Part shown: one piece after another, positions 1 to 64,000 of the stretch
How the letters are laid out: every line of letters starts with the position of its first letter
Position numbering within the stretch: the stretch's first letter is position 1
Translations under genes and position numbers: made by a program
Notes under the pieces: model-generated
Seen by the model: only the letters and a program-made list of their open reading frames with translations
What the model was told of the DNA's origin: nothing
The model's database searches: none
Origin: a virus
Strand: one strand, 5' to 3'
DNA: 64,000 nt
IMG/VR virus record: IMGVR_UViG_3300031951_000017
Span: 99,929 to 163,928 of that record

Positions 1-613
1 AACCAGTTGTCAAAGCACCATTGTCCCAAGCAACTAAAGTTGCGTTTTGTGTGATTGCAGTCCACTGACCTTTTGAATAATCAAATAAACCAGCTGGGTC
101 TAAGTTAGGTTCGTTACCTTCATAGAACAAATCATAAAGATTCTTAGTGTAATAATCAGTACCTGCAGTACCATTAGCCATTTGTGGGTAACCTGCATCT
201 GGACTTCCAGGATAGTTACCAGGTGAACCTACTGGTGCATAGTGTTGACCTGATGCAGTAGCAGTTGCTCCAGTGTAACCTTGGATACGTGGTACGAAGT
301 AGAACAATTTACCAATTGGTAAGTTCATAGCTTGTACAGATACGATATCGTTAGCCAACAACTTAGAGAATACACGTCTTACGATTGGGAATACGACAGT
401 TTCAAAAGAACCTGAAGAATCTGTAGAAGACGCTTCGTTAATCAAATGTGACGCTTGGTTTTCATACAATTGTGCAACATTTTCTTTTAGGTGGCCTTTA
501 AGACCTTCTAGGAATCCTAATTTATCCCATTTGTTTATAGTGTCTTCTTTGATAACTTTCAAGTGCTTAAGACCGATGTTACCAACTAATCCACTTTCTA
601 ATAATGCTCCCAT
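1..613 (-). CDS. Major capsid protein, gp23-like (N-terminal 204 residues; rest beyond left edge)
   Basis: Shell-forming subunit of a T4-like head. The frame is open from the ATG at 613 to the window edge. After a 60-residue leader comes a segment with PIVRRVFSKLLAND and VSVQAMNLPIGKLFYF, the conserved gp23 region (family knowledge: T4 has the VQPM.GP counterpart). Residues 57-61 read LINE|A, which fits the T4 prohead-protease rule (I/L)xE, and T4 gp23 is itself cut after a Glu near residue 65. It is the last visible gene of the minus-strand head cluster, directly after the scaffold gene. Codons favour AAC, GGT, ATC, CCA and GTA far more than neighbouring genes, as expected for a highly expressed protein. 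Confidence 0.93.
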   Translation of the reverse strand, partial: MGALLESGLVGNIGLKHLKVIKEDTINKWDKLGFLEGLKGHLKENVAQLYENQASHLINEASSTDSSGSFETVVFPIVRRVFSKLLANDIVSVQAMNLPIGKLFYFVPRIQGYTGATATASGQHYAPVGSPGNYPGSPDAGYPQMANGTAGTDYYTKNLYDLFYEGNEPNLDPAGLFDYSKGQWTAITQNATLVAWDNGALTTG

Positions 614-647
614 TTTTTAATTTGGTTTTTTATTTTTGTGTTTATTT

Positions 648-2231
648 TTATTTTATTAACTTTTGCATGATATCCTTCATTCTCATGAATTGAGGATTCT
701 CATAAGTTTTAGATTCAATCAAATTGATTGCGGAACCTGTTGAAGGTGTCTTATTGATTTTAGTTTCAACTGATTCTTTAACAATTTGACTATCGTTTTT
801 CGATGAAAGTTCATCCTTTATAGTTTTATATAAAGTCTTAGATTCTTTAATTGACTCAGCTCCATCAAAACGTCTCAAAATGTTAATCTTTTCTTGTTTT
901 GTAGTAGTATGTTCAGTGAACAATCTAGTAGCATAAGCCAAGTTAGAATTAAATACCGCAACTTCGTTAAGTTTGTCTCTGAATAAATTCAAAGCTTTAC
1001 GATATTCATCATTCTTAGATTTTAACATTTCAATTTCAGTGTTAACTGATTCAGTTGCTAAATGACGTGGTGCAGTTCTTGGTTTGTTTAAACCATTTCT
1101 ACCCCATTTCTTACCATTACCTAGTGTTCTAGCAGCTTCAGTATGTTCACCTTTTTTCGCTTTTGCTGGTGCTGGTTCATTTTCCTTATTAGGATTTCTC
1201 ATCGGATTACCAGGTTTTCTTTCAGTTTCAGTACCAGGTTTAACTTTTGGTTTTGCAGGTGCTGTTTTAGTTTCACCTTCCTTAAACTCAAATTTTGGAC
1301 CTTTACCCATTCCAACTCCACGAGAACCTTGTTTTTTATCTTCTTTAAATCCTCCTGTAGTTTTCTTGTAATTAAACTTTGGTTTACCGAATCCTTTACC
1401 TTTAGGTTTGAATCCAATACTTTCATTTGTCATTTCTTCATTTTCTTCGTCGTAATCCTCATCTATTTCTTCGTCAATTTCTTCATCCATTTCTTCGTCC
1501 ATTTCTTCGTCCAAAGTAATTTCGTAAATTGTTTCTTCAGATGACATTTCCATGTTGTCCATCTCATCCATTTCATCAATCTCATCAATATAAGACTCTT
1601 GGAATTCGTTATCAAACTCGAATTCGTCATCATCATTATTATTATCTAAATTGTCATTGTCTGACACATTAGATATTGCAGAAAGAAGTTCATCCATTTC
1701 TTCTGGAGTAAACTCTTCAGATTCGAACATTTCTTCGTTTGATTCCATTTCGTTAAGTTTGTTTTTTGGATTTTTAGTAACTGACTCACCCATTTTGATT
1801 AGGTAATTTTTATCAGTGTTATTATCTGATAATGAGATAGTATCGTCACTATTTTTTTTAATAATGATACCATCATCCTCACCCATTTCCATGAATGCTT
1901 TGATAACGTCTGACATAGGGGCATTTGTTAAATCTTTAACAACTTCCTCTTCATCGTCAACTGACAAATCAACATCTGTATCGTCTATATCTGTATCCTC
2001 TACATTATCAATATCAACCTCATCGGTATCCATTGTTGCAGCATCATCAACATCCATAGTGTCAACATCAATTTCTTCGTCGTCTTGTTCCTTTAAGGAT
2101 TCTTTTACTAGTTCATTGATTTCTTCCTTCATTGTTGAAGCAAGTATTCCTTTTGCATTCTCAGCGATTACATCTTCCAAATTTTTCATTTGGAGTACCG
2201 CTTCTTCGACTAATGATTTTTTATCACTCAT
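648..2231 (-). CDS. Prohead core scaffold protein, gp22-like
   Basis: Assembly scaffold of the prohead, normally degraded by the gp21 protease. The 527 residues divide into a very acidic Asp/Glu region (about 50-270, with MDEEMDEEIDEE-type repeats), a Lys/Pro/Ala-rich linker (about 275-395) and a helical C-terminus containing EKINILRRFDGAE and KTLYKTIKDEL, features I associate with scaffold proteins of T4-like phages. Position between the protease and capsid genes matches T4 order. The linker block TAPAKPKVKPGTET is shared almost exactly with the protein at 11954-12799. A late-type motif lies at 2243-2253, just before the start. Gene identity rests mainly on position and composition. Confidence 0.82.
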   Translation of the reverse strand: MSDKKSLVEEAVLQMKNLEDVIAENAKGILASTMKEEINELVKESLKEQDDEEIDVDTMDVDDAATMDTDEVDIDNVEDTDIDDTDVDLSVDDEEEVVKDLTNAPMSDVIKAFMEMGEDDGIIIKKNSDDTISLSDNNTDKNYLIKMGESVTKNPKNKLNEMESNEEMFESEEFTPEEMDELLSAISNVSDNDNLDNNNDDDEFEFDNEFQESYIDEIDEMDEMDNMEMSSEETIYEITLDEEMDEEMDEEIDEEIDEDYDEENEEMTNESIGFKPKGKGFGKPKFNYKKTTGGFKEDKKQGSRGVGMGKGPKFEFKEGETKTAPAKPKVKPGTETERKPGNPMRNPNKENEPAPAKAKKGEHTEAARTLGNGKKWGRNGLNKPRTAPRHLATESVNTEIEMLKSKNDEYRKALNLFRDKLNEVAVFNSNLAYATRLFTEHTTTKQEKINILRRFDGAESIKESKTLYKTIKDELSSKNDSQIVKESVETKINKTPSTGSAINLIESKTYENPQFMRMKDIMQKLIK

Positions 2232-2242
2232 TTTATGTTTTC

Positions 2243-2253
2243 TTTATAAATAT
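2243..2253 (-). promoter_or_regulatory. Late-type promoter motif
   Basis: Gene-sense ATATTTATAAA, about 12 bases before the scaffold start. Member of the recurrent TATTTAT(A) set (see findings). Confidence 0.5.
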
Positions 2254-2316
2254 GTTATTTTTTATAAAAAATTAATTTTTGATTAATTCTAGATAATAAA
2301 TATGTTATAAAATAAA

Positions 2317-2340
2317 AAAAGGAGGTAAAAACCTCCTTTT
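2317..2340. terminator. Bidirectional hairpin terminator
   Basis: A perfect 10-bp stem (AAAAGGAGGT / ACCTCCTTTT) with loop AAAA. It ends the transcript of the DUF4494-like gene before the scaffold promoter. Confidence 0.8.
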
Positions 2341-2364
2341 GAAAACATTAAATACGATTATAAT

Positions 2365-2580
2365 TTATTCGAAAATCTCATCGATTTTACTTTCAGCAAC
2401 TGAAGTAATTCTCCAATCATAACTAAAGGATTCATACGCTTTAGTAACTTTTGCCTCCACGTCTGTTACATTATAACCCTTTACGAGTTTTTCTTCTCTT
2501 ACCTTTTTAATTTTTCCTGAGTTTTCATCTGGCAAATCATACTGAATTTTTGCCACAAAATATTTTTCGTCCATTTCCAT
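2365..2580 (-). CDS. Small DUF4494-like protein
   Basis: 71 residues: KYFVAKIQYDLPDE, then KKVREEKLVKGYNVTDVEAKVTKAYE and a C-terminal WRITSVAESKIDEIFE. The pattern of a short beta-hairpin, a VxGxxVTDVEA segment and a terminal xIxEIF resembles the DUF4494 family of Bacteroidota and their phages (from memory, not searched). Function unknown. It sits between the scaffold and protease genes and is followed by a strong hairpin. A second ATG at 2574 is possible as start. Confidence 0.6.
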   Translation of the reverse strand: MEMDEKYFVAKIQYDLPDENSGKIKKVREEKLVKGYNVTDVEAKVTKAYESFSYDWRITSVAESKIDEIFE

Positions 2581-2614
2581 AATTTATTTTTTTAAAAATA
2601 TACGACAATTAAAA

Positions 2615-3352
2615 TTACCTATCAAGGTATGCGGAAAGTTTTTTCATTAAATCTAAAGATTTATTTGCAGAATCTTCACCACCTGTTAGAGTTCTAGATG
2701 CTTTCATTTTGTTTTCCTCATCTAAATTCTCCTCAAAATTATTTCTATCCTCAGGATTTGAGAATAAATAAGCCCCGGGTGTTGATGGGGAGGATACTAG
2801 GTCAAAACATATTAATTCAAAATCATCTTGTACTTCATTTTGTTCTCCGACCTTTTTTAATGACCCTACACCACGAGAAGAAATACCAAGGGTTACACCT
2901 TGTCTTAAATAATTTGCGGCTAAATCTCCTTTAGTTGAACAGATACCTCTTTCATGAAAACCTGGTGAGGTTAACAATCTTAATTTACCCATTAAAATCT
3001 TACCATCCCACCACACATCTGTTATGATGTGTGCAACTCTATCTAAATCTATTAATGATGATTCAGGGTGATTCAACTCAGAAAGTGAAACACCCTTAGC
3101 AATCATTTTTTTATAGTTCTCAGCTTCTCTTTTAAGAATTTTTTCAGGGTAAACCCTTCCGTTTCTATTTGGAGTATTATATTTCTGTAGTACTGCGTAA
3201 AACTCAAATGGTTTAGAGTAATCTAAAAAATTTTTATTTTCTTTTATTATCTCAGCATTTCCATTTTCTCTAGGGTTGATGTATCCTGCGTCGTATTCAA
3301 TTAGGATACCTTTTCCAGAATCAGTAGGTCCTAATATTTTTAAATTATTCAT
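2615..3352 (-). CDS. Prohead protease, gp21-like
   Basis: Serine protease inside the prohead that cuts scaffold, capsid protein and internal proteins. The 245 residues contain SELNHPES (His95) and LGISSRGVGSL (Ser158/159), the His and Ser blocks of the T4 prohead protease family; VYPEKIL and DRVAHIITDVWWDGK are further family-like blocks. It lies in T4 order between portal-side genes and the scaffold gene. Late-type motif at 3366-3377. Its expected specificity, (I/L)xE, matters for the leader peptides discussed in the findings. Confidence 0.9.
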   Translation of the reverse strand: MNNLKILGPTDSGKGILIEYDAGYINPRENGNAEIIKENKNFLDYSKPFEFYAVLQKYNTPNRNGRVYPEKILKREAENYKKMIAKGVSLSELNHPESSLIDLDRVAHIITDVWWDGKILMGKLRLLTSPGFHERGICSTKGDLAANYLRQGVTLGISSRGVGSLKKVGEQNEVQDDFELICFDLVSSPSTPGAYLFSNPEDRNNFEENLDEENKMKASRTLTGGEDSANKSLDLMKKLSAYLDR

Positions 3353-3365
3353 CTTATATTTTTTA

Positions 3366-3377
3366 TTATAAATATAT
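3366..3377 (-). promoter_or_regulatory. Late-type promoter motif
   Basis: Gene-sense ATATATTTATAA, 14 bases before the protease start. Confidence 0.5.
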
Positions 3378-3829
3378 TAATTACGAATAACTTCAAAGTC
3401 CTCTTTTTTAGAAATAGAAAAATTGAAATGTTTATTGTTTTTTAGACAATATTTTATAACTGAATCAGTAATCTTTTTCATATGATTTTTTAATTCTAAA
3501 CATTTAAAATCATAGTGTTTAGTTGTGTAAAATACACATTCTAGATTCATAAAAGACTTTTTACCAAACATCACCCCACTAGACCTCAAATCCATATCAC
3601 ATATAAAATTTGATTCAAATAAATTTCTATCAATTAAATCACCTATTGTTAATTTAATTGTTCTAGTAAGATGATTAATTATTTTTTCAGCGTTTTCTAT
3701 GAAATCTTTTGGTTCTACCCAAGATTGAATGTTTAGATATACTGATTTAAGATTTTTAAAATCTACTGTTCCGTAACTTACTTTAAATGACTTATAACCT
3801 GTAAGTTTAATACTTTTTCCTTTTTTCAT
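3377..3829 (-). CDS. Uncharacterised protein in head cluster
   Basis: 150 residues, Lys-rich, starting MKKGKSIKLTGYKSFKVSY; no catalytic motif seen. It occupies the T4 position of the small prohead-core genes 67/68 (between portal and protease), so a core or assembly role is possible by position only. No late motif just upstream; an imperfect host-type element (TATATTTTG) lies about 35 bases before the start. Confidence 0.6.
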   Translation of the reverse strand: MKKGKSIKLTGYKSFKVSYGTVDFKNLKSVYLNIQSWVEPKDFIENAEKIINHLTRTIKLTIGDLIDRNLFESNFICDMDLRSSGVMFGKKSFMNLECVFYTTKHYDFKCLELKNHMKKITDSVIKYCLKNNKHFNFSISKKEDFEVIRN

Positions 3830-3895
3830 TAACCATTTTAATACTTGTTTATTTGTATCAAAATATAGTTAACAATTATAAAAAAAACAAAAATT

Positions 3896-4600
3896 TTAAA
3901 GATTATTAAATAATTGACGCAATTTCATTAAATTAATCTGATTTTTTGGTTCAGTTTTAATTCTCTCAATTGTCTCAGTTATTTTTTCTTTAGTTGGTGT
4001 GTCTGAAATAGAGACCAATTCGTCTAATTTTTCAATAGTCATTTCAGATAATAAATCGTATTTAGATACTATTTCAGATTCAGTTAGTGTCAAATACTTA
4101 TTTAAAGTTTTTAGTTCATTTTCAGATAAATCTGACAAATACTCCTTAGTAGTGTTTTCGGCTATCTCATAAACTTTATTTAAAGGTATACTAGGTGTGT
4201 CAGTTTTTTTATCCTTTAAAATAATTTTTTTAGTTATTGTTTTTTTTGCCTCTAAAATTTTCTCAATATCCAAATCCTCATTAAAAATATTATCTATAAT
4301 CTCATATGTGTTAGACTCAGTGGGAATTTCCTTTACCCAACTCTCAAGTTGTAAAATTTTTTTGGAGTTAAAATTTAATTTCTCAAATTGTCTGATACAC
4401 TCATTAATGAATAAATCTGCATCGTTTGGATTTAGTCCTCTTTTTCTATCCATAATATCGTAAAGATAAAATGCTTTTGCAATATTTTTATCCTCTAAAA
4501 CTAAAGACTTAAAAGTTTTAATCTTGTCTTTAAAGGTGTTATCAGACATAGATTCAACTAGAATCTTCTCAACTTTTGATTTTATTAGACCTATTTTCAT
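3896..4600 (-). CDS. Uncharacterised leader-bearing head-cluster protein
   Basis: 234 residues, highly helical and charged (Lys, Glu, Thr). The N-terminus LIKSKVEKILVE|S resembles the recurrent amphipathic leader and ends in an LxE site, so it may be a prohead core protein processed by the gp21-like protease; its position matches T4 genes 67/68. A clean late-type motif at 4608-4620 stands 8 bases before the ATG. No homologue recognised. Confidence 0.6.
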   Translation of the reverse strand: MKIGLIKSKVEKILVESMSDNTFKDKIKTFKSLVLEDKNIAKAFYLYDIMDRKRGLNPNDADLFINECIRQFEKLNFNSKKILQLESWVKEIPTESNTYEIIDNIFNEDLDIEKILEAKKTITKKIILKDKKTDTPSIPLNKVYEIAENTTKEYLSDLSENELKTLNKYLTLTESEIVSKYDLLSEMTIEKLDELVSISDTPTKEKITETIERIKTEPKNQINLMKLRQLFNNL

Positions 4601-4607
4601 TTTTTTA

Positions 4608-4620
4608 TTTATAAATATAT
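4608..4620 (-). promoter_or_regulatory. Late-type promoter motif
   Basis: Gene-sense ATATATTTATAAA followed by TAAAAAA and the ATG. It contains both the local consensus TATTTATA and an overlapping T4-style TATAAATA. Confidence 0.55.
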
Positions 4621-4635
4621 CAATTTACGATTAAA

Positions 4636-6990
4636 TTATTGTGGACAAACTCCACCAATACAAGCCCCGTAAAAAGCCACTGCCATATTAGCCGTTAATC
4701 CGCTTATATTACCAACTTTACAATATTTTGGAGTTCCGCTATTTGCCGGAACTACTTCATTTTTGGTATTTCCATTACATTGCGTAAATGTAATAACACC
4801 TGTAGTTTGTCCAGTGTTGACAACTTTAAAACATAAACAATTACTTGTTGGTGTCACGGTTGGTACTGGATTAAAAGATTGTGTAGGTGTTATAGTCCTT
4901 GTTGGTGTTGGAGTACTTGTTCTTGTCGCTGTGGGTGTTGGTGTTAATGCACATTGATTATTTACACATAACCCTAAAGTTTGTTTTATAATTCCTGACA
5001 CATTTGGTACACTACTAGCACAGAAATTAGAAGTTGTGGTATTGGCACCAACTACAATATTAGTGCTTTGATTTGAACAATTGGTATAAGTTACTACTAT
5101 CGCACTTGTTGTTGTATTTTGTAAACGATGACACAAACAATTATATGTTGGTGTTGGTGTACTTGTTCTAGTTGGTGTTGGTGTGCTTGTTCTAGTTGGT
5201 GTTGGACTTCCTGTCCTTGTTGGAGTATTTGTTAAGGTTGGGGTTATTCCAGGTGTTGTAGTTCTAGTTGGGGTATTCGTTAAAGTTGGGGTTGCCGTTC
5301 TAGTTGGGGTCGCTGTTCTAGTTGGAGTTGCCGTTCTAGTTGGAGTTGCCGTTCTAGTCAATGTTGGTGTTGGTGTTGGTGCTGGTGAACAATTTCCGTT
5401 TACACAAGTCCCGACATATAATACTTGGAGTCCTGTAGTAACTACTGGTAGTTGTCTAGCACAGAAATTATTACTAAATGAATTTGGTAATACAAAAGTA
5501 TTAGATGCCCCTCCATTACACCCTAAATAAGAAAAAGTTTTTGTGGTTACGGTATTGTTCCTCACACGATAACAAATACAGACGTTTGTAGGTGTTAAAG
5601 TAGGTGTTCTTGATGGTGTTGAGGTATTTGTTGGTGTTAATCCAAATGTATTTGTCGGGGTTACAGTTCTAGTTAGCGTTGGTGTTGGTGTCGGATATAG
5701 TTGACAAGAATTATTTAAACAAGAGCCCACCGTATTAATTATAATACCTGACATATTTTGTACAGATTTCGCACAAAAATTATTACTTGTAAAATTAGAT
5801 GGTACTATGATTGTTGTTAAAACATTATTACAATTGGTATATGTGACATTTTTTGTTGTTGTTGTCGTATTTTGTAAATTATAACATAAACAACTATTGG
5901 TACTTGTTGGAGTTGCGGTTCTAGTTGGAGTTGCGGTTAATGTTGGTGTAGTTGTTTTTGTCGGTGTAGGTGTAGGTGTCTTAGTTACAGTAGGTGTTGC
6001 ACTTGCGGTTCTAGTTGGAGTAACTGTTTTAGTCGGAGTTACCGTTGGTGTTAAGGTTTTGGTGCTAGTTACCGTTGGTGTTGGGGTTACAAATACAGGA
6101 ATGTCTTTAACTTGTTGGTATCCATATATCATATAACCCTTTAGCTCTATATTACTTTTTGCGGGAGACACCCAATTATCGTAAGCATTTTTAAAATTTA
6201 GATATGCCTGTTCAAATCCAAACTCCTCAAAGTATGAGTGCATATATGAAGTTCCACCATGATAAATTATTATTATTTCAACATTCCTATTTGACCCTGA
6301 TGCCGCATAACCTAATAATTCTAATTCTTCATCAATTGTGGTTAATCCATAATTTGTGGTTGCCGTAAATTGATTGGTTGTTATGTAACAAGTTAACAAA
6401 ATCCTATCTGTTCTATTAACTAAAAACGTGGAAATTTGTGATGGGGTATAAGCCGAAGTCTCATCCCTTATCAGTCCAATATAAGCATCAAAAGTAACAT
6501 TAGTACCTGATGTAACTGCAGACACTTGTAACATTTCATCCCTATATGTTAAAAACGGAACTGTCCCAACATTATCAGGATAATTCCAAAATTCATTCTC
6601 TAAATTAAATACATTAAAAGTTTCTGCCGAACTAGTACAACCCGTATTAAAGAAATAACGTGAATTATTTCCAGTTGTTCCAGTACCAACCAAAGTATTA
6701 CTACTACCCCCAATACCACCAACTTCCAATACTCCCGATTCTCTAACAGAAACGTTATAAGCCCTAACATTTGTACGACCTGAACTACTAGCTAATATGG
6801 GTGTTAAATCATAAAAATATAACGCATTAAAACCAAAATATTCTGTGAATATTTTTAAATTATTTTTTTCTGAACCATTATTAATTATTGTATCATAGTC
6901 ATTTACATATAACCCTTTGAACTGAATCAATGGGGTACTAGATGGTGTTGGTGTTAGGGGTATTGTTCCCGTCGGGAGTGGAGTTGACAT
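4636..6990 (-). CDS. Virion fibre-like protein with Pro/Thr linkers and four Cys modules
   Basis: 784 residues. An N-terminal globular region (about 1-300) is followed by four copies of a 60-70-residue module (starting near 364, 469, 618 and 717). Each has the pattern CxC, Asn-rich stretch, YTNC or similar, FCA or YCK, and a final GxC....C. Modules are joined by long TPTPTRTATPT linkers, as in extended surface proteins. The gene sits between the portal and protease genes, where T4 has no fibre, and starts right after the portal stop. Probably a head- or neck-attached adhesin or decoration; not recognised as any named family. Linker DNA contains 18-base tandem repeats. Confidence 0.75.
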   Translation of the reverse strand: MSTPLPTGTIPLTPTPSSTPLIQFKGLYVNDYDTIINNGSEKNNLKIFTEYFGFNALYFYDLTPILASSSGRTNVRAYNVSVRESGVLEVGGIGGSSNTLVGTGTTGNNSRYFFNTGCTSSAETFNVFNLENEFWNYPDNVGTVPFLTYRDEMLQVSAVTSGTNVTFDAYIGLIRDETSAYTPSQISTFLVNRTDRILLTCYITTNQFTATTNYGLTTIDEELELLGYAASGSNRNVEIIIIYHGGTSYMHSYFEEFGFEQAYLNFKNAYDNWVSPAKSNIELKGYMIYGYQQVKDIPVFVTPTPTVTSTKTLTPTVTPTKTVTPTRTASATPTVTKTPTPTPTKTTTPTLTATPTRTATPTSTNSCLCYNLQNTTTTTKNVTYTNCNNVLTTIIVPSNFTSNNFCAKSVQNMSGIIINTVGSCLNNSCQLYPTPTPTLTRTVTPTNTFGLTPTNTSTPSRTPTLTPTNVCICYRVRNNTVTTKTFSYLGCNGGASNTFVLPNSFSNNFCARQLPVVTTGLQVLYVGTCVNGNCSPAPTPTPTLTRTATPTRTATPTRTATPTRTATPTLTNTPTRTTTPGITPTLTNTPTRTGSPTPTRTSTPTPTRTSTPTPTYNCLCHRLQNTTTSAIVVTYTNCSNQSTNIVVGANTTTSNFCASSVPNVSGIIKQTLGLCVNNQCALTPTPTATRTSTPTPTRTITPTQSFNPVPTVTPTSNCLCFKVVNTGQTTGVITFTQCNGNTKNEVVPANSGTPKYCKVGNISGLTANMAVAFYGACIGGVCPQ
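5278..5376. repeat. 18-base tandem repeats coding TPTRTA
   Basis: About five near-identical 18-base units within the fibre gene, encoding Pro-Thr-rich linkers; length may vary by slippage. Confidence 0.7.
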
Positions 6991-6992
6991 TT

Positions 6993-8807
6993 TTAATCTT
7001 TAAGCAATTTATTTAGTTTATTTTCCATTTCAGTTAACGAGTCACTACTTTTATCAAAATTAAAATAATCATCATCCATTGTTTCTAGTAAGATGTTTAA
7101 TTGTTTTTCCTTTGACTCGGGTGTAATTCCTGCTGGTTCTGCCGCTGGTTCAGGTGTAGGTTCTGCCGCTGGTTCACCTAATCCCCCTCCTAAATCACCA
7201 CTAGGCATTCCGCCTCCTCCAGCTTCACCACCTCCAGCTTCAGGTGTTGTAGTAGTCCCACTTGTTGACCCATACAACTTGTCAATATTATCAAATAATC
7301 CTGTATGTTTTATAACCTCAGCAGTTGCCGCTAACTCACCCGCAACGGCTTTCTCAACACGTTGTTGTTGGATATCAAGTTTAATTTCTTCATCAGAAAA
7401 CCCAAGGATATTTTTTTTAGCCCAAGATACTGAGGTCGGTGCTATACCTTCAATTGGTGTGACCGCATCTTTATACAATACAACTTTTTCTTTCCAAATG
7501 TCAATTTTTAACAAGTCTGCCTGAGAAGATGGGTTGGTTAACATTAAATTAAAATTGTTAAGTTCATCTTCAAACCCTAATAAGAACAAATGGATAATTG
7601 CAATTTTATTTAATTCTGCCAATACACACTTTTGAATTCTATTGATAGTTCTAGCGAAACGAATATCTAGTAATGAAAGGTTTTTACCATCCCCAACCAC
7701 TTCCTCAAACCCTAAAAATGCTTTAGGTACACGAAGTGCAGTAAGTAGTTTCTTTTGGATGTATTCAATATCTGCAATCTCAGATAGGTTTGTAGCTCCG
7801 GGTAATGTGTCAATTGGATTTGGTGCCGCTGGGTCTCTAACAGGAATAAAATAATCTTGGTCAACCGCCATTTGATTAAACCTCATATCCACATTACCCG
7901 TTTTATTATCAACAACTTGAGACCTTTTAAATTTATTGGCAACTCTTTGTACATATGGTTCAATATCTTTGTCATCCATATTACCCACAAATACTTTAAA
8001 TACTCTTCTCTCAGGTGCTCTAGATGTTCTGTAAATTAACATTGCATCTTCAGACAATAATAATTGTTTCCAAATACGTCTCGCTTTTTCTAACATCGAT
8101 GTACCATAAGGAAGTTTTCTATCATCACCTAACAATCTAAAATGTGCAATTTCCCAAGTATTGAATTCCATTTCTTTATTTTTCCAAACAAACTTTAAAC
8201 CATTTGTCTCTACGTCAGCATTATCCAAATTAGATTTTCCCTTCATTCCTCTTTCAATCCTTTCGATTTCAATGTTAGGTAGTTGTGAACACCCAACGAC
8301 ACCCTTTTCAGGGTCTAATCGTAAGTAAACAAAGTTATCACCATACTTACAAACATTTCTTATCCACATAGGTAAGTTAGTATTGACATCCAATGCATTA
8401 TTGAACAAATCAGTTAATACTGATTTAATCCTTTTAGACTCAGAATATATTTGTAACATATGACCATTTTGGTCAGGGGTTGTGGATTCTTCAGCATAAA
8501 TGTCTAAAGATGCCGAAATTTCAGGAGTATATTCCATAGATTCATAATCATAATATGATGCCAATCTAGTGGGTTCAAAATATACTCCTTGAGTATATAA
8601 ATTATTTTCAATTTTAGCCCACTGGTTAGCGAGATAAAATGTTTGTTGTGCTTGTAGTTTTGCTAAATCATATTCACCTTTTGACGTGGTTTTTAGTAAT
8701 TCTTTTTTATCAAATTTGTAGACTGGATAGTCTTGACCTAATAAAGAATTTGGACCGAATGTCTGCGATAATCTTTGCCAAACTGTTAATTTTTGATTAT
8801 TTTCCAT
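6993..8807 (-). CDS. Portal vertex protein, gp20-like
   Basis: Twelve-fold ring for DNA entry and tail attachment. The 604 residues carry portal blocks seen in T4-like phages: PEISASLDIYAEES, KYGDNFVYLRLD, PYGTSMLEKARRIWKQL, EDAMLIYRTSRAPERRVFK, DYFIPVRDP and the C-terminal LTALRVPKAFLGFEE. After about residue 500 there is a Gly/Pro/Glu-rich low-complexity stretch, then an acidic helical tail. The gene lies between terminase and fibre genes. A late motif at 8833-8843 precedes it by 26 bases. Confidence 0.95.
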   Translation of the reverse strand: MENNQKLTVWQRLSQTFGPNSLLGQDYPVYKFDKKELLKTTSKGEYDLAKLQAQQTFYLANQWAKIENNLYTQGVYFEPTRLASYYDYESMEYTPEISASLDIYAEESTTPDQNGHMLQIYSESKRIKSVLTDLFNNALDVNTNLPMWIRNVCKYGDNFVYLRLDPEKGVVGCSQLPNIEIERIERGMKGKSNLDNADVETNGLKFVWKNKEMEFNTWEIAHFRLLGDDRKLPYGTSMLEKARRIWKQLLLSEDAMLIYRTSRAPERRVFKVFVGNMDDKDIEPYVQRVANKFKRSQVVDNKTGNVDMRFNQMAVDQDYFIPVRDPAAPNPIDTLPGATNLSEIADIEYIQKKLLTALRVPKAFLGFEEVVGDGKNLSLLDIRFARTINRIQKCVLAELNKIAIIHLFLLGFEDELNNFNLMLTNPSSQADLLKIDIWKEKVVLYKDAVTPIEGIAPTSVSWAKKNILGFSDEEIKLDIQQQRVEKAVAGELAATAEVIKHTGLFDNIDKLYGSTSGTTTTPEAGGGEAGGGGMPSGDLGGGLGEPAAEPTPEPAAEPAGITPESKEKQLNILLETMDDDYFNFDKSSDSLTEMENKLNKLLKD

Positions 8808-8832
8808 ATTAAAATTTAACCCTATTCATTTT

Positions 8833-8843
8833 TTTATAAATAC
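8833..8843 (-). promoter_or_regulatory. Late-type promoter motif
   Basis: Gene-sense GTATTTATAAA in the gap between terminase and portal genes. Confidence 0.5.
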
Positions 8844-8844
8844 A

Positions 8845-10602
8845 TCATCTTCTACTTCCAAACAACCAACCATATTTTGCGTAGTCTTCTCTTGAAAACT
8901 CCATAGGGTGGTTTTGTCCTCCAACAACATACGAAGGGACGTATGTATTTTGGTTTATACTTTTTGATACATTTTCATTCTCGGCAACTGACCAAGACTC
9001 TAACATAGTTTTTGCTTGCTCTGTAACTTTGGTTAAAGAAGAAAATGAATTTTCACCAACGTAACAAGCAATTGCGATTGACATAATTAGGTCATCGTGT
9101 TGTCCTTTTTGGTGGTCAGGTCTTCCATTAACATAAACAAAAGTATTCATCTCGTTTAACAATCTTGATGAATATACCTTAAACCCGTGTCTTAAATATT
9201 CCTCATATGCCGCAATTATTTGAACTCGTTTATTATTGAAGTTAATTCCTGGTATTTTTTCATTCATTTTTGGGTCATATTTCCATCTATTTGTCGAATC
9301 TAATCCATCAATATATAAATTTTTATAACCCAATTCTTGTAATTTTCTTGACGTAGTGACACCCATACCTCCTGTAATATCAACAACAATAAATGCTGAA
9401 TACATAGTTCCCCATTTATAACATAGTTCCGCCAAAGTGTCAGGTGGAAGTTTTCCAATATATTCAGCAACTTGTTCCCTTGTTTCAAAATCAATAATTT
9501 GAAACGTAGAATAGTCTTCACTATCGCCACGACTTACGTCAACTCCCATAATATACCTATGACCTTCAAGTGGGTCTTTCCATATCCATAATCCACCACT
9601 AACCATCTTACCTTGTGGTTCTCTAACCATATTGGCTCTAATGTCTTCAGTAAGTCTACTATCAAATACGTTATCACCAGAACCTAAAAAAGCACATTCT
9701 AATTCCTGATTAACTTTACGTTTGTCGTATTTAAGTTTTTTAACCATTTTCTCATACCAAGATGAGGTTGGTTTGTAACCTTGACCAATTAAAGAATTAA
9801 CTTCAACATAGTCTTTAACTTTGTCTGAAAAATCAATTACTTCATCATTTAAATGTTCCTCACGATTTAAAAAATAATGAATGATGTCATCACATTTAAC
9901 TAATTGTAGGTCTTTATTATATCTTGGGTCCTTATACCAAACCATTGGGGAGATTTTAAAATCGTTCATCCCTTTTTGTGCTTGGTCAAAAATTTCATAG
10001 TATATTGGGTCATAACCATTTGGGGTTGAAATGACTATTACCTTACCTCCTGTTGATAAAGATGCCATACAAGCTGCCCAAAAGTCACCATCTGCCTCGA
10101 TATATGCTGCCTCGTCAAACACCAATATTGTTGGTGTGTAACCACGTAAGGCATCGGTGGATGTTGCTACGGCTTTAACCTCACATCCATTTGTTAATTT
10201 AAAGTGTCTTTGTGAATTTTTTTCAGCAGAAAATGTAACCCCTACCCATTTTGGCCATTGTTCGGTGAAACCACGAACTTTGTTAGCCATCTCAACGGCA
10301 GTATCTAATTTGTTTGCAATAATAAGAACCTTTTCAGGTTTATTCTTTTTGGCAAATACTAATTTCTTTGATGCCCATGCGGCAGTTACTGTTGACACAC
10401 CTGCCTGACGATACTTTAACGCAATATTTTCATTAAAGTTTTCATAATCCTCAACAAGTGTTATTTGGTCAGGAAATAATTCTAGTGGAACATACTGAGA
10501 AACAGTATTATCATAAGTTTGTAGATAAGTTTTTAAGGCGTATGGAGTGTCCTTCATACACCTTGTGTACTCAATTATTAATTCTTCTTTTGTCATTGCC
10601 AT
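8845..10602 (-). CDS. Terminase large subunit, gp17-like
   Basis: DNA-packaging motor: N-terminal ATPase and C-terminal RNase H-type nuclease. In 585 residues I see the Walker A-like KYRQAGVSTVT (63-73), Walker B ILVFDEAAY (159-167), the coupling motif ISTPNG (191-196), and nuclease acidic residues in IMGVDVSRGD (Asp355), VVDITG (Asp408) and QHDDLIMSIA near 523. Length is close to T4 gp17 (610). A late motif sits in the loop of a 13-bp inverted repeat that covers the start codon (separate entry). A second ATG lies two codons downstream. Confidence 0.96.
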   Translation of the reverse strand: MAMTKEELIIEYTRCMKDTPYALKTYLQTYDNTVSQYVPLELFPDQITLVEDYENFNENIALKYRQAGVSTVTAAWASKKLVFAKKNKPEKVLIIANKLDTAVEMANKVRGFTEQWPKWVGVTFSAEKNSQRHFKLTNGCEVKAVATSTDALRGYTPTILVFDEAAYIEADGDFWAACMASLSTGGKVIVISTPNGYDPIYYEIFDQAQKGMNDFKISPMVWYKDPRYNKDLQLVKCDDIIHYFLNREEHLNDEVIDFSDKVKDYVEVNSLIGQGYKPTSSWYEKMVKKLKYDKRKVNQELECAFLGSGDNVFDSRLTEDIRANMVREPQGKMVSGGLWIWKDPLEGHRYIMGVDVSRGDSEDYSTFQIIDFETREQVAEYIGKLPPDTLAELCYKWGTMYSAFIVVDITGGMGVTTSRKLQELGYKNLYIDGLDSTNRWKYDPKMNEKIPGINFNNKRVQIIAAYEEYLRHGFKVYSSRLLNEMNTFVYVNGRPDHQKGQHDDLIMSIAIACYVGENSFSSLTKVTEQAKTMLESWSVAENENVSKSINQNTYVPSYVVGGQNHPMEFSREDYAKYGWLFGSRR

Positions 10603-10630
10603 ATCTGATAAATACCTAGATATGGCAATG
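10594..10630 (-). promoter_or_regulatory. Inverted repeat over the terminase start with late motif in its loop
   Basis: Perfect 13-bp arms 594-606 and 618-630 (CATTGCCATATCT / AGATATGGCAATG) with an 11-base loop. The gene-sense 3' arm contains the terminase ATGGCAATG; the loop holds gene-sense GGTATTTATC. Read-through RNA from the gene upstream could fold and hide the start, whereas RNA begun at the late motif would lack the 5' arm. Confidence 0.6.
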
Positions 10631-10634
10631 AAAT

Positions 10635-11951
10635 TTAGTCATCAGATAAATCAATACCTAAACTATCCAAAAACCCTGAGATATCATCGTCACCCGGTTT
10701 AATATTTTTCGATTGTTTGTATTCTTCATATTGTTGTAACATATCCATAGCATCTCTTACAATCTCTTTCATTTCCAATTTAGCTTTACTAATATCTTTT
10801 GGGTCATCGGAAATCACCAAAGACATTAAATTGAGGAATTCTTTTGGTTTTTTTGAATATAACAATTTTTTAAACCAAGGATTAACTTTTGAATTTTCCA
10901 ATGCTTCTATTGGTAATACATTCCTTAAAGCATCCACAACTTCAGGTCCAATACGGATTTGCATAATTTCATTCTCAAACGTATCAGTTTGACCATATAC
11001 TTCACCAGCATAACCTGGTTCAGTTTCTCTAAATTGTTCTCTTGTTGGAGCTTCTTCAATACCCTTAATAATTTCGTGTACTAATATTGGGAAAATGATT
11101 CCTTGTGCTACGATTTTTGTATCAGGAGCATCTTCATCAGGTTCTCCTCCACCCATTTCATCATTTTCTTCTTCGTCAGCATCTTCTAAATTAACACTAC
11201 CCGCAACACCTTGTCCTGTTTGAGTCGCCATTTCAATGAAATCCTCCATAGTAAAATAAGAGATATCCAACATGGTCATTAATTTTGAGTACAATGATGC
11301 AAGTTGTGGACTTTTTCTATCTAACTGAGATTTAATTGATGGGTCTTCAAAATAGTAATGACCTTTTTTAGCTTCACCTTGGGTAATTGCATTTGCCAAA
11401 TTTCTCATCTGAACGTGTTGTTGGAATTCCTCTTCCTCTGTTGGGAAATCAGGGTCAAATGCTTGTTCTCCATATTTTTCAAAATCAGGAACATTTTTTC
11501 GTTCCTTTCTTTTTTTTGGTCCCATTTGGAAATTTGGTGCGGAAAAATCGGTTTCTTCTTGTCCTAATGATAGTTCATACTGAAACCAATCTTTATCAAT
11601 ACCAGTTTTTTCAGCCGCAACTCTTAATGCCAAATCTTTAAGATATTTTTTATGAGGTGACTCTAACCTCATAATTTCTTTAACTAAAGAATACATAGAC
11701 ATAAACAAAGTACGAATTTCTTCGATACTACCTAATGATTCTTTACCATGTGCTTGTCTTGCTTTTCTAACAATGTTCTCAAATCTTTTTGATGACATTC
11801 TTTCGACATCTGCAACCCCTCTTTTTAAAGCGGGATTTTTAGCAAATAAACTTTCAGGTGAACCTAATTTTCTTTCAGTCCTTGGGTCCATCCTTTCAGG
11901 AAACCCTTCAGGATAACTTATTGGTGCCTCTCTTAAATTTCTCTTTGCCAT
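10635..11951 (-). CDS. Uncharacterised protein upstream of terminase
   Basis: 438 residues, charged and helical: an N-terminal basic segment starting MAKRNLREAPISYPEGF, an acidic middle (EEEFQQH, DADEEENDEMGGGEPDED) and an acidic C-terminus. It starts 3 bases after the preceding gene's stop and ends 32 bases before the terminase start. T4 has neck genes and the small terminase here, but this protein is far larger than a small terminase and I see no helix-turn-helix. Probably virion or assembly related by context only. Confidence 0.6.
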   Translation of the reverse strand: MAKRNLREAPISYPEGFPERMDPRTERKLGSPESLFAKNPALKRGVADVERMSSKRFENIVRKARQAHGKESLGSIEEIRTLFMSMYSLVKEIMRLESPHKKYLKDLALRVAAEKTGIDKDWFQYELSLGQEETDFSAPNFQMGPKKRKERKNVPDFEKYGEQAFDPDFPTEEEEFQQHVQMRNLANAITQGEAKKGHYYFEDPSIKSQLDRKSPQLASLYSKLMTMLDISYFTMEDFIEMATQTGQGVAGSVNLEDADEEENDEMGGGEPDEDAPDTKIVAQGIIFPILVHEIIKGIEEAPTREQFRETEPGYAGEVYGQTDTFENEIMQIRIGPEVVDALRNVLPIEALENSKVNPWFKKLLYSKKPKEFLNLMSLVISDDPKDISKAKLEMKEIVRDAMDMLQQYEEYKQSKNIKPGDDDISGFLDSLGIDLSDD

Positions 11952-11953
11952 TT

Positions 11954-12799
11954 TTATTTCTTTAAAATTTTGTTAATTGCCGACATAAATTCGTCTTTCT
12001 TTCTTTGCATTTGTGAATTAGAAACTTCTTTAGTTTCAATTTTTTTAGCCTTAGCTGGTGCCGGACCTTCACCTGGTCTTGGATTTCTTCCAGGATGTGA
12101 TGGTTTTGGTCTTGTTTCAGTTCCAGGTTTAACTTTTGGTTTAGCTGGAGCTGTCTCAGTTTCAGACATTTCACTCTTACCATAAATGATACGACCAATT
12201 GGTTTATTCATCTTAGGTTTACCAATTAAATTAATAGTTGTTTCCATATCTTTTGATTTTGTTTCAAGCAAAGATACGAAATTTTTCTTAGTGATTCTAC
12301 CTTGTATGTTATTTTTAATCAAGTTCTCAAATTTAGACTCAAGAATTGTCATATAAGGATTTTTACCCTCATTAACATCTTGTTTAACTTGTTTAACACA
12401 TCTTTCATATTTATTTTTTTGTTTTGCTGACCACTCACTTCTTTCAGTAGTTTTAAACTCTTTACCTAGTTGTGCTGTACAAATAGCCCAAGGGTTATAT
12501 TTCGATTTCTTTTTCTTTTTACCCTCTGACATTTCACCATCTTTGATTACTTTGTTTTTAGGCGCTTCAGATTTACCTGACTTTTGTAGTACTCTTACTC
12601 CACCACCAGGTGTTGGTGTTACTTCACCATTTGATACATTAACACCCTCACCTTTCTTTTGCATATCTGCAACTTCAGATGCGGTATAATCAGTTATTTT
12701 AACAGTTTGAGTTTTAGTGGTGGCTTCTTGTAATAAAACATTAACAATCTTTTTTAAATCAGATTCGTTAATTTTTAAAATATTTTTATTCTTTTTCAT
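11954..12799 (-). CDS. Leader-bearing protein sharing a linker block with the scaffold
   Basis: 281 residues. N-terminus ILKINESDLKKIVNVLLQE|A is a full version of the recurrent leader ending in LxE|A. The middle is basic (GKKKKKSKYNPWAICTAQLGK). The C-terminal part carries TAPAKPKVKPGTETRPKP and GPAPAKAKK, nearly the same block as in the scaffold protein at 648-2231. This suggests a prohead-core or internal protein using the same docking or spacer element. The preceding gene overlaps it by 14 bases. No enzyme motif. Confidence 0.65.
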   Translation of the reverse strand: MKKNKNILKINESDLKKIVNVLLQEATTKTQTVKITDYTASEVADMQKKGEGVNVSNGEVTPTPGGGVRVLQKSGKSEAPKNKVIKDGEMSEGKKKKKSKYNPWAICTAQLGKEFKTTERSEWSAKQKNKYERCVKQVKQDVNEGKNPYMTILESKFENLIKNNIQGRITKKNFVSLLETKSKDMETTINLIGKPKMNKPIGRIIYGKSEMSETETAPAKPKVKPGTETRPKPSHPGRNPRPGEGPAPAKAKKIETKEVSNSQMQRKKDEFMSAINKILKK

Positions 12800-13193
12800 A
12801 AACTAAATTTTTTTCAAATTCAAGGATTAGGTCTCGTTCATAAAGTTTATCTTCAACTTCTTTAAGGGTCATTCCAAAATGAAAGACTAGTCTAGTTATT
12901 CTATCGAAATCTAAATCATCATCCATTTCCCAACCTAAAGCAATAACTTTATCTACAGCATCAAAAAAAGAAAAAAAATCAGAATTTTGAATCAATTCCA
13001 TTTTTAATTTAGAATTCTTCAAAATACCGACTTTTTTTATATGTTCCAATTTTGGTGGTTTTGGGTATCCATTTGCGGGTTTTGAGTCCCAATCTTCACC
13101 TTCACAATTTTTTTCATCACCAAAAATAAATTCATACATAAAGTTACCTTTATAGTCAGAACCTAATTGGTTTATGAAAATTAAATTATTCAC
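12786..13193 (-). CDS. Uncharacterised virion-cluster protein
   Basis: 135 residues: LIFINQLGSDYKGNFMYEFIFGD, a WDSKPANGYPKPP segment, and an acidic helical C-terminus (KEVEDKLYERDLILEFEK). It overlaps both neighbours by 8 and 14 bases, so it is translationally linked in the head operon. The beta-rich start and Pro-rich centre suggest a small structural or assembly factor, but no family is recognised. Confidence 0.55.
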   Translation of the reverse strand: MNNLIFINQLGSDYKGNFMYEFIFGDEKNCEGEDWDSKPANGYPKPPKLEHIKKVGILKNSKLKMELIQNSDFFSFFDAVDKVIALGWEMDDDLDFDRITRLVFHFGMTLKEVEDKLYERDLILEFEKNLVYEKE

Positions 13194-14469
13194 TAATTTT
13201 ACCAGATTTAGTAACTTTAATTTGTTTATTATTCATTTCAAATACTAAATTACCTTTATTAGTTTTCCCAACAAATCTAACGTTATCGTTTTCGTCAAGT
13301 AACATAATACTTTTTTTCTCTTGTATTGCAGTTTCACAAAGACGAGAAATTTCATTCATAGTTTTATCTTTTACCTTTTCTTGAATAAATTTCTTTTCTC
13401 GTTTGTCAACTTTAAAATATTTTGTTAAAATACTATCAACCTTTGATTCTGTAAACATACCATCCATAATTGATTGTACTTTTTCTTTTGGACTATATCC
13501 CATACTTTTTTTCATCATTGTCCCAGCAACATCTGTTGCCATTCTTGATGCTAACTCTGGCCAACTACCTTCTTCCATTTCACTAGTATTATCTGTTGGT
13601 AAATCTGTTGGAACTTCAGGAATATCTTCGTCAGTAACGTCAACATCCATTTCATCACCCATGTCCATTGACATATCACCGATTTCCTCATCTTCAAATT
13701 TAGCAATAATATCATCCTTATCGTCTTGAGATAATTTGGTTAAATCAATTGCTGATAAAATTGTATTGATTACGTATTTGATATCTTTGTCAGACAATTT
13801 ATCTTCGTCTTGTAAATCTCTCATTTTTTGAGTTGCCTTACCAAGAAGTTTTTGTACTACTCTAAAAGAACCAGGGATATTTGAGTCTTCAGTGTCACCA
13901 CTTTCTTCAGAACCCGTGTCATCCATAGGTGGAGTAGGGATTTCTTCAGAACCCATATCATCCATAGGTGGTGTCGGAATTTCTTCAGAACCCATATCAT
14001 CCATAGGTGGGACAGGAGTTTCATCAGGACCCATATTATCCATAGGTGGGGCAGGAACATTCTCTACCTCAGGTAAGTTTTCGGATGGACTAAAATTTTT
14101 TTTTTGTTTTAATACATATTTTGTATCTTCCGAAAATAAAGATAAACCTTTTTCATTACCATAATTTTCATTAAGTTCTTTAGCAATGATATTTAATCTT
14201 TTAAGTGCTTGAGAATAAGAACTAAAATATTTTCTTTCTTGGATTGGTTCTCTATAATCAATCGTATTTTCACTTACGGTTGATTTAATGATATAACCAT
14301 TTTTTTCTCTTACAATATGGTAAGTGTTACCATCCGCTAATAATTTAGTATACTCTGAAGTATTTTCATTGACGTTAGAATTATTTTTATAATTAGCTAT
14401 TTCAATAATTCTCTTAATTTTGTCGTCTCCTTGAAGTTTCTCACTTCCTAACGGTCTTAAATCTGACAT
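13186..14469 (-). CDS. Acidic scaffold-like protein with 14-residue repeats
   Basis: 427 residues. An N-terminal domain starts LRPLGSEKLQGDDKIKRIIEIA; residues about 135-195 hold four copies of PPMDDMGSEEIPTP; then come an acidic middle with DMSMDMGDEMDVDV and a C-terminal small beta domain (RFVGKTNKGNLVFEMNNKQIKV). Composition is like the gp22-type scaffold, suggesting a second core or assembly protein. The repeats are also conserved as 42-base DNA units at 13890-14055. It overlaps the next gene by 8 bases. Confidence 0.6.
   Translation of the reverse strand: MSDLRPLGSEKLQGDDKIKRIIEIANYKNNSNVNENTSEYTKLLADGNTYHIVREKNGYIIKSTVSENTIDYREPIQERKYFSSYSQALKRLNIIAKELNENYGNEKGLSLFSEDTKYVLKQKKNFSPSENLPEVENVPAPPMDNMGPDETPVPPMDDMGSEEIPTPPMDDMGSEEIPTPPMDDTGSEESGDTEDSNIPGSFRVVQKLLGKATQKMRDLQDEDKLSDKDIKYVINTILSAIDLTKLSQDDKDDIIAKFEDEEIGDMSMDMGDEMDVDVTDEDIPEVPTDLPTDNTSEMEEGSWPELASRMATDVAGTMMKKSMGYSPKEKVQSIMDGMFTESKVDSILTKYFKVDKREKKFIQEKVKDKTMNEISRLCETAIQEKKSIMLLDENDNVRFVGKTNKGNLVFEMNNKQIKVTKSGKISE
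13890..14055. repeat. 42-base tandem repeats in acidic protein gene
   Basis: About four units of 42 bases around CAGAACCCATATCATCCATA, encoding the PPMDDMGSEE peptide. Confidence 0.75.
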
Positions 14470-14484
14470 ATCTTTATTTTATTT

Positions 14485-14895
14485 TTACGAGTTTAATCCG
14501 TTAAATCCACCTAGGACTACGGAGTTCATTTGGATTACATCCACATTAGCATTATTTGTCCAAATAGCATGATTAACAGTTTTGGCACTAACACCAACAT
14601 TTTGATTCTCATCATTACATACTATTTGACAATATCTGTAATTTGTTCCTGCTGAAATAGTGTCCCTAGAATTATCACATTCATTACAATCATCAAAAGG
14701 ACCTGAGGCAAAAATTATTGATGATGAGGGTGTTGTACCTGTTGTTAATTTGGCACACCCACCAAACACACCATTACTATATTGTTGTAATTGAGTGTAG
14801 TAGAATTTATCGAGAGTTAAACTCCCGTCAACTGCTTGATTTGAAACAATTACTTGCCCTGAATCACAACCTGAAAATGCGTAATATGTTGCCAT
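14485..14895 (-). CDS. Small Cys-rich virion-like protein
   Basis: 136 residues with Cys at GCDSGQ, GGCAKL, DDCNECDN and YCQIVC, Ser/Thr/Asn-rich, no membrane segment. The style recalls the Cys modules of the fibre at 4636-6990, though no direct repeat is obvious. Good late motif at 14906-14918. Likely a surface or decoration protein; function inferred from context only. Confidence 0.55.
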   Translation of the reverse strand: MATYYAFSGCDSGQVIVSNQAVDGSLTLDKFYYTQLQQYSNGVFGGCAKLTTGTTPSSSIIFASGPFDDCNECDNSRDTISAGTNYRYCQIVCNDENQNVGVSAKTVNHAIWTNNANVDVIQMNSVVLGGFNGLNS

Positions 14896-14905
14896 TTATT
14901 TTTTC

Positions 14906-14918
14906 TTTATAAATATAT
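14906..14918 (-). promoter_or_regulatory. Late-type promoter motif
   Basis: Gene-sense ATATATTTATAAA, 11 bases before the ATG. Confidence 0.5.
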
Positions 14919-15670
14919 CAAATATCACGATTTTCAATAGATAATTTTTTATCCATTATTTTATTTTTGGCGTCAAGTAACTTACCAATATAACCATTTC
15001 TTCTTAAAATTTTAAAAACTAAGTTTTCATACGATAATTCTCCCTTAGTTTCTAATCCACACTTACGATATTTTTTTAACTTATCTTGGTATTTTTTAAT
15101 TAGTTTTTTAGCATCATCAAGTTCCTCATCTTGGATATTCTCGAGTACACCATCAATGATGTTCATCCATTGCTTTGCCTTTTCTTTTAACTTGTCTTTA
15201 TCTAATCTGAAATTTTGTTTTTCAGGAACAACTTCCCATTCCTCATATAAAACAGAATATACTCCAGTAGACGTGTGTTCTTCATTAGCGTCTTGTATGT
15301 ATAACTCCACTTCATAATTTTTAATGGTAATATCATGAGTATCATTAAATAATGTTTTTTTCAGATTAAAAAGTTCCTTATACAACTCATTTTGAGATTC
15401 TTCAAATTGAGACATATCGACTAAGACGTGTAAATCAAAATCGGAATACTGAGACCAATTGTAATTTGATAAAGAACCCGTTAATATTATATCGGAAATA
15501 AAAAAGTCTAGACCGACAAAATCCACAAATTCATACGCAATCTCAAGTAGACTAGATTGTATCTCTTTTTTTAAAGTTGCGTTTTGAGGGTCGGTCTCAT
15601 TATCCCACACTTTCGGATTTAAACTATCCTGAATGTTAAAACTATCTATTACTTTACTTAAATTTGACAT
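14918..15670 (-). CDS. Nucleotidyltransferase-fold protein
   Basis: 250 residues. ILTGSLSNYNWSQYSDFDLHVLVD (residues 62-85) is the polymerase-beta-type nucleotidyltransferase signature: GS at 65-66, then DxD at Asp77/Asp79; a third acidic residue is probably in YEVELYIQD. The C-terminus is a Lys-rich helical region. Such stand-alone enzymes transfer NMP groups to RNA, small molecules or proteins; the substrate here cannot be told. A late motif lies immediately upstream. Confidence 0.8.
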   Translation of the reverse strand: MSNLSKVIDSFNIQDSLNPKVWDNETDPQNATLKKEIQSSLLEIAYEFVDFVGLDFFISDIILTGSLSNYNWSQYSDFDLHVLVDMSQFEESQNELYKELFNLKKTLFNDTHDITIKNYEVELYIQDANEEHTSTGVYSVLYEEWEVVPEKQNFRLDKDKLKEKAKQWMNIIDGVLENIQDEELDDAKKLIKKYQDKLKKYRKCGLETKGELSYENLVFKILRRNGYIGKLLDAKNKIMDKKLSIENRDI

Positions 15671-15674
15671 CTAT

Positions 15675-15683
15675 AATAAATAC
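15675..15683 (-). promoter_or_regulatory. Late-type promoter motif
   Basis: Gene-sense GTATTTATT, 4 bases before the nucleotidyltransferase ATG, implying an almost leaderless message. Confidence 0.4.
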
Positions 15684-15691
15684 TCAAGTTT

Positions 15692-15934
15692 TTACAACTT
15701 TTTGTACTTAAATGTTTTTGCTATATTTTTACTAAAAAAACTTCCTTGTGATTGAGCAGTTCTAAATGAAGTGTATAGTTGGTGAGGAACTTCCTCATAT
15801 TCATAATTGACTCCATTCTTAAATTCAACAATTAATTTTTTTGTTTCTGTATTGTAATCAGTTTTTACTATATTTGTGGACTCAATCTCACAAATAATAT
15901 GAGTACCTTTAATTTCTTCTTTAGTAATTGCCAT
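15692..15934 (-). CDS. KTSC-domain protein
   Basis: 80 residues matching the KTSC layout: IESTNIVKTDYNTETKKLIVEF, G.NYEYEEVP, LYTSFRTAQSQGSFFSKNI and a terminal KYKKL. KTSC is a small domain found with lysyl-tRNA synthetase and in many phages; its role is unclear. A weak late-like element (gene-sense CTATTTATG) is at 15951-15959. It is divergent from the Clp gene. Confidence 0.8.
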   Translation of the reverse strand: MAITKEEIKGTHIICEIESTNIVKTDYNTETKKLIVEFKNGVNYEYEEVPHQLYTSFRTAQSQGSFFSKNIAKTFKYKKL

Positions 15935-16033
15935 ATGTTTTTTTTATTAACATAAATAGAATAAAATGACTTGTGAATATTATTTAGTTGAAATTTAAAA
16001 AAAAATGAATTATTATTTTAAAAACATAAAGTT

Positions 16034-18046
16034 ATGATAGAGTCAATGGACAATGACAAAAACAAGAATCAGGGGAAATCTGATTCATCAACAACTCCCG
16101 CTTTAGATAATTTTAGTAGGGACTTAATTAAATTGGCCGAACAGGGTAAATTGGACCCCGTTGTTGGTCGAGAAAAAGAAATTTTGAGAATTGCTCAAAT
16201 TCTTTCTCGTAGAAAGAAAAACAATCCAATCATTATTGGTGAACCTGGTTGTGGTAAAACCGCTCTAGTTGAGGGATTGGCTATGAAAATTCACCAAGGT
16301 GAGTGTCCTAGAAATTTAATGGACAAACGAATTTTATCTTTGGACATGACATCAATTGTTGCGGGAACAAAATATCGTGGACAATTTGAAGAAAGGATGA
16401 AAGTAGTTATTGAAGAACTTCAGGCCAACCCTGATATTATTGTGTTCATTGATGAGATTCATACAATAGTGGGTGCTGGAAACACAACAGGTTCTTTAGA
16501 TGCTTCAAATATCTTTAAACCAGCTTTAGCCCGTGGTGAGATTCAGTGTATTGGTGCCACGACTCTTGATGAGTATAGAAAGAACTTTGAAAAGGATGGT
16601 GCATTAGAAAGACGTTTTCAAAAGGTAGTCGTTGACCCATCTTCAGCTGAAGAAACTTTACAGATTCTTAAAAACATTAAAGACAAATACGAAACATTTC
16701 ATAAGGTAATTTTTACTGAAGAAATTCTTAATATTTGTGTCCGTTTGGCTGAGAGATATATCACCGACAGAGAATTTCCTGATAAGGCAATTGACATTTT
16801 GGACGAGGTTGGTGCTCGTAGTCAAGTTGAGATAAAGACTCCGGCAGTGATTGAGGACTTGAAAGCCGAGGCTGATGGAATCAAACAAGAAAAAATTCAA
16901 GTGGTTAAAAGTCAAAAATACGAGGAGGCCGCGGAACTAAGAGATAAGGAGAGAAAAGTTCTTTTAAAATTGGATAACGAGAAAAAGAAATTTGAACAAT
17001 CCCTTTTGAAAAAGAAAAAAACAATCCCAATTGAACTAGTCTATGAAGTAGTTTCAAACATGACGAAAATTCCATTGTCTAAACTTTCTTTAGATGATTC
17101 AAAATCATTAATCAATCTTGAAGAAACTTTATCGGGTAAAGTTATTGGTCAGGAAGATGCCGTTAAACGAATTTCAAAAGCTATACGTAGAAATCGTTTG
17201 GGGATTAAAGACCCAAATAAACCAATCGGGTCGTTTATTTTCTTGGGGTCAACAGGTGTTGGTAAAACATATTTGGCAAAACAATTGGCTAGGGAGATAT
17301 TTGGAAGTGATGAAAACTTAATCCGAGTTGATATGTCGGAATACCAGGAAAAACACTCAATATCTAAATTAATTGGGGCACCTCCTGGATATGTTGGATA
17401 TGACCAAGGTGGACAACTTACCGAACAAATTAAAAATAAACCTTATTGTGTTATTTTGTTCGATGAAATTGAGAAAGCCAACAAAGATGTATTCTCATCT
17501 TTACTTCAGGTTTTAGATGACGGACACATGACAGATGGTTTAGGTAGAAAAATTAATTTCAAGAATTGTTTGATTATTATGACATCAAACCTAGGAATTA
17601 AAAAATTACAAGATTTCGGGTCTAGTGTTGGTTTTAGTACTTCACAAAGTTCTTATAGTGCTGAGGAAAATAGAAAGAACATGCTTCAAAAAGAACTTAA
17701 AAATTTCTTTAGTCCAGAATTCCTAAACAGAATAGACGACGTAGTGATTTTCAACTCACTCAAAGAAGAACACATTGAGAGTATTGCTAAAATAGAGTTG
17801 GACAAACTAACTAAGAGATTGATGGAGATGAAATTTGATGTTAAATTTGATGAGAGTGTTGTAAAATATGTATCTAAGAATGGGTATGATGAACTTTATG
17901 GTGCACGTCCTTTAAAAAGAGCCATACAAGATAAATTAGAAGATTATATCTCTGATGAAGTTCTAAAGGGTAACATCGTTGAGAATGGTCATTACACTCT
18001 ATCAATCAAAGATGATGAAATCCAATTAATGGGTATTGTAATGTGA
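16034..18046 (+). CDS. clpC: ClpC-like AAA+ unfoldase
   Basis: Hexameric ATP-driven protein unfoldase that normally feeds ClpP. In 670 residues: D1 Walker A GEPGCGKT (69-76) and Walker B VFIDEIHT; a UVR-like coiled stretch [12 protein letters not shown] near 300; D2 Walker A GSTGVGKT near 404-411, Walker [24 protein letters not shown] pore loop, and SVGFS near 530, where ClpC/ClpA carry the ClpP-binding loop. The usual N-terminal repeat domain is missing, so it starts straight with D1. No ClpP is in the window, so it may dock on host ClpP. It stands alone on the plus strand, ended by a strong terminator. Another ATG (codon 5) is possible. Confidence 0.93.
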
Positions 18047-18071
18047 AAAAGGGAGGTTAACCTCCCTTTTT
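18046..18071. terminator. Bidirectional hairpin terminator
   Basis: AAAAAGGGAGG-TTAA-CCTCCCTTTTT, 11-bp stem, between the convergent clpC and 18070-19482 genes. Confidence 0.85.
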
Positions 18072-19482
18072 ACATTGCTTCTAATTTTGATTGAAGTTCT
18101 TCTGAATCTTCAATATTTTTACTTTTTAGTAATTCAGCTAATTTTCTAGATGTCATTCTATCCATTTTACCAGTTGAACTACTTAATCCATTATCTTTTT
18201 GGAATTTACTTAATGCGGTTTTAGTTTCGGGACCAAACTTGCCATCTGCACCATATTTTGGTAGTGAATACCCTAACTTCATTAAAGCGTTCTGTATTGT
18301 CACCGCATTATCGTTAACTGAATATTGTTTAGTGTCTCCTTGATATTCTGAAACTTCCTCTTGCATAAAGGCCAAAGATTCCTCAGATGTCATGTTTGGG
18401 TCTAAGTCTTCAAATTTATCGAGCATTGCCGAATCAAAGTCACCACTTGAAGTTAAAAAGTCTGCAAATCTTTTCATAAATAAAGGAACTGCAACAGTAT
18501 ATCCTCTTCTACCCCAAGGTGCTCCAACCGCATTTTTAATAAATGTTTCAGCTGGTAACATCATTTTTTGACCTTTTCCAAATAAAACTTGTACACCCGA
18601 ATCACTTATATTTAAAATTTTGGCAGTTGTTGCCTTACCATTTTTACCAACATATCTATAACTTTTCCCAGTAATAAATCCTAGTTTTCGCATAACTTTG
18701 ACAGGATTTGCAATTGGTTTTGCCATTCTAACAAATGAATAAAATCTATCTTTTAAATTTTTAGATAGAGTTTGTAATCCTTTCTTAATAGAAGTCTTAC
18801 CTGCAGTTTTACTAGTTGTTTTACCTGCCGCTGGAATTAATTTTTGAAATATTTGTCTAGCTCTTACTGCAAACCTTGAGAAAAAACCTCCTACCTTACT
18901 TGCATATTTACCTAAAAGTTTTTTACCTAATGTACTATTAACTGCCTTACCGATATATGCTGGAATTTTAACTAAAACTTCCTCTAAAATTCTACCAACA
19001 ACTCTTAAAGCAATTAGAACAGGTTTAGTTAAAGTTTTAACTGAACCACTAACAAAAGCTTTTAATGCTGGAGCAACCGCTTGTAATTGACCAGGTAATA
19101 CCCCAAATGCAAAAGTAATTGCGGCCATTAAGTATAAATTATCAGTCTCTTCCTCTGATTTAAATTGTGCTTCTACTATATAACTCAATGCATGAACAAT
19201 ATCGACAATTGCGCCTGAACCTGGTACAAAATAATCAACACCTGCGGAAACTAAATCAACACCAGCATGTATAATATCACTTAAACTCCAATCCTCATTA
19301 ATTGGGACTATGTCACCTGTTTGAATGTTATAAGCAGTACCTTCGTATACTAAATACTTGTGGTCATTAGTTATTTTACAAGATAATAATTTAGTTAAAG
19401 GTGTTATAGAATTTTCATCTATTGGATTATATAGGTTTAAAATTCTTTGTTTTTCGGATTCATTTAATAAAATTCTTGGCAT
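18070..19482 (-). CDS. Leader-bearing hydrophobic protein with peptidoglycan-binding domain
   Basis: 470 residues. N-terminus ILLNESEKQRILNLYNPIDE fits the second leader type (LNxSE..xIL). Residues about 70-160 are hydrophobic, with AGVDYFVPGSGAIVDIVHAL and AAITFAFGVLPGQLQAVAPALKA; residues 160-290 are basic and helical. The C-terminus (about 395-460) has a PG_binding_1-type domain (IQNALMKLGY, DGKFGPETKTALSKFQKDNGL). Similar layout to 35466-36755. Possibly a virion protein delivered to the envelope; membrane insertion is inferred. A late motif is at 19496-19505. Confidence 0.7.
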   Translation of the reverse strand: MPRILLNESEKQRILNLYNPIDENSITPLTKLLSCKITNDHKYLVYEGTAYNIQTGDIVPINEDWSLSDIIHAGVDLVSAGVDYFVPGSGAIVDIVHALSYIVEAQFKSEEETDNLYLMAAITFAFGVLPGQLQAVAPALKAFVSGSVKTLTKPVLIALRVVGRILEEVLVKIPAYIGKAVNSTLGKKLLGKYASKVGGFFSRFAVRARQIFQKLIPAAGKTTSKTAGKTSIKKGLQTLSKNLKDRFYSFVRMAKPIANPVKVMRKLGFITGKSYRYVGKNGKATTAKILNISDSGVQVLFGKGQKMMLPAETFIKNAVGAPWGRRGYTVAVPLFMKRFADFLTSSGDFDSAMLDKFEDLDPNMTSEESLAFMQEEVSEYQGDTKQYSVNDNAVTIQNALMKLGYSLPKYGADGKFGPETKTALSKFQKDNGLSSSTGKMDRMTSRKLAELLKSKNIEDSEELQSKLEAM

Positions 19483-19495
19483 AATTTACTTTTTA

Positions 19496-19505
19496 TATAA
19501 ATATT
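19496..19505 (-). promoter_or_regulatory. Late-type promoter motif
   Basis: Gene-sense AATATTTATA, about 14 bases before the ATG at 19482. Confidence 0.45.
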
Positions 19506-19521
19506 GCCATATAATAAAAAA

Positions 19522-20346
19522 TTACCAATACCTAAAAGATGGACTCTTTTGTGGACTGAGTTCGTATTTTTTAAGACCTAAATCTTGAATCATTTTTTTA
19601 CCCATATCAATACCATTAAACACATCCTCAATCACAACATATTCATTTCTTGTGTGATATTGATAATAACCGATTGATATGTTGATACAAGAAAAGTCAA
19701 ACAAACTTTTAAGGGCATATACATCAGTATAGGGGTGAACCATATATTTTTTCTTGTCGTTCATTCCCTCTGTCAAAATTTTATCACAGGTACTGAAAAA
19801 TTCACCTTCCCTATCAAATAACTTAGCACCAAAACAAGTTTCAGTAATCATCCAGTTTTCAGGACCGTCGAATTGAATCGCATAACCAACATCAGAAAAG
19901 AAAGACTTGTCAGCATACCTTGAGCCATGACATCCAGTTTCCTCAGAAACAAAAAATGCGGCTTTAATGGTTTCCATCTCTTCCAAAAGTTCCATACAGG
20001 CAAATACTCCACATTTATCATCTCCACCAATACCTGTTGGTTCTCCGTGGTCATTATACGCCTTCAAAGACAATTTCAATTCTCTATGAGAATTTGGCAA
20101 CATTTCCTCAACAACATTAATTGAGTCTATTGGGTGGACAGTATCGGTGTGACATACAACACATGGGTATTTTTCATTATCATTAAGAATACCTTTTGTT
20201 GCATAGATATTAAAATGTTCATCAACCACAAAGTCAATGTTTTTTTCTTTAAGCCAATCACATATGTATTGTACCATTTTTTCCTCACGATAAGTGTGAG
20301 TCGGTACAGCTAATACCGATTTTAATAACGTTAAATCTCGATTCAT
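19522..20346 (-). CDS. M20-family metallopeptidase (PepT-like)
   Basis: Di-zinc aminopeptidase-type enzyme. Visible metal and catalytic blocks: VVCHTDTVHP (His66, Asp68), GIGGDDKCG (Asp109), FFVSEETGCHG (Glu135/136) and the late His in YHTRNEYV. Length 274, shorter than bacterial PepT, with the lid domain apparently reduced. I chose the ATG at 20346; the in-frame TTG at 20367 overlaps the promoter element. The promoter is host type (20365-20372), so early expression is likely. It may recycle peptides for the phage; a lone M20 enzyme is unusual in phage genomes. Confidence 0.88.
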   Translation of the reverse strand: MNRDLTLLKSVLAVPTHTYREEKMVQYICDWLKEKNIDFVVDEHFNIYATKGILNDNEKYPCVVCHTDTVHPIDSINVVEEMLPNSHRELKLSLKAYNDHGEPTGIGGDDKCGVFACMELLEEMETIKAAFFVSEETGCHGSRYADKSFFSDVGYAIQFDGPENWMITETCFGAKLFDREGEFFSTCDKILTEGMNDKKKYMVHPYTDVYALKSLFDFSCINISIGYYQYHTRNEYVVIEDVFNGIDMGKKMIQDLGLKKYELSPQKSPSFRYW

Positions 20347-20364
20347 TTTTATTTGTTTAAGGTG

Positions 20365-20395
20365 CAAATATATGAATAATCCTTAATCAAACAAC
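20365..20395 (-). promoter_or_regulatory. Host-type (Bacteroidota sigma-A) promoter
   Basis: Gene-sense TATATTTG (20372-20365) with TTG 20 bases upstream (20395-20393). Confidence 0.6.
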
Positions 20396-21444
20396 TCTGG
20401 GTGAAATAAAAATGTTAAAAAATCATCATAACCCATTTTAAATTCTTCAATTGTTTCAAAAGATGCTTGTGAATATTCTACAATAATTTTTCCTGCAAAA
20501 ATATTAAGAATCTTAAATTTAGAGTTTGTATTTTGTTTTTGTTTGGGAAATGAATACCAAGTATTATATTTATAGTCATACTTATGCATAAGTTCCTGGA
20601 GTTCATTATTTTTTTCTAGAACACCTGAATCCATATCTTCCTCTATCGCATCAATTATTTTGTCTAATTGATTTTCAACACTTCGATTAAATCCCTCTTT
20701 ATCAAAATTTTCCCAACTGAAATAATCAAAATAGTCATCATATAAATCTTCATCCAAAACTAAGTCTTCCATTTTCATTATATTATTCATCATTTCTAAA
20801 AAATCATCATCAAATCTTTCGTATTTTTCATAAAGTTTCAAAATGTTTTTAACATTTGTAACATACTTTAACTGGCATTTCACCTCAACAAATTTAAATT
20901 TTGTAAGGACTCCACAAAATTTTTGACTAAGATAATCTTTAAGTCCTGCAACTAAGGCAATATCATATTCATCGGCGTAGTCACCAACAATGTAATCCAC
21001 TTCTTTTTCAAATTTATCATACAAGAATGAAGCAATATCACTTTTAATATTCCAAAAATCTTCATTTTGTATCTCTGAAAATAATTTTATATTTGTTAAT
21101 CTAACAATTTCTTTTACTTTATTAATATTCTCATTATCGAATGAATCAAATATATATCCTTCCTTAAAGTCTTCTTCCGCCCAATATTTGTCGACAAACA
21201 TATGACCATATCCGTAACTATTACCAAAAACATTATTTATGTAGAACGTATTATTTGTGTAGTCATTACGGTTATCGAACATTGATAAAAATTCGGGTCT
21301 ACTAAAAAATACATTAACTACGGTTCTTTCTCGTTCTTCTTTTCTTAGTACAGGTATTTTTAGTACGTCATCATCAGACTCCCTAGTTGGGTCATAATCA
21401 ATTTCACCATTTACGTAAGATTTCAATGCGGTATATAAATTCAT
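20383..21444 (-). CDS. Uncharacterised acidic protein
   Basis: 353 residues, strongly acidic and aromatic (YDDYFDYFSWENFDKE, KYERFDDDFLEMMNN). No catalytic motif recognised. A host-type TATATTTG element at 21455-21462 precedes the start by about 10 bases, without a clear upstream TTG. It ends 16 bases before the peptidase promoter region. Possibly an early host-takeover protein or DNA mimic given its acidity, but that is speculation. Confidence 0.55.
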   Translation of the reverse strand: MNLYTALKSYVNGEIDYDPTRESDDDVLKIPVLRKEERERTVVNVFFSRPEFLSMFDNRNDYTNNTFYINNVFGNSYGYGHMFVDKYWAEEDFKEGYIFDSFDNENINKVKEIVRLTNIKLFSEIQNEDFWNIKSDIASFLYDKFEKEVDYIVGDYADEYDIALVAGLKDYLSQKFCGVLTKFKFVEVKCQLKYVTNVKNILKLYEKYERFDDDFLEMMNNIMKMEDLVLDEDLYDDYFDYFSWENFDKEGFNRSVENQLDKIIDAIEEDMDSGVLEKNNELQELMHKYDYKYNTWYSFPKQKQNTNSKFKILNIFAGKIIVEYSQASFETIEEFKMGYDDFLTFLFHPELFD

Positions 21445-21454
21445 GTTTTTTTTA

Positions 21455-21462
21455 CAAATATA
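21455..21462 (-). promoter_or_regulatory. Host-type promoter -7 element
   Basis: Gene-sense TATATTTG upstream of the acidic protein; no clear -33 TTG. Confidence 0.4.
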
Positions 21463-21480
21463 TTAATATCTTAATAAATA

Positions 21481-21512
21481 TTTGTTTTAATGAAAAGATA
21501 TTTATATCTTTG
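21481..21512 (+). promoter_or_regulatory. Host-type promoter of the tmRNA gene
   Basis: TTTG at 21481-21484, 20-base spacer, TATCTTTG at 21505-21512; the mature tmRNA 5' end follows 21 bases later, leaving a short leader for processing. Confidence 0.7.
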
Positions 21513-21533
21513 TATCGTAGTTCTTTGATTTAT

Positions 21534-21927
21534 GGGGATGTTTTTGGCTTTGACAGGTATGATACGCCATAAAACGCACGTCGGAGCTGAATTAACTCCG
21601 TTAAACTGATTCAAATTGTAAACGGCAACGTTATCAACAAACTTTCAGTAGCTGGTTTAATCCGCACTGAAGAAGTAGCAGTAGCTTAATCTAGGATTAA
21701 CCTACAAAACGGGTCGGTAAGCATATAACCTTGGAACAGAAGCTCGTATTGTGGTGTGGTTTCTACCCAAAAAGAAACAAGTGGAGGATTAGTTCTCAGT
21801 AAACCGAACCACTATAAAATAAGGGAATTGTGAAGTTTTGGATTATTTAGAAAAATAATGACCTAAACGTGTAGTGTTTTATGTCTTACTTATTTGGACC
21901 CGGGTTCGACCCCCGGCATCTCCACCA
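21534..21927 (+). ncRNA. ssrA: tmRNA (transfer-messenger RNA)
   Basis: Rescues stalled ribosomes and tags the unfinished protein. The ends pair as an alanine-type acceptor: GGGGATG at 21534-21540 with CATCTCC at 21917-21923, including the G3-U70 wobble pair, then discriminator A and encoded CCA. The T arm has GGTTCGACC. The 5' domain reads GGCTTTGACAGG, typical of tmRNA. The probable resume codon is GTA at 21618, giving V-NGNVINKLSVAGLIRTEEVAVA and stop TAA at 21687, a long tag with a hydrophobic end like known degradation tags. Resume codon placement is by analogy with E. coli. No frame in this stretch looks like a normal gene. Confidence 0.95.
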
Positions 21928-21929
21928 TT

Positions 21930-21957
21930 AAATAAAGGGACTTTGGTCCCTTTATTT
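21930..21957 (+). terminator. tmRNA terminator
   Basis: 12-bp stem AAATAAAGGGAC-TTTG-GTCCCTTTATTT followed by T residues. Confidence 0.85.
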
Positions 21958-21971
21958 TTTTATGTATTTTT

Positions 21972-21983
21972 TATATTTATATC
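21972..21983 (+). promoter_or_regulatory. Late-type promoter motif
   Basis: TATATTTATATC, 2 bases before the ATG of the first DnaJ-zinc-finger-like gene. Confidence 0.45.
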
Positions 21984-21985
21984 AT

Positions 21986-22834
21986 ATGAATAAAGATTTT
22001 GTTTTAAATGTTGTAAATAAAGTTGATAGATTTTGGGAATCATCAGATGGTGTTTTAAGTTTCACAACTAAATTAGTTAAGGATAAAAAATTCGCTGGGA
22101 TTTTTGAGAAGTTCAAGGGTAGTAGTCTATTTGTAATTTCTTTTCTAGTTCAGGCAAAGAAAAACAATCAAGATTTAGATAAAATTTTTGATGAACTTGA
22201 GAATAGTCTTTTTGTTTATAATACAATTACGGTAGAAGATACTGAACCAACTATAGAGTGTGATGCTTGTGATGGTGATGGTACATTTGAATGTCCTGAA
22301 TGTAATGGTAGTGGTAGGGAAGAATGCTGGGAGTGTGGTGGTAGTGGTGAAAAAGAGTGTGGGGATTGTGAGGGTACTGGTGAGGATTCAGATGGGGAAG
22401 AGTGTACAAGATGTTATGGTAGCGGAATGGAAACATGTAATGAGTGTCTTGGTGATGGTGAAACTAGGTGTGAACGATGTTCGGGTAAGGGTGACAAAGA
22501 ATGTTACAAATGTGAAGGTGAAGGTGAGGTCACTACTAAAGACCAATTCAAGGTTATACAAAGACAATACATTAGTTATGATGGTGAGTATTTAAATTAT
22601 CTTGAAAATTTAAAAAAAGAGGAAGAAATAGAATATTCCCCAACAACTGATAGAGCCTCATTACTAAGAGAAGATATTGGGTATATTGATTCTAGTTTAT
22701 ATGATTTTGAACAGGGTGTGGAATATTTTATGGACATATTCCTAAATGAAGATGGTAATGTCGGTGTTACCATATTAAATTCACACAATAAATTTATGTT
22801 CGATAGTTACGAACTAGATAATTATTTAGATTAA
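21986..22834 (+). CDS. DnaJ zinc-finger-like protein A
   Basis: 282 residues. The N-terminal helical domain (about 1-75) and C-terminal acidic domain are not recognised; the centre (about 80-185) has about eight CxxCxGxG-type pairs (CDACDGDG, CPECNGSG, CWECGGSG, CGDCEGTG and so on), twice the number in classical DnaJ. No J-domain HPD and no DnaJ C-terminal substrate domains, so only the zinc-binding part is shared with DnaJ. Start taken at 21986 because the late-type motif ends just before it. Paralogue follows 6 bases downstream. Confidence 0.75.
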   Translation: MNKDFVLNVVNKVDRFWESSDGVLSFTTKLVKDKKFAGIFEKFKGSSLFVISFLVQAKKNNQDLDKIFDELENSLFVYNTITVEDTEPTIECDACDGDGTFECPECNGSGREECWECGGSGEKECGDCEGTGEDSDGEECTRCYGSGMETCNECLGDGETRCERCSGKGDKECYKCEGEGEVTTKDQFKVIQRQYISYDGEYLNYLENLKKEEEIEYSPTTDRASLLREDIGYIDSSLYDFEQGVEYFMDIFLNEDGNVGVTILNSHNKFMFDSYELDNYLD

Positions 22835-22839
22835 AATAT

Positions 22840-23694
22840 ATGAATCCATTAATAAAACTTGCTTTAGTTAAAAGACTACAGAAATTGTGGAGACCAGGGG
22901 ATACTACCATTGGTTTTTTTAAAGATTTACGTGCTAACAAAAAAATCAAACATTTTTTTGAAAATTATGATTTAACTGATTTAATTGAAATTTGTATGTT
23001 AGTTAACGTCGCCAATCATGGTTTAGACCTTAATAAAGAATATGATTTAATGAAAAAAAATCTTTTTACATTTTCATTAATTAGGGTGGAGGAGTTGAGT
23101 CCTGAAGTTGATTGTGGGGTATGTGATGGGTCAGGGGAGATTAGGTGTGATTATTGTTATAACGGAAGTGTTGATTGTGCTCATTGTGATGGTGGTGATA
23201 TAGATTGTAGACGTTGTGATGGTAGTGGTGAAGGTCCAGATGAGGAGGATTGTACACATTGTGATGGTAGTGGTTATGAACAATGTGAATATTGTGATGG
23301 TGATGGAAAAATAGATTGTGATGAATGTGGTGGTACTGGTGATATAGGATGTGATGAGTGTGAAGCGTCAGGGTATGTTAATAGGGAAGATAGAATGCAG
23401 ATTTCACAACTTGAATATATAAGTTATGATGTTAAACTGAAAGATATATTAGAAAGAAAAAACGAATTTGACGTTATGAGTGATGAAATTATGGAATACA
23501 TATCAAATTCTAAAAGTACTAGTATATTGAGTGACTTTGGTGGAATTAACGATGAATCAAAAATAGTTTTAGATGATGCTGATTTTGAAGAGGGTGTTGT
23601 GTATTTTGGTGAGTTAAATTTACATCACATTTATATTAGAAATTTTTCTAGAAGTGTAGTGACTGATGGTAATTTAGAACAATATTACGATTAA
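22840..23694 (+). CDS. DnaJ zinc-finger-like protein B
   Basis: 284 residues, same architecture as the preceding gene: N-terminal domain (WRPGDTTIGFFKDL matches FWESSDGVLSFTTKL in position), eight Cys-pair motifs (CGVCDGSG, CHCDGGD variants, CDECGGTG), then the shared SQLEYISYD segment (compare RQYISYD). Several Gly positions of the CxxCxGxG pattern have drifted, so it is a diverged tandem duplicate. It probably binds several zinc ions and may hold unfolded protein or RNA. Confidence 0.72.
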   Translation: MNPLIKLALVKRLQKLWRPGDTTIGFFKDLRANKKIKHFFENYDLTDLIEICMLVNVANHGLDLNKEYDLMKKNLFTFSLIRVEELSPEVDCGVCDGSGEIRCDYCYNGSVDCAHCDGGDIDCRRCDGSGEGPDEEDCTHCDGSGYEQCEYCDGDGKIDCDECGGTGDIGCDECEASGYVNREDRMQISQLEYISYDVKLKDILERKNEFDVMSDEIMEYISNSKSTSILSDFGGINDESKIVLDDADFEEGVVYFGELNLHHIYIRNFSRSVVTDGNLEQYYD

Positions 23695-24311
23695 ATTTGT
23701 GTATGTAGAGAATTTGATTCTCTAAGAATGTCTTTTTTGAAATCTTCTGTAAATTCACCATTAACAACAATTTCGGTTGTGGGTTCACTGAATACCCAAT
23801 CCATACCTAACATCCCTATTAAATGTTTATCCCGGTCATATATGGGACAGGCAACGTGAGATTGAGTTCCATATGATGATAAAAAAGCTCTAGTAGAAAT
23901 ATCTTCAATTTTATTCAAATCAGTGTAAAACATTTTTTCATCAACCATTTGACGGATATACCAATTAAAATGTGATACTAAAACATTTTGAAATTTGTCT
24001 GATAATTTCTCTAAACCATCAGAACATCTTTCATATGTCATTGTAGATTTTTGCATTGGGGATTCAGTATAGAAATTACCCCCATTGTGGTATTGAATGA
24101 TGAATATACGGTCACAATTATATAACCTTCTTAATTCTCGTAAAGCAAAATGAACAATCTCATCTTTTTTTATACGTGCAATTAGACCTTCTCTAGATTT
24201 TTTTTCCTTCTTTTTTTCCTGCCAATTTCTAAAAAAACCTGAAGCAATCAAAGCGACTAATATCGAGGTTATTGAGGTAATCCCCAATTCTATAATTTTC
24301 ATGTAATCCAT
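23691..24311 (-). CDS. Membrane-anchored GAF-like protein
   Basis: 206 residues. One N-terminal membrane segment (about 8-27, ELGITSITSILVALIASGFF), a very basic cytoplasmic stretch (EKKKEKKSR), then a domain with CDRIFIIQYHNGG, FLSSYGTQSHVACPIYD and LIGMLGMDW, which looks like a GAF sensor fold. A late-type motif at 24330-24340 lies about 20 bases upstream. The 3' end overlaps the convergent gene by 4 bases. Ligand unknown. Confidence 0.6.
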   Translation of the reverse strand: MDYMKIIELGITSITSILVALIASGFFRNWQEKKKEKKSREGLIARIKKDEIVHFALRELRRLYNCDRIFIIQYHNGGNFYTESPMQKSTMTYERCSDGLEKLSDKFQNVLVSHFNWYIRQMVDEKMFYTDLNKIEDISTRAFLSSYGTQSHVACPIYDRDKHLIGMLGMDWVFSEPTTEIVVNGEFTEDFKKDILRESNSLHTQI

Positions 24312-24329
24312 TCAAATAGTATAACAAAT

Positions 24330-24340
24330 AATAAATATCA
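24330..24340 (-). promoter_or_regulatory. Late-type promoter motif
   Basis: Gene-sense TGATATTTATT upstream of the GAF-like gene. Confidence 0.4.
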
Positions 24341-24349
24341 CCTATTCTA

Positions 24350-25294
24350 TTATTGTTTACCATACATACCAATCAAATAGTCTTTGATGTGAAGAAAACT
24401 CTTAGTGATATCAAACCCAGCAAAATAATTTCTCAACTTGCCTAAGTCTAATCTATATTCCCTATCATGACCCAATCTGTCAGGAACAAATTCAATTGTT
24501 GCCGTATTATCAGGAACTATCTCTTGAATCATTTTAATAATTTCAATATTCTGAAATTCAATGTTTGAACCAATGTTGAATGTGTCATTTATGATATGTT
24601 CGTTAAACATAAATTCAGCAATTATTCTAACATTGTCATAAACATAAATCCATTCTCTTGATTGTTTCCCATCACCATATACAGGTATGTTTTTACCTTC
24701 TTTGATTGAATTATAAATGACAGGTAAAAACTTTTCTTTGAACTGGTGTTCGCCAAAGTTATTACAAGTTCTTGTTATCAAATATGGTAACCCATATGTT
24801 CTATGACAAGCTTTAACCAATAAATCCGCAGCAGCCTTTGATGCTGAATAATATGAACTTGGATTTAATTCATGGTCTTCATTTGCCGACTTATGTTTAA
24901 AAACAACCGATTCCATATCACCATACACCTCGTCTGTCGATATTTGGATGAACTTCTTCAATCTTTTGTTTTGTCTTGCACACTCAAGTAGATTAAACGT
25001 CCCTTCAATATTTGATTTAATAAATGGTTTTCCATTTTTAATCGAATTATCAACATGTGATTCTGCGGCAAAGTTTACAAGATAATCATATTCACCTAAG
25101 TCTTTAGGAGTGACATCACAAATATCCTTCTCAAGGAATTGGTCATCAAGTCCAAACTCTATTTTTATATTGTCAAGATTTGAGCAATATGTTAATGAAT
25201 CAACACATAAAATGTTACAATGAAAATTCTCTTTTAAATAATTAATAAATGCAGAACCTATAAATCCCGCACCACCTGTGACTACTACTCTCAT
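24350..25294 (-). CDS. rmlB: dTDP-glucose 4,6-dehydratase-like NAD-dependent epimerase/dehydratase
   Basis: Extended short-chain dehydrogenase. Residues 6-16 give the Rossmann TGGAGFIGSAF; STDEVYGD carries the catalytic DE pair of RmlB; YYSASKAAAD has the catalytic YxxxK; RTCNNFGEHQF and PVYGDGKQSREWIYVYDN are RmlB-typical. Product is a 4-keto-6-deoxy sugar nucleotide, likely for glycosyltransferases of this island. Length 314, slightly short. ATGA overlap with the upstream small gene suggests coupled translation. Confidence 0.92.
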   Translation of the reverse strand: MRVVVTGGAGFIGSAFINYLKENFHCNILCVDSLTYCSNLDNIKIEFGLDDQFLEKDICDVTPKDLGEYDYLVNFAAESHVDNSIKNGKPFIKSNIEGTFNLLECARQNKRLKKFIQISTDEVYGDMESVVFKHKSANEDHELNPSSYYSASKAAADLLVKACHRTYGLPYLITRTCNNFGEHQFKEKFLPVIYNSIKEGKNIPVYGDGKQSREWIYVYDNVRIIAEFMFNEHIINDTFNIGSNIEFQNIEIIKMIQEIVPDNTATIEFVPDRLGHDREYRLDLGKLRNYFAGFDITKSFLHIKDYLIGMYGKQ

Positions 25295-25467
25295 ATTTTT
25301 TTTATTTCGTATTTGTATCCTGAATCAGAATTTTGTTCAAAAATCTCCTTAAATTTAATTGCCTCTTCCTGGACATCAAATTCTAAAACTTCACCATGTG
25401 AATCTAAAATGATTACAGGTAAAGACACTCCTTTTTTGTTTTCAATATATTTTAAAATTACCCACAT
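25291..25467 (-). CDS. Small protein coupled to rmlB
   Basis: 58 residues, starting MWVILKYIENKKGVSLPVII and ending in YKYEIKKI. It overlaps the rmlB start as ATGA. It has a well-formed host-type promoter (gene-sense TATCTTTG with TTG 20 bases upstream) 17 bases before its ATG. Looks like a small alpha/beta domain; not recognised. Too short to appear in standard ORF lists. Confidence 0.7.
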   Translation of the reverse strand: MWVILKYIENKKGVSLPVIILDSHGEVLEFDVQEEAIKFKEIFEQNSDSGYKYEIKKI

Positions 25468-25484
25468 ATATCGTTTGTTTTGTA

Positions 25485-25515
25485 CAAAGATAAACTATTT
25501 AACGTTTTCTCTCAA
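25485..25515 (-). promoter_or_regulatory. Host-type promoter of the 25467-rmlB operon
   Basis: Gene-sense TTG (25515-25513), N20, TATCTTTG (25492-25485). Confidence 0.65.
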
Positions 25516-27497
25516 CTTTTTTTCAAAAAAATTTCTTGCCACTCTTTTCTCCGATTATCTATATCAGTTTTATTCTGTGGTTTTACAATTTTTGGGCTGT
25601 CCACAATAGATTTAATAATTTTTAAGTTTTCCTTATTATTTATATACTCTAAAATTTTTTTATTGTCATTTACTTTATACTTTTCATTATTTTCAATAAT
25701 GACAGGATTGAATTTTTTTAAATCTACATTGGTGACTAGCTTACTAATCAAATTATTTTTTTCTTTATTATTAATGGTGTCGGTATTATTTACAATAATA
25801 TTTTCAGATAATATTTCTTTAATAGTTGATGTCTCCTCCTCAACTTTATTTTTAACCTCTGTTAAATTTATATTTTTTAAATCATTTGTTTTTTCAACTA
25901 AGTTGTTCTTTTTTTGTTTAATTACTATGTAATTTTTATTTATTTTTTTGTTAATTGTATCTAATTTTAAATTTCTATTTTCCTTTAAGTTTTTAGATTG
26001 GATTTCAATATGTTCTTTTTCAGTTTTAGTTAGTTTAAATTTAAGTTTGTTGTATCTAGGTAGGGAATATATATACTTTTCAGTTCTTTTTTGAAGTGTG
26101 GTATCTTTAACTGACGAATTAATGGTGTGTGTGTTTCTATTATGCCAATTATACACATAGGTGATGTCATTAAATTTTTTAAAGTGTTCTTTCCCTGCCA
26201 TTTCAAGCATCGGCATTCCGTAAGCAATATCATTTGCGGCTTTTATAAACTCACCTTCAAACATTAAATCTGTTTTTTTAATATTTCTAAATAAAAACGC
26301 CTTAAAAACTCTCATGGCTGAAAATCCCCAAATGTTTTTTCTAGGATTATCAGCATCAGGTATTGCGGTAAATGGTGATTTTCTTCTAAAATTGTCTATC
26401 CAATTATAACCAGCAATCCATAAATCTAGATTTGAAAAATGGTAATCTACTTTATTTAAAACGTCATTTCCAAAAAAATAATCGTCTCCGTCTAATTCAA
26501 TTATTACATCTTCATCATCAATTAACTCGTTATTATTAATTAATTCATAAAAATTTTGTGTTTTAAATTTTTGAGTAGTGTTTTTAAAAATAGTGAACCT
26601 AGTATCATCACTAATCTCTTCTAATAGAGTTTCATATGTCCCATCATTAGAATTATCATCAATTACAAATACTTTAAAATTTTTGTATTGTTGTCGTTTA
26701 ATTGAATTAACATAAGTTCTAACAAAATTTTTAGCATTCCAAATAGTACTAACTATTATTAGATTACTTTTTACTTTATTAGGAACATCAATTCTTTTTT
26801 GAAAATCTGATATGACTAAATCAGGTAAAGGTCCATAATTACTAGTTTTTCTTTTCGAACTTCTAATTTCATGATATTTTTTTCGTATTGTCGAATTCAT
26901 GTTTGTGTTTGAAGCATTCGACAAACTCTGATTGTAACGTCTATAAAAAAAAGGTGCTTCAGAAAGATACCTAATTTTGAATTTATTAGATTCTACCCTC
27001 CAAAAAAATTCATTGTCGGCGGCACACACCCAAGGTTCAAAACCATTTAAAAATTTAAAAACATGTTTATTAATTCCAAAAGCCCCTGCAGCGTAATTAT
27101 TAGATGATGTTTCATTTATTAATTTAAGTTCTTCATTTTCTTTAAAATTAAAAAAAGAAAATTTAACAAAATCAAAATTATCCAATAATTCATTAGTTTT
27201 TGAAACCAAATTTTTTGACATTAAATCATCAGAATCAAAAAAAATAATTTTTTTATACTGACATTCTTTAAATAGAGTATTACGTATAATATAAGTGCCA
27301 GGTTTTTTTTTAAAGAAAAATAATTTTAAATTTTGATATTTTTTTTTTTGATTAAGAACTGATTTATATGTTTTTTCACAATTGTCAATACCTAATAATA
27401 TTTCATATTCTAAATTTTTACAAGAACTAATAACTGAATCAAGACATTCATGTATAAATTCATCATTATTATATGCCGTAATTACAATTGAAATCAT
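25512..27497 (-). CDS. Two-domain GT2 glycosyltransferase
   Basis: 661 residues. First GT-A domain: MISIVITAYNNDEFIHECLDS, then FFDSDD (DxD) and GFEPWVCAADNEFFWR. Second GT-A domain from about 240: LIIVSTIWNAKNFVRTYVNS, FVIDDNSNDGTYETL, ELDGDDYF. The C-terminal 170 residues are Lys/Asn-rich, helical, probably disordered. The first domain is a close paralogue of 29460-30194. It overlaps the next GT gene by 4 bases. Likely builds or modifies glycans on virion or host surface; sugar unknown. Confidence 0.87.
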   Translation of the reverse strand: MISIVITAYNNDEFIHECLDSVISSCKNLEYEILLGIDNCEKTYKSVLNQKKKYQNLKLFFFKKKPGTYIIRNTLFKECQYKKIIFFDSDDLMSKNLVSKTNELLDNFDFVKFSFFNFKENEELKLINETSSNNYAAGAFGINKHVFKFLNGFEPWVCAADNEFFWRVESNKFKIRYLSEAPFFYRRYNQSLSNASNTNMNSTIRKKYHEIRSSKRKTSNYGPLPDLVISDFQKRIDVPNKVKSNLIIVSTIWNAKNFVRTYVNSIKRQQYKNFKVFVIDDNSNDGTYETLLEEISDDTRFTIFKNTTQKFKTQNFYELINNNELIDDEDVIIELDGDDYFFGNDVLNKVDYHFSNLDLWIAGYNWIDNFRRKSPFTAIPDADNPRKNIWGFSAMRVFKAFLFRNIKKTDLMFEGEFIKAANDIAYGMPMLEMAGKEHFKKFNDITYVYNWHNRNTHTINSSVKDTTLQKRTEKYIYSLPRYNKLKFKLTKTEKEHIEIQSKNLKENRNLKLDTINKKINKNYIVIKQKKNNLVEKTNDLKNINLTEVKNKVEEETSTIKEILSENIIVNNTDTINNKEKNNLISKLVTNVDLKKFNPVIIENNEKYKVNDNKKILEYINNKENLKIIKSIVDSPKIVKPQNKTDIDNRRKEWQEIFLKKS

Positions 27498-28228
27498 CGT
27501 TTTTCTTTTTGTCTCATTTTTAAATACTCATCTAAAACTTTCCTTTCATTTAATTTAGATGAAGGGTCATCCATGTGTATTGCATAATTTGGGATAGTTC
27601 CATAATGCTTATTTCTTGTGATGTTAACTTTACCACTTTTCACACAAAATGGTGTTGCAAAATAGCCCATTTTTTTTCCCTCAGGTAAATAAAATCCACC
27701 AGTTAATTCAAAAATTTCTCGTGTCATTAATGTTGCCCCCAATCCAGTTCTAGGTACTTTTAATGTGTTATCATTAATTTTTTCAACACCCTCATCTAAA
27801 TTATATCTAGCGTAGTCATAAAATGAAACAATACCACAATCATTAAATTTGGACATAATTTCAATAACCGCTAAATCCCAATATCTATGAAAATACATAT
27901 CATCATTTGCCATTACAAAAACTTTTGATTTTGAGAGTCTGATTATCTCATTGAAATTGTTAGCGGTTCCCTTGTTTTTATTATTTAATACTAAGTGATG
28001 TATTTTTCCATCCTTTTCCATTTTTTTTAACCACTCAACAGAACCATCAGTAGATGAATCATCAATAACATATAAATTATATTTAACACTAGTCGATGCT
28101 ATAATACTATTAATACATTTTTGTAAATACACTAATCTATTATAAGTTACTACACAAATATCGATTGTATTTCCAAATTCAAATCCCTTAACTAAATTAT
28201 CCCTAATTTCTTTTTTGAAGTAGTCCAT
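27494..28228 (-). CDS. GT2 glycosyltransferase
   Basis: 244 residues with IDICVVTYNRLVYLQKCINS, LYVIDDSSTDGSVEWL and VMANDDMYF (DxD), then ETLxGGF-like FELTGGFYLPEGK. ATG at 28228 chosen since it follows the methyltransferase stop by 4 bases; the longer frame from 28255 runs into that gene. Part of the glycan operon. Confidence 0.87.
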   Translation of the reverse strand: MDYFKKEIRDNLVKGFEFGNTIDICVVTYNRLVYLQKCINSIIASTSVKYNLYVIDDSSTDGSVEWLKKMEKDGKIHHLVLNNKNKGTANNFNEIIRLSKSKVFVMANDDMYFHRYWDLAVIEIMSKFNDCGIVSFYDYARYNLDEGVEKINDNTLKVPRTGLGATLMTREIFELTGGFYLPEGKKMGYFATPFCVKSGKVNITRNKHYGTIPNYAIHMDDPSSKLNERKVLDEYLKMRQKEKR

Positions 28229-28232
28229 ATTT

Positions 28233-28805
28233 TTAATTTTTAACCCAAATAACACCTAGGTGGTCCTTATCAATTTTCACACATTTTGTGTCCTTACCTA
28301 ATATCTTAATAAAATCCTCCTGAAAAAATGTCCAGTGGTGTAATTTTACACCTCTATCTAAATTACTATTGGGGTAGGGTACCGTAATGAACAAATTACC
28401 ATTTGGTTTTAACCAATTTTTCATATTATTAATTATTAATTCAGGGTTATCAACATGTTCTAAAGTTTGTGAATTAATAATTAAATCAAATTTATTATCG
28501 TGATTAGCCTTTTCGGCATCCTCACAAATAAATTTAATATGTGGATAATATTCTGAAGCTTTGTTAATTGCTATTTCAGATAAATCAGAACCAACCAAAT
28601 TTAATTTTTTATTTTTGTTATATATCCAATCTAATGTTTTTCCAAAACCACAACCAACCTCTAAAACATCTCCATTTTTTGGTATTAATTTTGTTAATAA
28701 TGGAATCATCCATTCATTGAATCTTTCTTTCTGTGGATTAAATTTATTATAAAATTCATCCATTTTTTCTTTTGTGTTTGGATTTACGTTAAATCTTTTT
28801 TTCAT
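28233..28805 (-). CDS. SAM-dependent methyltransferase
   Basis: 190 residues. Motif I DVLEVGCGFGKTLDWIY, motif II LVGSDLSEIAINKA, acidic CEDAEKA, and FDLIINSQTLEHVDNPELI followed by LKPNGNLFITVPYPN: a class I methyltransferase of the Methyltransf_11/23 type. Among glycosyltransferases, it probably methylates a sugar or is part of the same surface-modification path. It overlaps the next gene by 17 bases. Confidence 0.88.
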   Translation of the reverse strand: MKKRFNVNPNTKEKMDEFYNKFNPQKERFNEWMIPLLTKLIPKNGDVLEVGCGFGKTLDWIYNKNKKLNLVGSDLSEIAINKASEYYPHIKFICEDAEKANHDNKFDLIINSQTLEHVDNPELIINNMKNWLKPNGNLFITVPYPNSNLDRGVKLHHWTFFQEDFIKILGKDTKCVKIDKDHLGVIWVKN

Positions 28806-29463
28806 CTGGTTTAATTTTAGATAATGTGTTATTATTGTGTATCCCTAATTTAACATAGGTTTTAGGAATATAAATTATGTTTTTAGTTAACCTACTTAAA
28901 TGGTCGTGCATAACATCCATTATGCCATGTTTAACTTTTTTTTGAATTAAAGTTGAGAACATAGAACACACTTTAGAATAATCTCGACTATGTTGAAATT
29001 CTTGTTTAGTTATTACATCATATTTAGTTGGTTGGAAATTTAATATAAAGTCATCATATTTTTCTTTGTTCTTATCATACAAATTATGAATATGTTTTAT
29101 ATAATTAGGCATCATAATATCATCACAATCGTGTCTTGTTTGAATTGTGATGTTATTCTCTACTACAAAATTTTTATAGTCTTTTTTAGAATCGGTTAAT
29201 TGGATAATTGGAACGCCCTTACCAAATTCATAATCTTCGTAATCTTCCTGATTATCAATAAATGGGATGACTTTTATTTTTTTGTTAAATTCTTTAATAA
29301 TAGTGTCAAAATGTTTTTGATTACAAATTAAAGCAATAGAAAAATTTTTATCGGTTTGATTATTAATCGACGGGATATATGTCTTTTTCATAACTTCAAA
29401 ATATTTTAAAAACAATTCGTCATTCTTAAATTTACATCTTGTCACTATTATGTGTTTTATCAT
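28789..29463 (-). CDS. Putative rhamnosyltransferase-like glycosyltransferase
   Basis: 224 residues. IIVTRCKFKNDELFLKYFEVM at the start, then TIQTRHDCDDIMMPNYI with a DxD-like metal site, and late YDVITKQEF. The layout (TR(C/F) start, RxDxDD centre) resembles the putative rhamnosyl transferase family PF11316. Donor unproven; RmlB next door makes a deoxy-sugar donor plausible, though no RmlC/RmlD is in the window. Confidence 0.65.
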   Translation of the reverse strand: MIKHIIVTRCKFKNDELFLKYFEVMKKTYIPSINNQTDKNFSIALICNQKHFDTIIKEFNKKIKVIPFIDNQEDYEDYEFGKGVPIIQLTDSKKDYKNFVVENNITIQTRHDCDDIMMPNYIKHIHNLYDKNKEKYDDFILNFQPTKYDVITKQEFQHSRDYSKVCSMFSTLIQKKVKHGIMDVMHDHLSRLTKNIIYIPKTYVKLGIHNNNTLSKIKPDEKKI

Positions 29464-30194
29464 ATAGAATCAGTATTTTTATAATTATTTATTTTTTTGT
29501 ATTTATTAACGCTAAATAATTCTATAGGTGTAATTAATTTTTTATTTTTCTTATCTTCTATTTTTTTTTGATTTTCTTTTCTAATATCAGATGAAAAATT
29601 TGTCTCAGGACTATTAGTTAGACTTCCATCATGTATCCTTCGATAAAACAATTGGTTTTGTAAAATGATAATGTTACTTGTATTTTTAGATGTTCTCCAT
29701 TCAAATTCAGTGTCCGCCCCACAAACCCAGGGCTCAAAACCCCCCATAAACATAAAAAAACTTTTTTTTATTGCAAACACACCATCAGAAAATTTCCAAC
29801 TATTTGTTTTAACATTAATATTATTTGTAAAATTTAAAAAATTAAATCTAACTATTTTGTGTTGTTCTAAATTTGAAAGTATTAGGCCTATTGCATTTTT
29901 TTTAAGTATGTCGTCAGAATCAAAAAAAAGTAAATTTTCATACTTAGCCTCATTAGCCAAAGTATTTTTAATAACGTAAGGGCCTAATTTTTCTTTAAAG
30001 AAATAAAATTTAACATTTTCATATTTTTGATAATTTTCATGAACATACTCTAAGGTTTTTTCACAGTTGTCAATTCCGACTAATATCTCATATTCAACAT
30101 TGACACAATCGTCAATTACGGATTGTAAACATTCTTCAATATATTCTACATTATTAAAAGTTGGAATAACTACACTTATGGATTTATTTACCAT
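29460..30194 (-). CDS. GT2 glycosyltransferase, paralogue of 25512-27497 N-terminal domain
   Basis: 244 residues: SISVVIPTFNNVEYIEECLQS, FFDSDDI and GGFEPWVCGADTEFEWR; these line up with the first domain of the 661-residue enzyme, showing a duplication. First gene of the minus-strand glycan operon; the late motif at 30205-30220 is shared with the divergent DUF616 gene. Confidence 0.87.
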   Translation of the reverse strand: MVNKSISVVIPTFNNVEYIEECLQSVIDDCVNVEYEILVGIDNCEKTLEYVHENYQKYENVKFYFFKEKLGPYVIKNTLANEAKYENLLFFDSDDILKKNAIGLILSNLEQHKIVRFNFLNFTNNINVKTNSWKFSDGVFAIKKSFFMFMGGFEPWVCGADTEFEWRTSKNTSNIIILQNQLFYRRIHDGSLTNSPETNFSSDIRKENQKKIEDKKNKKLITPIELFSVNKYKKINNYKNTDSI

Positions 30195-30204
30195 GTTTTA
30201 TTAT

Positions 30205-30220
30205 TATTTATTATAAATAG
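30205..30220. promoter_or_regulatory. Late-type motif between divergent genes
   Basis: TATTTATTATAAATAG, a near-palindrome giving TATTTATAA on the minus strand and TATTTATTA on the plus strand; starts are at 30194 and 30223. Confidence 0.5.
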
Positions 30221-30222
30221 TT

Positions 30223-30915
30223 ATGGACACAGACATTAAAATAGTTATATATTCACTAGATATAAACGGTTATGATGAAATAATTAACCCATTAATGTAT
30301 GACAAAAATGTACGTTATATTTTATTTTCTGATGACAGGACAAGAGTTTCAAAATTTTGGGAGGTGATTCATATCGACCCTATTGAGGACTTAGACCATA
30401 GAAAACTAGCTAGATATTATAAAGTGAACTCACATTTAGTGTTACCTAAACATGATGTAAGTATTTATGTCGATTCTAGTTTTACCCTTAATCTTTTGGA
30501 CATTAATCTAATTTTAAACGAAAATAATTTTTTAAATTGTGATTTAATGTGTTATAAACATTTTATGAGAAATTGTACTTACGAAGAATCAAATGTGGTT
30601 ATTGATTTCAAAACTGAATCTAAGGAGGTTATTGATAAACAGATGTCATTTTATGAGAATGAGGGATTCCCCAAAGAGTTTGGTCTTTTTGAGACGGGTC
30701 TTATAATCAGAAAAAATAATGCAAATACAATTCGATTTAACTCCACTTGGTGGGAACAGGTAAGAAAATTTAGCGGTAGGGACCAATTATCTCAGGTGTA
30801 TTCATCTTGGAAAACCGGGATAACTATTTGTGGGTTTGAAAAAGGTAGGGATATATATTCTAATCCTTACCTAACTAAATTCAGACCTCACAAAAAAAAA
30901 TGGGTGGTTGATTAG
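30223..30915 (+). CDS. DUF616-like glycosyltransferase-type protein
   Basis: 230 residues: YVDSSFTLN (DxS-type site), KHFMRNCTYEES (compare the HPxRxCxYxE block), FPKEFGLFETGLIIRKNN and WWEQVRKFSGRDQLS. These are the marks of DUF616, a family linked to glycan synthesis. It is the one plus-strand member of the glycan island. Confidence 0.75.
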   Translation: MDTDIKIVIYSLDINGYDEIINPLMYDKNVRYILFSDDRTRVSKFWEVIHIDPIEDLDHRKLARYYKVNSHLVLPKHDVSIYVDSSFTLNLLDINLILNENNFLNCDLMCYKHFMRNCTYEESNVVIDFKTESKEVIDKQMSFYENEGFPKEFGLFETGLIIRKNNANTIRFNSTWWEQVRKFSGRDQLSQVYSSWKTGITICGFEKGRDIYSNPYLTKFRPHKKKWVVD

Positions 30916-30935
30916 ATAAGTTACAAATAATTTAT

Positions 30936-30943
30936 TACATTTG
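30936..30943 (+). promoter_or_regulatory. Host-type promoter -7 element
   Basis: TACATTTG, 4 bases before the HNH gene ATG; no well-spaced TTG. Confidence 0.4.
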
Positions 30944-30947
30944 TCTT

Positions 30948-31436
30948 ATGGACAAGGTTTTAGTATTAAATGCTGATTATTCACCTTTAAATGTAACAAC
31001 GTTACACCGGGGATTTAATTTGGTTTTTACTGGTAAGGCCGAAATAGTTAAATCAAGTGATAATCTAATCGTCACTGATAAAAAATCATATGAACGACCA
31101 GTCATTATAAGGCTTTTAAACTACGTTAGATACGTTTATCGTAGGTTACGTGTCAACAGACATAAAATCTATAAAAGAGATGGTCACAAATGCGTTTATT
31201 GTGGAAATTCAAAACAATTAACAATTGACCATTTAATCCCAAAGTCAAAAGGTGGGAAAAATACTTGGGAGAATCTTGTGACTTGTTGTTCTAAGTGTAA
31301 TGTTAAAAAGGGAGATAAAACAATTGAACAGGCTGGGTTAAGATTGTTGAAAAAACCATACGAACCAGACATATTCATTGAGGCAATGAATACAGCATTG
31401 GAGAAGGTTTGGACTGAGTATAAAAACTCTTTTTAA
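30948..31436 (+). CDS. HNH endonuclease
   Basis: 162 residues. KRDGHKCVYCGN, LTIDHLIPKSKGG, WENLVTCCSKCNVKKGD: complete HNH fold with two zinc-binding Cys pairs and the catalytic DH. The N-terminal 60 residues (VLNADYSPLNVTTLHRGFNL) match the HNH proteins common in bacteria and phages that are not obviously homing enzymes. It ends in a strong terminator. Confidence 0.92.
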   Translation: MDKVLVLNADYSPLNVTTLHRGFNLVFTGKAEIVKSSDNLIVTDKKSYERPVIIRLLNYVRYVYRRLRVNRHKIYKRDGHKCVYCGNSKQLTIDHLIPKSKGGKNTWENLVTCCSKCNVKKGDKTIEQAGLRLLKKPYEPDIFIEAMNTALEKVWTEYKNSF

Positions 31437-31439
31437 TCA

Positions 31440-31465
31440 TTAAGGGGTTCCGAAGAACCCCTTAA
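31440..31465. terminator. Bidirectional hairpin terminator
   Basis: TTAAGGGGTTC-CGAA-GAACCCCTTAA, 11-bp stem after the HNH gene. A second hairpin, ATTGGTG/CACCAAT, lies near 31513-31537 after the convergent gene. Confidence 0.8.
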
Positions 31466-31538
31466 CTTTAGGATAATTTAAAACCCCCTGTATTTTTTTA
31501 TCAGGTTTATATTGGTGAGTTTTACCCCACCAATGTCT

Positions 31539-33587
31539 TTAAATTATATTATCACTAATACTTTTTATTTTACTTTCAGCTGTTTTGTCAGCATCACTAA
31601 GTGTTTCACAAACACTAGGTGAAATCATTGCAACTAGTTCTTTAACTATAGAATCATCTTGTAATTTGTCAAACATTTGTGAACCAATCTTTGTTAACAT
31701 TTCATTTGAACCTTGGATACTAGATAATTTCTTACCAAATGCTTTTGGTAATGATTCCGCGATTTTAATACTCAAATTATTACAATTTGTCAATAACTTT
31801 GGTAGGTCATCAACATCAGTTGATTTAACAACATTATTAATAATTTCTTGGGTTGTTTCATCAGAAACGTCAAATCCAATTTTAGTCAAAACTCGTTTAA
31901 CAATGTTTTCAACAAATGTAATCTTAACATCTAACTCATCTTTATATAAGGTCGTTAAAAGTGCAAATAAGTTATCTAAATTCTCTTTTACAATTTGTTT
32001 GTTATATCTCTTTGAGTTGAACTTTTTAACTTCAGATATTACTTCGTTTGAGATTTTTTTTAATCCTTGTCTTTGGTTATTTCCGGCAGACTCAAGTATC
32101 ATAAATAATTTGTCCTCGACAATATCATTCTCAAGAATTTCAAACTTTTTTCTTTCTTTAGCTTCAACCAATAACTTATTAATATTTTTCTTTAAGTTAC
32201 TTTCAGTTTGAGGACAACCTGTTTGTTTATAAGGGTCGGAAATATTTATAAAAATACAAGCATTTGAAGCGTCTCTAAAAACTCCGTTATTTGAGAAGAA
32301 CACCCTACCAATGTCATTTAGATATATGTTAGTTCTTAGTTTACTTCCACCCTCAACCTTTTTATTAATACCACCACTTGAAAACATATTTGTCATATAA
32401 CAATTCGCCAACCTTTGTTTAATTTGAATATTAACACTATCAGGAAGTCTGTCTTCAGATGCCGAATAATCTTCAAGTTTATCTTTAAGCGTGGAGTTTA
32501 ATTTAGTTAGATATGCATCATTACAATATCTTTGTAATGTTTTGTTGTATTTTCCCATATTACAAGCATATCCTTGGAATGCCTCTAAGCAGGTTTTAAC
32601 TGTAATCTTATTATTGTCAAAGATTTGTACCGCAAATTCCTGTGCTTGGTTAGCCGCTTTACTACCGATTTTAACACCTCTTGGATAATAGAATGTTTGT
32701 TTACTATCTAAATTTTCAAATGGTGTTCCCATTGTATTCAATGGTTCCTTTAAATACCTTTCAAGATTTTTACCAGCAGGATTGATTGTTTGATTTGGTT
32801 GAATTCTATCAAAGAATTCTTGCATTCCTGTTAATAAATTTTGTTCTTCAGTATTTAATCCACCTAATCTATCTGATTTTTCTTTTAAAATTTTATATTT
32901 TGCACCTATTGCACTTTTAAAATATCCAAAATAAATTGATGTTGCGGAATAATCATCCATATAACTTTTAATGTTTGCCGAAGCATTATTAACAACGTTA
33001 TAATCATTAAAATTAATACCTAATTTATCGGTGAAATAGGTTAGATTTTTAAATTCTTCATCACTAATAACCTGTCTTTTTTTAGCTTCTTCAGCTTCTT
33101 TGTTTTTAGTCTCAAGTTCCTTAGATAATTGTTTAGACGTAGTTTGAGTATCAAATATATCCAAAATTGTGTCAGTACTCATATTCCAAGCAACAACTGA
33201 TATTTCATTTGATGAACATTTAACACCTGTTGGGGTTGGCACATTTCCGCCGTTAGTAACAGGTTGGTTAATGTTGTATTGGGCAGTAACCTTCCCATCA
33301 ATTGTTTTGTCACGTAACCCTATTTTACAAGTTTGGTTTGGGTATGTGTAAACCACCAAAAGATTTTCTTTTACTCTATTAGTTTCATTATCTTTATAGC
33401 CCAAACTAGCTCTAAATGAATCGCCCTGATTCATTTGATTAGTTACGTTTTCTAATTCGCCATAGTTAACATTTTTTTTGTTAACTGGACTACTATTAGA
33501 ATTTCCTTGCCCTCTAGGGCTATTTCCATTAGGTTTTCCATCCTCCTCTTCAATTTCACGAGGATTTTTTGTTTCAATTTTTGCCAT
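31539..33587 (-). CDS. Large uncharacterised virion-like protein
   Basis: 682 residues. The disordered N-terminus (GKPNGNSPRGQGNSNSSP) is followed by a beta-rich part (about 60-160), a long helical part with an EAEEAKKRQ coiled segment, and a helical C-terminus after residue 470 with FEILENDIVEDKLFMILE|S. The last part resembles leader-type sequences placed internally. It lies downstream of two leader-bearing proteins in the same orientation. A variant late element is at 33594-33603. Function unknown. Confidence 0.6.
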   Translation of the reverse strand: MAKIETKNPREIEEEDGKPNGNSPRGQGNSNSSPVNKKNVNYGELENVTNQMNQGDSFRASLGYKDNETNRVKENLLVVYTYPNQTCKIGLRDKTIDGKVTAQYNINQPVTNGGNVPTPTGVKCSSNEISVVAWNMSTDTILDIFDTQTTSKQLSKELETKNKEAEEAKKRQVISDEEFKNLTYFTDKLGINFNDYNVVNNASANIKSYMDDYSATSIYFGYFKSAIGAKYKILKEKSDRLGGLNTEEQNLLTGMQEFFDRIQPNQTINPAGKNLERYLKEPLNTMGTPFENLDSKQTFYYPRGVKIGSKAANQAQEFAVQIFDNNKITVKTCLEAFQGYACNMGKYNKTLQRYCNDAYLTKLNSTLKDKLEDYSASEDRLPDSVNIQIKQRLANCYMTNMFSSGGINKKVEGGSKLRTNIYLNDIGRVFFSNNGVFRDASNACIFINISDPYKQTGCPQTESNLKKNINKLLVEAKERKKFEILENDIVEDKLFMILESAGNNQRQGLKKISNEVISEVKKFNSKRYNKQIVKENLDNLFALLTTLYKDELDVKITFVENIVKRVLTKIGFDVSDETTQEIINNVVKSTDVDDLPKLLTNCNNLSIKIAESLPKAFGKKLSSIQGSNEMLTKIGSQMFDKLQDDSIVKELVAMISPSVCETLSDADKTAESKIKSISDNII

Positions 33588-33593
33588 AGTACT

Positions 33594-33603
33594 TTTAAAT
33601 ATT
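33594..33603 (-). promoter_or_regulatory. Variant late-type motif
   Basis: Gene-sense AATATTTAAA, 7 bases before the ATG. Confidence 0.3.
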
Positions 33604-35479
33604 AATATTCAATATATTTCCCATTTTTATATGTGTAAAAATATTCCTTACCATTGGTATCTAATGCTATGTAATATTTTACTCCATTTATAACTTCAGT
33701 ATTTACTGTTTTTAGGTCATTAATTTCATTCCCCCAACCAGCTGGTGATTTTAGAAAACTCTTAAATTCATCTAAAGTCGTACCATAAGTTCCACTATAA
33801 GTTTCACTTTGTTTTTCTACTGGAGTTTCATCAGTGTCTAATAATTTAGACTCACCTTTATTTATTTTTTCTTCAGCGGACTTTTTAATTTTTTCCATCC
33901 CCTCACCTGCCTTTTTTTGTAGTTCCTCTAATTCTTCTTTGAATTTAAACCCCTCTTCTTTGGTCATTGGTCTATTCTCATATTTATGAGTTATACTATA
34001 TAACATTGCCCCAATGTTATCAGTAAAACCTGGAATTGCGACTTTTAAATCGGCAACATTTGACACGGTGTATCCTAACATGTCTGATAAAAATCCAGTA
34101 AATCCACCAATACTCTTACCTAATTCAGTATTACCCATTTCATTTTTTTCTTCACTACTATGACTATTGTGCCAAGACATTGCTTGATTTTTAACCCAAT
34201 CTCTATCTTTAAAATATGTAGCATCTTCTAACCAAAGCCCAAGTAAATCAGTCGCATAATCACAAAAACCATAAACAAACGCTAATGATAACCAAGATAC
34301 CCCCCATTCCTTCCCAACACTAAAAACCGCTTGAGGCATTCCTACAACTTTTGAGTATTTTTTAAATCCTTCCCATCCTTTTGTTTGTCCGGTAAGAAAC
34401 CATCTTCTAAATTCTTTAAATTCTTCTCCTGTAAAAATTTTACTCCATTTTTTCAACCGAGAACTTTCATATTTTGTGATTGACTTTCCAAACCATCTCC
34501 AAGGTAACACAATTTCAGCAATCTGAGACCATAATTTTCCTTTACGTGTCATTAAACTACCATATTCTTTTTTCCAAGATTCTAAAGACGTACCATCTAA
34601 TAATGATGCAGCCCTTTTATACCCCTCTTCACTTGAAACCATACTTTTTAATTTGTAATTTGGTACATTAACATCTATCCAATTATCAATGACTTTAAAA
34701 TTAGTTTTATCTTTATTAGTTAGTGTTGTTAAATTGTCACCAATTTTACTTAATAAATTTGTAATAACTTCCCCGTCTGTTTGTCCATCTAATGTTTTAA
34801 TCATTCTTAAAGTCTCATCAATCAATTCGTCTTGTGATTTCATCATATCTGAAACCCCTGTTGCAAATTTTCGCATATTTTTAAAATATGAACCCAATCC
34901 TTTTGCACGATATAGTTTTTCTAATTCTCTTAATTCTTGTTGAGTTAATGGTCTTAAATCAGTCCATTTTTTAGCTGCCGCTCTAGTTGAGGCTCCGGCT
35001 CCTTGGGTCACTTGTTTTGCGACCTCGTCCATATAATCTGAAACTTCTTTTTTGAGTATATCTTTAACTCCTGTAAATTGGGTGTTCACATTAGTTTCAA
35101 TCCAATTGTCTGTATTTGATTTAACAGCATTTACGTCAGCTCCATTCCTAATTAAATCCCCAAAACTTGTTTTCAATGAAGATATTAATTGTTGTTCTTG
35201 TGAATTTAATGTTGCTAAAACTTTTGGGGCTACGTATTGTAGCAGTTCATCTGACTCGTCACACAATTTTGCAATAATGGTAATCGCATCATTATCACTT
35301 GTAACATTTCTTAACTGATTAAATAAGTTATCAAAATTTGAGGAAACTCTACCTACTTTACTACTAAATTTAGAAACTACGTCAGTGGCCAAACTAACAT
35401 AACTCTCGGTCAAAAGATGTCGAGTCATAATAGTTTTTATTCTTTGTACTTCTGAGATTACAATGTTATTGTCTTGCAT
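33602..35479 (-). CDS. Large leader-bearing protein with hydrophobic segment
   Basis: 625 residues. N-terminus NIVISEVQRIKTIMTRHLLTE|S fits the leader type. Residues 30-330 are helical; around 390-425 VFSVGKEWGVSWLSLAFVYGFCDYATDLLGLW is a membrane-like segment; the C-terminus has GTTLDEFKSFLKSPAGWG and a small beta end (VNGVKYYIALDTNGKEYFY). ATG at 35479 preferred over the TTG at 35488. It overlaps the preceding gene by 14 bases. Possibly an ejected internal protein; no family recognised. Confidence 0.62.
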   Translation of the reverse strand: MQDNNIVISEVQRIKTIMTRHLLTESYVSLATDVVSKFSSKVGRVSSNFDNLFNQLRNVTSDNDAITIIAKLCDESDELLQYVAPKVLATLNSQEQQLISSLKTSFGDLIRNGADVNAVKSNTDNWIETNVNTQFTGVKDILKKEVSDYMDEVAKQVTQGAGASTRAAAKKWTDLRPLTQQELRELEKLYRAKGLGSYFKNMRKFATGVSDMMKSQDELIDETLRMIKTLDGQTDGEVITNLLSKIGDNLTTLTNKDKTNFKVIDNWIDVNVPNYKLKSMVSSEEGYKRAASLLDGTSLESWKKEYGSLMTRKGKLWSQIAEIVLPWRWFGKSITKYESSRLKKWSKIFTGEEFKEFRRWFLTGQTKGWEGFKKYSKVVGMPQAVFSVGKEWGVSWLSLAFVYGFCDYATDLLGLWLEDATYFKDRDWVKNQAMSWHNSHSSEEKNEMGNTELGKSIGGFTGFLSDMLGYTVSNVADLKVAIPGFTDNIGAMLYSITHKYENRPMTKEEGFKFKEELEELQKKAGEGMEKIKKSAEEKINKGESKLLDTDETPVEKQSETYSGTYGTTLDEFKSFLKSPAGWGNEINDLKTVNTEVINGVKYYIALDTNGKEYFYTYKNGKYIEY

Positions 35480-36755
35480 ACATATCAATATTACTATAAA
35501 TATCCATCATTTTGTTAATTGTTATCTTATCAATAATACCATCAGATTTTAGTTTATTATCCTCTTGAAATATTTCGACAGAAAATTTCATAGCTTCATC
35601 AAATTCACCATTATTCCAATCAGTTATTGTTTGGAAATCAGTAATATAGTCTTCATATCCCATATCATACAACATTTTTTGTATCTCTTTAACTGATTCT
35701 CCCTTATCACCTAATTCAATCACATCTGAACCATTTTTAACACTATCAATTGATGGGGATGTGACATAGTTAATTGTTTGAGGTTCATTTGTATTAGTTT
35801 TTTGAGATTCTAAAGCCCATTTCATCGCAGCCTCTTCAGGTGTTTCAGTAGGATTGATTGAAATTAAATCCACTTTTCCACCTTCTAAAGCTTTTTCTAA
35901 TGACTCGGTAGCCTTTGCAATCATATATTCTTTTACTTGTTCCTCATACCCAAGTAACCCATTAACCATAGCTCTTAAATCGTTCTTGGTTCTACTATCC
36001 AAATCTTTTTTACTTTCTAAAACATCTCTAAACACAAAAAGATAAAGTTTATCGGCAGTCCAAGCTGTACCGCCAACTTTAAACACTAATTCAGATAATT
36101 TAAACACACCAATTTTCTTTAATATCATCAATAAATTCATGATGTATTTTGGTGTTTTATCTTTTAAACTCTTAATGAAATTTTTACCTAGGTTCTTTTT
36201 CATTAATTTACTAATGGTACTAGATTCCTTAGACATAATTTTACCAAGAGATACTAAATCTTTAGTCTCTTCCGCAGTAAGTTTAGCACCTGATTTATAT
36301 TTTTTAATTAAGTCTTTAGTACCTTTTATACCTCTTCTGCCTATAACCTTAGTACCTTTAAGTCCTTTCATTAATTCACCTCCAGGTATAATACTTAGTG
36401 CTAACATCATTGTACCCATGTATTTATCACCTTCATTATAGTAAGTTACCGCATCAGTAACTCCCGCTAAAGTGGATATCCCAAGAAACAACGGAGCCGC
36501 AGGTGTTGGTATCATTCCTAGTACGGCAGTCGATATCTCTACTAATGTCAACCAATCGTGATTATTAAATGAAGCAAACCAATTATATAAACTTTTAAAT
36601 TTCTGTTTTATTTTTTTCCAAAATTCAAAATCTTCATTTAATAATTCAGATTCTAATATCATTATGTTTTCCTTGTAAGTTACAGTTGAATCATACTGCA
36701 TCATTAATCTAACTCTTTCAAGTAGAACTTCAGGATTATTTTTTTCAATGTTCAT
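35466..36755 (-). CDS. Leader-bearing hydrophobic protein with peptidoglycan-binding-like end
   Basis: 429 residues. Leader region about 1-35 (LLERVRLMMQYDS, MILE|S). Hydrophobic block about 55-125 (ISTAVLGMIPTPAAPLFLGIS, MMLALSIIPGG) similar to 18070-19482 and to pre-toxin-type regions. Basic middle (VIGRRGIKGTKDLIKKYKSG). C-terminus about 345-425 PG_binding_1-like (LGDKGESVKEIQKMLYDMGY, LKSDGIIDKITINKM). Late-like motif at 36771-36780. Confidence 0.68.
   Translation of the reverse strand: MNIEKNNPEVLLERVRLMMQYDSTVTYKENIMILESELLNEDFEFWKKIKQKFKSLYNWFASFNNHDWLTLVEISTAVLGMIPTPAAPLFLGISTLAGVTDAVTYYNEGDKYMGTMMLALSIIPGGELMKGLKGTKVIGRRGIKGTKDLIKKYKSGAKLTAEETKDLVSLGKIMSKESSTISKLMKKNLGKNFIKSLKDKTPKYIMNLLMILKKIGVFKLSELVFKVGGTAWTADKLYLFVFRDVLESKKDLDSRTKNDLRAMVNGLLGYEEQVKEYMIAKATESLEKALEGGKVDLISINPTETPEEAAMKWALESQKTNTNEPQTINYVTSPSIDSVKNGSDVIELGDKGESVKEIQKMLYDMGYEDYITDFQTITDWNNGEFDEAMKFSVEIFQEDNKLKSDGIIDKITINKMMDIYSNIDMYARQ
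35494..35504 (-). promoter_or_regulatory. Late-type promoter motif
   Basis: Gene-sense GATATTTATAG inside the end of the upstream gene, 15 bases before the ATG at 35479. Confidence 0.45.
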
Positions 36756-36770
36756 TGATTACTCTTTTTA

Positions 36771-36780
36771 TGTAAATATT
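36771..36780 (-). promoter_or_regulatory. Late-like promoter motif
   Basis: Gene-sense AATATTTACA, 15 bases before the ATG at 36755. Confidence 0.4.
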
Positions 36781-36811
36781 TTGATAATAAATAAAAATGT
36801 CCATATATTTG
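36780..36811 (+). promoter_or_regulatory. Host-type promoter
   Basis: TTTG 36780-36783, 20-base spacer, TATATTTG 36804-36811, then the ATG at 36816. Confidence 0.65.
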
Positions 36812-36815
36812 CCAA

Positions 36816-37124
36816 ATGGAAACAATAAATATTGGAGATTTAGTTTATAATACTAAAACAAAAACTGAACATTTAGTCGAATCTATTGAGTTAGTTGACG
36901 ATGACTTTATAATTTTTACTGACGACATTAAATGTTTTCCTATATCTGATTTGGTTAGATTACCAAAATCAAAAATAGCTAGATTATTTTTATCTTGGTT
37001 TGAGAACAAAAAATTAAACGATGAAGACGAAAAGGAACTAGATGATTTAATTAAACGTACAAAACCAATAACAATTCAAATCTGTGATATTGAAGGGTAT
37101 ATTAAAGAACAGGGTTTAAAGTAA
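36816..37124 (+). CDS. Small uncharacterised protein under host-type promoter
   Basis: 102 residues: an N-terminal small beta domain (NIGDLVYNTKTKTEHLVESIE, IIFTDDIKCFPISDLVRL) of SH3/KOW-like look, then a charged helical end. The promoter sits so close that the message would be nearly leaderless. It lacks the leader peptide, consistent with early expression. Its last 9 bases overlap the convergent gene. Confidence 0.6.
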   Translation: METINIGDLVYNTKTKTEHLVESIELVDDDFIIFTDDIKCFPISDLVRLPKSKIARLFLSWFENKKLNDEDEKELDDLIKRTKPITIQICDIEGYIKEQGLK

Positions 37125-37454
37125 GGTATTACCCTTTCCTCTTGTAACTCCACTAGACCATTTTGATTTTTGGTCGATTGGATTTGCCTTACCTCTATTG
37201 AGTTTTACTATATCACTCCACTTTGTATTACCAATTTGATTTGCGGGACCTCTAGTAACACCAGATTCCCATTTTGTTACCGCAGGATATTTTTGACCCC
37301 CTCCTGATGGACTTGCAGAAGAACCTCCACCTGACGAAGCTGGTGGAGTTGACGGAGCAGGACTAGTTGTTCCACCCTCGTCTTGTTCATCAATCTCACG
37401 TTTACGTTCATCAGTATATTGACGTAATAATTTAATAATCTTTTGTATATCCAT
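37116..37454 (-). CDS. Small repeat protein with WxSGVTRGxxN motifs
   Basis: 112 residues. Helical start (IQKIIKLLRQYTDERKREID), Gly/Ser/Pro-rich linker, then three copies of a roughly 17-residue unit: KWESGVTRGPANQIG, KWSDIVKLNRGKANPI and KWSSGVTRGKGNTL. Repeats of this type suggest binding to a repeated partner in the virion. Start codon abuts the upstream stop. Unknown function. Confidence 0.6.
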   Translation of the reverse strand: MDIQKIIKLLRQYTDERKREIDEQDEGGTTSPAPSTPPASSGGGSSASPSGGGQKYPAVTKWESGVTRGPANQIGNTKWSDIVKLNRGKANPIDQKSKWSSGVTRGKGNTLL

Positions 37455-37750
37455 TAAAAAAAATCTGCTTTTGGTAATCTTTTAGTATTCACAGTATAGT
37501 ACTCATTTAAGAATCCCATGAGTTCGTCCTCGTCAATATCAATCATTTCATCATCATCTTCAAACTCATCATCCTCGTCAAAAAAGTCAAAAGATTCGGT
37601 TAATAAATTATACCCAAAATCTTTTGCCTCTTTCAATGATATTGTATCATTTCTCACTTCATCCTCAGAATCTAAAGTGGTTCTAAATGAGACCTCCAAA
37701 GTATTTGCGTCATCATTTAAGAAATAACTAACAATCTCAGTAACTTCCAT
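37454..37750 (-). CDS. Small acidic protein
   Basis: 98 residues with SYFLNDDANTLEVSFRTTLDSED, then FDEDDEFEDDDEMIDIDEDEL. Probably a small domain with an acidic tail; unrecognised. Part of an operon with the genes on both sides. Confidence 0.5.
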   Translation of the reverse strand: MEVTEIVSYFLNDDANTLEVSFRTTLDSEDEVRNDTISLKEAKDFGYNLLTESFDFFDEDDEFEDDDEMIDIDEDELMGFLNEYYTVNTKRLPKADFF

Positions 37751-37755
37751 AAAAA

Positions 37756-38556
37756 TTATTTTAACATTCTCTTAAACATGTTAAGAGTTTTATCAACACT
37801 CTCATTAATTTTTGGTTTTGAAAACTCTTCCTTTCTTTCAAATACTACTGAATCATCATCTGAAAATATCATTAACATATCAATGTCATCATCTTCATTA
37901 TTAGTATCTTCAATATAAGGTTCTGAAATTTCATCCTCACTTTCAATATCATAGGTTAACCTGTTTCCAGAAGAAATAAAGTCATCTAAATCTAATTTAC
38001 TTGTGAACATATTCATTGATTCATCAATCTCTTCATACATATTTGGTCCACATTCACATATACCTTCATACATACCACATTCAGAACAAGTCTTCGGTTC
38101 TTCATCTAATTCCTCAGGTTCATTTAAATATTTTTCAATATCGTGTTTACCAATTAAATGACCTTTTTCTTTTTTTCCTCCAAATGCAAACATTTTCTCA
38201 CCACTCGGATAACTAACTTCATCTTCGAATTCTAATTCATCTTCAGCATCAGGTCTGTTATACTTATAACTTTTTCCTTTCTCTAGTTTATCTAATGCAA
38301 TTTCTTCCATTTCATTATAACCACATTCATTACATTCACCTGATGATTCTTTCATATAAATTTTATTATTATATTCAGATACTTCACCATTTGAATTTAT
38401 GGTGATGCCACCTTTATCATTTGCAAAATCTTGAACCATTAAAGGTTGGGTGTTTGATGTGTTTTGTCTTGTAACGTAACCATCATATGGTGTTTTGTGT
38501 AAATCAAGAATATTTTCTCTTTCTGATTTATCTACATTTAAAAAATAAGGTCTCAT
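37756..38556 (-). CDS. Leader-bearing acidic protein with zinc-ribbon-like Cys pairs
   Basis: 266 residues. N-terminus LNVDKSERENILDLHKTPYDGY belongs to the second leader type. Cys pairs: CNECGYNE near 78, then CSECGMYEGICECGP near 158-172, which could bind zinc. Otherwise acidic (EDEISEPYIEDTNNEDDDID). Ends in LNMFKRMLK. Late motif at 38569-38580. Probably a virion or core protein. Confidence 0.6.
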   Translation of the reverse strand: MRPYFLNVDKSERENILDLHKTPYDGYVTRQNTSNTQPLMVQDFANDKGGITINSNGEVSEYNNKIYMKESSGECNECGYNEMEEIALDKLEKGKSYKYNRPDAEDELEFEDEVSYPSGEKMFAFGGKKEKGHLIGKHDIEKYLNEPEELDEEPKTCSECGMYEGICECGPNMYEEIDESMNMFTSKLDLDDFISSGNRLTYDIESEDEISEPYIEDTNNEDDDIDMLMIFSDDDSVVFERKEEFSKPKINESVDKTLNMFKRMLK

Positions 38557-38568
38557 AATTTAATTTTA

Positions 38569-38580
38569 ATATAAATATTT
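38569..38580 (-). promoter_or_regulatory. Late-type promoter motif
   Basis: Gene-sense AAATATTTATAT, 13 bases before the ATG. Confidence 0.5.
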
Positions 38581-39184
38581 ATTTTGTGACTATAAACCAT
38601 TGTAAAATACTTGGTATATTACTATGTATAATTCTTTCCACGTTTTCTATGGTAACTTTTTTATTTTCTTTTTCTAGTGTTTTAATTGCTCCAGTAATAA
38701 TAGCATCTTTAACATCATCAGCCATTTCTAAAACCTCATCACAAATTTCACTTGAAACTCTATGGTATTCAAAATCAATTTCCATACGACTTTGTCCCAT
38801 AACTAAATATTTGGTTGCCTGAAGCATATTAGTGACACCGCATTGTCTTAATTTTTCTAAAAATTCTACTAATAGCGCTAAGTTAGTATTACGTAAAAAA
38901 CCACCTCGTTTTTTAATTAATTCAGCCATTGACTCAGCTTTACCTTCTTGGATGTTGTTATCTCCTTTTTCAACTAATATCCACTTATCAGCGTCTGACA
39001 ATAAGTCTAATTTTGAACCATTTTCCCAATCTACTTGGTAATGGGTGTTACCCATAACATCGTTTGACCCTGTTACAACACCTTTTAGCCCAGGCTTTAA
39101 ACTTTCTCCTTCCATATACCAAAGCATGATTTTATCACCTTTACTTAACGGAGCGTTAACATTTCTTTTATCTATTTTACTCAT
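38579..39184 (-). CDS. DUF4314-like domain protein
   Basis: 201 residues. The first 75 hold KGDKIMLWYMEGESLKPGLKG and DWENGSKLDLLSDADKW, the layout of the DUF4314/KOW-like domain. The second part (85-201) is helical, starting KAESMAELIKKRGGFLRNTNL. Function unknown; common in phages by my recollection. Late motif just upstream. Confidence 0.62.
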   Translation of the reverse strand: MSKIDKRNVNAPLSKGDKIMLWYMEGESLKPGLKGVVTGSNDVMGNTHYQVDWENGSKLDLLSDADKWILVEKGDNNIQEGKAESMAELIKKRGGFLRNTNLALLVEFLEKLRQCGVTNMLQATKYLVMGQSRMEIDFEYHRVSSEICDEVLEMADDVKDAIITGAIKTLEKENKKVTIENVERIIHSNIPSILQWFIVTK

Positions 39185-39187
39185 AAT

Positions 39188-39213
39188 AATAAATATTAAT
39201 TACTATTTATAAG
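39188..39213. promoter_or_regulatory. Paired late-type motifs between divergent genes
   Basis: Minus: gene-sense AATATTTATT at 39188-39197 (ATG 39184). Plus: CTATTTATAAG at 39203-39213 (ATG 39218). Confidence 0.5.
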
Positions 39214-39217
39214 TATT

Positions 39218-39838
39218 ATGGAAATTATTATTACCGAGAATCAAAAAAAATTATTACTTTTGTCCGAATCTATGGAAAAAGTAGGTGATATAATTAAACA
39301 TATGTCAAACGTAGGTATTGATGCAATTAAAAAGGCAAACGAAAATTTTAAATTTGATTTAAAGATTTTATTAACCTTCAGTGCTGCAATTGGTGGAGTT
39401 TTTGGACCATTAAGTGAGTTTGTGTCTGGGTCATTCCCCCATTTGTCTGAAGAAAATATTCTATTAATAACTTTAGCCGTTGTTATGGTTATAGTGACTG
39501 AACATACAGGAAATGTTAAAAAGTTATTATTAGAGATTAAAAATAGAAATCTACAAAAAGAATTTAATAAAACACTAGAGATAGGAACAGATTTAAGAAA
39601 TTCTTTTTTAGATTTTGTTAATAGTTTAAATTTAACATTTTCTAAAGTAACCATTATGATGAGTTACGCTTTTCTAATTCCTATTTTAGATATTCTTCTA
39701 GATTTGTCAAAAGAAAATTCAACTGAAAGTATTAAAGAGATAGCATATCGGATGGGACTTTCTTTAGGAACTCACTTTTCGGCCATATTCATAAAAGAAA
39801 TTGTCACTAAAATAATAGAAAGATTTAAAAAAGATTAA
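39218..39838 (+). CDS. Leader-bearing membrane protein
   Basis: 206 residues. Starts IIITENQKKLLLLSE|S, the short leader form. Three hydrophobic stretches: about 50-65 (ILLTFSAAIGGVFGPL), 85-97 (ILLITLAVVMVIV) and 145-160 (VTIMMSYAFLIPILDILL), with charged helices between. Could be a virion-carried membrane protein or a lysis protein; the leader and late motif favour the first. It overlaps the convergent gene by 4 bases. Confidence 0.6.
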   Translation: MEIIITENQKKLLLLSESMEKVGDIIKHMSNVGIDAIKKANENFKFDLKILLTFSAAIGGVFGPLSEFVSGSFPHLSEENILLITLAVVMVIVTEHTGNVKKLLLEIKNRNLQKEFNKTLEIGTDLRNSFLDFVNSLNLTFSKVTIMMSYAFLIPILDILLDLSKENSTESIKEIAYRMGLSLGTHFSAIFIKEIVTKIIERFKKD

Positions 39839-40218
39839 TAGTATCTTCTTTTGAAACTTTCTAAAAGTGATTTACAATTAATAGACGAGACATAAATTTT
39901 ATCCTCAGTAAACTCACTTGTTATTTTAAAAATGTCTTGGGCTAAATTTAATGTCATACTAACATATTCTTTATCAGTAATTCCTTCTTTTCCGGAAGAA
40001 CAAAATTTAATAATATGTGGTTTGTAACTAGGGTTTGTTAAAATTTCATCGATAATAATATCAACCTTAATTATGTTTTTTTCTTCCCCATAAATCTTTT
40101 TAGTGGTTGGGTTAACATACTTAACCACATAGTTAATCTTAACTTTAGAGTCTTTGTCCTCAGTTAACATACCAATCCAAGACATTGGTTTATCGATTAA
40201 AATTTCATCAAAATTCAT
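39835..40218 (-). CDS. Uncharacterised small protein
   Basis: 127 residues from the ATG at 40218, preferred to the one at 40224, which overlaps the late motif (40222-40231). Beta-rich: KVKINYVVKYVNPTTKKIYGE and IIKVDIIIDEIL, ending KSLLESFKRRYY. No family recognised. Confidence 0.55.
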   Translation of the reverse strand: MNFDEILIDKPMSWIGMLTEDKDSKVKINYVVKYVNPTTKKIYGEEKNIIKVDIIIDEILTNPSYKPHIIKFCSSGKEGITDKEYVSMTLNLAQDIFKITSEFTEDKIYVSSINCKSLLESFKRRYY

Positions 40219-40221
40219 ACT

Positions 40222-40231
40222 CATAAATATT
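40222..40231 (-). promoter_or_regulatory. Late-type promoter motif
   Basis: Gene-sense AATATTTATG directly before the ATG at 40218. Confidence 0.4.
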
Positions 40232-40241
40232 ATAAAAAAAT

Positions 40242-40267
40242 AAAAGACCTAATTTCTTAGGTCTTTT
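40242..40267 (-). terminator. Hairpin terminator
   Basis: AAAAGACCTAA-TTTC-TTAGGTCTTTT, 11-bp stem, followed on the minus strand by ATTTTTTTAT. It follows no coding gene, but ends the candidate small RNA. Confidence 0.75.
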
Positions 40268-40325
40268 GGTGTTATATATATGTAATACCCTACAAGTAGG
40301 GTGGGGGTATATGATAAATATACCC
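40242..40325 (-). ncRNA. Candidate small non-coding RNA under a late-type promoter
   Basis: Within a 145-base gene-free gap. Minus-strand order: gene-sense late motif TATATTTATC (within 40311-40322, itself in an inverted repeat GGGTATA/TATACCC at 305-311 and 319-325), a short hairpin ACCCTAC-TT-GTAGGGT (287-302), then the terminator at 40242-40267. The predicted RNA of about 65-70 bases has no ATG. Promoter, hairpin and terminator without a frame is a typical small-RNA layout; expression is not shown. Confidence 0.4.
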
Positions 40326-40369
40326 AATTTTAAAAAAAATACTTCTGAAAGTCCAATAAATCGAACTTT

Positions 40370-41203
40370 TTATTTAAGTAAATTGTAGTATTCTTTAAAA
40401 TGTTTGATACGGTCTGCTAATCCAATGGTTCCGCCATTAACTCTTTTAGTTACAGCTGTAATTGTTGCATCATCGGCACCTTTATCACAAATAGACCAAA
40501 GTTTATTTGAGTCAAAGAAAAACGCTGCAGACGCTAATGGATATTTGGTGGCAACTAAATCAGGATTTGACACAGTATCTTCACCAATAAACTTAGCAAA
40601 ATTTGTATAATTTTGTTTGCCTGTCAATTGGATGTAACCTCTACCACGAAATTTGAATCCTTCACCTGTTGATTCATCACCATTACCCATTCTTCCACCA
40701 TAAACTTTTGAAGCTATTTTTTGTGGATTTCTAGCATAACTTTCAGCTAAATTACCAGGGAAATATTTTGGGAATATCTTTTTAAGTCCATCTGCAGAAT
40801 AGTTTAAATTCTCCTGAACTGCTTTGAATCCGCCTGATTCGTGACCACATTGTGCTAAAAAGTGCGCCAATCTTAATGGATTAGTAATATTAAATTTCTT
40901 AGCGGTGTCAGGAATTTGTGATATTACCGCGTCAGGAATGTGACCTTTTAAATTTTGTAGTTTAAATTCTGAACTTGTAGGAATAACAACATCCTCAGTC
41001 ACTACTTGTGTTGGAGGAGTATTACTCTCAAGTCTTGCCATTGTTGCTGGACCTACAATACCATCAGCTTGTAATCCGTGTTTAGTTTGCCATTCTTTTA
41101 CGGCTTTTTCAGTCCCAGGACCAAAAACACCATCAGCGTTTAATCCCAATCTTTGTTGTAAGTTTTTAACTTCGTCACCTCTTGAACCAATTTTTAAAAT
41201 CAT
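40370..41203 (-). CDS. Endolysin: peptidoglycan-binding domain plus GH19 lysozyme/chitinase-like domain
   Basis: 277 residues. PG_binding_1 at about 3-58 (SRGDEVKNLQQRLGLNADG, FGPGTEKAVKEWQ). Catalytic GH19 domain from about 85: FLAQCGHESGGFKAV with the acid Glu122, YGGRMGNGDESTGEGFKFRGRGYIQLTG with a second acidic residue, and late VTKRVNGGTIGLADR. No signal peptide, so release depends on a holin. Unlike other wall-active proteins here, it has no leader. A weak late-type motif lies further upstream (41235-41247). Confidence 0.93.
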   Translation of the reverse strand: MILKIGSRGDEVKNLQQRLGLNADGVFGPGTEKAVKEWQTKHGLQADGIVGPATMARLESNTPPTQVVTEDVVIPTSSEFKLQNLKGHIPDAVISQIPDTAKKFNITNPLRLAHFLAQCGHESGGFKAVQENLNYSADGLKKIFPKYFPGNLAESYARNPQKIASKVYGGRMGNGDESTGEGFKFRGRGYIQLTGKQNYTNFAKFIGEDTVSNPDLVATKYPLASAAFFFDSNKLWSICDKGADDATITAVTKRVNGGTIGLADRIKHFKEYYNLLK

Positions 41204-41235
41204 TTTTGTAAATTTGAAATGTTTATGTATCTTTG
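41204..41235 (+). promoter_or_regulatory. Host-type promoter of the PPK2-like gene
   Basis: TTTTG ending 41208, 19-base spacer, TATCTTTG 41228-41235, ATG 41255. A minus-strand late-type motif at 41235-41247 overlaps its downstream edge. Confidence 0.65.
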
Positions 41236-41254
41236 CAATAAATATTTTAAAATT

Positions 41255-42274
41255 ATGGAATTATCAGAAAATGAAAAATACATTCAGTCAATCAATAAGA
41301 TACTAGATGTTTCAAACGTTAAATCCAAAAAAATAGATTTTTATTTAAGTGAGATTATCGCTCACTATGACGAACATTTAGTTGATTTCAAACTTCTAGA
41401 ACGTGGTGTTAGAAAGGTATTACTTAAAAAAGGAAATAAGAAAAAAAACTTCGAGTCTTTTTTTTGTAACATATGGGAGTCACTAGAAAAACGAAAGTTT
41501 GATGACGACACCGATGATATTGACGTTGACGAACCATCTATTCTTCCAAAGAAAATATATAGAAGAGAATTGTTTTTATTACAAGTTGAACTTCTTAAAC
41601 TTCAGGAATGGTTAAAAAGTACAGGTAAAACAGTTAGTATTGTTTTTGAGGGTAGGGACTCGGCTGGGAAGGGTTCAACAATAAAAAAATTCATAGAGAA
41701 CATGAACCCTAGATATTACAATACTATTGCTTTGGGTATCCCTACCGAGGATGAACGAAAGTTTTGGTGGGATAGATATCGTTCAAAGATACATAGGGCC
41801 AAAATCAATTTGTTTGATAGGAGTTGGTATAACCGGGGGTTGGTCGAACCTGTGATGGGTTATGGTACCGAACAAGAATATAATGACTTTATGAACAATG
41901 TTAATGATTTTGAAAAGTCATTAGTTAATAACGGAGACTATTTATTTAAACTTTGGTTTTCAATTGATAAGGATACTCAAAAAAATAGATTTAGTGTTAG
42001 GAAAAAATCTCCGTTAAAATATTGGAAGTATTCTGTAAATGACGAAAAAATGCAGGATAAATGGGAAGAATTTACAAAATATAAAGAAAAGTTATTTGAC
42101 CAAACATCTACGTCTGAACACCCTTGGGTAATCTTGGATTCAAATGATAAAAAGATTTCTGGATTAAATGCTATTAGGTACGTTCTTCAAAATATACCAT
42201 ATGGTAATAAAAATGAAGAGATTTTAAATCGAGAATTTCCTGAGGCTGTTTTAGTATTGGGCCCTAAAAATTGA
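41255..42274 (+). CDS. PPK2-family polyphosphate kinase
   Basis: Transfers phosphate between polyphosphate and nucleotides. 339 residues from the ATG at 41255 (upstream codons lie in the promoter). Walker A FEGRDSAGKGSTIK (131-144), Walker B INLFDRSWYNRGLVEP (184-199), lid Arg/Lys in RFSVRKKSPLKYWKYS, and late WVILDSNDKK: all typical of single-domain PPK2. The N-terminal 100 residues are extra helical sequence. Host-type promoter, hence early role likely, for example making ATP/dNTP precursors from host polyphosphate. Class (mono- or diphosphate acceptor) cannot be told. Confidence 0.92.
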   Translation: MELSENEKYIQSINKILDVSNVKSKKIDFYLSEIIAHYDEHLVDFKLLERGVRKVLLKKGNKKKNFESFFCNIWESLEKRKFDDDTDDIDVDEPSILPKKIYRRELFLLQVELLKLQEWLKSTGKTVSIVFEGRDSAGKGSTIKKFIENMNPRYYNTIALGIPTEDERKFWWDRYRSKIHRAKINLFDRSWYNRGLVEPVMGYGTEQEYNDFMNNVNDFEKSLVNNGDYLFKLWFSIDKDTQKNRFSVRKKSPLKYWKYSVNDEKMQDKWEEFTKYKEKLFDQTSTSEHPWVILDSNDKKISGLNAIRYVLQNIPYGNKNEEILNREFPEAVLVLGPKN

Positions 42275-43042
42275 TTAGGCTAAGTTATCCATTATACCCT
42301 CAATCTTATTAGCACTTCTAGCAACCGCACTTTCTTTTCTAGAATCTATAGCTAAGTCCCTTAATTCTTCCCTAGATGTTACACCATCTTTGACTGCTTT
42401 ATTAATTTTTTCGGCAAATTTTTTAAAAAATCCAGGACCATTCCAACTAGCATATATAAAATGGAATAATAATGGGTTGTCTGAATTTACAATTTGTCTA
42501 GCTCCGTCAGTTAAATATTTTTCTGATAAACTAGTGTAATGAGGTTTCATAATTTTAACAACTAAGTCTCTTAATTGATTTTCTAATTCACCACCCCTAT
42601 AACCATGTTTCCAAACATCCTTTGTTTTGTTTTTATCAATTATCGACCAAAACTCAACACCCGCTGGTGAAGTATTTAAATTACCACCATGTTTCCTATC
42701 AATACCAAACATAGTTTCTCCTGACCTACCCATAGCTCTTTTATAATGCCATTCAGGATTATAATATCCCCCTTCTATTTTATTAATGACCAATTTAGTC
42801 ATCTCATCAAAATTTCCTTGTGTTGTTGGTGAAATGTCTACACCTAATTCATTTTTATTTTTAGTATTAGGTTTAATTTTGTCATTATTTTTAACATTGA
42901 AGATGTTTTTACTGATGTCGTCAGCATTTATTTCTTTACCCATCATTAAACCTACGATGTCTTTTGCCAAATCTTCGTTCATAGGTAATTTAGATATTTC
43001 TCTAATTCGATTAATTTCTGATAAAATTTTTTTTTGATTCAT
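42275..43042 (-). CDS. Leader-bearing virion muramidase-like protein
   Basis: 255 residues from the ATG at 43042. Leader MNQKKILSEINRIREI. After a Lys/Asn linker comes the catalytic-like block NKIEGGYYNPEWH (Glu near 88), SGETMFGIDRKHGG, VEFWSII and a C-terminal helix bundle; the EGGY...G.T.FGI pattern is like GH108-type lysozymes. The leader and late motif suggest it is carried in the virion for entry, unlike the endolysin at 40370. Low certainty on the exact glycosidase family. Confidence 0.65.
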   Translation of the reverse strand: MNQKKILSEINRIREISKLPMNEDLAKDIVGLMMGKEINADDISKNIFNVKNNDKIKPNTKNKNELGVDISPTTQGNFDEMTKLVINKIEGGYYNPEWHYKRAMGRSGETMFGIDRKHGGNLNTSPAGVEFWSIIDKNKTKDVWKHGYRGGELENQLRDLVVKIMKPHYTSLSEKYLTDGARQIVNSDNPLLFHFIYASWNGPGFFKKFAEKINKAVKDGVTSREELRDLAIDSRKESAVARSANKIEGIMDNLA

Positions 43043-43055
43043 AATAAATGTATAT

Positions 43056-43074
43056 CTATAAATATTTATATAAA
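43056..43074. promoter_or_regulatory. Late-type motif shared by divergent genes
   Basis: CTATAAATATTTATATAAA, palindromic core, serving ATGs at 43042 (minus) and 43085 (plus). Confidence 0.5.
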
Positions 43075-43084
43075 AATAGTTTTT

Positions 43085-43702
43085 ATGAATATCAAACAAT
43101 TATTGAAGGAAGAATTAGAAAATTTTTCGTCAAGTATGAAATTAGTGACTGAAACTTATGTTTCTGATAACTTAAAATATCATTTAGAAAATAACATTCC
43201 TCTTAGTAAATCAATATTTAGAAGTGGCTCAAACGCTTATTTAGATTTAGTGAATGAGGTTAGGGAATTACATAATGTTGGTTTCATTGACTTAAATAAA
43301 AAAGATAAATGGATTATTGAAAGTAATATTGGAGAAACTATTATTTTAGAAAATGGTAAAGAGGTTTCATTAGATTTACCTATTATTGAGGGTACACTAA
43401 ATGAGGCTGAGTATAAAGGTAGAAAAGTTCAGGTTGGAAAACCAATGAGAAATTCAGGTGGTGGTAAAAAATATGTTGTATATGTTAAAAATCCATCAAC
43501 AGGTAAAATTAAAAAGATTTCTTTTGGGGATGTTTCAGGAGGTTTAACTGCTAAAGTATCAAATCCTAAAGCTCGTAAAGCATTTGCATCAAGACATCAA
43601 TGTGATAAAAAGAAGGATAGAATGACCGCAGGTTATTGGGCTTGTAGAATCAATCGTTATGGACACTTGTGGGGTGGTAAAACATATCCAGGTTATTGGT
43701 AA
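43085..43702 (+). CDS. Leader-bearing protein with conserved phage C-terminal Cys/His motif
   Basis: 205 residues. Leader MNIKQLLKE|ELENF. The C-terminal 90 residues carry KYVVYVKNPSTGKIKKISFGD, NPKARKAFASRHQCDKKKDR and TAGYWACRINRYGHLWGG; the FGD...ARxxFxxRHxCD...YWxCR pattern recurs in many T4-like phage virion-related proteins (recollection). Function unknown. ATG 43085 chosen after the late motif. The next gene follows by 1 base. Confidence 0.68.
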   Translation: MNIKQLLKEELENFSSSMKLVTETYVSDNLKYHLENNIPLSKSIFRSGSNAYLDLVNEVRELHNVGFIDLNKKDKWIIESNIGETIILENGKEVSLDLPIIEGTLNEAEYKGRKVQVGKPMRNSGGGKKYVVYVKNPSTGKIKKISFGDVSGGLTAKVSNPKARKAFASRHQCDKKKDRMTAGYWACRINRYGHLWGGKTYPGYW

Positions 43703-43703
43703 T

Positions 43704-43997
43704 ATGAACGAACTTCCATTTATTCAAGAAAACATATCAGATACAATTAAAATCAGAACATTTACAGAAGATACTGATTCAGGTGAACTTATGTGGCATA
43801 GGGACAGAGAAAACCGATTAGTTGAGATTTTGGAGAGTAATGGGTGGAAATACCAATCTGATAATAACTTACCCATAGAAATGAAAAAAGGGGATAAAAT
43901 CTTTATCCCCAAAGGTTTATATCATAGAGTAATTAAAGGTAGTGGTGACTTAATAATACAGGTTGAGTTTAACCCGCCATCATCCTACCAATCATAG
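43704..43997 (+). CDS. Small cupin-like protein
   Basis: 97 residues. LMWHRDRENRLVEI and GDKIFIPKGLYHRVIKGSGDLIIQVEF fit a one-domain cupin with His/Glu metal ligands (HxDxE...H). The same compact form is frequent in marine phages. Substrate unknown. It overlaps the convergent WCT-motif gene by 29 bases. Confidence 0.72.
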   Translation: MNELPFIQENISDTIKIRTFTEDTDSGELMWHRDRENRLVEILESNGWKYQSDNNLPIEMKKGDKIFIPKGLYHRVIKGSGDLIIQVEFNPPSSYQS

Positions 43998-44901
43998 CAT
44001 TTCTATTAATGTTTATTGTTGGTTCAGGTATAGGTAATTCTAAATCTAAATTAATATCTCTTACTCTTTGAGTTACTTCAATTTCTGGTGACAATTTTTC
44101 ACCATATTCAAATCTCAACATATATAATGCTTCTTTATTAATTTGTTCTTCAGACATTAAGTCGTGATTTGATTTATTTTTCAAAATTTCAGACCTAACA
44201 ATATCCAAAATACTATATGGTAATCCTGTATCTAATGAATCAATTCTATTATCTTGCATGTTCCAAAAGGTGGATGAATATTCTGAATAATCTCTATGAG
44301 CCGCAACTTTCAATCCTGTCATTTTATTTATACAATAAATCAATGCTCCACTTTTTGAATACCTTCCAAAATAACTTGGTTCGTGTTCTGAAGTCGTACA
44401 CCATTTGGTTGAACTTCCGTATTTCATAGATGACAGATGAGTTAGTGGACGTAAAACCAACCATTCTTTATCTTCATAAATCTTGATAATTTCTTTTTCA
44501 AGTTCATTACCCATCTTTTTAATTTCAGATAACGAGTTTAGTTTTTCCAAATCATCAAAACTTTTAATTGATGTGTAATCCACCCCATTCATCAAATTTT
44601 GTTTATCATAATTAATGAACGTGTTTAACATTTTAACTTGATTATCATTCAACATATAATCAAGAACTCTAAAAATATATGAAAGTTCAGATTCTGAATA
44701 TTTTTCTAATATGTGATTGATAGAATCACCATAATAATGTTTTAGTTCATCTTTGGACATTTTATTATTACTAAATCTATTTTTAATTAGATTTATAATC
44801 ATTTCCTTATACTTCGCATCGGGAAATATTGAATCAATTATGTCAAATCCACTTAACATTAATACGGGATTGTGTAATTTAAGTTGCTCTTTCTTTGTCA
44901 T
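43969..44901 (-). CDS. WCT-motif protein A
   Basis: 310 residues from the ATG at 44901. Residues about 150-240 contain WLVLRPLTHLSSMKYGSSTKWCTTSE, SGALIYCINKMTG and STFWNMQDNRID, which align with 55576-56442. The N-terminal half is helical. The repeated P.TH..S.KYGS.TKWCT.S block looks like an active site with Thr, His, Lys and Cys, but I know no activity. Likely coupled to the small membrane-protein gene upstream. Confidence 0.65.
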   Translation of the reverse strand: MTKKEQLKLHNPVLMLSGFDIIDSIFPDAKYKEMIINLIKNRFSNNKMSKDELKHYYGDSINHILEKYSESELSYIFRVLDYMLNDNQVKMLNTFINYDKQNLMNGVDYTSIKSFDDLEKLNSLSEIKKMGNELEKEIIKIYEDKEWLVLRPLTHLSSMKYGSSTKWCTTSEHEPSYFGRYSKSGALIYCINKMTGLKVAAHRDYSEYSSTFWNMQDNRIDSLDTGLPYSILDIVRSEILKNKSNHDLMSEEQINKEALYMLRFEYGEKLSPEIEVTQRVRDINLDLELPIPEPTININRNAMIGRMMAG

Positions 44902-44903
44902 AC

Positions 44904-45035
44904 TCAAAATATATTATAAAAAAATTTAATTATCCAACTAACTAGAAATAAAAGAAAAATGGACAAAACTGCAACAAACACTGATATTATTATCAGTCCT
45001 ACAATTTTTGTCCATTTATTAATAACCCATTTCAT
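44904..45035 (-). CDS. Small single-span membrane protein
   Basis: 43 residues: MKWVINKWTKIVGLIIISVF, a hydrophobic span of about 22 residues, and a basic-aromatic end (WIIKFFYNIF). It ends 2 bases before the next ATG, suggesting coupling. The gene contains an inverted repeat (ATGGACAAA/TTTGTCCAT). Possible small membrane effector or holin helper; not recognised. Confidence 0.5.
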   Translation of the reverse strand: MKWVINKWTKIVGLIIISVFVAVLSIFLLFLVSWIIKFFYNIF

Positions 45036-45072
45036 CCATAAAATATTATGGACAAAATGTTATATTGTCAAA

Positions 45073-45882
45073 TTATTGTTGTGATAATTGAATTGCTCTT
45101 ACCATTCTTGTAACACCAATTCCGCCACCAAATCTTGGTATAAATGAGTGAGCCAAAAACTCATCTAATTCTTTGTTAACTCTTTCTTTACCAAATAGTT
45201 CATATAACTTATTAGCGTAACCACCTTCAGAAATTGTATTGAAAAAGTTTCTCATCTCCGTTGGGTTTGTTGACCGTTCTGCTGAACCAATTGTCTCTTG
45301 TCCCATTAAAATAATATCAATCTTACTGAATAATTTGTCACCAGCATATTTCATATTCCAAAATGGTGAAGTTCTTTCAGGGAACATCGTGATTGCGACT
45401 GATTTACCCAAACCTGTTGTCATTTTTTCTTCGTGTTCGGCAGTCAAGATATCAACCCCGTATTTCCTACATAAATCGTCATAGGTTAGCACAATTGGTA
45501 CGGGTAGTCCCATGTATTGGACGAGTTCAATTTCAAGGTCTAATAGGTCTTGTAATGTTCCTTTTGCCTCAAACTCAAACATTGGGAAAATTTTCTCATG
45601 CCTCCCTTCAATTGGGTTAGGTTCATTTCGGTATGAGGTGGAGATGCAGAATACCCCAGGCCAACTTGGATTTTTAAGTAATTCATATTCTAACCACATT
45701 TGACCTGTCTGTGGTAATGGCCAAACAACATTATCATAAGTAAATGTTGATACTGTGTGTGGGTCCTCACACGCGGCCAAAATGGATAATCTAGATTGTA
45801 CTGGAACTTCAATAAAACCCTTCTTCAAGAAAAATGTTCGTAGTTTCTGAACTACATTGTGATAATTAATTGTGTCTTTCAT
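45073..45882 (-). CDS. Class II aminoacyl-tRNA-synthetase-like catalytic domain
   Basis: 269 residues, catalytic core only. Motif 2 STSYRNEPNPIEGRHEKIFPMFEFE region (Arg85, Glu87), SKIDIILMGQETIGSAERS, and motif 3 FGGGIGVTRMVRAI (Arg about 258), closest in style to the Asn/Asp/Lys group. No anticodon-binding domain, so it may charge something other than tRNA, as EpmA-type and AsnA-type relatives do. Predicted to bind ATP and an amino acid; acceptor unknown. Ends 11 bases before the small-protein region, with its own terminator upstream of the start. Confidence 0.85.
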   Translation of the reverse strand: MKDTINYHNVVQKLRTFFLKKGFIEVPVQSRLSILAACEDPHTVSTFTYDNVVWPLPQTGQMWLEYELLKNPSWPGVFCISTSYRNEPNPIEGRHEKIFPMFEFEAKGTLQDLLDLEIELVQYMGLPVPIVLTYDDLCRKYGVDILTAEHEEKMTTGLGKSVAITMFPERTSPFWNMKYAGDKLFSKIDIILMGQETIGSAERSTNPTEMRNFFNTISEGGYANKLYELFGKERVNKELDEFLAHSFIPRFGGGIGVTRMVRAIQLSQQ

Positions 45883-45924
45883 TTTTTATTTATTTGTGTT
45901 TATTTGTATTTTAAGGACAAAAAA

Positions 45925-45945
45925 AAATCACCTAAAAGGTGATTT
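45925..45945. terminator. Hairpin terminator
   Basis: AAATCACCT-AAA-AGGTGATTT between the aaRS-like gene and the 45971 gene (ends the latter's operon). Confidence 0.75.
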
Positions 45946-45970
45946 CTTTCATAGATATTTTATTAAGTAA

Positions 45971-46294
45971 TTATTTTTGTTCATCTATTATTATTTCTTC
46001 AGATTCATTACCTGATTTGTTTATTTCAGCTTCCGCTAATTGGTTCTTAGCCGAAGTGAAGTTTTTAACACCCAAAAGACCTGCGCCAATTCCTGTAAAG
46101 ATAACAGATTGGTCTATAATGTCAATACTTTTATCAATGAACATTACATTTATTACCCCCATAATAAAAGAAAGTCCACCAATAAAGACAATATAAATTC
46201 CAGCAGTCGATGTTGCCGAAGTTTTACCATTGGTGTTGGATGTCATTTCACCAAAGGAAAACTTTTTAATGTTTCCAATGAATTTCATAGTCAT
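45971..46294 (-). CDS. Small two-span membrane protein (possible holin)
   Basis: 107 residues with hydrophobic spans about 33-52 (IYIVFIGGLSFIMGVINVMF) and 63-77 (QSVIFTGIGAGLLGV), short charged N- and C-termini. Size and layout fit a class II holin, but the gene is 5 kb from the endolysin and no holin family motif is visible. Confidence 0.5.
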   Translation of the reverse strand: MTMKFIGNIKKFSFGEMTSNTNGKTSATSTAGIYIVFIGGLSFIMGVINVMFIDKSIDIIDQSVIFTGIGAGLLGVKNFTSAKNQLAEAEINKSGNESEEIIIDEQK

Positions 46295-46309
46295 TAGATT
46301 TTTGGAAAT

Positions 46310-46435
46310 TTATCTACCCTGACCTCTATAAGATTTGGGTTTCTCTTCTTTAGGACCATACTTCTTTTTAAGTTTGCCCGTCTTTTTTGTTCCAAAGGTA
46401 ACTTTACCTTGTTTTGTGTTTGTTGTTTTTGCCAT
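46310..46435 (-). CDS. Small very basic protein
   Basis: 41 residues: KTTNTKQGKVTFGTKKTGKL, then KKKYGPKEEKPKSYRGQGR. The ATG lies 3 bases after the stop of the OmpA-like gene, so it is in the same operon. Highly positive charge suggests nucleic-acid binding or a virion DNA-condensing peptide. Confidence 0.6.
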   Translation of the reverse strand: MAKTTNTKQGKVTFGTKKTGKLKKKYGPKEEKPKSYRGQGR

Positions 46436-46437
46436 AT

Positions 46438-47436
46438 TTATTCAAATTTAATGTGAACATAATTTCCTCTATTACCCAAACCTTTTAATATGTATGGTGT
46501 TGATTTAAGTTGTGGGATTACCCCGACCAAATCATCGTAAGTGTGTTTTGCTCTTGCTTTTGATAATTGTAGATTTCCAGTTCTATCATCGTTATTACCA
46601 AATACTTCATCGTATTCAGTAATCTCTTTCCACTTACCATTGTTACAATCATTATCCTTACAACCTGCAGGCATTCTAGATGTTGACGCTTCAATAGTTA
46701 CACGATTAATTTGTCCACCTTTCTTAATGAACTCATTAATTGAGTTAAGAAACGACGCTCTTTTAAGATTCTTGGGTCTACTTATATTCTCTTCAAAAAA
46801 TTCACCTATATTGTAAGTCTTAGGTAATTTTAAGTTATTCTTAGAAATACCAAAATCTTCTAGGTTTAATTCCATTCCAGTCTCAGCAATCTTTAATTTA
46901 ATACCATAAGATTTTTTACCTTCAAAATATGATTCTTGGTAAATAATTTTATTATTTGGTCTTGCAGATATTGGTTCCATATCTTCATCAGAAGGTTGGT
47001 TGAAATCGGTTGACACCCACATACCTGCGATAACAGGTCTTCTTTTAGTTAACGAATAGAATACGATAGGAATATGGTGACCGATATTAATTTGGTCTTT
47101 CATTTTATCCCCGTAATATACCGCTTTTTTCATTTCGTCTGTTAGTCCAAAATTCAATAAATCTTGAACCTTACTTTCAGGATTTTCAACTTCCTTGGTT
47201 TGTTGTGTCCAAAGAATTGATATTTCATCAGATGATGGGAATTTAACATTCATATTAGGTTTTAATTCTTCGTCACCTTTCTTTTCCGCCAAATACATAT
47301 TTTCACCATCAAAATAAAATATGTGACCATAAAGTGAAAAATACTTTCCTTTTTGACGAGATTCATCTTCTTCTTTGATTACTCTTTTAACGATTTTTTC
47401 AATATCGTTGTAAGTTAGTTTTATTATTTTACTCAT
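46438..47436 (-). CDS. Leader-bearing OmpA-like protein
   Basis: 332 residues. Leader IIKLTYNDIEKIVKRVIKE|E. The C-terminal part from about 235 has FLNSINEFIKKGGQINRVTIEAS, then DDRTGNLQLSKARAKHTYDDLVGVI: the N..LSxxRA pattern and preceding beta strand resemble the OmpA peptidoglycan-binding fold. The middle is beta-rich. With the LysM protein next to it, it points to cell-wall contact by virion-carried proteins. Confidence 0.65.
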   Translation of the reverse strand: MSKIIKLTYNDIEKIVKRVIKEEDESRQKGKYFSLYGHIFYFDGENMYLAEKKGDEELKPNMNVKFPSSDEISILWTQQTKEVENPESKVQDLLNFGLTDEMKKAVYYGDKMKDQINIGHHIPIVFYSLTKRRPVIAGMWVSTDFNQPSDEDMEPISARPNNKIIYQESYFEGKKSYGIKLKIAETGMELNLEDFGISKNNLKLPKTYNIGEFFEENISRPKNLKRASFLNSINEFIKKGGQINRVTIEASTSRMPAGCKDNDCNNGKWKEITEYDEVFGNNDDRTGNLQLSKARAKHTYDDLVGVIPQLKSTPYILKGLGNRGNYVHIKFE

Positions 47437-47442
47437 ATTTAT

Positions 47443-48402
47443 TTATTTTTTGGGAGGGAAAATTGCGTTATAATAATCGGTAGGACTTGATGGTAAAACT
47501 TCATCCTTACTTATGTTTCTATTTGGAAATGAACTTTGTTGTGTATTTTCTCCTCCTGTTGTAGTTCCCGCAGTTCCTGTTGTAGTTCCCGCAGTTCCTG
47601 TTGTAGTTCCCGCAGTTCCTGTTGTAGTTCCCGCAGTTCCTGTTGTAGTTCCCTCAGTTCCTGTTGTAGTTCCCTCAGTTCCTGTTGTAACTCTAGTCTT
47701 AGTTTTTATGTTACCATCTACAGAACCTTCTATTGTGGTGTTCTGACCTTTTTGAGTATATTCGTCATATAAACTATTATTACTAGCAACTTCTTTTTCA
47801 AATTTAGCGATAATATCGTCAACATCAGTTTGGGTTATTTTGAATTCACTTACGTTTTTTCCTTTTTTGTCTCTTACGTTTTGAAAATATAGTGCTAAAT
47901 TAGAATATTTAGTTAGGTTATCAAAATCACCACCTGGTTTGTTTGCCGATAGACTTAATGACAAAGCATAATACATTAACGCATTTGGATTATACTTTAA
48001 TTTAATCGGTTCAGCTGTAGTTGGGGTATCCGGGGTTGTAGTCGTAGTATTTGGTGCTGTAGTGTTATTTTTGTCAGTACTTGTACCGCCAAAATCATTT
48101 ATTACCAATTTTTCACCAGCATAAATTGTATTAGGGTTACCTGATTTTAAATTTTTTTTGTTATCCTCATACATTTTTTTCCAATCAACTCCAAAAGCTT
48201 TGGCTATTTTAGTCAAATATTCATTTTTAGCGATTGTGTATGTTTTTGTTGCGGGGTCCCAACTACCTTGTAGTCCGCCAGGTGCGGCATCTTCATTTAA
48301 GATATTATCCCATTTTTGCTCCATTTCAAATAATGTCTTATTTCTTTCAAATGACATTAATTCATATATTCTAGAGAAATCTTTTTTATTTATAGTGTTC
48401 AT
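47443..48402 (-). CDS. LysM-domain protein with Thr/Gly repeat tail
   Basis: 319 residues. The N-terminus (INKKDFSRIYELMSFERN, then WDNILNE|D) is leader-like. LysM about 54-101 (YTIAKNEYLTKIAKAFGVDWKKMYEDN, then IYAGEKLVI). The C-terminal part has six TTTGTAG/TTTGTEG repeats. It probably binds peptidoglycan. Late motif shared with the divergent 48450 gene. Confidence 0.78.
   Translation of the reverse strand: MNTINKKDFSRIYELMSFERNKTLFEMEQKWDNILNEDAAPGGLQGSWDPATKTYTIAKNEYLTKIAKAFGVDWKKMYEDNKKNLKSGNPNTIYAGEKLVINDFGGTSTDKNNTTAPNTTTTTPDTPTTAEPIKLKYNPNALMYYALSLSLSANKPGGDFDNLTKYSNLALYFQNVRDKKGKNVSEFKITQTDVDDIIAKFEKEVASNNSLYDEYTQKGQNTTIEGSVDGNIKTKTRVTTGTEGTTTGTEGTTTGTAGTTTGTAGTTTGTAGTTTGTAGTTTGGENTQQSSFPNRNISKDEVLPSSPTDYYNAIFPPKK
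47556..47690. repeat. 21-base tandem repeat, six copies
   Basis: Units of GTTGTAGTTCCCGCAGTTCC type, nearly identical; encode TTTGTAG. The low divergence suggests recent expansion. Confidence 0.85.
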
Positions 48403-48420
48403 ATTAAATAATTGTTCTTT

Positions 48421-48438
48421 TATAAATATTTATAAATA
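48421..48438. promoter_or_regulatory. Late-type motif shared by divergent genes
   Basis: TATAAATATTTATAAATA; ATGs at 48402 (minus) and 48450 (plus). Confidence 0.5.
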
Positions 48439-48449
48439 AAAAAAAGACA

Positions 48450-48698
48450 ATGGAAAAAAGAATTAAACAACTATTACGTGAAATGTCTGAAAAAAAAATG
48501 AGAGTTGATAGGGAACTAATTGATGATGTTATTAACCGATTAACAAATTTAAAGACAGGTGAAGAATATGAAATGCGATTGAGAGAATTAAATTCAGAGT
48601 TTGGAGCCGAACATGTAAAGAGGACTAACAGACCAACAGAATTTGAACCATTACCATCACATATTAAAGTAAGGTCTTCAACTTATCCAAATAGATAA
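48450..48698 (+). CDS. Small leader-bearing protein
   Basis: 82 residues: KRIKQLLRE|MSEKKMRVDRE, a helical charged middle, and a Pro-rich end (NRPTEFEPLPSHIKVRS). The N-terminus fits the leader type with LRE. Possibly a small internal protein. Unrecognised. Confidence 0.55.
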   Translation: MEKRIKQLLREMSEKKMRVDRELIDDVINRLTNLKTGEEYEMRLRELNSEFGAEHVKRTNRPTEFEPLPSHIKVRSSTYPNR

Positions 48699-48759
48699 TT
48701 TTTAAAAATATTTGTTTTTTCATTTTTTTACATTTATATTTTGGTATAAACTTATTAAA

Positions 48760-49203
48760 ATGGCAAAGAAAAAAACAAAAATTTTAGTTAAAGACGGTGA
48801 TAGTGTTACCGTCAATTACACAGGTAAATTGGAGGATGGAAGTGTATTCGATTCTTCGTTTAATGAGGGACGTGGTCCTTTATCAGCAACTTTAGGGGCA
48901 AATCAACTTATTCCAGGATTTGAAAAAGGATTGATTGGTATGGGTATTGGTGATAAAAAAGTTGTTGAGATTGCACCTTTTGAAGCTTATGGAAACTACA
49001 GACCTGATATGGTAAGTGAGATTGAAAAATCAAAATTCCCTGAAGATGTTACTGTGGGTAGTACTTTACAAGGTATGTCTCAAGCGGGTCCTGTAATTGT
49101 AACAGTACTTGAGGTTAATGAAGAAACTGTAAAGGTTGACGCTAATCACCCACTTGCTGGTAAGAAACTAATATTTGAAATCGAAGTTGTTTCAGTAAAC
49201 TAA
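48760..49203 (+). CDS. FKBP-type peptidyl-prolyl isomerase, SlyD-like
   Basis: 147 residues from the ATG at 48760. VTVNYTGKLEDGSVFDSSF, QLIPGFEKGLIGMGIGDKK, inserted flap domain (SEIEKSKFPEDVTVGSTL), then DANHPLAGKKLIFEIEVVSV: SlyD layout without the His-rich tail. Catalyses prolyl isomerisation and chaperones folding. Stand-alone plus-strand gene with a weak promoter (TATTTTGG) and a strong terminator. Confidence 0.93.
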   Translation: MAKKKTKILVKDGDSVTVNYTGKLEDGSVFDSSFNEGRGPLSATLGANQLIPGFEKGLIGMGIGDKKVVEIAPFEAYGNYRPDMVSEIEKSKFPEDVTVGSTLQGMSQAGPVIVTVLEVNEETVKVDANHPLAGKKLIFEIEVVSVN

Positions 49204-49204
49204 C

Positions 49205-49229
49205 AAAAAATCCCCAAAGGGGATTTTTT
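49205..49229. terminator. Hairpin terminator
   Basis: AAAAATCCCC-AAA-GGGGATTTTT after the FKBP gene. Confidence 0.85.
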
Positions 49230-50125
49230 TATTGTATATATTTAACACTTATTTTAACATCATTAGGTTCAAGTATTTTAGTCTTTAGGAACACCTGTGC
49301 TGAAAAATTCCTTTCCACCTCATTTTTTTGTTCTTCATTTAATTCAATATTATCGTATCTCTTTTTTGGTTTAACTTCAGCATCAATTATGATTTTTTCC
49401 CCATCCAATTCAATATTAGTTATTCTACAATCAAATGAAATTTGTGTTCCTATATCATTTATTGTAAATCTCATGTAACCATAAAAAGAAGAATTAATCA
49501 ATTTTTCTTTATAGTCATCCATAAATTCATCAATTCTGCGATTTTGTATTTCTTCTTCAGTTTTACCATACACTAAACTTTTTAGGTCCTTACTTCTAAG
49601 TTGGGTGGTTTTATATATACCTTTCCTAGTAACATTACCATATTGTTTAGCTGTCGAACTTGAATACTTTTCTGACACTGAATACCATTTATTATTTTTG
49701 AAAACTAATATTGGATACCAGCCATAGGAACTAATAACATATTGGTCAACACCACGAACATCTCTACTCCAATAACCACGTAAATTACTTCCCTCAAAAG
49801 GCATTTTTGCATAGGCATAGGTTCCTGATGATACATTTGTTATCTTATTTCCTGGAAAATCTTTTTCATTTTTTAATTCTTCAGGACTTATGTTTTCATA
49901 ATCACCATTTTCTCTATAGTTAAGGGTGTATAAATAATAATAACGCATTGCGTCTTCCTTTGGGAGTCCAATTAAAGGTAATTTTTTCTCAAAGAATTCA
50001 ATTGTGGCTTTTTTTGTTTTTAAATCTTTTTTCTTATTTTGTAAAAATTTAAACAATTGGATAACTGATTGACTCAATTGTTTGGTCATCTCCTCATTAA
50101 TTTTTTTTTTCAAAAAACTTTTCAT
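49229..50125 (-). CDS. Leader-like uncharacterised protein
   Basis: 298 residues. N-terminus FLKKKINEEMTKQLSQSVIQL has an INE site. Centre has SYAYAKMP-like GTYAYAKMPFEGSNLRGYW and YGWYPILVFKNNKWYSV; the C-terminus is beta-rich (IDAEVKPKKRYDNIELNEEQ). No family. Late motif 50130-50142. Confidence 0.55.
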   Translation of the reverse strand: MKSFLKKKINEEMTKQLSQSVIQLFKFLQNKKKDLKTKKATIEFFEKKLPLIGLPKEDAMRYYYLYTLNYRENGDYENISPEELKNEKDFPGNKITNVSSGTYAYAKMPFEGSNLRGYWSRDVRGVDQYVISSYGWYPILVFKNNKWYSVSEKYSSSTAKQYGNVTRKGIYKTTQLRSKDLKSLVYGKTEEEIQNRRIDEFMDDYKEKLINSSFYGYMRFTINDIGTQISFDCRITNIELDGEKIIIDAEVKPKKRYDNIELNEEQKNEVERNFSAQVFLKTKILEPNDVKISVKYIQ

Positions 50126-50126
50126 A

Positions 50127-50159
50127 TTTGATAAATATATTGATTTTTAGATATATTTG
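50127..50159 (+). promoter_or_regulatory. Host-type promoter overlapping a minus-strand late motif
   Basis: TTTG 50127-50130, 21-base spacer, TATATTTG 50152-50159 for the ATG at 50164. The spacer holds the gene-sense late motif CAATATATTTATC (50130-50142) for the minus gene starting 50125. Confidence 0.6.
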
Positions 50160-50163
50160 CGGT

Positions 50164-50661
50164 ATGAACATATTCTTTCTAGATTGGGATGTTAAAAAAT
50201 CCGCAGAATATCATTGTGATAAACACGTGGTTAAGATGATATTGGAAACAGCACAATTATTATGTGGTGCTCACCACGTGACCGACCAAGTACCCACTAA
50301 GTACCCACCAAGTACCCTCCAAGTGCCCTACAAGTTATCTCACAAGAATCATCCATGTGCTATTTGGACACGTGAGTCACTGTCTAACTATTTGTATCTA
50401 TGTGAACTTGGGTTGGAACTATGTAAGGAATACACTTACCGATATGGTAAACGTCATAAATCTCAGGATGTGATTGAGTGGTGTGTCACAAATAAGGTAA
50501 ACATTTGTGACAAGGGATTTACTAATCCACCAAAAGCAATGCCTGATGAGTATAAGGTAGATGATGTTGTTAAATCATACCGAAATTATTATCGCGGAGC
50601 CAAGTCAGAGTTTGCGGTATGGAAAAATAGACAAGTTCCCGAATGGTACATGTCTTTATAA
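50164..50661 (+). CDS. Conserved phage protein with CDKHVVKMILE motif
   Basis: 165 residues. FFLDWDVKKSAEYHCDKHVVKMILETAQL, HPCAIWTRES and KGFTNPPKAMPDEYK are blocks I recall in proteins of cyanophages and other T4-like phages; His/Cys-rich, no assigned activity that I can confirm. A run of 11-base tandem repeats lies inside the gene (50287-50341). Host-type promoter. Confidence 0.7.
   Translation: MNIFFLDWDVKKSAEYHCDKHVVKMILETAQLLCGAHHVTDQVPTKYPPSTLQVPYKLSHKNHPCAIWTRESLSNYLYLCELGLELCKEYTYRYGKRHKSQDVIEWCVTNKVNICDKGFTNPPKAMPDEYKVDDVVKSYRNYYRGAKSEFAVWKNRQVPEWYMSL
50287..50341. repeat. 11-base tandem repeats inside a coding sequence
   Basis: Four good copies (CAAGTACCCAC type at 287, 298, 309, 320) plus one degenerate copy at 331. 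The period is not a multiple of three. Confidence 0.75.
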
Positions 50662-50691
50662 TTGATGTTATTTAATTATTATTCCAAAGTT

Positions 50692-51060
50692 ATGAAATCA
50701 ATAATTGCTGTAAATAATTTAGGGTATATTGGACTAGACAATAAACTCCTATGGAAATCCGCTCAGGATATGTCACACTTCGTTAAGATGACCATAAACC
50801 AAAGATTGTTGGTTGGGTATAATACGGCTCAGGATTTACCTAAACTTAAAAATAGGGCCATTATAATTGATAATAGAGACGAATTAATTACAGATGTTGA
50901 TTGGTGTATAGGGGGTAAAAAAACATATGAGAAATACGCATCTCATTTTACTGAGTTACACATTTCTCATATAGATAATAACGATATTGGTGATATAATG
51001 TTTCCTGATTTTAGAAACTTAAACCCAAATTGTAAAATTTTTAATTATTACTTTAAGTAA
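50692..51060 (+). CDS. Very small dihydrofolate-reductase-like protein
   Basis: 122 residues from the ATG at 50692. KSIIAVNNLGYIGLDNKLLWKSAQDMSHF matches the DHFR start, with the catalytic acid (Asp26) and Trp21; then LLVGYNTAQDL (the MGRxTWES counterpart), DWCIGGKKTYEKY and ELHISHIDNNDIGDIMFPDF. About 35 residues shorter than E. coli DHFR; the segment after LxxRxxIIx and the C-terminal strand are trimmed. Probably supports thymidylate synthesis if active. Confidence 0.8.
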   Translation: MKSIIAVNNLGYIGLDNKLLWKSAQDMSHFVKMTINQRLLVGYNTAQDLPKLKNRAIIIDNRDELITDVDWCIGGKKTYEKYASHFTELHISHIDNNDIGDIMFPDFRNLNPNCKIFNYYFK

Positions 51061-51618
51061 TTAAACGCCGCCAGCTTTCATTCTGTCTCTCAAGTCGGTA
51101 TTTCTTTTTCCAGTTCTACCACACTTAGCCTTTTTACTTCTTCTTTTCTGAACTTTTCTTCTTTTACGATAATTGATACCTTGTTCAGTTATTTCACCAC
51201 CTTCACTTTCGTCTGCAGCTAAAAGTCCCGCACCAATTACAGCTGCCTCATTTTTAAGTTCTTCAGGGATTTGTAAACCACCAACAGGTTGTCCCTTTAG
51301 TACATTTCCAATAGCACTTTCTAATTCAGTAGTTGTTCCTAAATTGTTAAAGAAATCAAAAACCTTTGATAGAATTCCTGTTTTATCAGTATCAGGAACA
51401 CACATTGGGTTGTCTCCGGTATTTACATAATCACCGATATTAAACTGAGCTCCGTTATCCTTTAGAATGTCTTGAGTTAATGACATAATACTTGAAACAT
51501 CAACTTTTGGTTGAACTTCTGGTGCTTCATTAATTGTAACTTTTGATTCTAAAAATCTTTTTTCTAGTCTTTCGTTTGCCTCAGAAAGATGTCTTCTTTT
51601 ACTAAAACTTGTATTCAT
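51061..51618 (-). CDS. Candidate internal head protein with basic tail
   Basis: 185 residues. N-terminus SKRRHLSE|ANERLEKRFLE|SKVTINE|APEVQ has three possible prohead-protease sites in 37 residues. Middle has a hydrophobic small domain (EAAVIGAGLLAADE). The tail is very basic (YRKRRKVQKRRSKKAKCGRTGKR). This combination is what a DNA-associated internal protein would look like. Clean late motif at 51628-51641. Confidence 0.6.
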   Translation of the reverse strand: MNTSFSKRRHLSEANERLEKRFLESKVTINEAPEVQPKVDVSSIMSLTQDILKDNGAQFNIGDYVNTGDNPMCVPDTDKTGILSKVFDFFNNLGTTTELESAIGNVLKGQPVGGLQIPEELKNEAAVIGAGLLAADESEGGEITEQGINYRKRRKVQKRRSKKAKCGRTGKRNTDLRDRMKAGGV

Positions 51619-51627
51619 ATTTTTTTA

Positions 51628-51641
51628 TTTATAAATATATC
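51628..51641 (-). promoter_or_regulatory. Late-type promoter motif
   Basis: Gene-sense GATATATTTATAAA, 10 bases before the ATG. Confidence 0.55.
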
Positions 51642-51643
51642 GT

Positions 51644-52630
51644 TTAAAATTTAAATTCAATGTTATGCCCTTCACAGACACCCATTTCAATTATTTCATC
51701 GTTAAATCCTTCAGGTGAAAATTTTATAATTAGACATTTTCTACTGCCCCACTTGGGGTCTCCCCCCATAGTTTCATTGTTAACATTAAAAGATAGTTTA
51801 AATCCGTTGTGAGTGTCCAAAAGTTTAGTAACAATTTCTGTTACATCATTAACAACATTTAATGGTGTCGTACTATACCCTTCATCAATCTCAAATGGAG
51901 GTGTTCCATATGTTGCACTTTTAATTATTATTCTACACCCTTTAAATTTATCATATTCACCATTATATAATTTTGGAGTTAATTCGGTTAGATAGGGGTT
52001 AAACCCTAGGTGGTAGAATTGGTAACTAAGTGATTCAGGACAATCTTTATTTATCCAAGACTCGTAGTCCCACCTACTCCAAATACCTACATCACAGGTT
52101 TTATTAATGTGACTTGTTTTAGTCCACCAAAAATTCCCCCAAAACTCTTTTCCATTTAAACTAGCACCAACATTATCATAATAGTCTAATTTACTAACAC
52201 ATTCCCTCCAGTTATCTATCAAAAAATACTCCATAAACTCTCTCCAATAATTAGAGTTTTTAGATTTAATGTCTGAAATCTCACCACCATTAAAAGTTGT
52301 CCAATTATTGCTTACACCCTTTGTATGGAAATATAAAATTTTAGCATCAAATTCTTTTGATAATTGTTTCACTTTTAAAATTCCTGGATACTCACCATGA
52401 TTATCCTTAAAAAATTCTAGATTTAATTTTTCATAACGTTTAAAAAAACTGATGACATCCTCTATCTCAACATCACCTAAATTAATTGTGACGTAAATAT
52501 TGTCGGCTTCATCATATAATTTAGAATTTATTAATCTATCTAATTGTTGTGTAATTAACTCTTTCCATTTTTTGGTCAGATAACAATGATACACAATTAA
52601 TATCGGTTGTTTTTTTTCAATATTATCCAT
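51644..52630 (-). CDS. Glycosyltransferase-like protein
   Basis: 328 residues. ILIVYHCYLTKKWKELITQQL, ILYFHTKGVS, WRECVSKLDYYDNVGASLNG and FWGNFWWTKTSHI are features of a glycosyltransferase-like family found in marine phages and bacteria (the FxGNFWW block). Outside the main glycan island. Overlaps the gene upstream by 8 bases. Confidence 0.7.
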   Translation of the reverse strand: MDNIEKKQPILIVYHCYLTKKWKELITQQLDRLINSKLYDEADNIYVTINLGDVEIEDVISFFKRYEKLNLEFFKDNHGEYPGILKVKQLSKEFDAKILYFHTKGVSNNWTTFNGGEISDIKSKNSNYWREFMEYFLIDNWRECVSKLDYYDNVGASLNGKEFWGNFWWTKTSHINKTCDVGIWSRWDYESWINKDCPESLSYQFYHLGFNPYLTELTPKLYNGEYDKFKGCRIIIKSATYGTPPFEIDEGYSTTPLNVVNDVTEIVTKLLDTHNGFKLSFNVNNETMGGDPKWGSRKCLIIKFSPEGFNDEIIEMGVCEGHNIEFKF

Positions 52631-53156
52631 ATCTAAATGCTACAGAATAAGAATCTAAAGTATAATTTTTTTGATTTACTAACTTTTCTAGTTCCTCTCT
52701 TTTTTCTTTAAAATTGTCACCGTCTTTATACCCAATACCTTTAAATGTAATTTTTATTCTTGGGTCATCCCAAACAGCCGAAAATTCACATTCACCACCA
52801 ATTGTGTCTTTAAGTAAACTATTTATTTGATTTTCAATATGGTCAAGATAGTCAAAGTTTTTAAAAGCAAACCCAAATCTATAGTTTTCACTAATAAATG
52901 GTATTTTTTCATGAGCCGATTGTATTACCCTTTCAAATTTACCTGTTGGTGAATAGAAAAATCGTCCGAGGTTATCTTTAGGGTTTTTATATAATTCTGA
53001 CGCATATTTTTCATCATATGATGGTGTATTCTTATCCATTTTCTCACAATCAACATGTAATTGCACCACTTCAGGATTTGTAATTCTGAAATCATAGTCG
53101 TTATTTTTAAATTTCAAGTTAAGAAATCTTAGAAGAGCTTTATCTTGTGTTGTCAT
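52623..53156 (-). CDS. Uncharacterised protein
   Basis: 177 residues, mixed alpha/beta: FLNLKFKNNDYDFRITNPEVV, LGRFFYSPTGKFERVI, ITFKGIGYKDGD. Start and stop overlap both neighbours, so it is co-translated between the HExxH protein and the glycosyltransferase-like gene. No known motif. Confidence 0.55.
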   Translation of the reverse strand: MTTQDKALLRFLNLKFKNNDYDFRITNPEVVQLHVDCEKMDKNTPSYDEKYASELYKNPKDNLGRFFYSPTGKFERVIQSAHEKIPFISENYRFGFAFKNFDYLDHIENQINSLLKDTIGGECEFSAVWDDPRIKITFKGIGYKDGDNFKEKREELEKLVNQKNYTLDSYSVAFRYG

Positions 53157-54379
53157 AATTTTTTCTTACTGAAGGAGTATTGTTTAATCTCTTTGGTAAA
53201 TTTTGGTTTGGTTTTCTTATACAACTTATGATATAAGTCAAAATCAATTATGGATGAAGAACTCTCACCAATTAGTGAATATAATTTACTCAATTTCTTA
53301 ATCATTTTATCCGCAACTGATGACATATATTTTATCTCGTGTTTAAAGAAATCGTCAGGCTCACCTTCAAATCTTCTAAGTCTCGCTAAATACTTCTTAA
53401 AGAATTTTATTTTTTCTTCTCTATTATCTTCTTTACCAATTAATTGGAAAATCAAACTTCGTATTTGACTATCATCATTTAATCCTAAATATTCAAAAAC
53501 CCCTTCTCCCTTCCAGTTAGTTATATTAATATAAACTATTTTTAATACCATCCTAATTACGTCATTTTTAGACATAAACCTATCGTAGGCATTAACTTGT
53601 TTTAAAAATCCAACACAATCAGTATATTCATTTCTTAAATCACTAATTAATTGTTCAAAACTATAATCCCTAATTTCTAGTAAATTTTTAATGGTCTCGT
53701 CTTGGAAAAAATAATCATAAAAATTCTCCTTGTCAACCTCGTCATATTTCATTCTAGAAAATATTTCACTAGGTCTTACTAGATTTTCAACCAATGTTGT
53801 ATAGTAAAGATTTATCAAAAAATTATCAATTGCATTAATACCAAATCTTCTATCTGAATAGGTACTATATTCCATAGTATCTGTAACTTTTGGTCTGTCG
53901 TATTTAAAATGGTTATATGTATGGGTTAGTTCATGTGAAAATGTACTAATTGTATCTCGTTTATTTTCAGTAAAGTAATTAATCAAGTCTTCACCAGAAA
54001 CATCCTCAGGAACGGTAATAACTATATTTAACTTAATGGTCCCTTCAAACGATTTATATTCCATCCTGATTTCATCATCACTCAATCTAATCTGTTGTAC
54101 GTTTTGAAATGCAACAGGATGTATTTCAGTGAACTCTAAAAAATTAAATCCAATAACTACCTCATCAATATCTAATTCATTTATATTATCATTAATATAA
54201 ATGTCTATGGTACTATTCTCTAATTCATCTTTAGTCGCGTCGGGATTAATACCATCTATAAGTCCATCAAATATTTTTAAGGACACTTCATGTATATTAT
54301 CAGGTACACCGACTTTTTCAGTCAGTATTCTTTCTACAATTTTTCTTATTGTACTTTCATTTATTTTTACAATTTTCAT
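53153..54379 (-). CDS. Leader-bearing HExxH metallopeptidase-like protein
   Basis: 408 residues. Leader KIVKINESTIRKIVERILTE|K. FSHELTHTYNHF near 146-157 gives a zinc HExxH site (HELTH); the preceding RDTIST and following helix fit a zincin active-site helix. The third ligand is not clear. The rest is helical. Late motif 54396-54408. Plausibly a protease carried in the virion; substrate unknown. Confidence 0.68.
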   Translation of the reverse strand: MKIVKINESTIRKIVERILTEKVGVPDNIHEVSLKIFDGLIDGINPDATKDELENSTIDIYINDNINELDIDEVVIGFNFLEFTEIHPVAFQNVQQIRLSDDEIRMEYKSFEGTIKLNIVITVPEDVSGEDLINYFTENKRDTISTFSHELTHTYNHFKYDRPKVTDTMEYSTYSDRRFGINAIDNFLINLYYTTLVENLVRPSEIFSRMKYDEVDKENFYDYFFQDETIKNLLEIRDYSFEQLISDLRNEYTDCVGFLKQVNAYDRFMSKNDVIRMVLKIVYINITNWKGEGVFEYLGLNDDSQIRSLIFQLIGKEDNREEKIKFFKKYLARLRRFEGEPDDFFKHEIKYMSSVADKMIKKLSKLYSLIGESSSSIIDFDLYHKLYKKTKPKFTKEIKQYSFSKKKL

Positions 54380-54395
54380 TACTCAAGTATATACC

Positions 54396-54408
54396 TTTAT
54401 AAATACTT
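54396..54408 (-). promoter_or_regulatory. Late-type promoter motif
   Basis: Gene-sense AGTATTTATAAAG, 16 bases before the ATG. Confidence 0.5.
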
Positions 54409-54423
54409 AGAAAAGTGTAAAAT

Positions 54424-54448
54424 AAAACCCCCTAATTAAGGGGGTTTT
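54424..54448. terminator. Hairpin terminator
   Basis: AAAACCCCCT-AATTA-AGGGGGTTTT between 54453-54956 and 54379. Confidence 0.8.
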
Positions 54449-54452
54449 TATA

Positions 54453-54956
54453 TTAGATATTGTTGTACCAGTCATTGAGATGATATTTCCCCTCAATGTT
54501 TTTCATATATTCATCAAATCCGTTTATTTCTATCCCACACTTTTCATAGAATAGGTATCCTGGTCGATTAGTACCCCTAGACATGTTTGTAACCAATGTG
54601 TGTTCTTCTTTAGTTAATTTTACTATTGAACACAAATCTTTACAAATTTCAGTGAATCTATCTAAAGACATATTCTCATCTTTTTCAAGCTCGTTGAAAA
54701 TAAATCTTGAGGATAAAATACGATTGAAGTAGTGTTCCTTAGTACTTGGCTGAGTCCTGTCACTTAGTAATTTTTGACTACTAAAGTTAGTTTCAAAAAA
54801 TTTGTTGCCTGATATATCCCAAAGAGGACTTCTATTCATACTGAACAAAAATTTTAGGCCACTAGGGTCATTTTTGAATTGTTTATACACAACTAGTTGA
54901 GACTTAAAACTAAGGAGTATGAGATTTAATTTTTCTGGTAAAGTTAATCTTGCCAT
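54453..54956 (-). CDS. Uncharacterised protein
   Basis: 167 residues from the ATG at 54956. Helical: LTLPEKLNLILLSFKSQLV, HYFNRILSSRFIFNELEKD, VKLTKEEHTLVTNMSRG, PGYLFYEKCGI. The KLTKEEH..V.N block suggests a conserved phage family, but I cannot name it. No clear promoter of either type. Confidence 0.55.
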   Translation of the reverse strand: MARLTLPEKLNLILLSFKSQLVVYKQFKNDPSGLKFLFSMNRSPLWDISGNKFFETNFSSQKLLSDRTQPSTKEHYFNRILSSRFIFNELEKDENMSLDRFTEICKDLCSIVKLTKEEHTLVTNMSRGTNRPGYLFYEKCGIEINGFDEYMKNIEGKYHLNDWYNNI

Positions 54957-55005
54957 TATTTTAATTTTTATTACATTAAAAAAGTAAATAAAAAAATTCA
55001 AATAA

Positions 55006-55545
55006 TCAAATTTTATCGTAAACTAAATTAACAAATTCTTCTTCGGATACTTCGTAGTCTAATGACATATTGTTAAATGAAATACCATTAATTGATGATA
55101 CATAAAAAAGTCCCATCCAGTTTTTATTTGATATAAAATTTTTTTCATCAATCAGTATAGCATCATCACCATAACCATAAGTTAGATGGTCATTAATAAA
55201 ATTGGCAACTTTAATTAAATCCTCTTCATTTGTAAATCTAGGTAACTGAATGTTAATTCCAATTTCTAAATGTGTAAATTCAGTATCATAGGACGAATCA
55301 TTAATAGAGATGACATTTATTGGAATATCGATATATTCACCTCGATATTCCCTCCAGTTCTCATAATCTTTTTCAGGACGATATATAAAGTCGCCACTTA
55401 ATTTTTGTTTGATAATTTTTTCTAAAGTAGGGTATTGACTCACTAATTCAAAAAAATTATCCATCCCCCCAAAAAAATTAGAAATGGTGATGATATCTTT
55501 ACCTTTATCAATCATTCTTAAAACACCATCAACAATCTTGTTCAT
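55006..55545 (-). CDS. Uncharacterised protein
   Basis: 179 residues: VLRMIDKGKDIITISNFFGGM, a YRPEKDYENWREYRG segment, and IGINIQLPRFTNEEDLIKVANF. Resembles in style the small proteins at 57038 and 62944 (beta hairpin with paired Ile/Asp strands). Late motif 55549-55560. Confidence 0.5.
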   Translation of the reverse strand: MNKIVDGVLRMIDKGKDIITISNFFGGMDNFFELVSQYPTLEKIIKQKLSGDFIYRPEKDYENWREYRGEYIDIPINVISINDSSYDTEFTHLEIGINIQLPRFTNEEDLIKVANFINDHLTYGYGDDAILIDEKNFISNKNWMGLFYVSSINGISFNNMSLDYEVSEEEFVNLVYDKI

Positions 55546-55548
55546 ATT

Positions 55549-55560
55549 AAATAAATATGA
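55549..55560 (-). promoter_or_regulatory. Late-type promoter motif
   Basis: Gene-sense TCATATTTATTT directly before the ATG at 55545. Confidence 0.4.
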
Positions 55561-55575
55561 TGGATAAAAAAATAA

Positions 55576-56442
55576 TTAAATTTTAAAATCTTGAATCACG
55601 TTCAAAAAATTATTTATCATTTCTTGAGCTTTATCGTGTTTTTCGGTGTCGGTATTTTTAATCACACTTAAATGTTGTTTAAACTCATCAATATTAAATG
55701 AACTTAACAAATTAACAACTCGTTGTACTTCACCCATTGACTTTTTAAGTTTAACATATTTAATCTTTTCCACCCGGAATTTTGCGTATGCTTCAATCAA
55801 CACATCCTCACTCCATCCATTTTCAATAATAGTACCATCTTGAATTGAATTATCTGATTGATTAAATACTTCTAATGACCCTGTAAACATATTGGTTCCT
55901 CTTTCATAGAAAGCAATTTTTGAATACGTCGAACCCTTTGAATTTTTCTTATCAATCAAATAGACAAGTAATCCTCCATTAGTATAGCTAGTGAAAGTAG
56001 ATGGGTTGTTTTTAGAAGCGGTGCACCATCGTGTATTTGACCCATATTTCAATGAACCTACGTGAGTTTTAGGTCTAACCATTAAATAATCATCAGTTTC
56101 CCATAAAACATCTACGTGGTCCTCTCTAATGAATTCTTTATCTTCTTTGATTTGAATGAGTTCAGTAACTAATTGTTGTAAATTAGTAATTGTACCAAAT
56201 TGTTTGGAGTAAATGTCCCTATTAATATTATTGTATGGCAGTAAAGTATCAAAAAGTTTAACCAGTGACACTAGATACTCAGCAGATTTTATTTGTTGGT
56301 TTCCTTCTAATTTTTTAACCCATAGACTACACATATACTCCAAATACTTCTTGGTTGGTGTAGTGTCTCCACTAACAAACTTATTAAAACTTGCTTGTGT
56401 AATACGTGGGAATTTTTCTCTGATTTGGTCTACTTTTGCCAT
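55576..56442 (-). CDS. WCT-motif protein B
   Basis: 288 residues. LMVRPKTHVGSLKYGSNTRWCTASK near 120-145, then TSYTNGGLLVYLIDKKN and LEVFNQSDNSIQDG: same blocks as 43969-44901 (Thr-His, Lys-Tyr-Gly-Ser, Trp-Cys-Thr). The N-terminal half is helical and different (FPRITQASFNKFVSGD). Unlike its paralogue it has a full host-type promoter, so the two may act at different times. Confidence 0.65.
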   Translation of the reverse strand: MAKVDQIREKFPRITQASFNKFVSGDTTPTKKYLEYMCSLWVKKLEGNQQIKSAEYLVSLVKLFDTLLPYNNINRDIYSKQFGTITNLQQLVTELIQIKEDKEFIREDHVDVLWETDDYLMVRPKTHVGSLKYGSNTRWCTASKNNPSTFTSYTNGGLLVYLIDKKNSKGSTYSKIAFYERGTNMFTGSLEVFNQSDNSIQDGTIIENGWSEDVLIEAYAKFRVEKIKYVKLKKSMGEVQRVVNLLSSFNIDEFKQHLSVIKNTDTEKHDKAQEMINNFLNVIQDFKI

Positions 56443-56461
56443 AATATTTCTTATATGTCGA

Positions 56462-56493
56462 CAAAAGTAGTAAAACTATTTTAAATATCCAAA
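56462..56493 (-). promoter_or_regulatory. Host-type promoter
   Basis: Gene-sense TTTTG (ending 56490), N20, TACTTTTG (56469-56462), upstream of WCT protein B. Confidence 0.65.
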
Positions 56494-56500
56494 ATTATTT

Positions 56501-56998
56501 TTAATCTATTTTTTCAGGTGTTCGGTAATAGTAATCGTGACTTTCACTATCATGAACATCCGTGTGAGTAATCTCACCATCATATAATGAAAGTTCCCCA
56601 ATTTGTTCTTCATATCTAAATTTAAGTTCAGCAACATCGGGGTCATCACAATATGAATCAAATGTGTTACCATATGTGGTAGTTTGTTGGATTGTCTCTC
56701 TTACATCCACATTAATATAGTACATAGAATATTTTGGTATCTTCAAATCGGAATTTTCGTCATCGTTTTCTAAAACACCAAGATTTAATTTGATTACATT
56801 AAAGAGAAAATCAATATCATTCGTGAAGTAATCTAAACCTATTTGTTTTAATACCTTTTCGTATACCTCATAAGCTACAGCATATTCATAAACATCGTCC
56901 CAATTGGCATCAGAATTTTCACATCTTTTTAAAATTTTCTTACAAATTTTAAATAAAATCTTTTTAGGTAATTTTTCTAATTTTGATTTGTTGTCCAT
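56501..56998 (-). CDS. Uncharacterised acidic protein
   Basis: 165 residues. Lys-rich start (NKSKLEKLPKKILFKICKKI), acidic rest (DDENSDLK, SYCDDPDVAELKF, YDGEITHTDVHDSESHD). No motif. A weak late-like element (gene-sense AAATATTTAAT) is at 57002-57012. Confidence 0.5.
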   Translation of the reverse strand: MDNKSKLEKLPKKILFKICKKILKRCENSDANWDDVYEYAVAYEVYEKVLKQIGLDYFTNDIDFLFNVIKLNLGVLENDDENSDLKIPKYSMYYINVDVRETIQQTTTYGNTFDSYCDDPDVAELKFRYEEQIGELSLYDGEITHTDVHDSESHDYYYRTPEKID

Positions 56999-57037
56999 AA
57001 TATTAAATATTTGTGTTATTAAATAATAAATCCCTAA

Positions 57038-57394
57038 TTACCAGTCTATGCCTGGACCAAACTCATTATCATTTATGATTTCATTTTCTATAATAGTTAC
57101 TGATGGTAGAAAATTATTTATGTAATATTCTAATTCATTAAGAAAGTTATCAAAATCGTTTCTAGTTCCATTTATATATACGTTCACATATACTTTAATC
57201 ATACCTTTTGATAAATCAATTCTATCAATTTCAATCCTGTCCACAGAAGTTACTTCATGTATTTCGTCCATTGCATCCATACCCCAGTCTTCAGCTTCCA
57301 TTTTTATTTTTTTAACCGACTTATCAATAAGTTTTTGTATTGGTTTATACAACTTATCTGATTGCATTTCAGTTATTATTATTTTTTTTACCAT
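57038..57394 (-). CDS. Small leader-bearing protein
   Basis: 118 residues. KKIIITE|MQSDKLYKPIQKLI is the short leader form. Beta strands VDRIEIDRIDLSKGMIKVYVNVYI and an acidic end. Related in layout to the cluster at 62508-63940. Unknown function. Confidence 0.55.
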   Translation of the reverse strand: MVKKIIITEMQSDKLYKPIQKLIDKSVKKIKMEAEDWGMDAMDEIHEVTSVDRIEIDRIDLSKGMIKVYVNVYINGTRNDFDNFLNELEYYINNFLPSVTIIENEIINDNEFGPGIDW

Positions 57395-57398
57395 AATA

Positions 57399-58142
57399 TT
57401 AATTATTATTACTCCGACTTAAATAAAAATTTAGATAATCCAACTCGTTATCAAAGAATGTTTTATGGTCTAATAACCCAGATTTACTAATTATTTGGTA
57501 AAATATAGTTTCAGCGAACTCTCGCCATTCATAATTTAAAGTGTAAAGTAGCTCATCAATTCGATTAGTGTCTAATTCTATAATTTCTCCATCAGTATTT
57601 CTAATCTTAACATTACTAATTTCAATAAAACAATCAACTTGGTCGCCAGCAAAATCAAAAGTTATATTTTCATCACATTCAAAACTAATTTCGGCATCTA
57701 CATGGTCACCATCAGGAAAAATTATATTACCTATACTCATAACATATGGTAGACGAAAAAACTTGTTATTAATATTTTGAGTAATTTCGTTTTTAATTAT
57801 TTTCCTATATCTTAGTGGGATATAGTAATCAATTTCACCACTCCATTCAACAAGAGCATAACATTGGTCTAATGAGGCGGCAATATTCTTCATACTACCT
57901 AACATTAGTCCTAATTTATCTAATTTAGTACTAATTTCATATTTTATATTTTCTTTACGCCAAGGCAAGTCGTTCGGATTTTCAATTTCGTAAGTGGGTA
58001 CTGGTCCATGATAACCTAATACTGGTATATATTTATCAATCCATTCGGATTCATCTTCAATATAATTAAATTCAATACCTAATACATTAAATTTCTTTTT
58101 TAAAAATTTAACAATAAGCTTAAAGACATTTGCTATTTCCAT
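57399..58142 (-). CDS. Uncharacterised protein
   Basis: 247 residues from the ATG at 58142, just behind a late motif. MEIANVFKLIVKFLKKKFNVLG at the start is amphipathic but lacks the E of the leader rule. Beta-rich centre (YIPVLGYHGPVPTYEIENPNDLPW, FPDGDHVDAEISFECDENI). Unrecognised. Confidence 0.5.
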   Translation of the reverse strand: MEIANVFKLIVKFLKKKFNVLGIEFNYIEDESEWIDKYIPVLGYHGPVPTYEIENPNDLPWRKENIKYEISTKLDKLGLMLGSMKNIAASLDQCYALVEWSGEIDYYIPLRYRKIIKNEITQNINNKFFRLPYVMSIGNIIFPDGDHVDAEISFECDENITFDFAGDQVDCFIEISNVKIRNTDGEIIELDTNRIDELLYTLNYEWREFAETIFYQIISKSGLLDHKTFFDNELDYLNFYLSRSNNN

Positions 58143-58148
58143 TATCAA

Positions 58149-58160
58149 CTATAAATATAC
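58149..58160 (-). promoter_or_regulatory. Late-type promoter motif
   Basis: Gene-sense GTATATTTATAG, 7 bases before the ATG at 58142. Confidence 0.5.
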
Positions 58161-58166
58161 AAAAAA

Positions 58167-58190
58167 ATAAACCCTCAATCGAGGGTTATT
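58167..58190. terminator. Short hairpin terminator
   Basis: AAACCCTC-AATC-GAGGGTT with flanking A/T runs, between 58212 and 58142. Confidence 0.65.
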
Positions 58191-58211
58191 AAATAATTTA
58201 ATTTAAAAATT

Positions 58212-58550
58212 TTAATCTTCACCTAACTCAAATTCTAAAGATTTAATTTCATTTGATAATTCTTTGATTTGAGTGTAGTAATCTCTAGCCATATCAAAAA
58301 TATCACCTTCTTCATTGTCTAAGATTTCCTTTAATCCATACATAATGTCTCGGATACCATATCCAATTCTCTCTTCTAAATATGACTCTACAAAATCTAA
58401 CGCTTCTTGTAAAACAGATTCTAATTCATTTTCAGTTCTTTCTAATTCGGCCATTAATTCATCTTTACTAGATGGGCCATCCATTTCTGAAATAATTCTT
58501 TTTATAACATTGGTCAATTGAGACTCAGTTAATTTTATCTTTTTATTCAT
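58212..58550 (-). CDS. Small leader-bearing coiled-coil protein
   Basis: 112 residues. KKIKLTESQLTNVIKRIISE|M is the most complete leader in the window. The rest is an acidic coiled coil (DELMAELERTENELESVLQEAL, IKELSNEIKSLEFELGED). Late motif 58561-58572. Good candidate small internal protein. Confidence 0.6.
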   Translation of the reverse strand: MNKKIKLTESQLTNVIKRIISEMDGPSSKDELMAELERTENELESVLQEALDFVESYLEERIGYGIRDIMYGLKEILDNEEGDIFDMARDYYTQIKELSNEIKSLEFELGED

Positions 58551-58560
58551 TGTTTTTTAT

Positions 58561-58572
58561 TTTATAAATATC
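58561..58572 (-). promoter_or_regulatory. Late-type promoter motif
   Basis: Gene-sense GATATTTATAAA, 10 bases before the ATG. Confidence 0.5.
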
Positions 58573-58622
58573 TAAATGGAATAAAAAGTTTTCTTATTGG
58601 ATAAGTTTATTATTTTAAATAA

Positions 58623-59477
58623 ATGAACATTTTAAGTCTTTTTGATGGTATGAGTTGTGGGCAGATAGCCCTAAATCGAGTCGGTATTAAATACGATAAT
58701 TATTACTCATCCGAAATTGATAAGTACTCCATCCAGGTTACCCAACACAATTATCCTGATACAATTCAATTAGGTGATATTACAAAATTAGATGGAAAAC
58801 AATTACCTAAAATTGATTTGCTAATTGGTGGGTCCCCGTGTCAATCATTTTCAAATGCTGGTAATGGTAAAGGATTTGACGGTAAGAGCGGATTATTTTG
58901 GGAGTATGTGAGAATTTTTAACGAAGTAGAACCAACTTATTTCCTTCTAGAGAATGTTAAAATGAAACAGGAATGGAGAGATATCATTACAAAAGAATTA
59001 GGTGTTGAGCCGATAAAAATTAATTCTAATTTGGTTTCAGCTCAAAATAGAGAACGTTTATATTGGACTAATATTCCATTTGTCACACAACCAATTGATA
59101 AAAAAATCTATATTGAAGATATTGTTGATTTAGAATTTGACGAGAAGTATTGGTTAAAACAAAAAAATGTTGACCTCCTGTTAAAAAAAGTGGATGTGTC
59201 TGAGTCACCAAATATTGCATGTATTGATGTTTACAACAAAAAAGTAAAGTTAGATAGAAAATGTCCAACACTAACTTTACCTCATCATAATTCAATACGT
59301 TTAATTTATAATGGGAGAATCAGAAAACTAACCCCTAACGAATGTGAGAAACTTCAGACAGTACCACTAAATTATACTAATTGTGACATAAGTGACATTC
59401 ACCGATATTCAATGTTAGGGAATGGTTGGACAGTGGATGTGATTGCCCAGATATTCAAGAATTTACTTAGTGTTTGA
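58623..59477 (+). CDS. C5-cytosine DNA methyltransferase
   Basis: 284 residues. NILSLFDGMSCGQIAL (SAM site), GGSPCQSFSNAG with catalytic Cys73, FLLENVKM (ENV), SAQNRERLYWTNIP (motif VIII QxRxR-like), and RKLTPNECEKLQTVP with the final YSMLGNGWTVDVIA. The target-recognition region (about 170-230) is short. No partner restriction enzyme is next to it, so a solitary methylase protecting phage DNA is likely. Target sequence unknown. Confidence 0.94.
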   Translation: MNILSLFDGMSCGQIALNRVGIKYDNYYSSEIDKYSIQVTQHNYPDTIQLGDITKLDGKQLPKIDLLIGGSPCQSFSNAGNGKGFDGKSGLFWEYVRIFNEVEPTYFLLENVKMKQEWRDIITKELGVEPIKINSNLVSAQNRERLYWTNIPFVTQPIDKKIYIEDIVDLEFDEKYWLKQKNVDLLLKKVDVSESPNIACIDVYNKKVKLDRKCPTLTLPHHNSIRLIYNGRIRKLTPNECEKLQTVPLNYTNCDISDIHRYSMLGNGWTVDVIAQIFKNLLSV

Positions 59478-59660
59478 TTTATAATCTAACCACTCAATGT
59501 AAAACCCGACGGCCACAATTATATTCATTCCGATTGAACTCCACAATTCAACAACGTCGTCGTAAACATTCAAACTTAAATGAACATGACCAACAATCCA
59601 AAAAGGTATTGATAGATTAGACGCAATCCAGGTTATTGTGAATTTAAGAAATTTCATCAT
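59463..59660 (-). CDS. Small two-span membrane protein
   Basis: 65 residues from the ATG at 59660: MKFLKFTITWIASNLSIPFW forms a first span, SIGMNIIVAVGFYIEWL a second. It overlaps the end of the gene upstream by 17 bases and the end of the convergent methyltransferase by 15. Function unknown. Confidence 0.55.
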   Translation of the reverse strand: MMKFLKFTITWIASNLSIPFWIVGHVHLSLNVYDDVVELWSSIGMNIIVAVGFYIEWLDYKSNTK

Positions 59661-60147
59661 CTGTCTTATACACAAGAAGGACAGGTTTATCAAAATTCAT
59701 ATCATACCCCTCAAGTTCTTTTTTATACTCATCAATTCTTTCACGAGAAAAAATAGGAGCAAAAAGTGGTCTATTTTTGAATGGTACATTATCTCGGTTT
59801 TCCCACAACTCAAGTTCCTTTTCCATTTCAGGGATACTATTTGTTAAATAATCCCATTTTTTCCAAGCATTATAATCTTCTTCTGACTTAATGAAAAATA
59901 CGTTCCCATAATTATACATATTCAAATCAGGATTGGTTGTATAAACATCCACAATTCCTTCTTCACCATCATAACGAATACATAATTCATTAACGGAATA
60001 TGAATTTTCATGACGTTCAGTCCAATTCCTACCATAAGAACGAACTTTACATATATACAAAAATCCATCAGGTGTGGAACGAAGATAACTTTCAATCTCG
60101 TTTTTTAATTTTACGAGTTCGTCAAAGGTGTGGTTAGATAAATTCAT
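59644..60147 (-). CDS. Uncharacterised protein under host-type element
   Basis: 167 residues from the ATG at 60147: NHTFDELVKLKNEIESYLRS, YSVNELCIRYDGEEGIVDVYTTN, then a Trp-rich charged helix (NAWKKWDYLTNSIPEMEKEL). TATATTTG in gene sense at 60152-60159 lies 4 bases upstream. No leader peptide. Unrecognised. Confidence 0.55.
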   Translation of the reverse strand: MNLSNHTFDELVKLKNEIESYLRSTPDGFLYICKVRSYGRNWTERHENSYSVNELCIRYDGEEGIVDVYTTNPDLNMYNYGNVFFIKSEEDYNAWKKWDYLTNSIPEMEKELELWENRDNVPFKNRPLFAPIFSRERIDEYKKELEGYDMNFDKPVLLVYKTDDEIS

Positions 60148-60151
60148 AAGA

Positions 60152-60159
60152 CAAATATA
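60152..60159 (-). promoter_or_regulatory. Host-type promoter -7 element
   Basis: Gene-sense TATATTTG; no clear upstream TTG. Confidence 0.4.
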
Positions 60160-60177
60160 TAATAAATTTTTTAAATA

Positions 60178-60212
60178 AAAAACCCCCACCTAAAAAAAGA
60201 CGGGGGCTTTTA
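60178..60212 (-). terminator. Hairpin terminator
   Basis: Minus strand AAAAGCCCCCG, then AGGTGGGGGTTTTTT: GC stem with U tract, ending the 60226-60300 transcript. Confidence 0.7.
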
Positions 60213-60225
60213 TCAGTGGGTAAGA

Positions 60226-60300
60226 TTACAGCTTACACCATCCAAGACATACCTTACCAAAGGTAATCTTTTGAACGAATTTACAAATAAATGTTTTCAT
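60226..60300 (-). CDS. Possible 24-residue protein
   Basis: MKTFICKFVQKITFGKVCLG followed by WCKL. Basic, with three Cys. A late-type motif (60304-60313, gene-sense GGTATTTATT) stands 3 bases before the ATG and a terminator follows the stop by 14 bases, so the unit has its own promoter and terminator. Coding status rests on this layout only; a small RNA is the alternative. Confidence 0.4.
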   Translation of the reverse strand: MKTFICKFVQKITFGKVCLGWCKL

Positions 60301-60303
60301 AAC

Positions 60304-60313
60304 AATAAATACC
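60304..60313 (-). promoter_or_regulatory. Late-type promoter motif
   Basis: Gene-sense GGTATTTATT, before the 24-residue frame. Confidence 0.4.
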
Positions 60314-60314
60314 A

Positions 60315-60515
60315 TTAATTAATTCCTTCGTTGAATTTTTCTTCAATTTCCTTTAATTCTTCTTCGGTGAGGTCATCGTCGTGTTCAATCTCCTCAACCC
60401 AGGTGTTATGTCCGTCATAACGAGCAACAATAGTAAATTCTCTACCATCTTCAGTTGTTCCGTCATAACTCTTTAAACAGAACATCAACATTTCATTTTC
60501 AAAATCAATATTCAT
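60315..60515 (-). CDS. Small acidic protein
   Basis: 66 residues: FENEMLMFCLKSYDGTTEDG, VEEIEHDDDLTEEELKEIEE. Two bases after the stop of 60518-60796, so same early operon. Unknown. Confidence 0.55.
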   Translation of the reverse strand: MNIDFENEMLMFCLKSYDGTTEDGREFTIVARYDGHNTWVEEIEHDDDLTEEELKEIEEKFNEGIN

Positions 60516-60517
60516 AA

Positions 60518-60796
60518 TTAATCAAATCTACATTCTTGTTCTTCACCTGTAATTTTTTCTCTTATAGTGTCCGCATTATTACACTCTTCCCAAAGAGATT
60601 CATACCATTCACCATTTGTTGGTTTCATATCACTCCAATTTTCTGAAATGTATTCTTGCATTTCTTCTTCGGTCATTCCGTTAAGTTCAGGATAATCTTC
60701 CACATTAATTTCAACGGGTTCTTTAACGAGCATTGTGTTGTAATACTCAACCATTCTAACTGAAATGGTTTTTGGTGTTTCTGTGTTTTCTGACAT
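60518..60796 (-). CDS. Small acidic protein under host-type promoter
   Basis: 92 residues: VRMVEYYNTMLVKEPVEINV, GMTEEEMQEYISENWSDM, then EQECRFD. The TEEEMQEYIxENW block pairs it with small acidic phage proteins I recall but cannot name. It has the best host-type promoter of the window. Confidence 0.55.
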   Translation of the reverse strand: MSENTETPKTISVRMVEYYNTMLVKEPVEINVEDYPELNGMTEEEMQEYISENWSDMKPTNGEWYESLWEECNNADTIREKITGEEQECRFD

Positions 60797-60810
60797 AATC
60801 TTATTTTTTA

Positions 60811-60842
60811 CAAACTTACAAAAAATAATTTGTTATGTCAAA
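60811..60842 (-). promoter_or_regulatory. Host-type promoter
   Basis: Gene-sense TTTG (60842-60839), N20, TAAGTTTG (60818-60811), ATG 60796: ideal Bacteroidota spacing. Confidence 0.7.
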
Positions 60843-60854
60843 TAAAATATTAAC

Positions 60855-61172
60855 TTATTCACAATCGTCAATTTCACGAGAAAATACATATTCTATCCTA
60901 TTCACATAATTATTGAAAAAATAATCATAAAGAAAATCATATAATTCTTTGTTGTCGTATGCACTTTCACTAAATATCTTATTTAGGACGCTCATAAAAG
61001 TTAATCGATTGACACTACCATCTAAAATATTATCTAGCCACCCTTTTAGTCCAGTTTCTTTATAGCTACAGGGGTCAGATTCCTGCATTTCATACTCAAC
61101 AATATCTGACATAAACTCTATTAAATGTGGGTCATTTAATCTTCTTTTAAACCTAATTAAATCGGTATTCAT
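60855..61172 (-). CDS. Uncharacterised protein
   Basis: 105 residues, acidic helical: LIRFKRRLNDPHLIEFMSDI, LKGWLDNILDGSVNRLTFMS, ending FSREIDDCE. Late motif 61177-61189. No family. Confidence 0.5.
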   Translation of the reverse strand: MNTDLIRFKRRLNDPHLIEFMSDIVEYEMQESDPCSYKETGLKGWLDNILDGSVNRLTFMSVLNKIFSESAYDNKELYDFLYDYFFNNYVNRIEYVFSREIDDCE

Positions 61173-61176
61173 ATAT

Positions 61177-61189
61177 CAATAAATATATG
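61177..61189 (-). promoter_or_regulatory. Late-type promoter motif
   Basis: Gene-sense CATATATTTATTG, 5 bases before the ATG at 61172. Confidence 0.45.
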
Positions 61190-61957
61190 TCATTTCAAAC
61201 TAAATTTAACAGGAATTGTCATTTTTAATGCAACAGGATTACCATTCATTTTGGCAGGTTCAAATTTACCAAGTTTTTTAACCGCATTTATTGCACATTG
61301 TCCAAACTTTTCACTTTCTTCACAGGGTCTCAAAACACTTACATCTGAAACATAACCATTTGTATTTACAACAAAAGTTACATACAACATACATTCAATA
61401 CCAAAGTTTTTTTCATTTTCAGGATATATTATGTGTTTAGCCAAATCAACATATAAGTCACCATCATATTTTGGCATTTCTTCCGCAAATGTGAAAATCT
61501 TTTCAACTTCTTTTTTAACCTCAACAACATTAATTATATCAGTAACTACAAATTCAGAACTATCATCAGAATTATCAAAACCAATTTTATGTCTCCACAT
61601 TTCATCCATACTTTTAAGTTTATCAAATACTTCTTCATCTGTAACCTCAATTTCAGTAAATTTAACATTGGACCTAAATGAAGATTTTTTTTCAGGAATT
61701 TCAACTTTTTTAGGTTCAATTACTTCTTTTGGTTTTTCTTCAATTGGTTTGATAAGATATTCAGTGGTTGTAATTACAACATCAGAATTAATAATCTCAT
61801 TTGACATCATTAACATTGGGGTCATTAATAATAATGAAAATAATGTGGATACCACAAATGTTGCAAACATTAAATGTTTTGGGTAGTTTACCCGGAGAGT
61901 GTAGGCCCCGTAATCTTTTACTCGACCTTCAAAAATTAAATCTAAATACTTTTTCAT
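61190..61957 (-). CDS. TonB-like energy-transducer protein
   Basis: 255 residues. The N-terminus LIFEGRVKDYGAYTLRVNY is the short cytoplasmic block of Bacteroidota TonB proteins (compare FENRNKxYGAYxLR). One membrane span about 32-51 (FATFVVSTLFSLLLMTPMLM). Pro/Lys/Glu spacer (IEEKPKEVIEPKKVEIPEKK). C-terminal TonB fold from about 170: YPENEKNFGIECMLYVTFVV, GYVSDVSVLRPCEE, AVKKLGKFEPAKMNGNPVAL, IPVKFSL. Normally links ExbBD to outer-membrane receptors. Unexpected in a phage; likely host-derived. An inverted repeat just before the ATG is listed separately. Confidence 0.88.
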   Translation of the reverse strand: MKKYLDLIFEGRVKDYGAYTLRVNYPKHLMFATFVVSTLFSLLLMTPMLMMSNEIINSDVVITTTEYLIKPIEEKPKEVIEPKKVEIPEKKSSFRSNVKFTEIEVTDEEVFDKLKSMDEMWRHKIGFDNSDDSSEFVVTDIINVVEVKKEVEKIFTFAEEMPKYDGDLYVDLAKHIIYPENEKNFGIECMLYVTFVVNTNGYVSDVSVLRPCEESEKFGQCAINAVKKLGKFEPAKMNGNPVALKMTIPVKFSLK

Positions 61958-61959
61958 AA

Positions 61960-61999
61960 CCTTTTTTTCTTCTGTATAGTTAAGAAGGAAAAAGGTTCA
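61960..61999 (-). promoter_or_regulatory. Inverted repeat before the tonB-like start
   Basis: Arms of AACCTTTTT/AAAAAGGTT type enclose about 20 bases, ending 2 bases before the ATG. It may end transcription from 62006-62440 or hide the tonB start; no U tract follows, so not a clear terminator. Confidence 0.4.
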
Positions 62000-62005
62000 T
62001 TTTAA

Positions 62006-62440
62006 TTAAGCAATTTTTTTCTTACCTGGAGTTTGTCCTTCTTCAGGTAACCCACTTTCACCTAAATCAATATAGACTGGTACATTTAAATTAGAATTAC
62101 ATTTTGTTTTATAGTAATCTTTAACCGCATTTGTAAAATAATTTTTGTCATTCTCATAAAATCTATATGTACTACCTTCTCTTCCTCCTTCTAGAACGAT
62201 TGGTTTCCCACATTGAACATTTTGATTATCTAAAAAATCTTTCATATTATCCCATCCAGTAGGTGCAGTGTCGTATTTAGTTTGTTCATTAATATTTCTA
62301 ACAAATGGTTTAATTTCACCCGATTTTGCATTGACCAACTTATTAAAGTTTTCAATTACAATTTTCTTTCCACCTTCTTGGTGTTGTTCTAGGATAGAAT
62401 TTTTTTCTTCCTCAGATAAGTTATTCAATAAATGTTTCAT
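62006..62440 (-). CDS. Leader-bearing small protein
   Basis: 144 residues. HLLNNLSEEEKNSILEQHQEGG fits the second leader type; KKIVIENFNKLVNAKSGEIKPFV follows. The C-terminal half (GWDNMKDFLDNQNVQCGKPIVL, YRFYENDKNYF) looks like a small soluble domain with a Cys pair. Late motif 62450-62463. Confidence 0.6.
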   Translation of the reverse strand: MKHLLNNLSEEEKNSILEQHQEGGKKIVIENFNKLVNAKSGEIKPFVRNINEQTKYDTAPTGWDNMKDFLDNQNVQCGKPIVLEGGREGSTYRFYENDKNYFTNAVKDYYKTKCNSNLNVPVYIDLGESGLPEEGQTPGKKKIA

Positions 62441-62449
62441 AGTCTTTTG

Positions 62450-62463
62450 TTTATAAATATATT
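62450..62463 (-). promoter_or_regulatory. Late-type promoter motif
   Basis: Gene-sense AATATATTTATAAA, 9 bases before the ATG. Confidence 0.5.
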
Positions 62464-62507
62464 AATTATCTAGTTTCTCAACTTTTATGTAGTCAATGTT
62501 GGTTATA

Positions 62508-62939
62508 TCACGGTCTACGTAATTGACCTGATAAAAAAGAATTTACAATAATTGTATCTGGGTCATCTATTCCAAATTTTTGACTAACCCACAAAGATAT
62601 AACTTGTCCTGTTTCATATAATTTTTTATCATTAATATTATGTGAACCAACAAAAATGTTAGCAATTTTTTTAACAAAATGTAAATCAACATAACATGTT
62701 TCTAGTTGGATGTCATATGCAAATTCTGCAAAATTATCTTTTTCGGATTTTAAATAAAAAACTATACCATTTTCAACAGTAAAAACTAAGTTACGTAACT
62801 CAATAAATTTAAAAATTTGTTTTTGTATTTGTTTGTTATTAAGGATTGACCTCTTATCAATATTTAAAGTCTCGTTGAGAACTTTACCTATGATAGTTAC
62901 TAGGTCGGATTCTGCCAATTTTAAAATTTTCTTACCCAT
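62508..62939 (-). CDS. Leader-bearing small protein, apparently frameshifted near its end
   Basis: 143 residues. Leader KKILKLAESDLVTIIGKVLNE|T. The body (IFKFIELRNLVFTVENGIVFYL, AYDIQLETCYVDLHFVKKIANIF, LWVSQKFGIDD) shares its layout with 63623-63940. The frame ends abruptly at GQLRRP. If one base of the A6 run at 62533-62538 is removed, the protein continues as SFYQVNYVDRDITNIDYIKV and ends EKLDN at 62462, a much more natural end. First of four genes spaced 2-4 bases apart when read from 63940. Confidence 0.6.
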   Translation of the reverse strand: MGKKILKLAESDLVTIIGKVLNETLNIDKRSILNNKQIQKQIFKFIELRNLVFTVENGIVFYLKSEKDNFAEFAYDIQLETCYVDLHFVKKIANIFVGSHNINDKKLYETGQVISLWVSQKFGIDDPDTIIVNSFLSGQLRRP

Positions 62940-62943
62940 AACA

Positions 62944-63246
62944 TTAACATTTACCTGAATATGGTCTTATGTCGACATAAATACCAAATTTTGCAAGCAC
63001 AAATTCTCTCGCGTTTTTTATAATTTTATTTAATACATCTTTACCACCAAATCCATTTTCTGTCATAACACTATTAACCCATTGGTTATCAATTTTTAAT
63101 GAAATGACAGGAAAATCTTCAATATCCTCATTATGTGGATATTCAAATTTACAAATTTCATAAAAATCCGCAAATTGGGAGTTTAAATCCAAAACAATTT
63201 GTTTTGAAAAAGCTTTAAACTGAGATTCTGTTATCAAATATTTCAT
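62944..63246 (-). CDS. Leader-bearing small protein
   Basis: 100 residues. Leader KYLITE|SQFKAFSKQIVLDL; then beta strands (FPVISLKIDNQWVNSVM) and a helix-strand end (AREFVLAKFGIYVDIRPYS). Start-region DNA is nearly the same as in the next gene upstream. Unknown function. Confidence 0.58.
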   Translation of the reverse strand: MKYLITESQFKAFSKQIVLDLNSQFADFYEICKFEYPHNEDIEDFPVISLKIDNQWVNSVMTENGFGGKDVLNKIIKNAREFVLAKFGIYVDIRPYSGKC

Positions 63247-63248
63247 TA

Positions 63249-63620
63249 TTAACCAAAATTTGCTATTACGACCCTAGTGACCTTTTTATTTGGGAACAAA
63301 GATTCAAAAACATCGGCCATTAGATATTTTTTATTAACCAACCATATTGGATGTGGAAAATGAACGGAGTACTTATCATCAATTGACTTATCATAGAATA
63401 ACTCGCCTGATAATTCATTAAACATTGCAATTTCAACATTCTTTTTATTATAAAGGTGAATACGATTATCATTTTCACTATATGAATCGAATATTTTTTC
63501 AACCGCAGGAATTAATACACCCTTAATTTTGTCATACTGGCTCTCATATTCAGCATCCATCCAATGTCTATCGAGTTCGGAGATTAATTTAAACTGAGAT
63601 TCTGTTATAACAAATTTCAT
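63249..63620 (-). CDS. Leader-bearing small protein
   Basis: 123 residues. Leader KFVITE|SQFKLISE|LDRHW; beta-rich body (IHLYNKKNVEIAMFNELSGELF, KYSVHFPHPIWLVNKKYLM) and VTRVVIANFG end. Part of the four-gene cluster; unknown function. Confidence 0.58.
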   Translation of the reverse strand: MKFVITESQFKLISELDRHWMDAEYESQYDKIKGVLIPAVEKIFDSYSENDNRIHLYNKKNVEIAMFNELSGELFYDKSIDDKYSVHFPHPIWLVNKKYLMADVFESLFPNKKVTRVVIANFG

Positions 63621-63622
63621 TA

Positions 63623-63940
63623 TTAATAAGAATTATTTTTGGGAATGTGGTATGGTGGTATCATTGTTTTGGTAATTTCCACTTGTAAAGTATTCCCAAC
63701 CCATTTACCGATAATTGTTTCAGCAATAGATTCGTCAATTGAGAAAAAATTGGATACCTCCGTAATTAATTCATGGTAGATAAAACATCTTCCATCTTTT
63801 TTAACATATATGATATATTTGTTATTTTCCGAATTGACAAAATGGATTGCATTATTTTCATCAACAATGTTCAATCTTTTTAAATTAAGATATTTAAAAA
63901 TTACTTTATCTAATTGTAATTCTGTTATTATATATTTCAT
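63623..63940 (-). CDS. Leader-bearing small protein, first of cluster
   Basis: 105 residues. Leader KYIITE|LQLDKVIFKYLNL; body AIHFVNSENNKYIIYVKKDGRCF, then SNFFSIDESIAETIIGKWVG and a beta end (LQVEITKTMIPPYH). Late motif 63946-63956 drives the cluster. Unknown function. Confidence 0.58.
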   Translation of the reverse strand: MKYIITELQLDKVIFKYLNLKRLNIVDENNAIHFVNSENNKYIIYVKKDGRCFIYHELITEVSNFFSIDESIAETIIGKWVGNTLQVEITKTMIPPYHIPKNNSY

Positions 63941-63945
63941 ATAAC

Positions 63946-63956
63946 AATAAATACCT
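63946..63956 (-). promoter_or_regulatory. Late-type promoter motif
   Basis: Gene-sense GGTATTTATTG, 5 bases before the ATG at 63940. Confidence 0.45.
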
Positions 63957-63967
63957 CAAAAAATAAA

Positions 63968-63994
63968 AAACCCCATCTGAATAAGATGGGGTTT
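63968..63994. terminator. Hairpin terminator
   Basis: AAACCCCATCT-GAATA-AGATGGGGTTT, 11-bp stem, ending a minus-strand gene beyond the right edge. Confidence 0.8.
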
Positions 63995-64000
63995 AACTAA

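What the first reader, a model, noticed from the sequence alone, without database searches (positions are those of the whole stretch)
21534..21927. Phage-encoded tmRNA with a long, unusual tag
Complete tmRNA with G3-U70, T arm and encoded CCA under a host-type promoter. The tag frame from GTA at 21618 gives about 22 residues ending EEVAVA, longer than the usual 8-15 residues though with a hydrophobic end. Phage tmRNAs are rare. It could replace the host tmRNA when host mRNAs are degraded, or tag proteins for a different protease.
Basis: partly seen in the sequence, partly recalled or inferred. Interest (0 to 1): 0.72.

Follow-up and report, generated by a model that had tools for sequence, protein, structure and literature searches.

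The report
Phage tmRNA with conserved long tag
A lineage of large viruses of Bacteroidota bacteria carries its own ribosome-rescue RNA, which appends a conserved 21-residue tag (the bacterial one is 9) and always sits beside viral genes for an unfolding machine and a peptidase, suggesting a private protein tag-and-recycle pathway that the standard gene finder mostly overlooks.

Summary
The tmRNA is real: RF00023 matches window 21534-21927 end to end at 127 bits (cut-off 47). Two corrections. The resume codon is GGC at 21624, not GTA at 21618, because the position 4 nt upstream is A in 45/45 distinct contexts and host Bacteroidota tmRNAs resume at the same GGC. The tag is therefore GNVINKLSVAGLIRTEEVAVA, 21 residues.

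It is also not an isolated oddity. Some 300 IMG/VR stretches carry a homologous tmRNA. Every parsed tag is 21 or 22 residues, selected as peptide (pN/pS 0.49; 0.79 and 1.03 in wrong frames) and unlike the host's 9-residue GENNYALAA. Where enough flank is present, a ClpC-like unfoldase without N-domain but with the ClpP-docking loop lies upstream (104/104), and a PepT-like peptidase lies between (29/29 long loci). Eight of 25 related records also encode ClpP, two encode SmpB.

Best reading: a functional viral tmRNA with its own degron, feeding phage Clp, (host or phage) ClpP and a peptidase. RNA and tag are well supported; recognition by the phage Clp is inferred. Phage tmRNAs are known, and the lineage looks like the 2025 'moraphages', whose description never mentions tmRNA. 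ARAGORN misses the window copy and most relatives.

The parts
21534..21927 (+). tmRNA (ssrA), standard one-piece form, encoded CCA
   Evidence: RF00023 127.4 bits, full model; nhmmer profile of relatives; G3-U70 and compensatory acceptor and T-stem changes
21481..21512 (+). Bacteroidota-type promoter: TTTG (21481-21484), 20 bp, TATCTTTG (21505-21512)
   Evidence: sequence; TAnnTTT[GA] within 60 nt upstream in 62/66 relatives against 0.125 expected
21520..21528 (+). boxA-like leader element GTTCTTTGA, as in Bacteroidota host tmRNA leaders
   Evidence: 51/66 relatives against 0.007 expected; also before host tmRNAs L169, L171
21582..21613 (+). pseudoknot 1: CGGAG/CUCCG (21582-21586/21596-21600) and UGAAU/AUUCA (21588-21592/21609-21613)
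   Evidence: covariation on both stems across 46 sequences
21620..21620 (+). conserved A at -4 of the resume codon (E. coli A86 equivalent)
   Evidence: A in 45/45 distinct contexts and 228/228; role of A86 from PMC2481249
21624..21689 (+). tag reading frame GGC...TAA: GNVINKLSVAGLIRTEEVAVA (21 aa) plus stop
   Evidence: pN/pS 0.49 in frame against 0.79 and 1.03 out of frame
21931..21961 (+). intrinsic-terminator-like hairpin AAAGGGAC/GTCCCTTT with T run after the tmRNA
   Evidence: read directly from the sequence
16034..18046 (+). ClpC-like AAA+ unfoldase, 670 aa, both ATPase domains, UVR motif, ClpP-docking loop VGF, no N-domain
   Evidence: Pfam AAA_2/ClpB_D2-small/UVR; best PDB match ClpC aligned from its residue 148; [VIM]GF in all 66 loops parsed
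19522..20346 (-). M20/PepT-like metallopeptidase, 274 aa, intact metal and catalytic residues, no lid domain
   Evidence: invariant H-T-D, D, E-E, D, H in 78 homologues; AF2 pLDDT 92.8; best PDB match PepT 3gb0, prob 1.00
20383..21444 (-). fast-evolving gene of unknown function, divergent from and adjacent to the tmRNA
   Evidence: 21/29 relatives detectable at 26% identity; no Pfam, PHROG or NCBIfam hit

Best explanation
This is a working viral tmRNA. In the infected cell it is transcribed by host RNA polymerase from a Bacteroidota-type promoter, charged with alanine by host AlaRS through G3-U70, and loaded by SmpB (host-encoded here, phage-encoded in some relatives) onto ribosomes stalled on broken mRNA. 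Translation switches to the GGC resume codon and adds a phage-specific 21-residue degron in place of the host's 9-residue GENNYALAA. The degron is probably read by the phage's own ClpC-like unfoldase. That unfoldase docks through its VGF loop on ClpP (host, or phage-encoded in some relatives), and the neighbouring PepT-like peptidase trims the products to amino acids. The net effect would be rescue of ribosomes and recycling of truncated proteins during infection, independent of host ClpX/ClpA specificity. Well supported by sequence: the tmRNA, the resume codon, selection on the tag peptide, the gene cluster. Inferred: charging, SmpB use, recognition of the tag by the phage Clp, docking on ClpP, the recycling role.
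For: tmRNA. Resume codon and tag. Host tags of 9 aa starting at the same GGC. Promoter and leader. Unfoldase upstream on the same strand in 104/104 contigs that were found by tag DNA alone. Unfoldase, peptidase and tmRNA all in 29/29 long loci. ClpP-docking loop kept. Peptidase active-site residues intact and PepT fold. ClpP in 8/25 and SmpB in 2/25 related records, one SmpB 0.5 kb from its tmRNA with an intact C-tail.
Against: The unfoldase-tmRNA linkage is not independent evidence, because they lie at the edge of a conserved late-gene block (terL in 28/29). No test shows that the tag binds this Clp. The window's own 164-kb record has no ClpP or SmpB (it may be incomplete), so host partners must be assumed. 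The tag ends in -VA/-AA, which host proteases might also accept.
Confidence: 0.55

Rival explanations
1. The phage tmRNA simply supplements or replaces host tmRNA late in infection. The tag is degraded by host ClpXP or other proteases, and the neighbouring unfoldase and peptidase serve other purposes such as capsid assembly, host takeover or virion maturation.
For: The unfoldase, peptidase and tmRNA sit in a conserved late block, so adjacency may be plain synteny. Host-type promoter, leader and resume codon. Most records lack SmpB and ClpP. Tag ends -VA/-AA are hydrophobic like host tags.
Against: A backup would not need a 21-residue tag conserved along its length with nearly fixed residues (K6, G11, L12, A21) and divergent from the host tag.
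Confidence: 0.3
2. The tag is a non-degradative or stabilising tag: the phage rescues ribosomes but keeps or sequesters truncated proteins, or the tag directs them to a phage partner.
For: No LAA end; long amphipathic-looking tag; tag selected as peptide.
Against: Degradation genes are adjacent and universal, and relatives add ClpP. Nearly all tags end in a small hydrophobic residue.
Confidence: 0.1
3. Decoy: the phage tmRNA titrates SmpB or blocks host trans-translation, as proposed for the tRNA-domain-only tmRNA of mycobacteriophage DS6A (PMC4131195).
For: Precedent.
Against: The reading frame, resume signal, PK1 and stop codon are all maintained, which a decoy would not need.
Confidence: 0.03
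4. Captured host gene fragment or integration-site remnant without function.
For: tmRNA genes are common integration sites (noted in PMC11915505).
Against: Conserved across hundreds of divergent contigs with compensatory changes and coding selection.
Confidence: 0.01

Closest known systems
Bacteroidota host tmRNA (RF00023, tags GENNYALAA, GENNFALAA and similar)
   Same: One-piece form, GGC resume codon with the same upstream context, boxA-like leader in some, Bacteroidota promoter
   Different: Tag of 9 residues ending ALAA or AMAA; phage tag of 21-22 residues ending mostly V-x-x-A
Previously reported phage tmRNAs (Bacillus phage G, mycobacteriophages Bxz1/Cali/Wildcat, Melnitz and pelagimyophages; PMC4131195, PMC9004378, PMC11915505)
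   Same: tmRNA encoded by a phage; one-piece or two-piece
   Different: Reported as scattered cases (2.3% of phages by ARAGORN, 79 unique sequences). Phage G's tag is 13 aa. No fixed Clp/peptidase neighbourhood is described in the passages read; this family is mostly invisible to ARAGORN
Moraphages (PMC12619734)
   Same: T4-like large freshwater phages of Bacteroidota; core VOGs include 'ATP-dependent Clp protease ATP-binding subunit ClpA' and 'putative peptidase'
   Different: The paper never mentions tmRNA, SmpB or trans-translation. Identity of our contigs with moraphages is inferred from gene content, not tested by tree
Huge phages with tmRNA and SmpB (PMC7162821)
   Same: Phage-encoded tmRNA and SmpB listed among translation genes
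   Different: Found by ARAGORN; no tag or Clp linkage described in the passages read; the two huge phages with the closest Clp have no tmRNA above cut-off
ClpC (e.g. 6em8)
   Same: Two AAA+ domains, UVR motif, ClpP loop
   Different: No N-terminal domain
PepT / M20 peptidases (3gb0)
   Same: Fold and metal ligands
   Different: Shorter: 274 against about 370-410 aa; dimerisation/lid domain apparently missing

Membership tests
tmRNA | Match to the family covariance model over its full length | tested here: met
   127.4 bits, 1-374/374
tmRNA | tRNA-like domain with G3-U70, discriminator A, T arm | tested here: met
   window and 46/46 aligned sequences for G3-U70 and A; pairs 4-7 change compensatorily
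tmRNA | Pseudoknot 1 upstream of the resume codon | tested here: met
   both stems covary; score 0.448 for the whole tested structure against 0.182 shuffled and 0.11-0.18 slid
tmRNA | Resume codon set by an A four nt upstream | tested here: met
   A in 45/45 and 228/228
tmRNA | Tag frame ended by a stop codon, hydrophobic C-terminus | tested here: met
   VAVA-stop; all parsed tags 21-22 aa. Length is outside the common 10 aa (PMC11915505)
tmRNA | Helix 2 and pseudoknots 2-4 | tested here: inconclusive
   the Rfam alignment is weak in the 3' half of the mRNA-like domain; not analysed separately
tmRNA | Expression, alanylation, SmpB binding, tagging | not testable with these tools
   needs infected cells or purified components
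ClpC unfoldase | Two AAA+ domains and ClpP-docking [LIV]GF loop | tested here: met
ClpC unfoldase | N-terminal adaptor domain | tested here: not met
   alignment to ClpC starts at its residue 148; so 'ClpC-like', not a full ClpC
M20/PepT peptidase | Metal and catalytic residues HxD, D, EE, D, H and fold | tested here: met
M20/PepT peptidase | Lid/dimerisation domain | tested here: inconclusive
   274 residues against 373-411 in PepT structures; domain boundaries not mapped
Moraphage lineage | TerL/MCP/PolB phylogenetic placement | not tested
   only gene content and predicted host compared

The most novel reading that the evidence does not exclude
A virus lineage encodes a private trans-translation-to-proteolysis pathway: its own tmRNA with a dedicated 21-residue degron, a dedicated N-domain-less Clp unfoldase that reads that degron, a peptidase that finishes the fragments and, in some members, its own SmpB and ClpP, running in parallel with and insulated from the host system.
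Probability: 0.45. Interest if true: 0.82.

Novelty: new variant of a known kind. Interest (0 to 1): 0.64.

Why it matters
Why phages keep a tmRNA is open. Here the tmRNA is a core gene of a large lineage, with a conserved tag and conserved neighbours from the proteolysis pathway. That makes the question directly testable: does the viral tag address a viral protease? It would be an orthogonal tag-protease pair, a clue to how phages recycle proteins and free ribosomes after mRNA breakdown, and a warning that ARAGORN-based surveys undercount phage tmRNAs.

Tried and rejected
ARAGORN on the window: nothing, while Rfam is unambiguous. blastn of the window tmRNA against INPHARED: no match. tblastn of a tag peptide in INPHARED: no match. 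Resume at GTA 21618 rejected. ClpP or SmpB in the window's own record: none found. tmRNA in the huge phages LR745206 and LR756502, which have the nearest catalogued phage Clp: nothing above cut-off. L014, the only long Clp locus without tmRNA: its contig ends 1.1 kb after the peptidase, about where or before the tmRNA would start, so it is not a clear counter-example. Mycobacteriophage records were not held under the accessions tried, so only phage G was used as a known comparison. A single-sequence pseudoknot search against shuffles was weakly discriminating; the covariation count was used instead.

Full report
OBSERVATION. Rfam places a full-length tmRNA (RF00023, 127.4 bits, cut-off 47, E 2e-49) exactly at 21534-21927 +. 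The window is the last 64 kb of a 163,928-bp IMG/VR virus record with a T4-type portal and terminase, so it is phage DNA. ARAGORN finds no tmRNA there. The acceptor stem is GGGGAUG/CAUCUCC with G3-U70, followed by A and encoded CCA.

THE TAG. Alignment of 57 relatives puts the resume codon at GGC 21624. The position 4 nt upstream is A in 45 of 45 distinct upstream contexts, position -5 is always a pyrimidine, and the two preceding triplets vary at their first and second positions, the opposite of coding sequence. A86 at this place sets the frame in E. coli (PMC2481249). Bacteroidota tmRNAs in genomes fetched here resume at the same GGC after the same kind of context, with 9-residue tags such as GENNYALAA. 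Hence the window tag is GNVINKLSVAGLIRTEEVAVA, 21 residues. The tags are selected as peptide: positional entropies 17.0/13.1/25.7 bits over codon positions 1/2/3, and pN/pS 0.49 in frame against 0.79 and 1.03 in the other frames over 87 distinct tag sequences. ARAGORN reports a tmRNA in only 13 of 54 related loci, some with wrong or cut tags, but where it finds the right frame in full it too starts at this GGC.

THE RNA. Across 46 aligned sequences G3-U70 and the discriminator A never change, while acceptor pairs 4-7 change compensatorily. A count over acceptor, PK1 and T stem gives a covariation score of 0.448 against 0.182 shuffled and 0.11-0.18 when slid. A Bacteroidota -7 element (62/66) and a boxA-like GTTCTTTGA (51/66) precede the RNA, as before some host tmRNAs.

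HOW WIDESPREAD. Starting from the neighbouring Clp protein, 65 of 80 IMG/VR loci have the tmRNA downstream; the rest end too early, including L014 when its displaced peptidase is considered. Starting independently from three short DNA patterns covering only the first codons of the tag, 235 further stretches were found. All 235 are tmRNAs by profile, all 228 parsed tags are 21 (195) or 22 (33) residues, and all 104 with at least 4.5 kb upstream have the Clp gene on the same strand 1.8-5.7 kb upstream. The parsing filter allowed 18-26 residues, so the length is not imposed; the first seven codons are. Some of these stretches come from contigs already in the first set, so the two sets are not fully separate.

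NEIGHBOURS. Window 16034-18046 is a 670-aa ClpC-like unfoldase: both AAA+ domains, UVR motif, VGF loop, but no N-domain. The loop is [VIM]GF in all 66 relatives parsed. Window 19522-20346 is a peptidase with M20 ligands invariant in 78 homologues; its model (pLDDT 92.8) matches PepT best (3gb0, E 5e-13, prob 1.00). In 29 loci of 21 kb or more, Clp, peptidase and tmRNA are all present in 29, while genes beyond the tmRNA vary. terL is nearly as constant (28/29), so the cluster is the edge of a conserved late block and adjacency alone does not prove joint function. The window's record has neither ClpP nor SmpB, but 8 of 25 related records encode ClpP and 2 encode SmpB. One SmpB lies 0.5 kb from its tmRNA with a full C-terminal tail.

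MECHANISM. The parts form a line from stalled ribosome to amino acids: tmRNA (+SmpB), degron, unfoldase (+ClpP), peptidase. I judge a phage-specific degron read by the phage unfoldase most likely (0.55), and a plain backup of host tmRNA with host degradation the main rival (0.30). No step beyond the sequence has been tested.

KNOWN AND NEW. Phage tmRNAs are known: 10 phages in PMC4131195, 402 phages or 2.3% by ARAGORN in PMC9004378, huge phages with tmRNA and SmpB in PMC7162821, 79 unique sequences in PMC11915505, where the commonest tag length is 10. Phage G's tag is 13 aa. The lineage here resembles the moraphages (PMC12619734), whose core list includes a Clp ATPase and a putative peptidase but whose text has no mention of tmRNA or SmpB. 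In the held open-access library no paper was found that links a phage tmRNA with a conserved long tag or with phage Clp genes; subscription papers were not searched. New here, as far as these searches show: the conserved 21-22-residue tag family, its universality in the lineage, its fixed Clp/peptidase neighbourhood, and its near-invisibility to ARAGORN.

Noticed in passing
L043 10641-10865, L073 15098-15325, L056 12871-13087, L081 15112-15328; also L366, L380, L281, L332, L426: Group I introns interrupt the T loop of some of these phage tmRNAs (RF00028 72-98 bits). By the U...G rule they sit at two sites: after loop nt 2 (L043, L073) and after loop nt 1 (L056, L081). T-loop introns are known in bacterial tmRNAs (PMC11915505); I did not find a report for phage tmRNAs.
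   Followed up: partly
L043 11887-12296 -; L281 2509-2918; L380 9693-10107 -; L332 4946-5352 -: GOLLD RNA (315-330 bits) lies 1-2 kb from intron-containing phage tmRNAs (L281 is the same contig as L043).
   Followed up: no
L015 15345-15782 -: Phage-encoded SmpB with an intact C-terminal tail about 0.5 kb from the phage tmRNA.
   Followed up: partly
L047 9675-9765, L053 18845-18935, L055 19786-19876: ARAGORN reports phage tRNAs with a four-base anticodon call (ctta), possibly odd anticodon loops, in related phages.
   Followed up: no
window 20383-21444 -: Fast-evolving gene of unknown function transcribed divergently from the tmRNA, kept in this position in most relatives.
   Followed up: partly
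window 21962-23694 +: Two consecutive genes with weak DnaJ-type zinc-finger (CXXCXGXG) similarity just downstream of the tmRNA; rarely present in relatives.
   Followed up: no
L209 1439-1797 (Chryseobacterium phage MA9V-3); L210 around 1501-1533 (crAssphage cr53_1): T-arm end of a tmRNA lies at the 5' side of the annotated gene, suggesting permuted two-piece tmRNAs in other Bacteroidota phages; not annotated in cr53_1.
   Followed up: no
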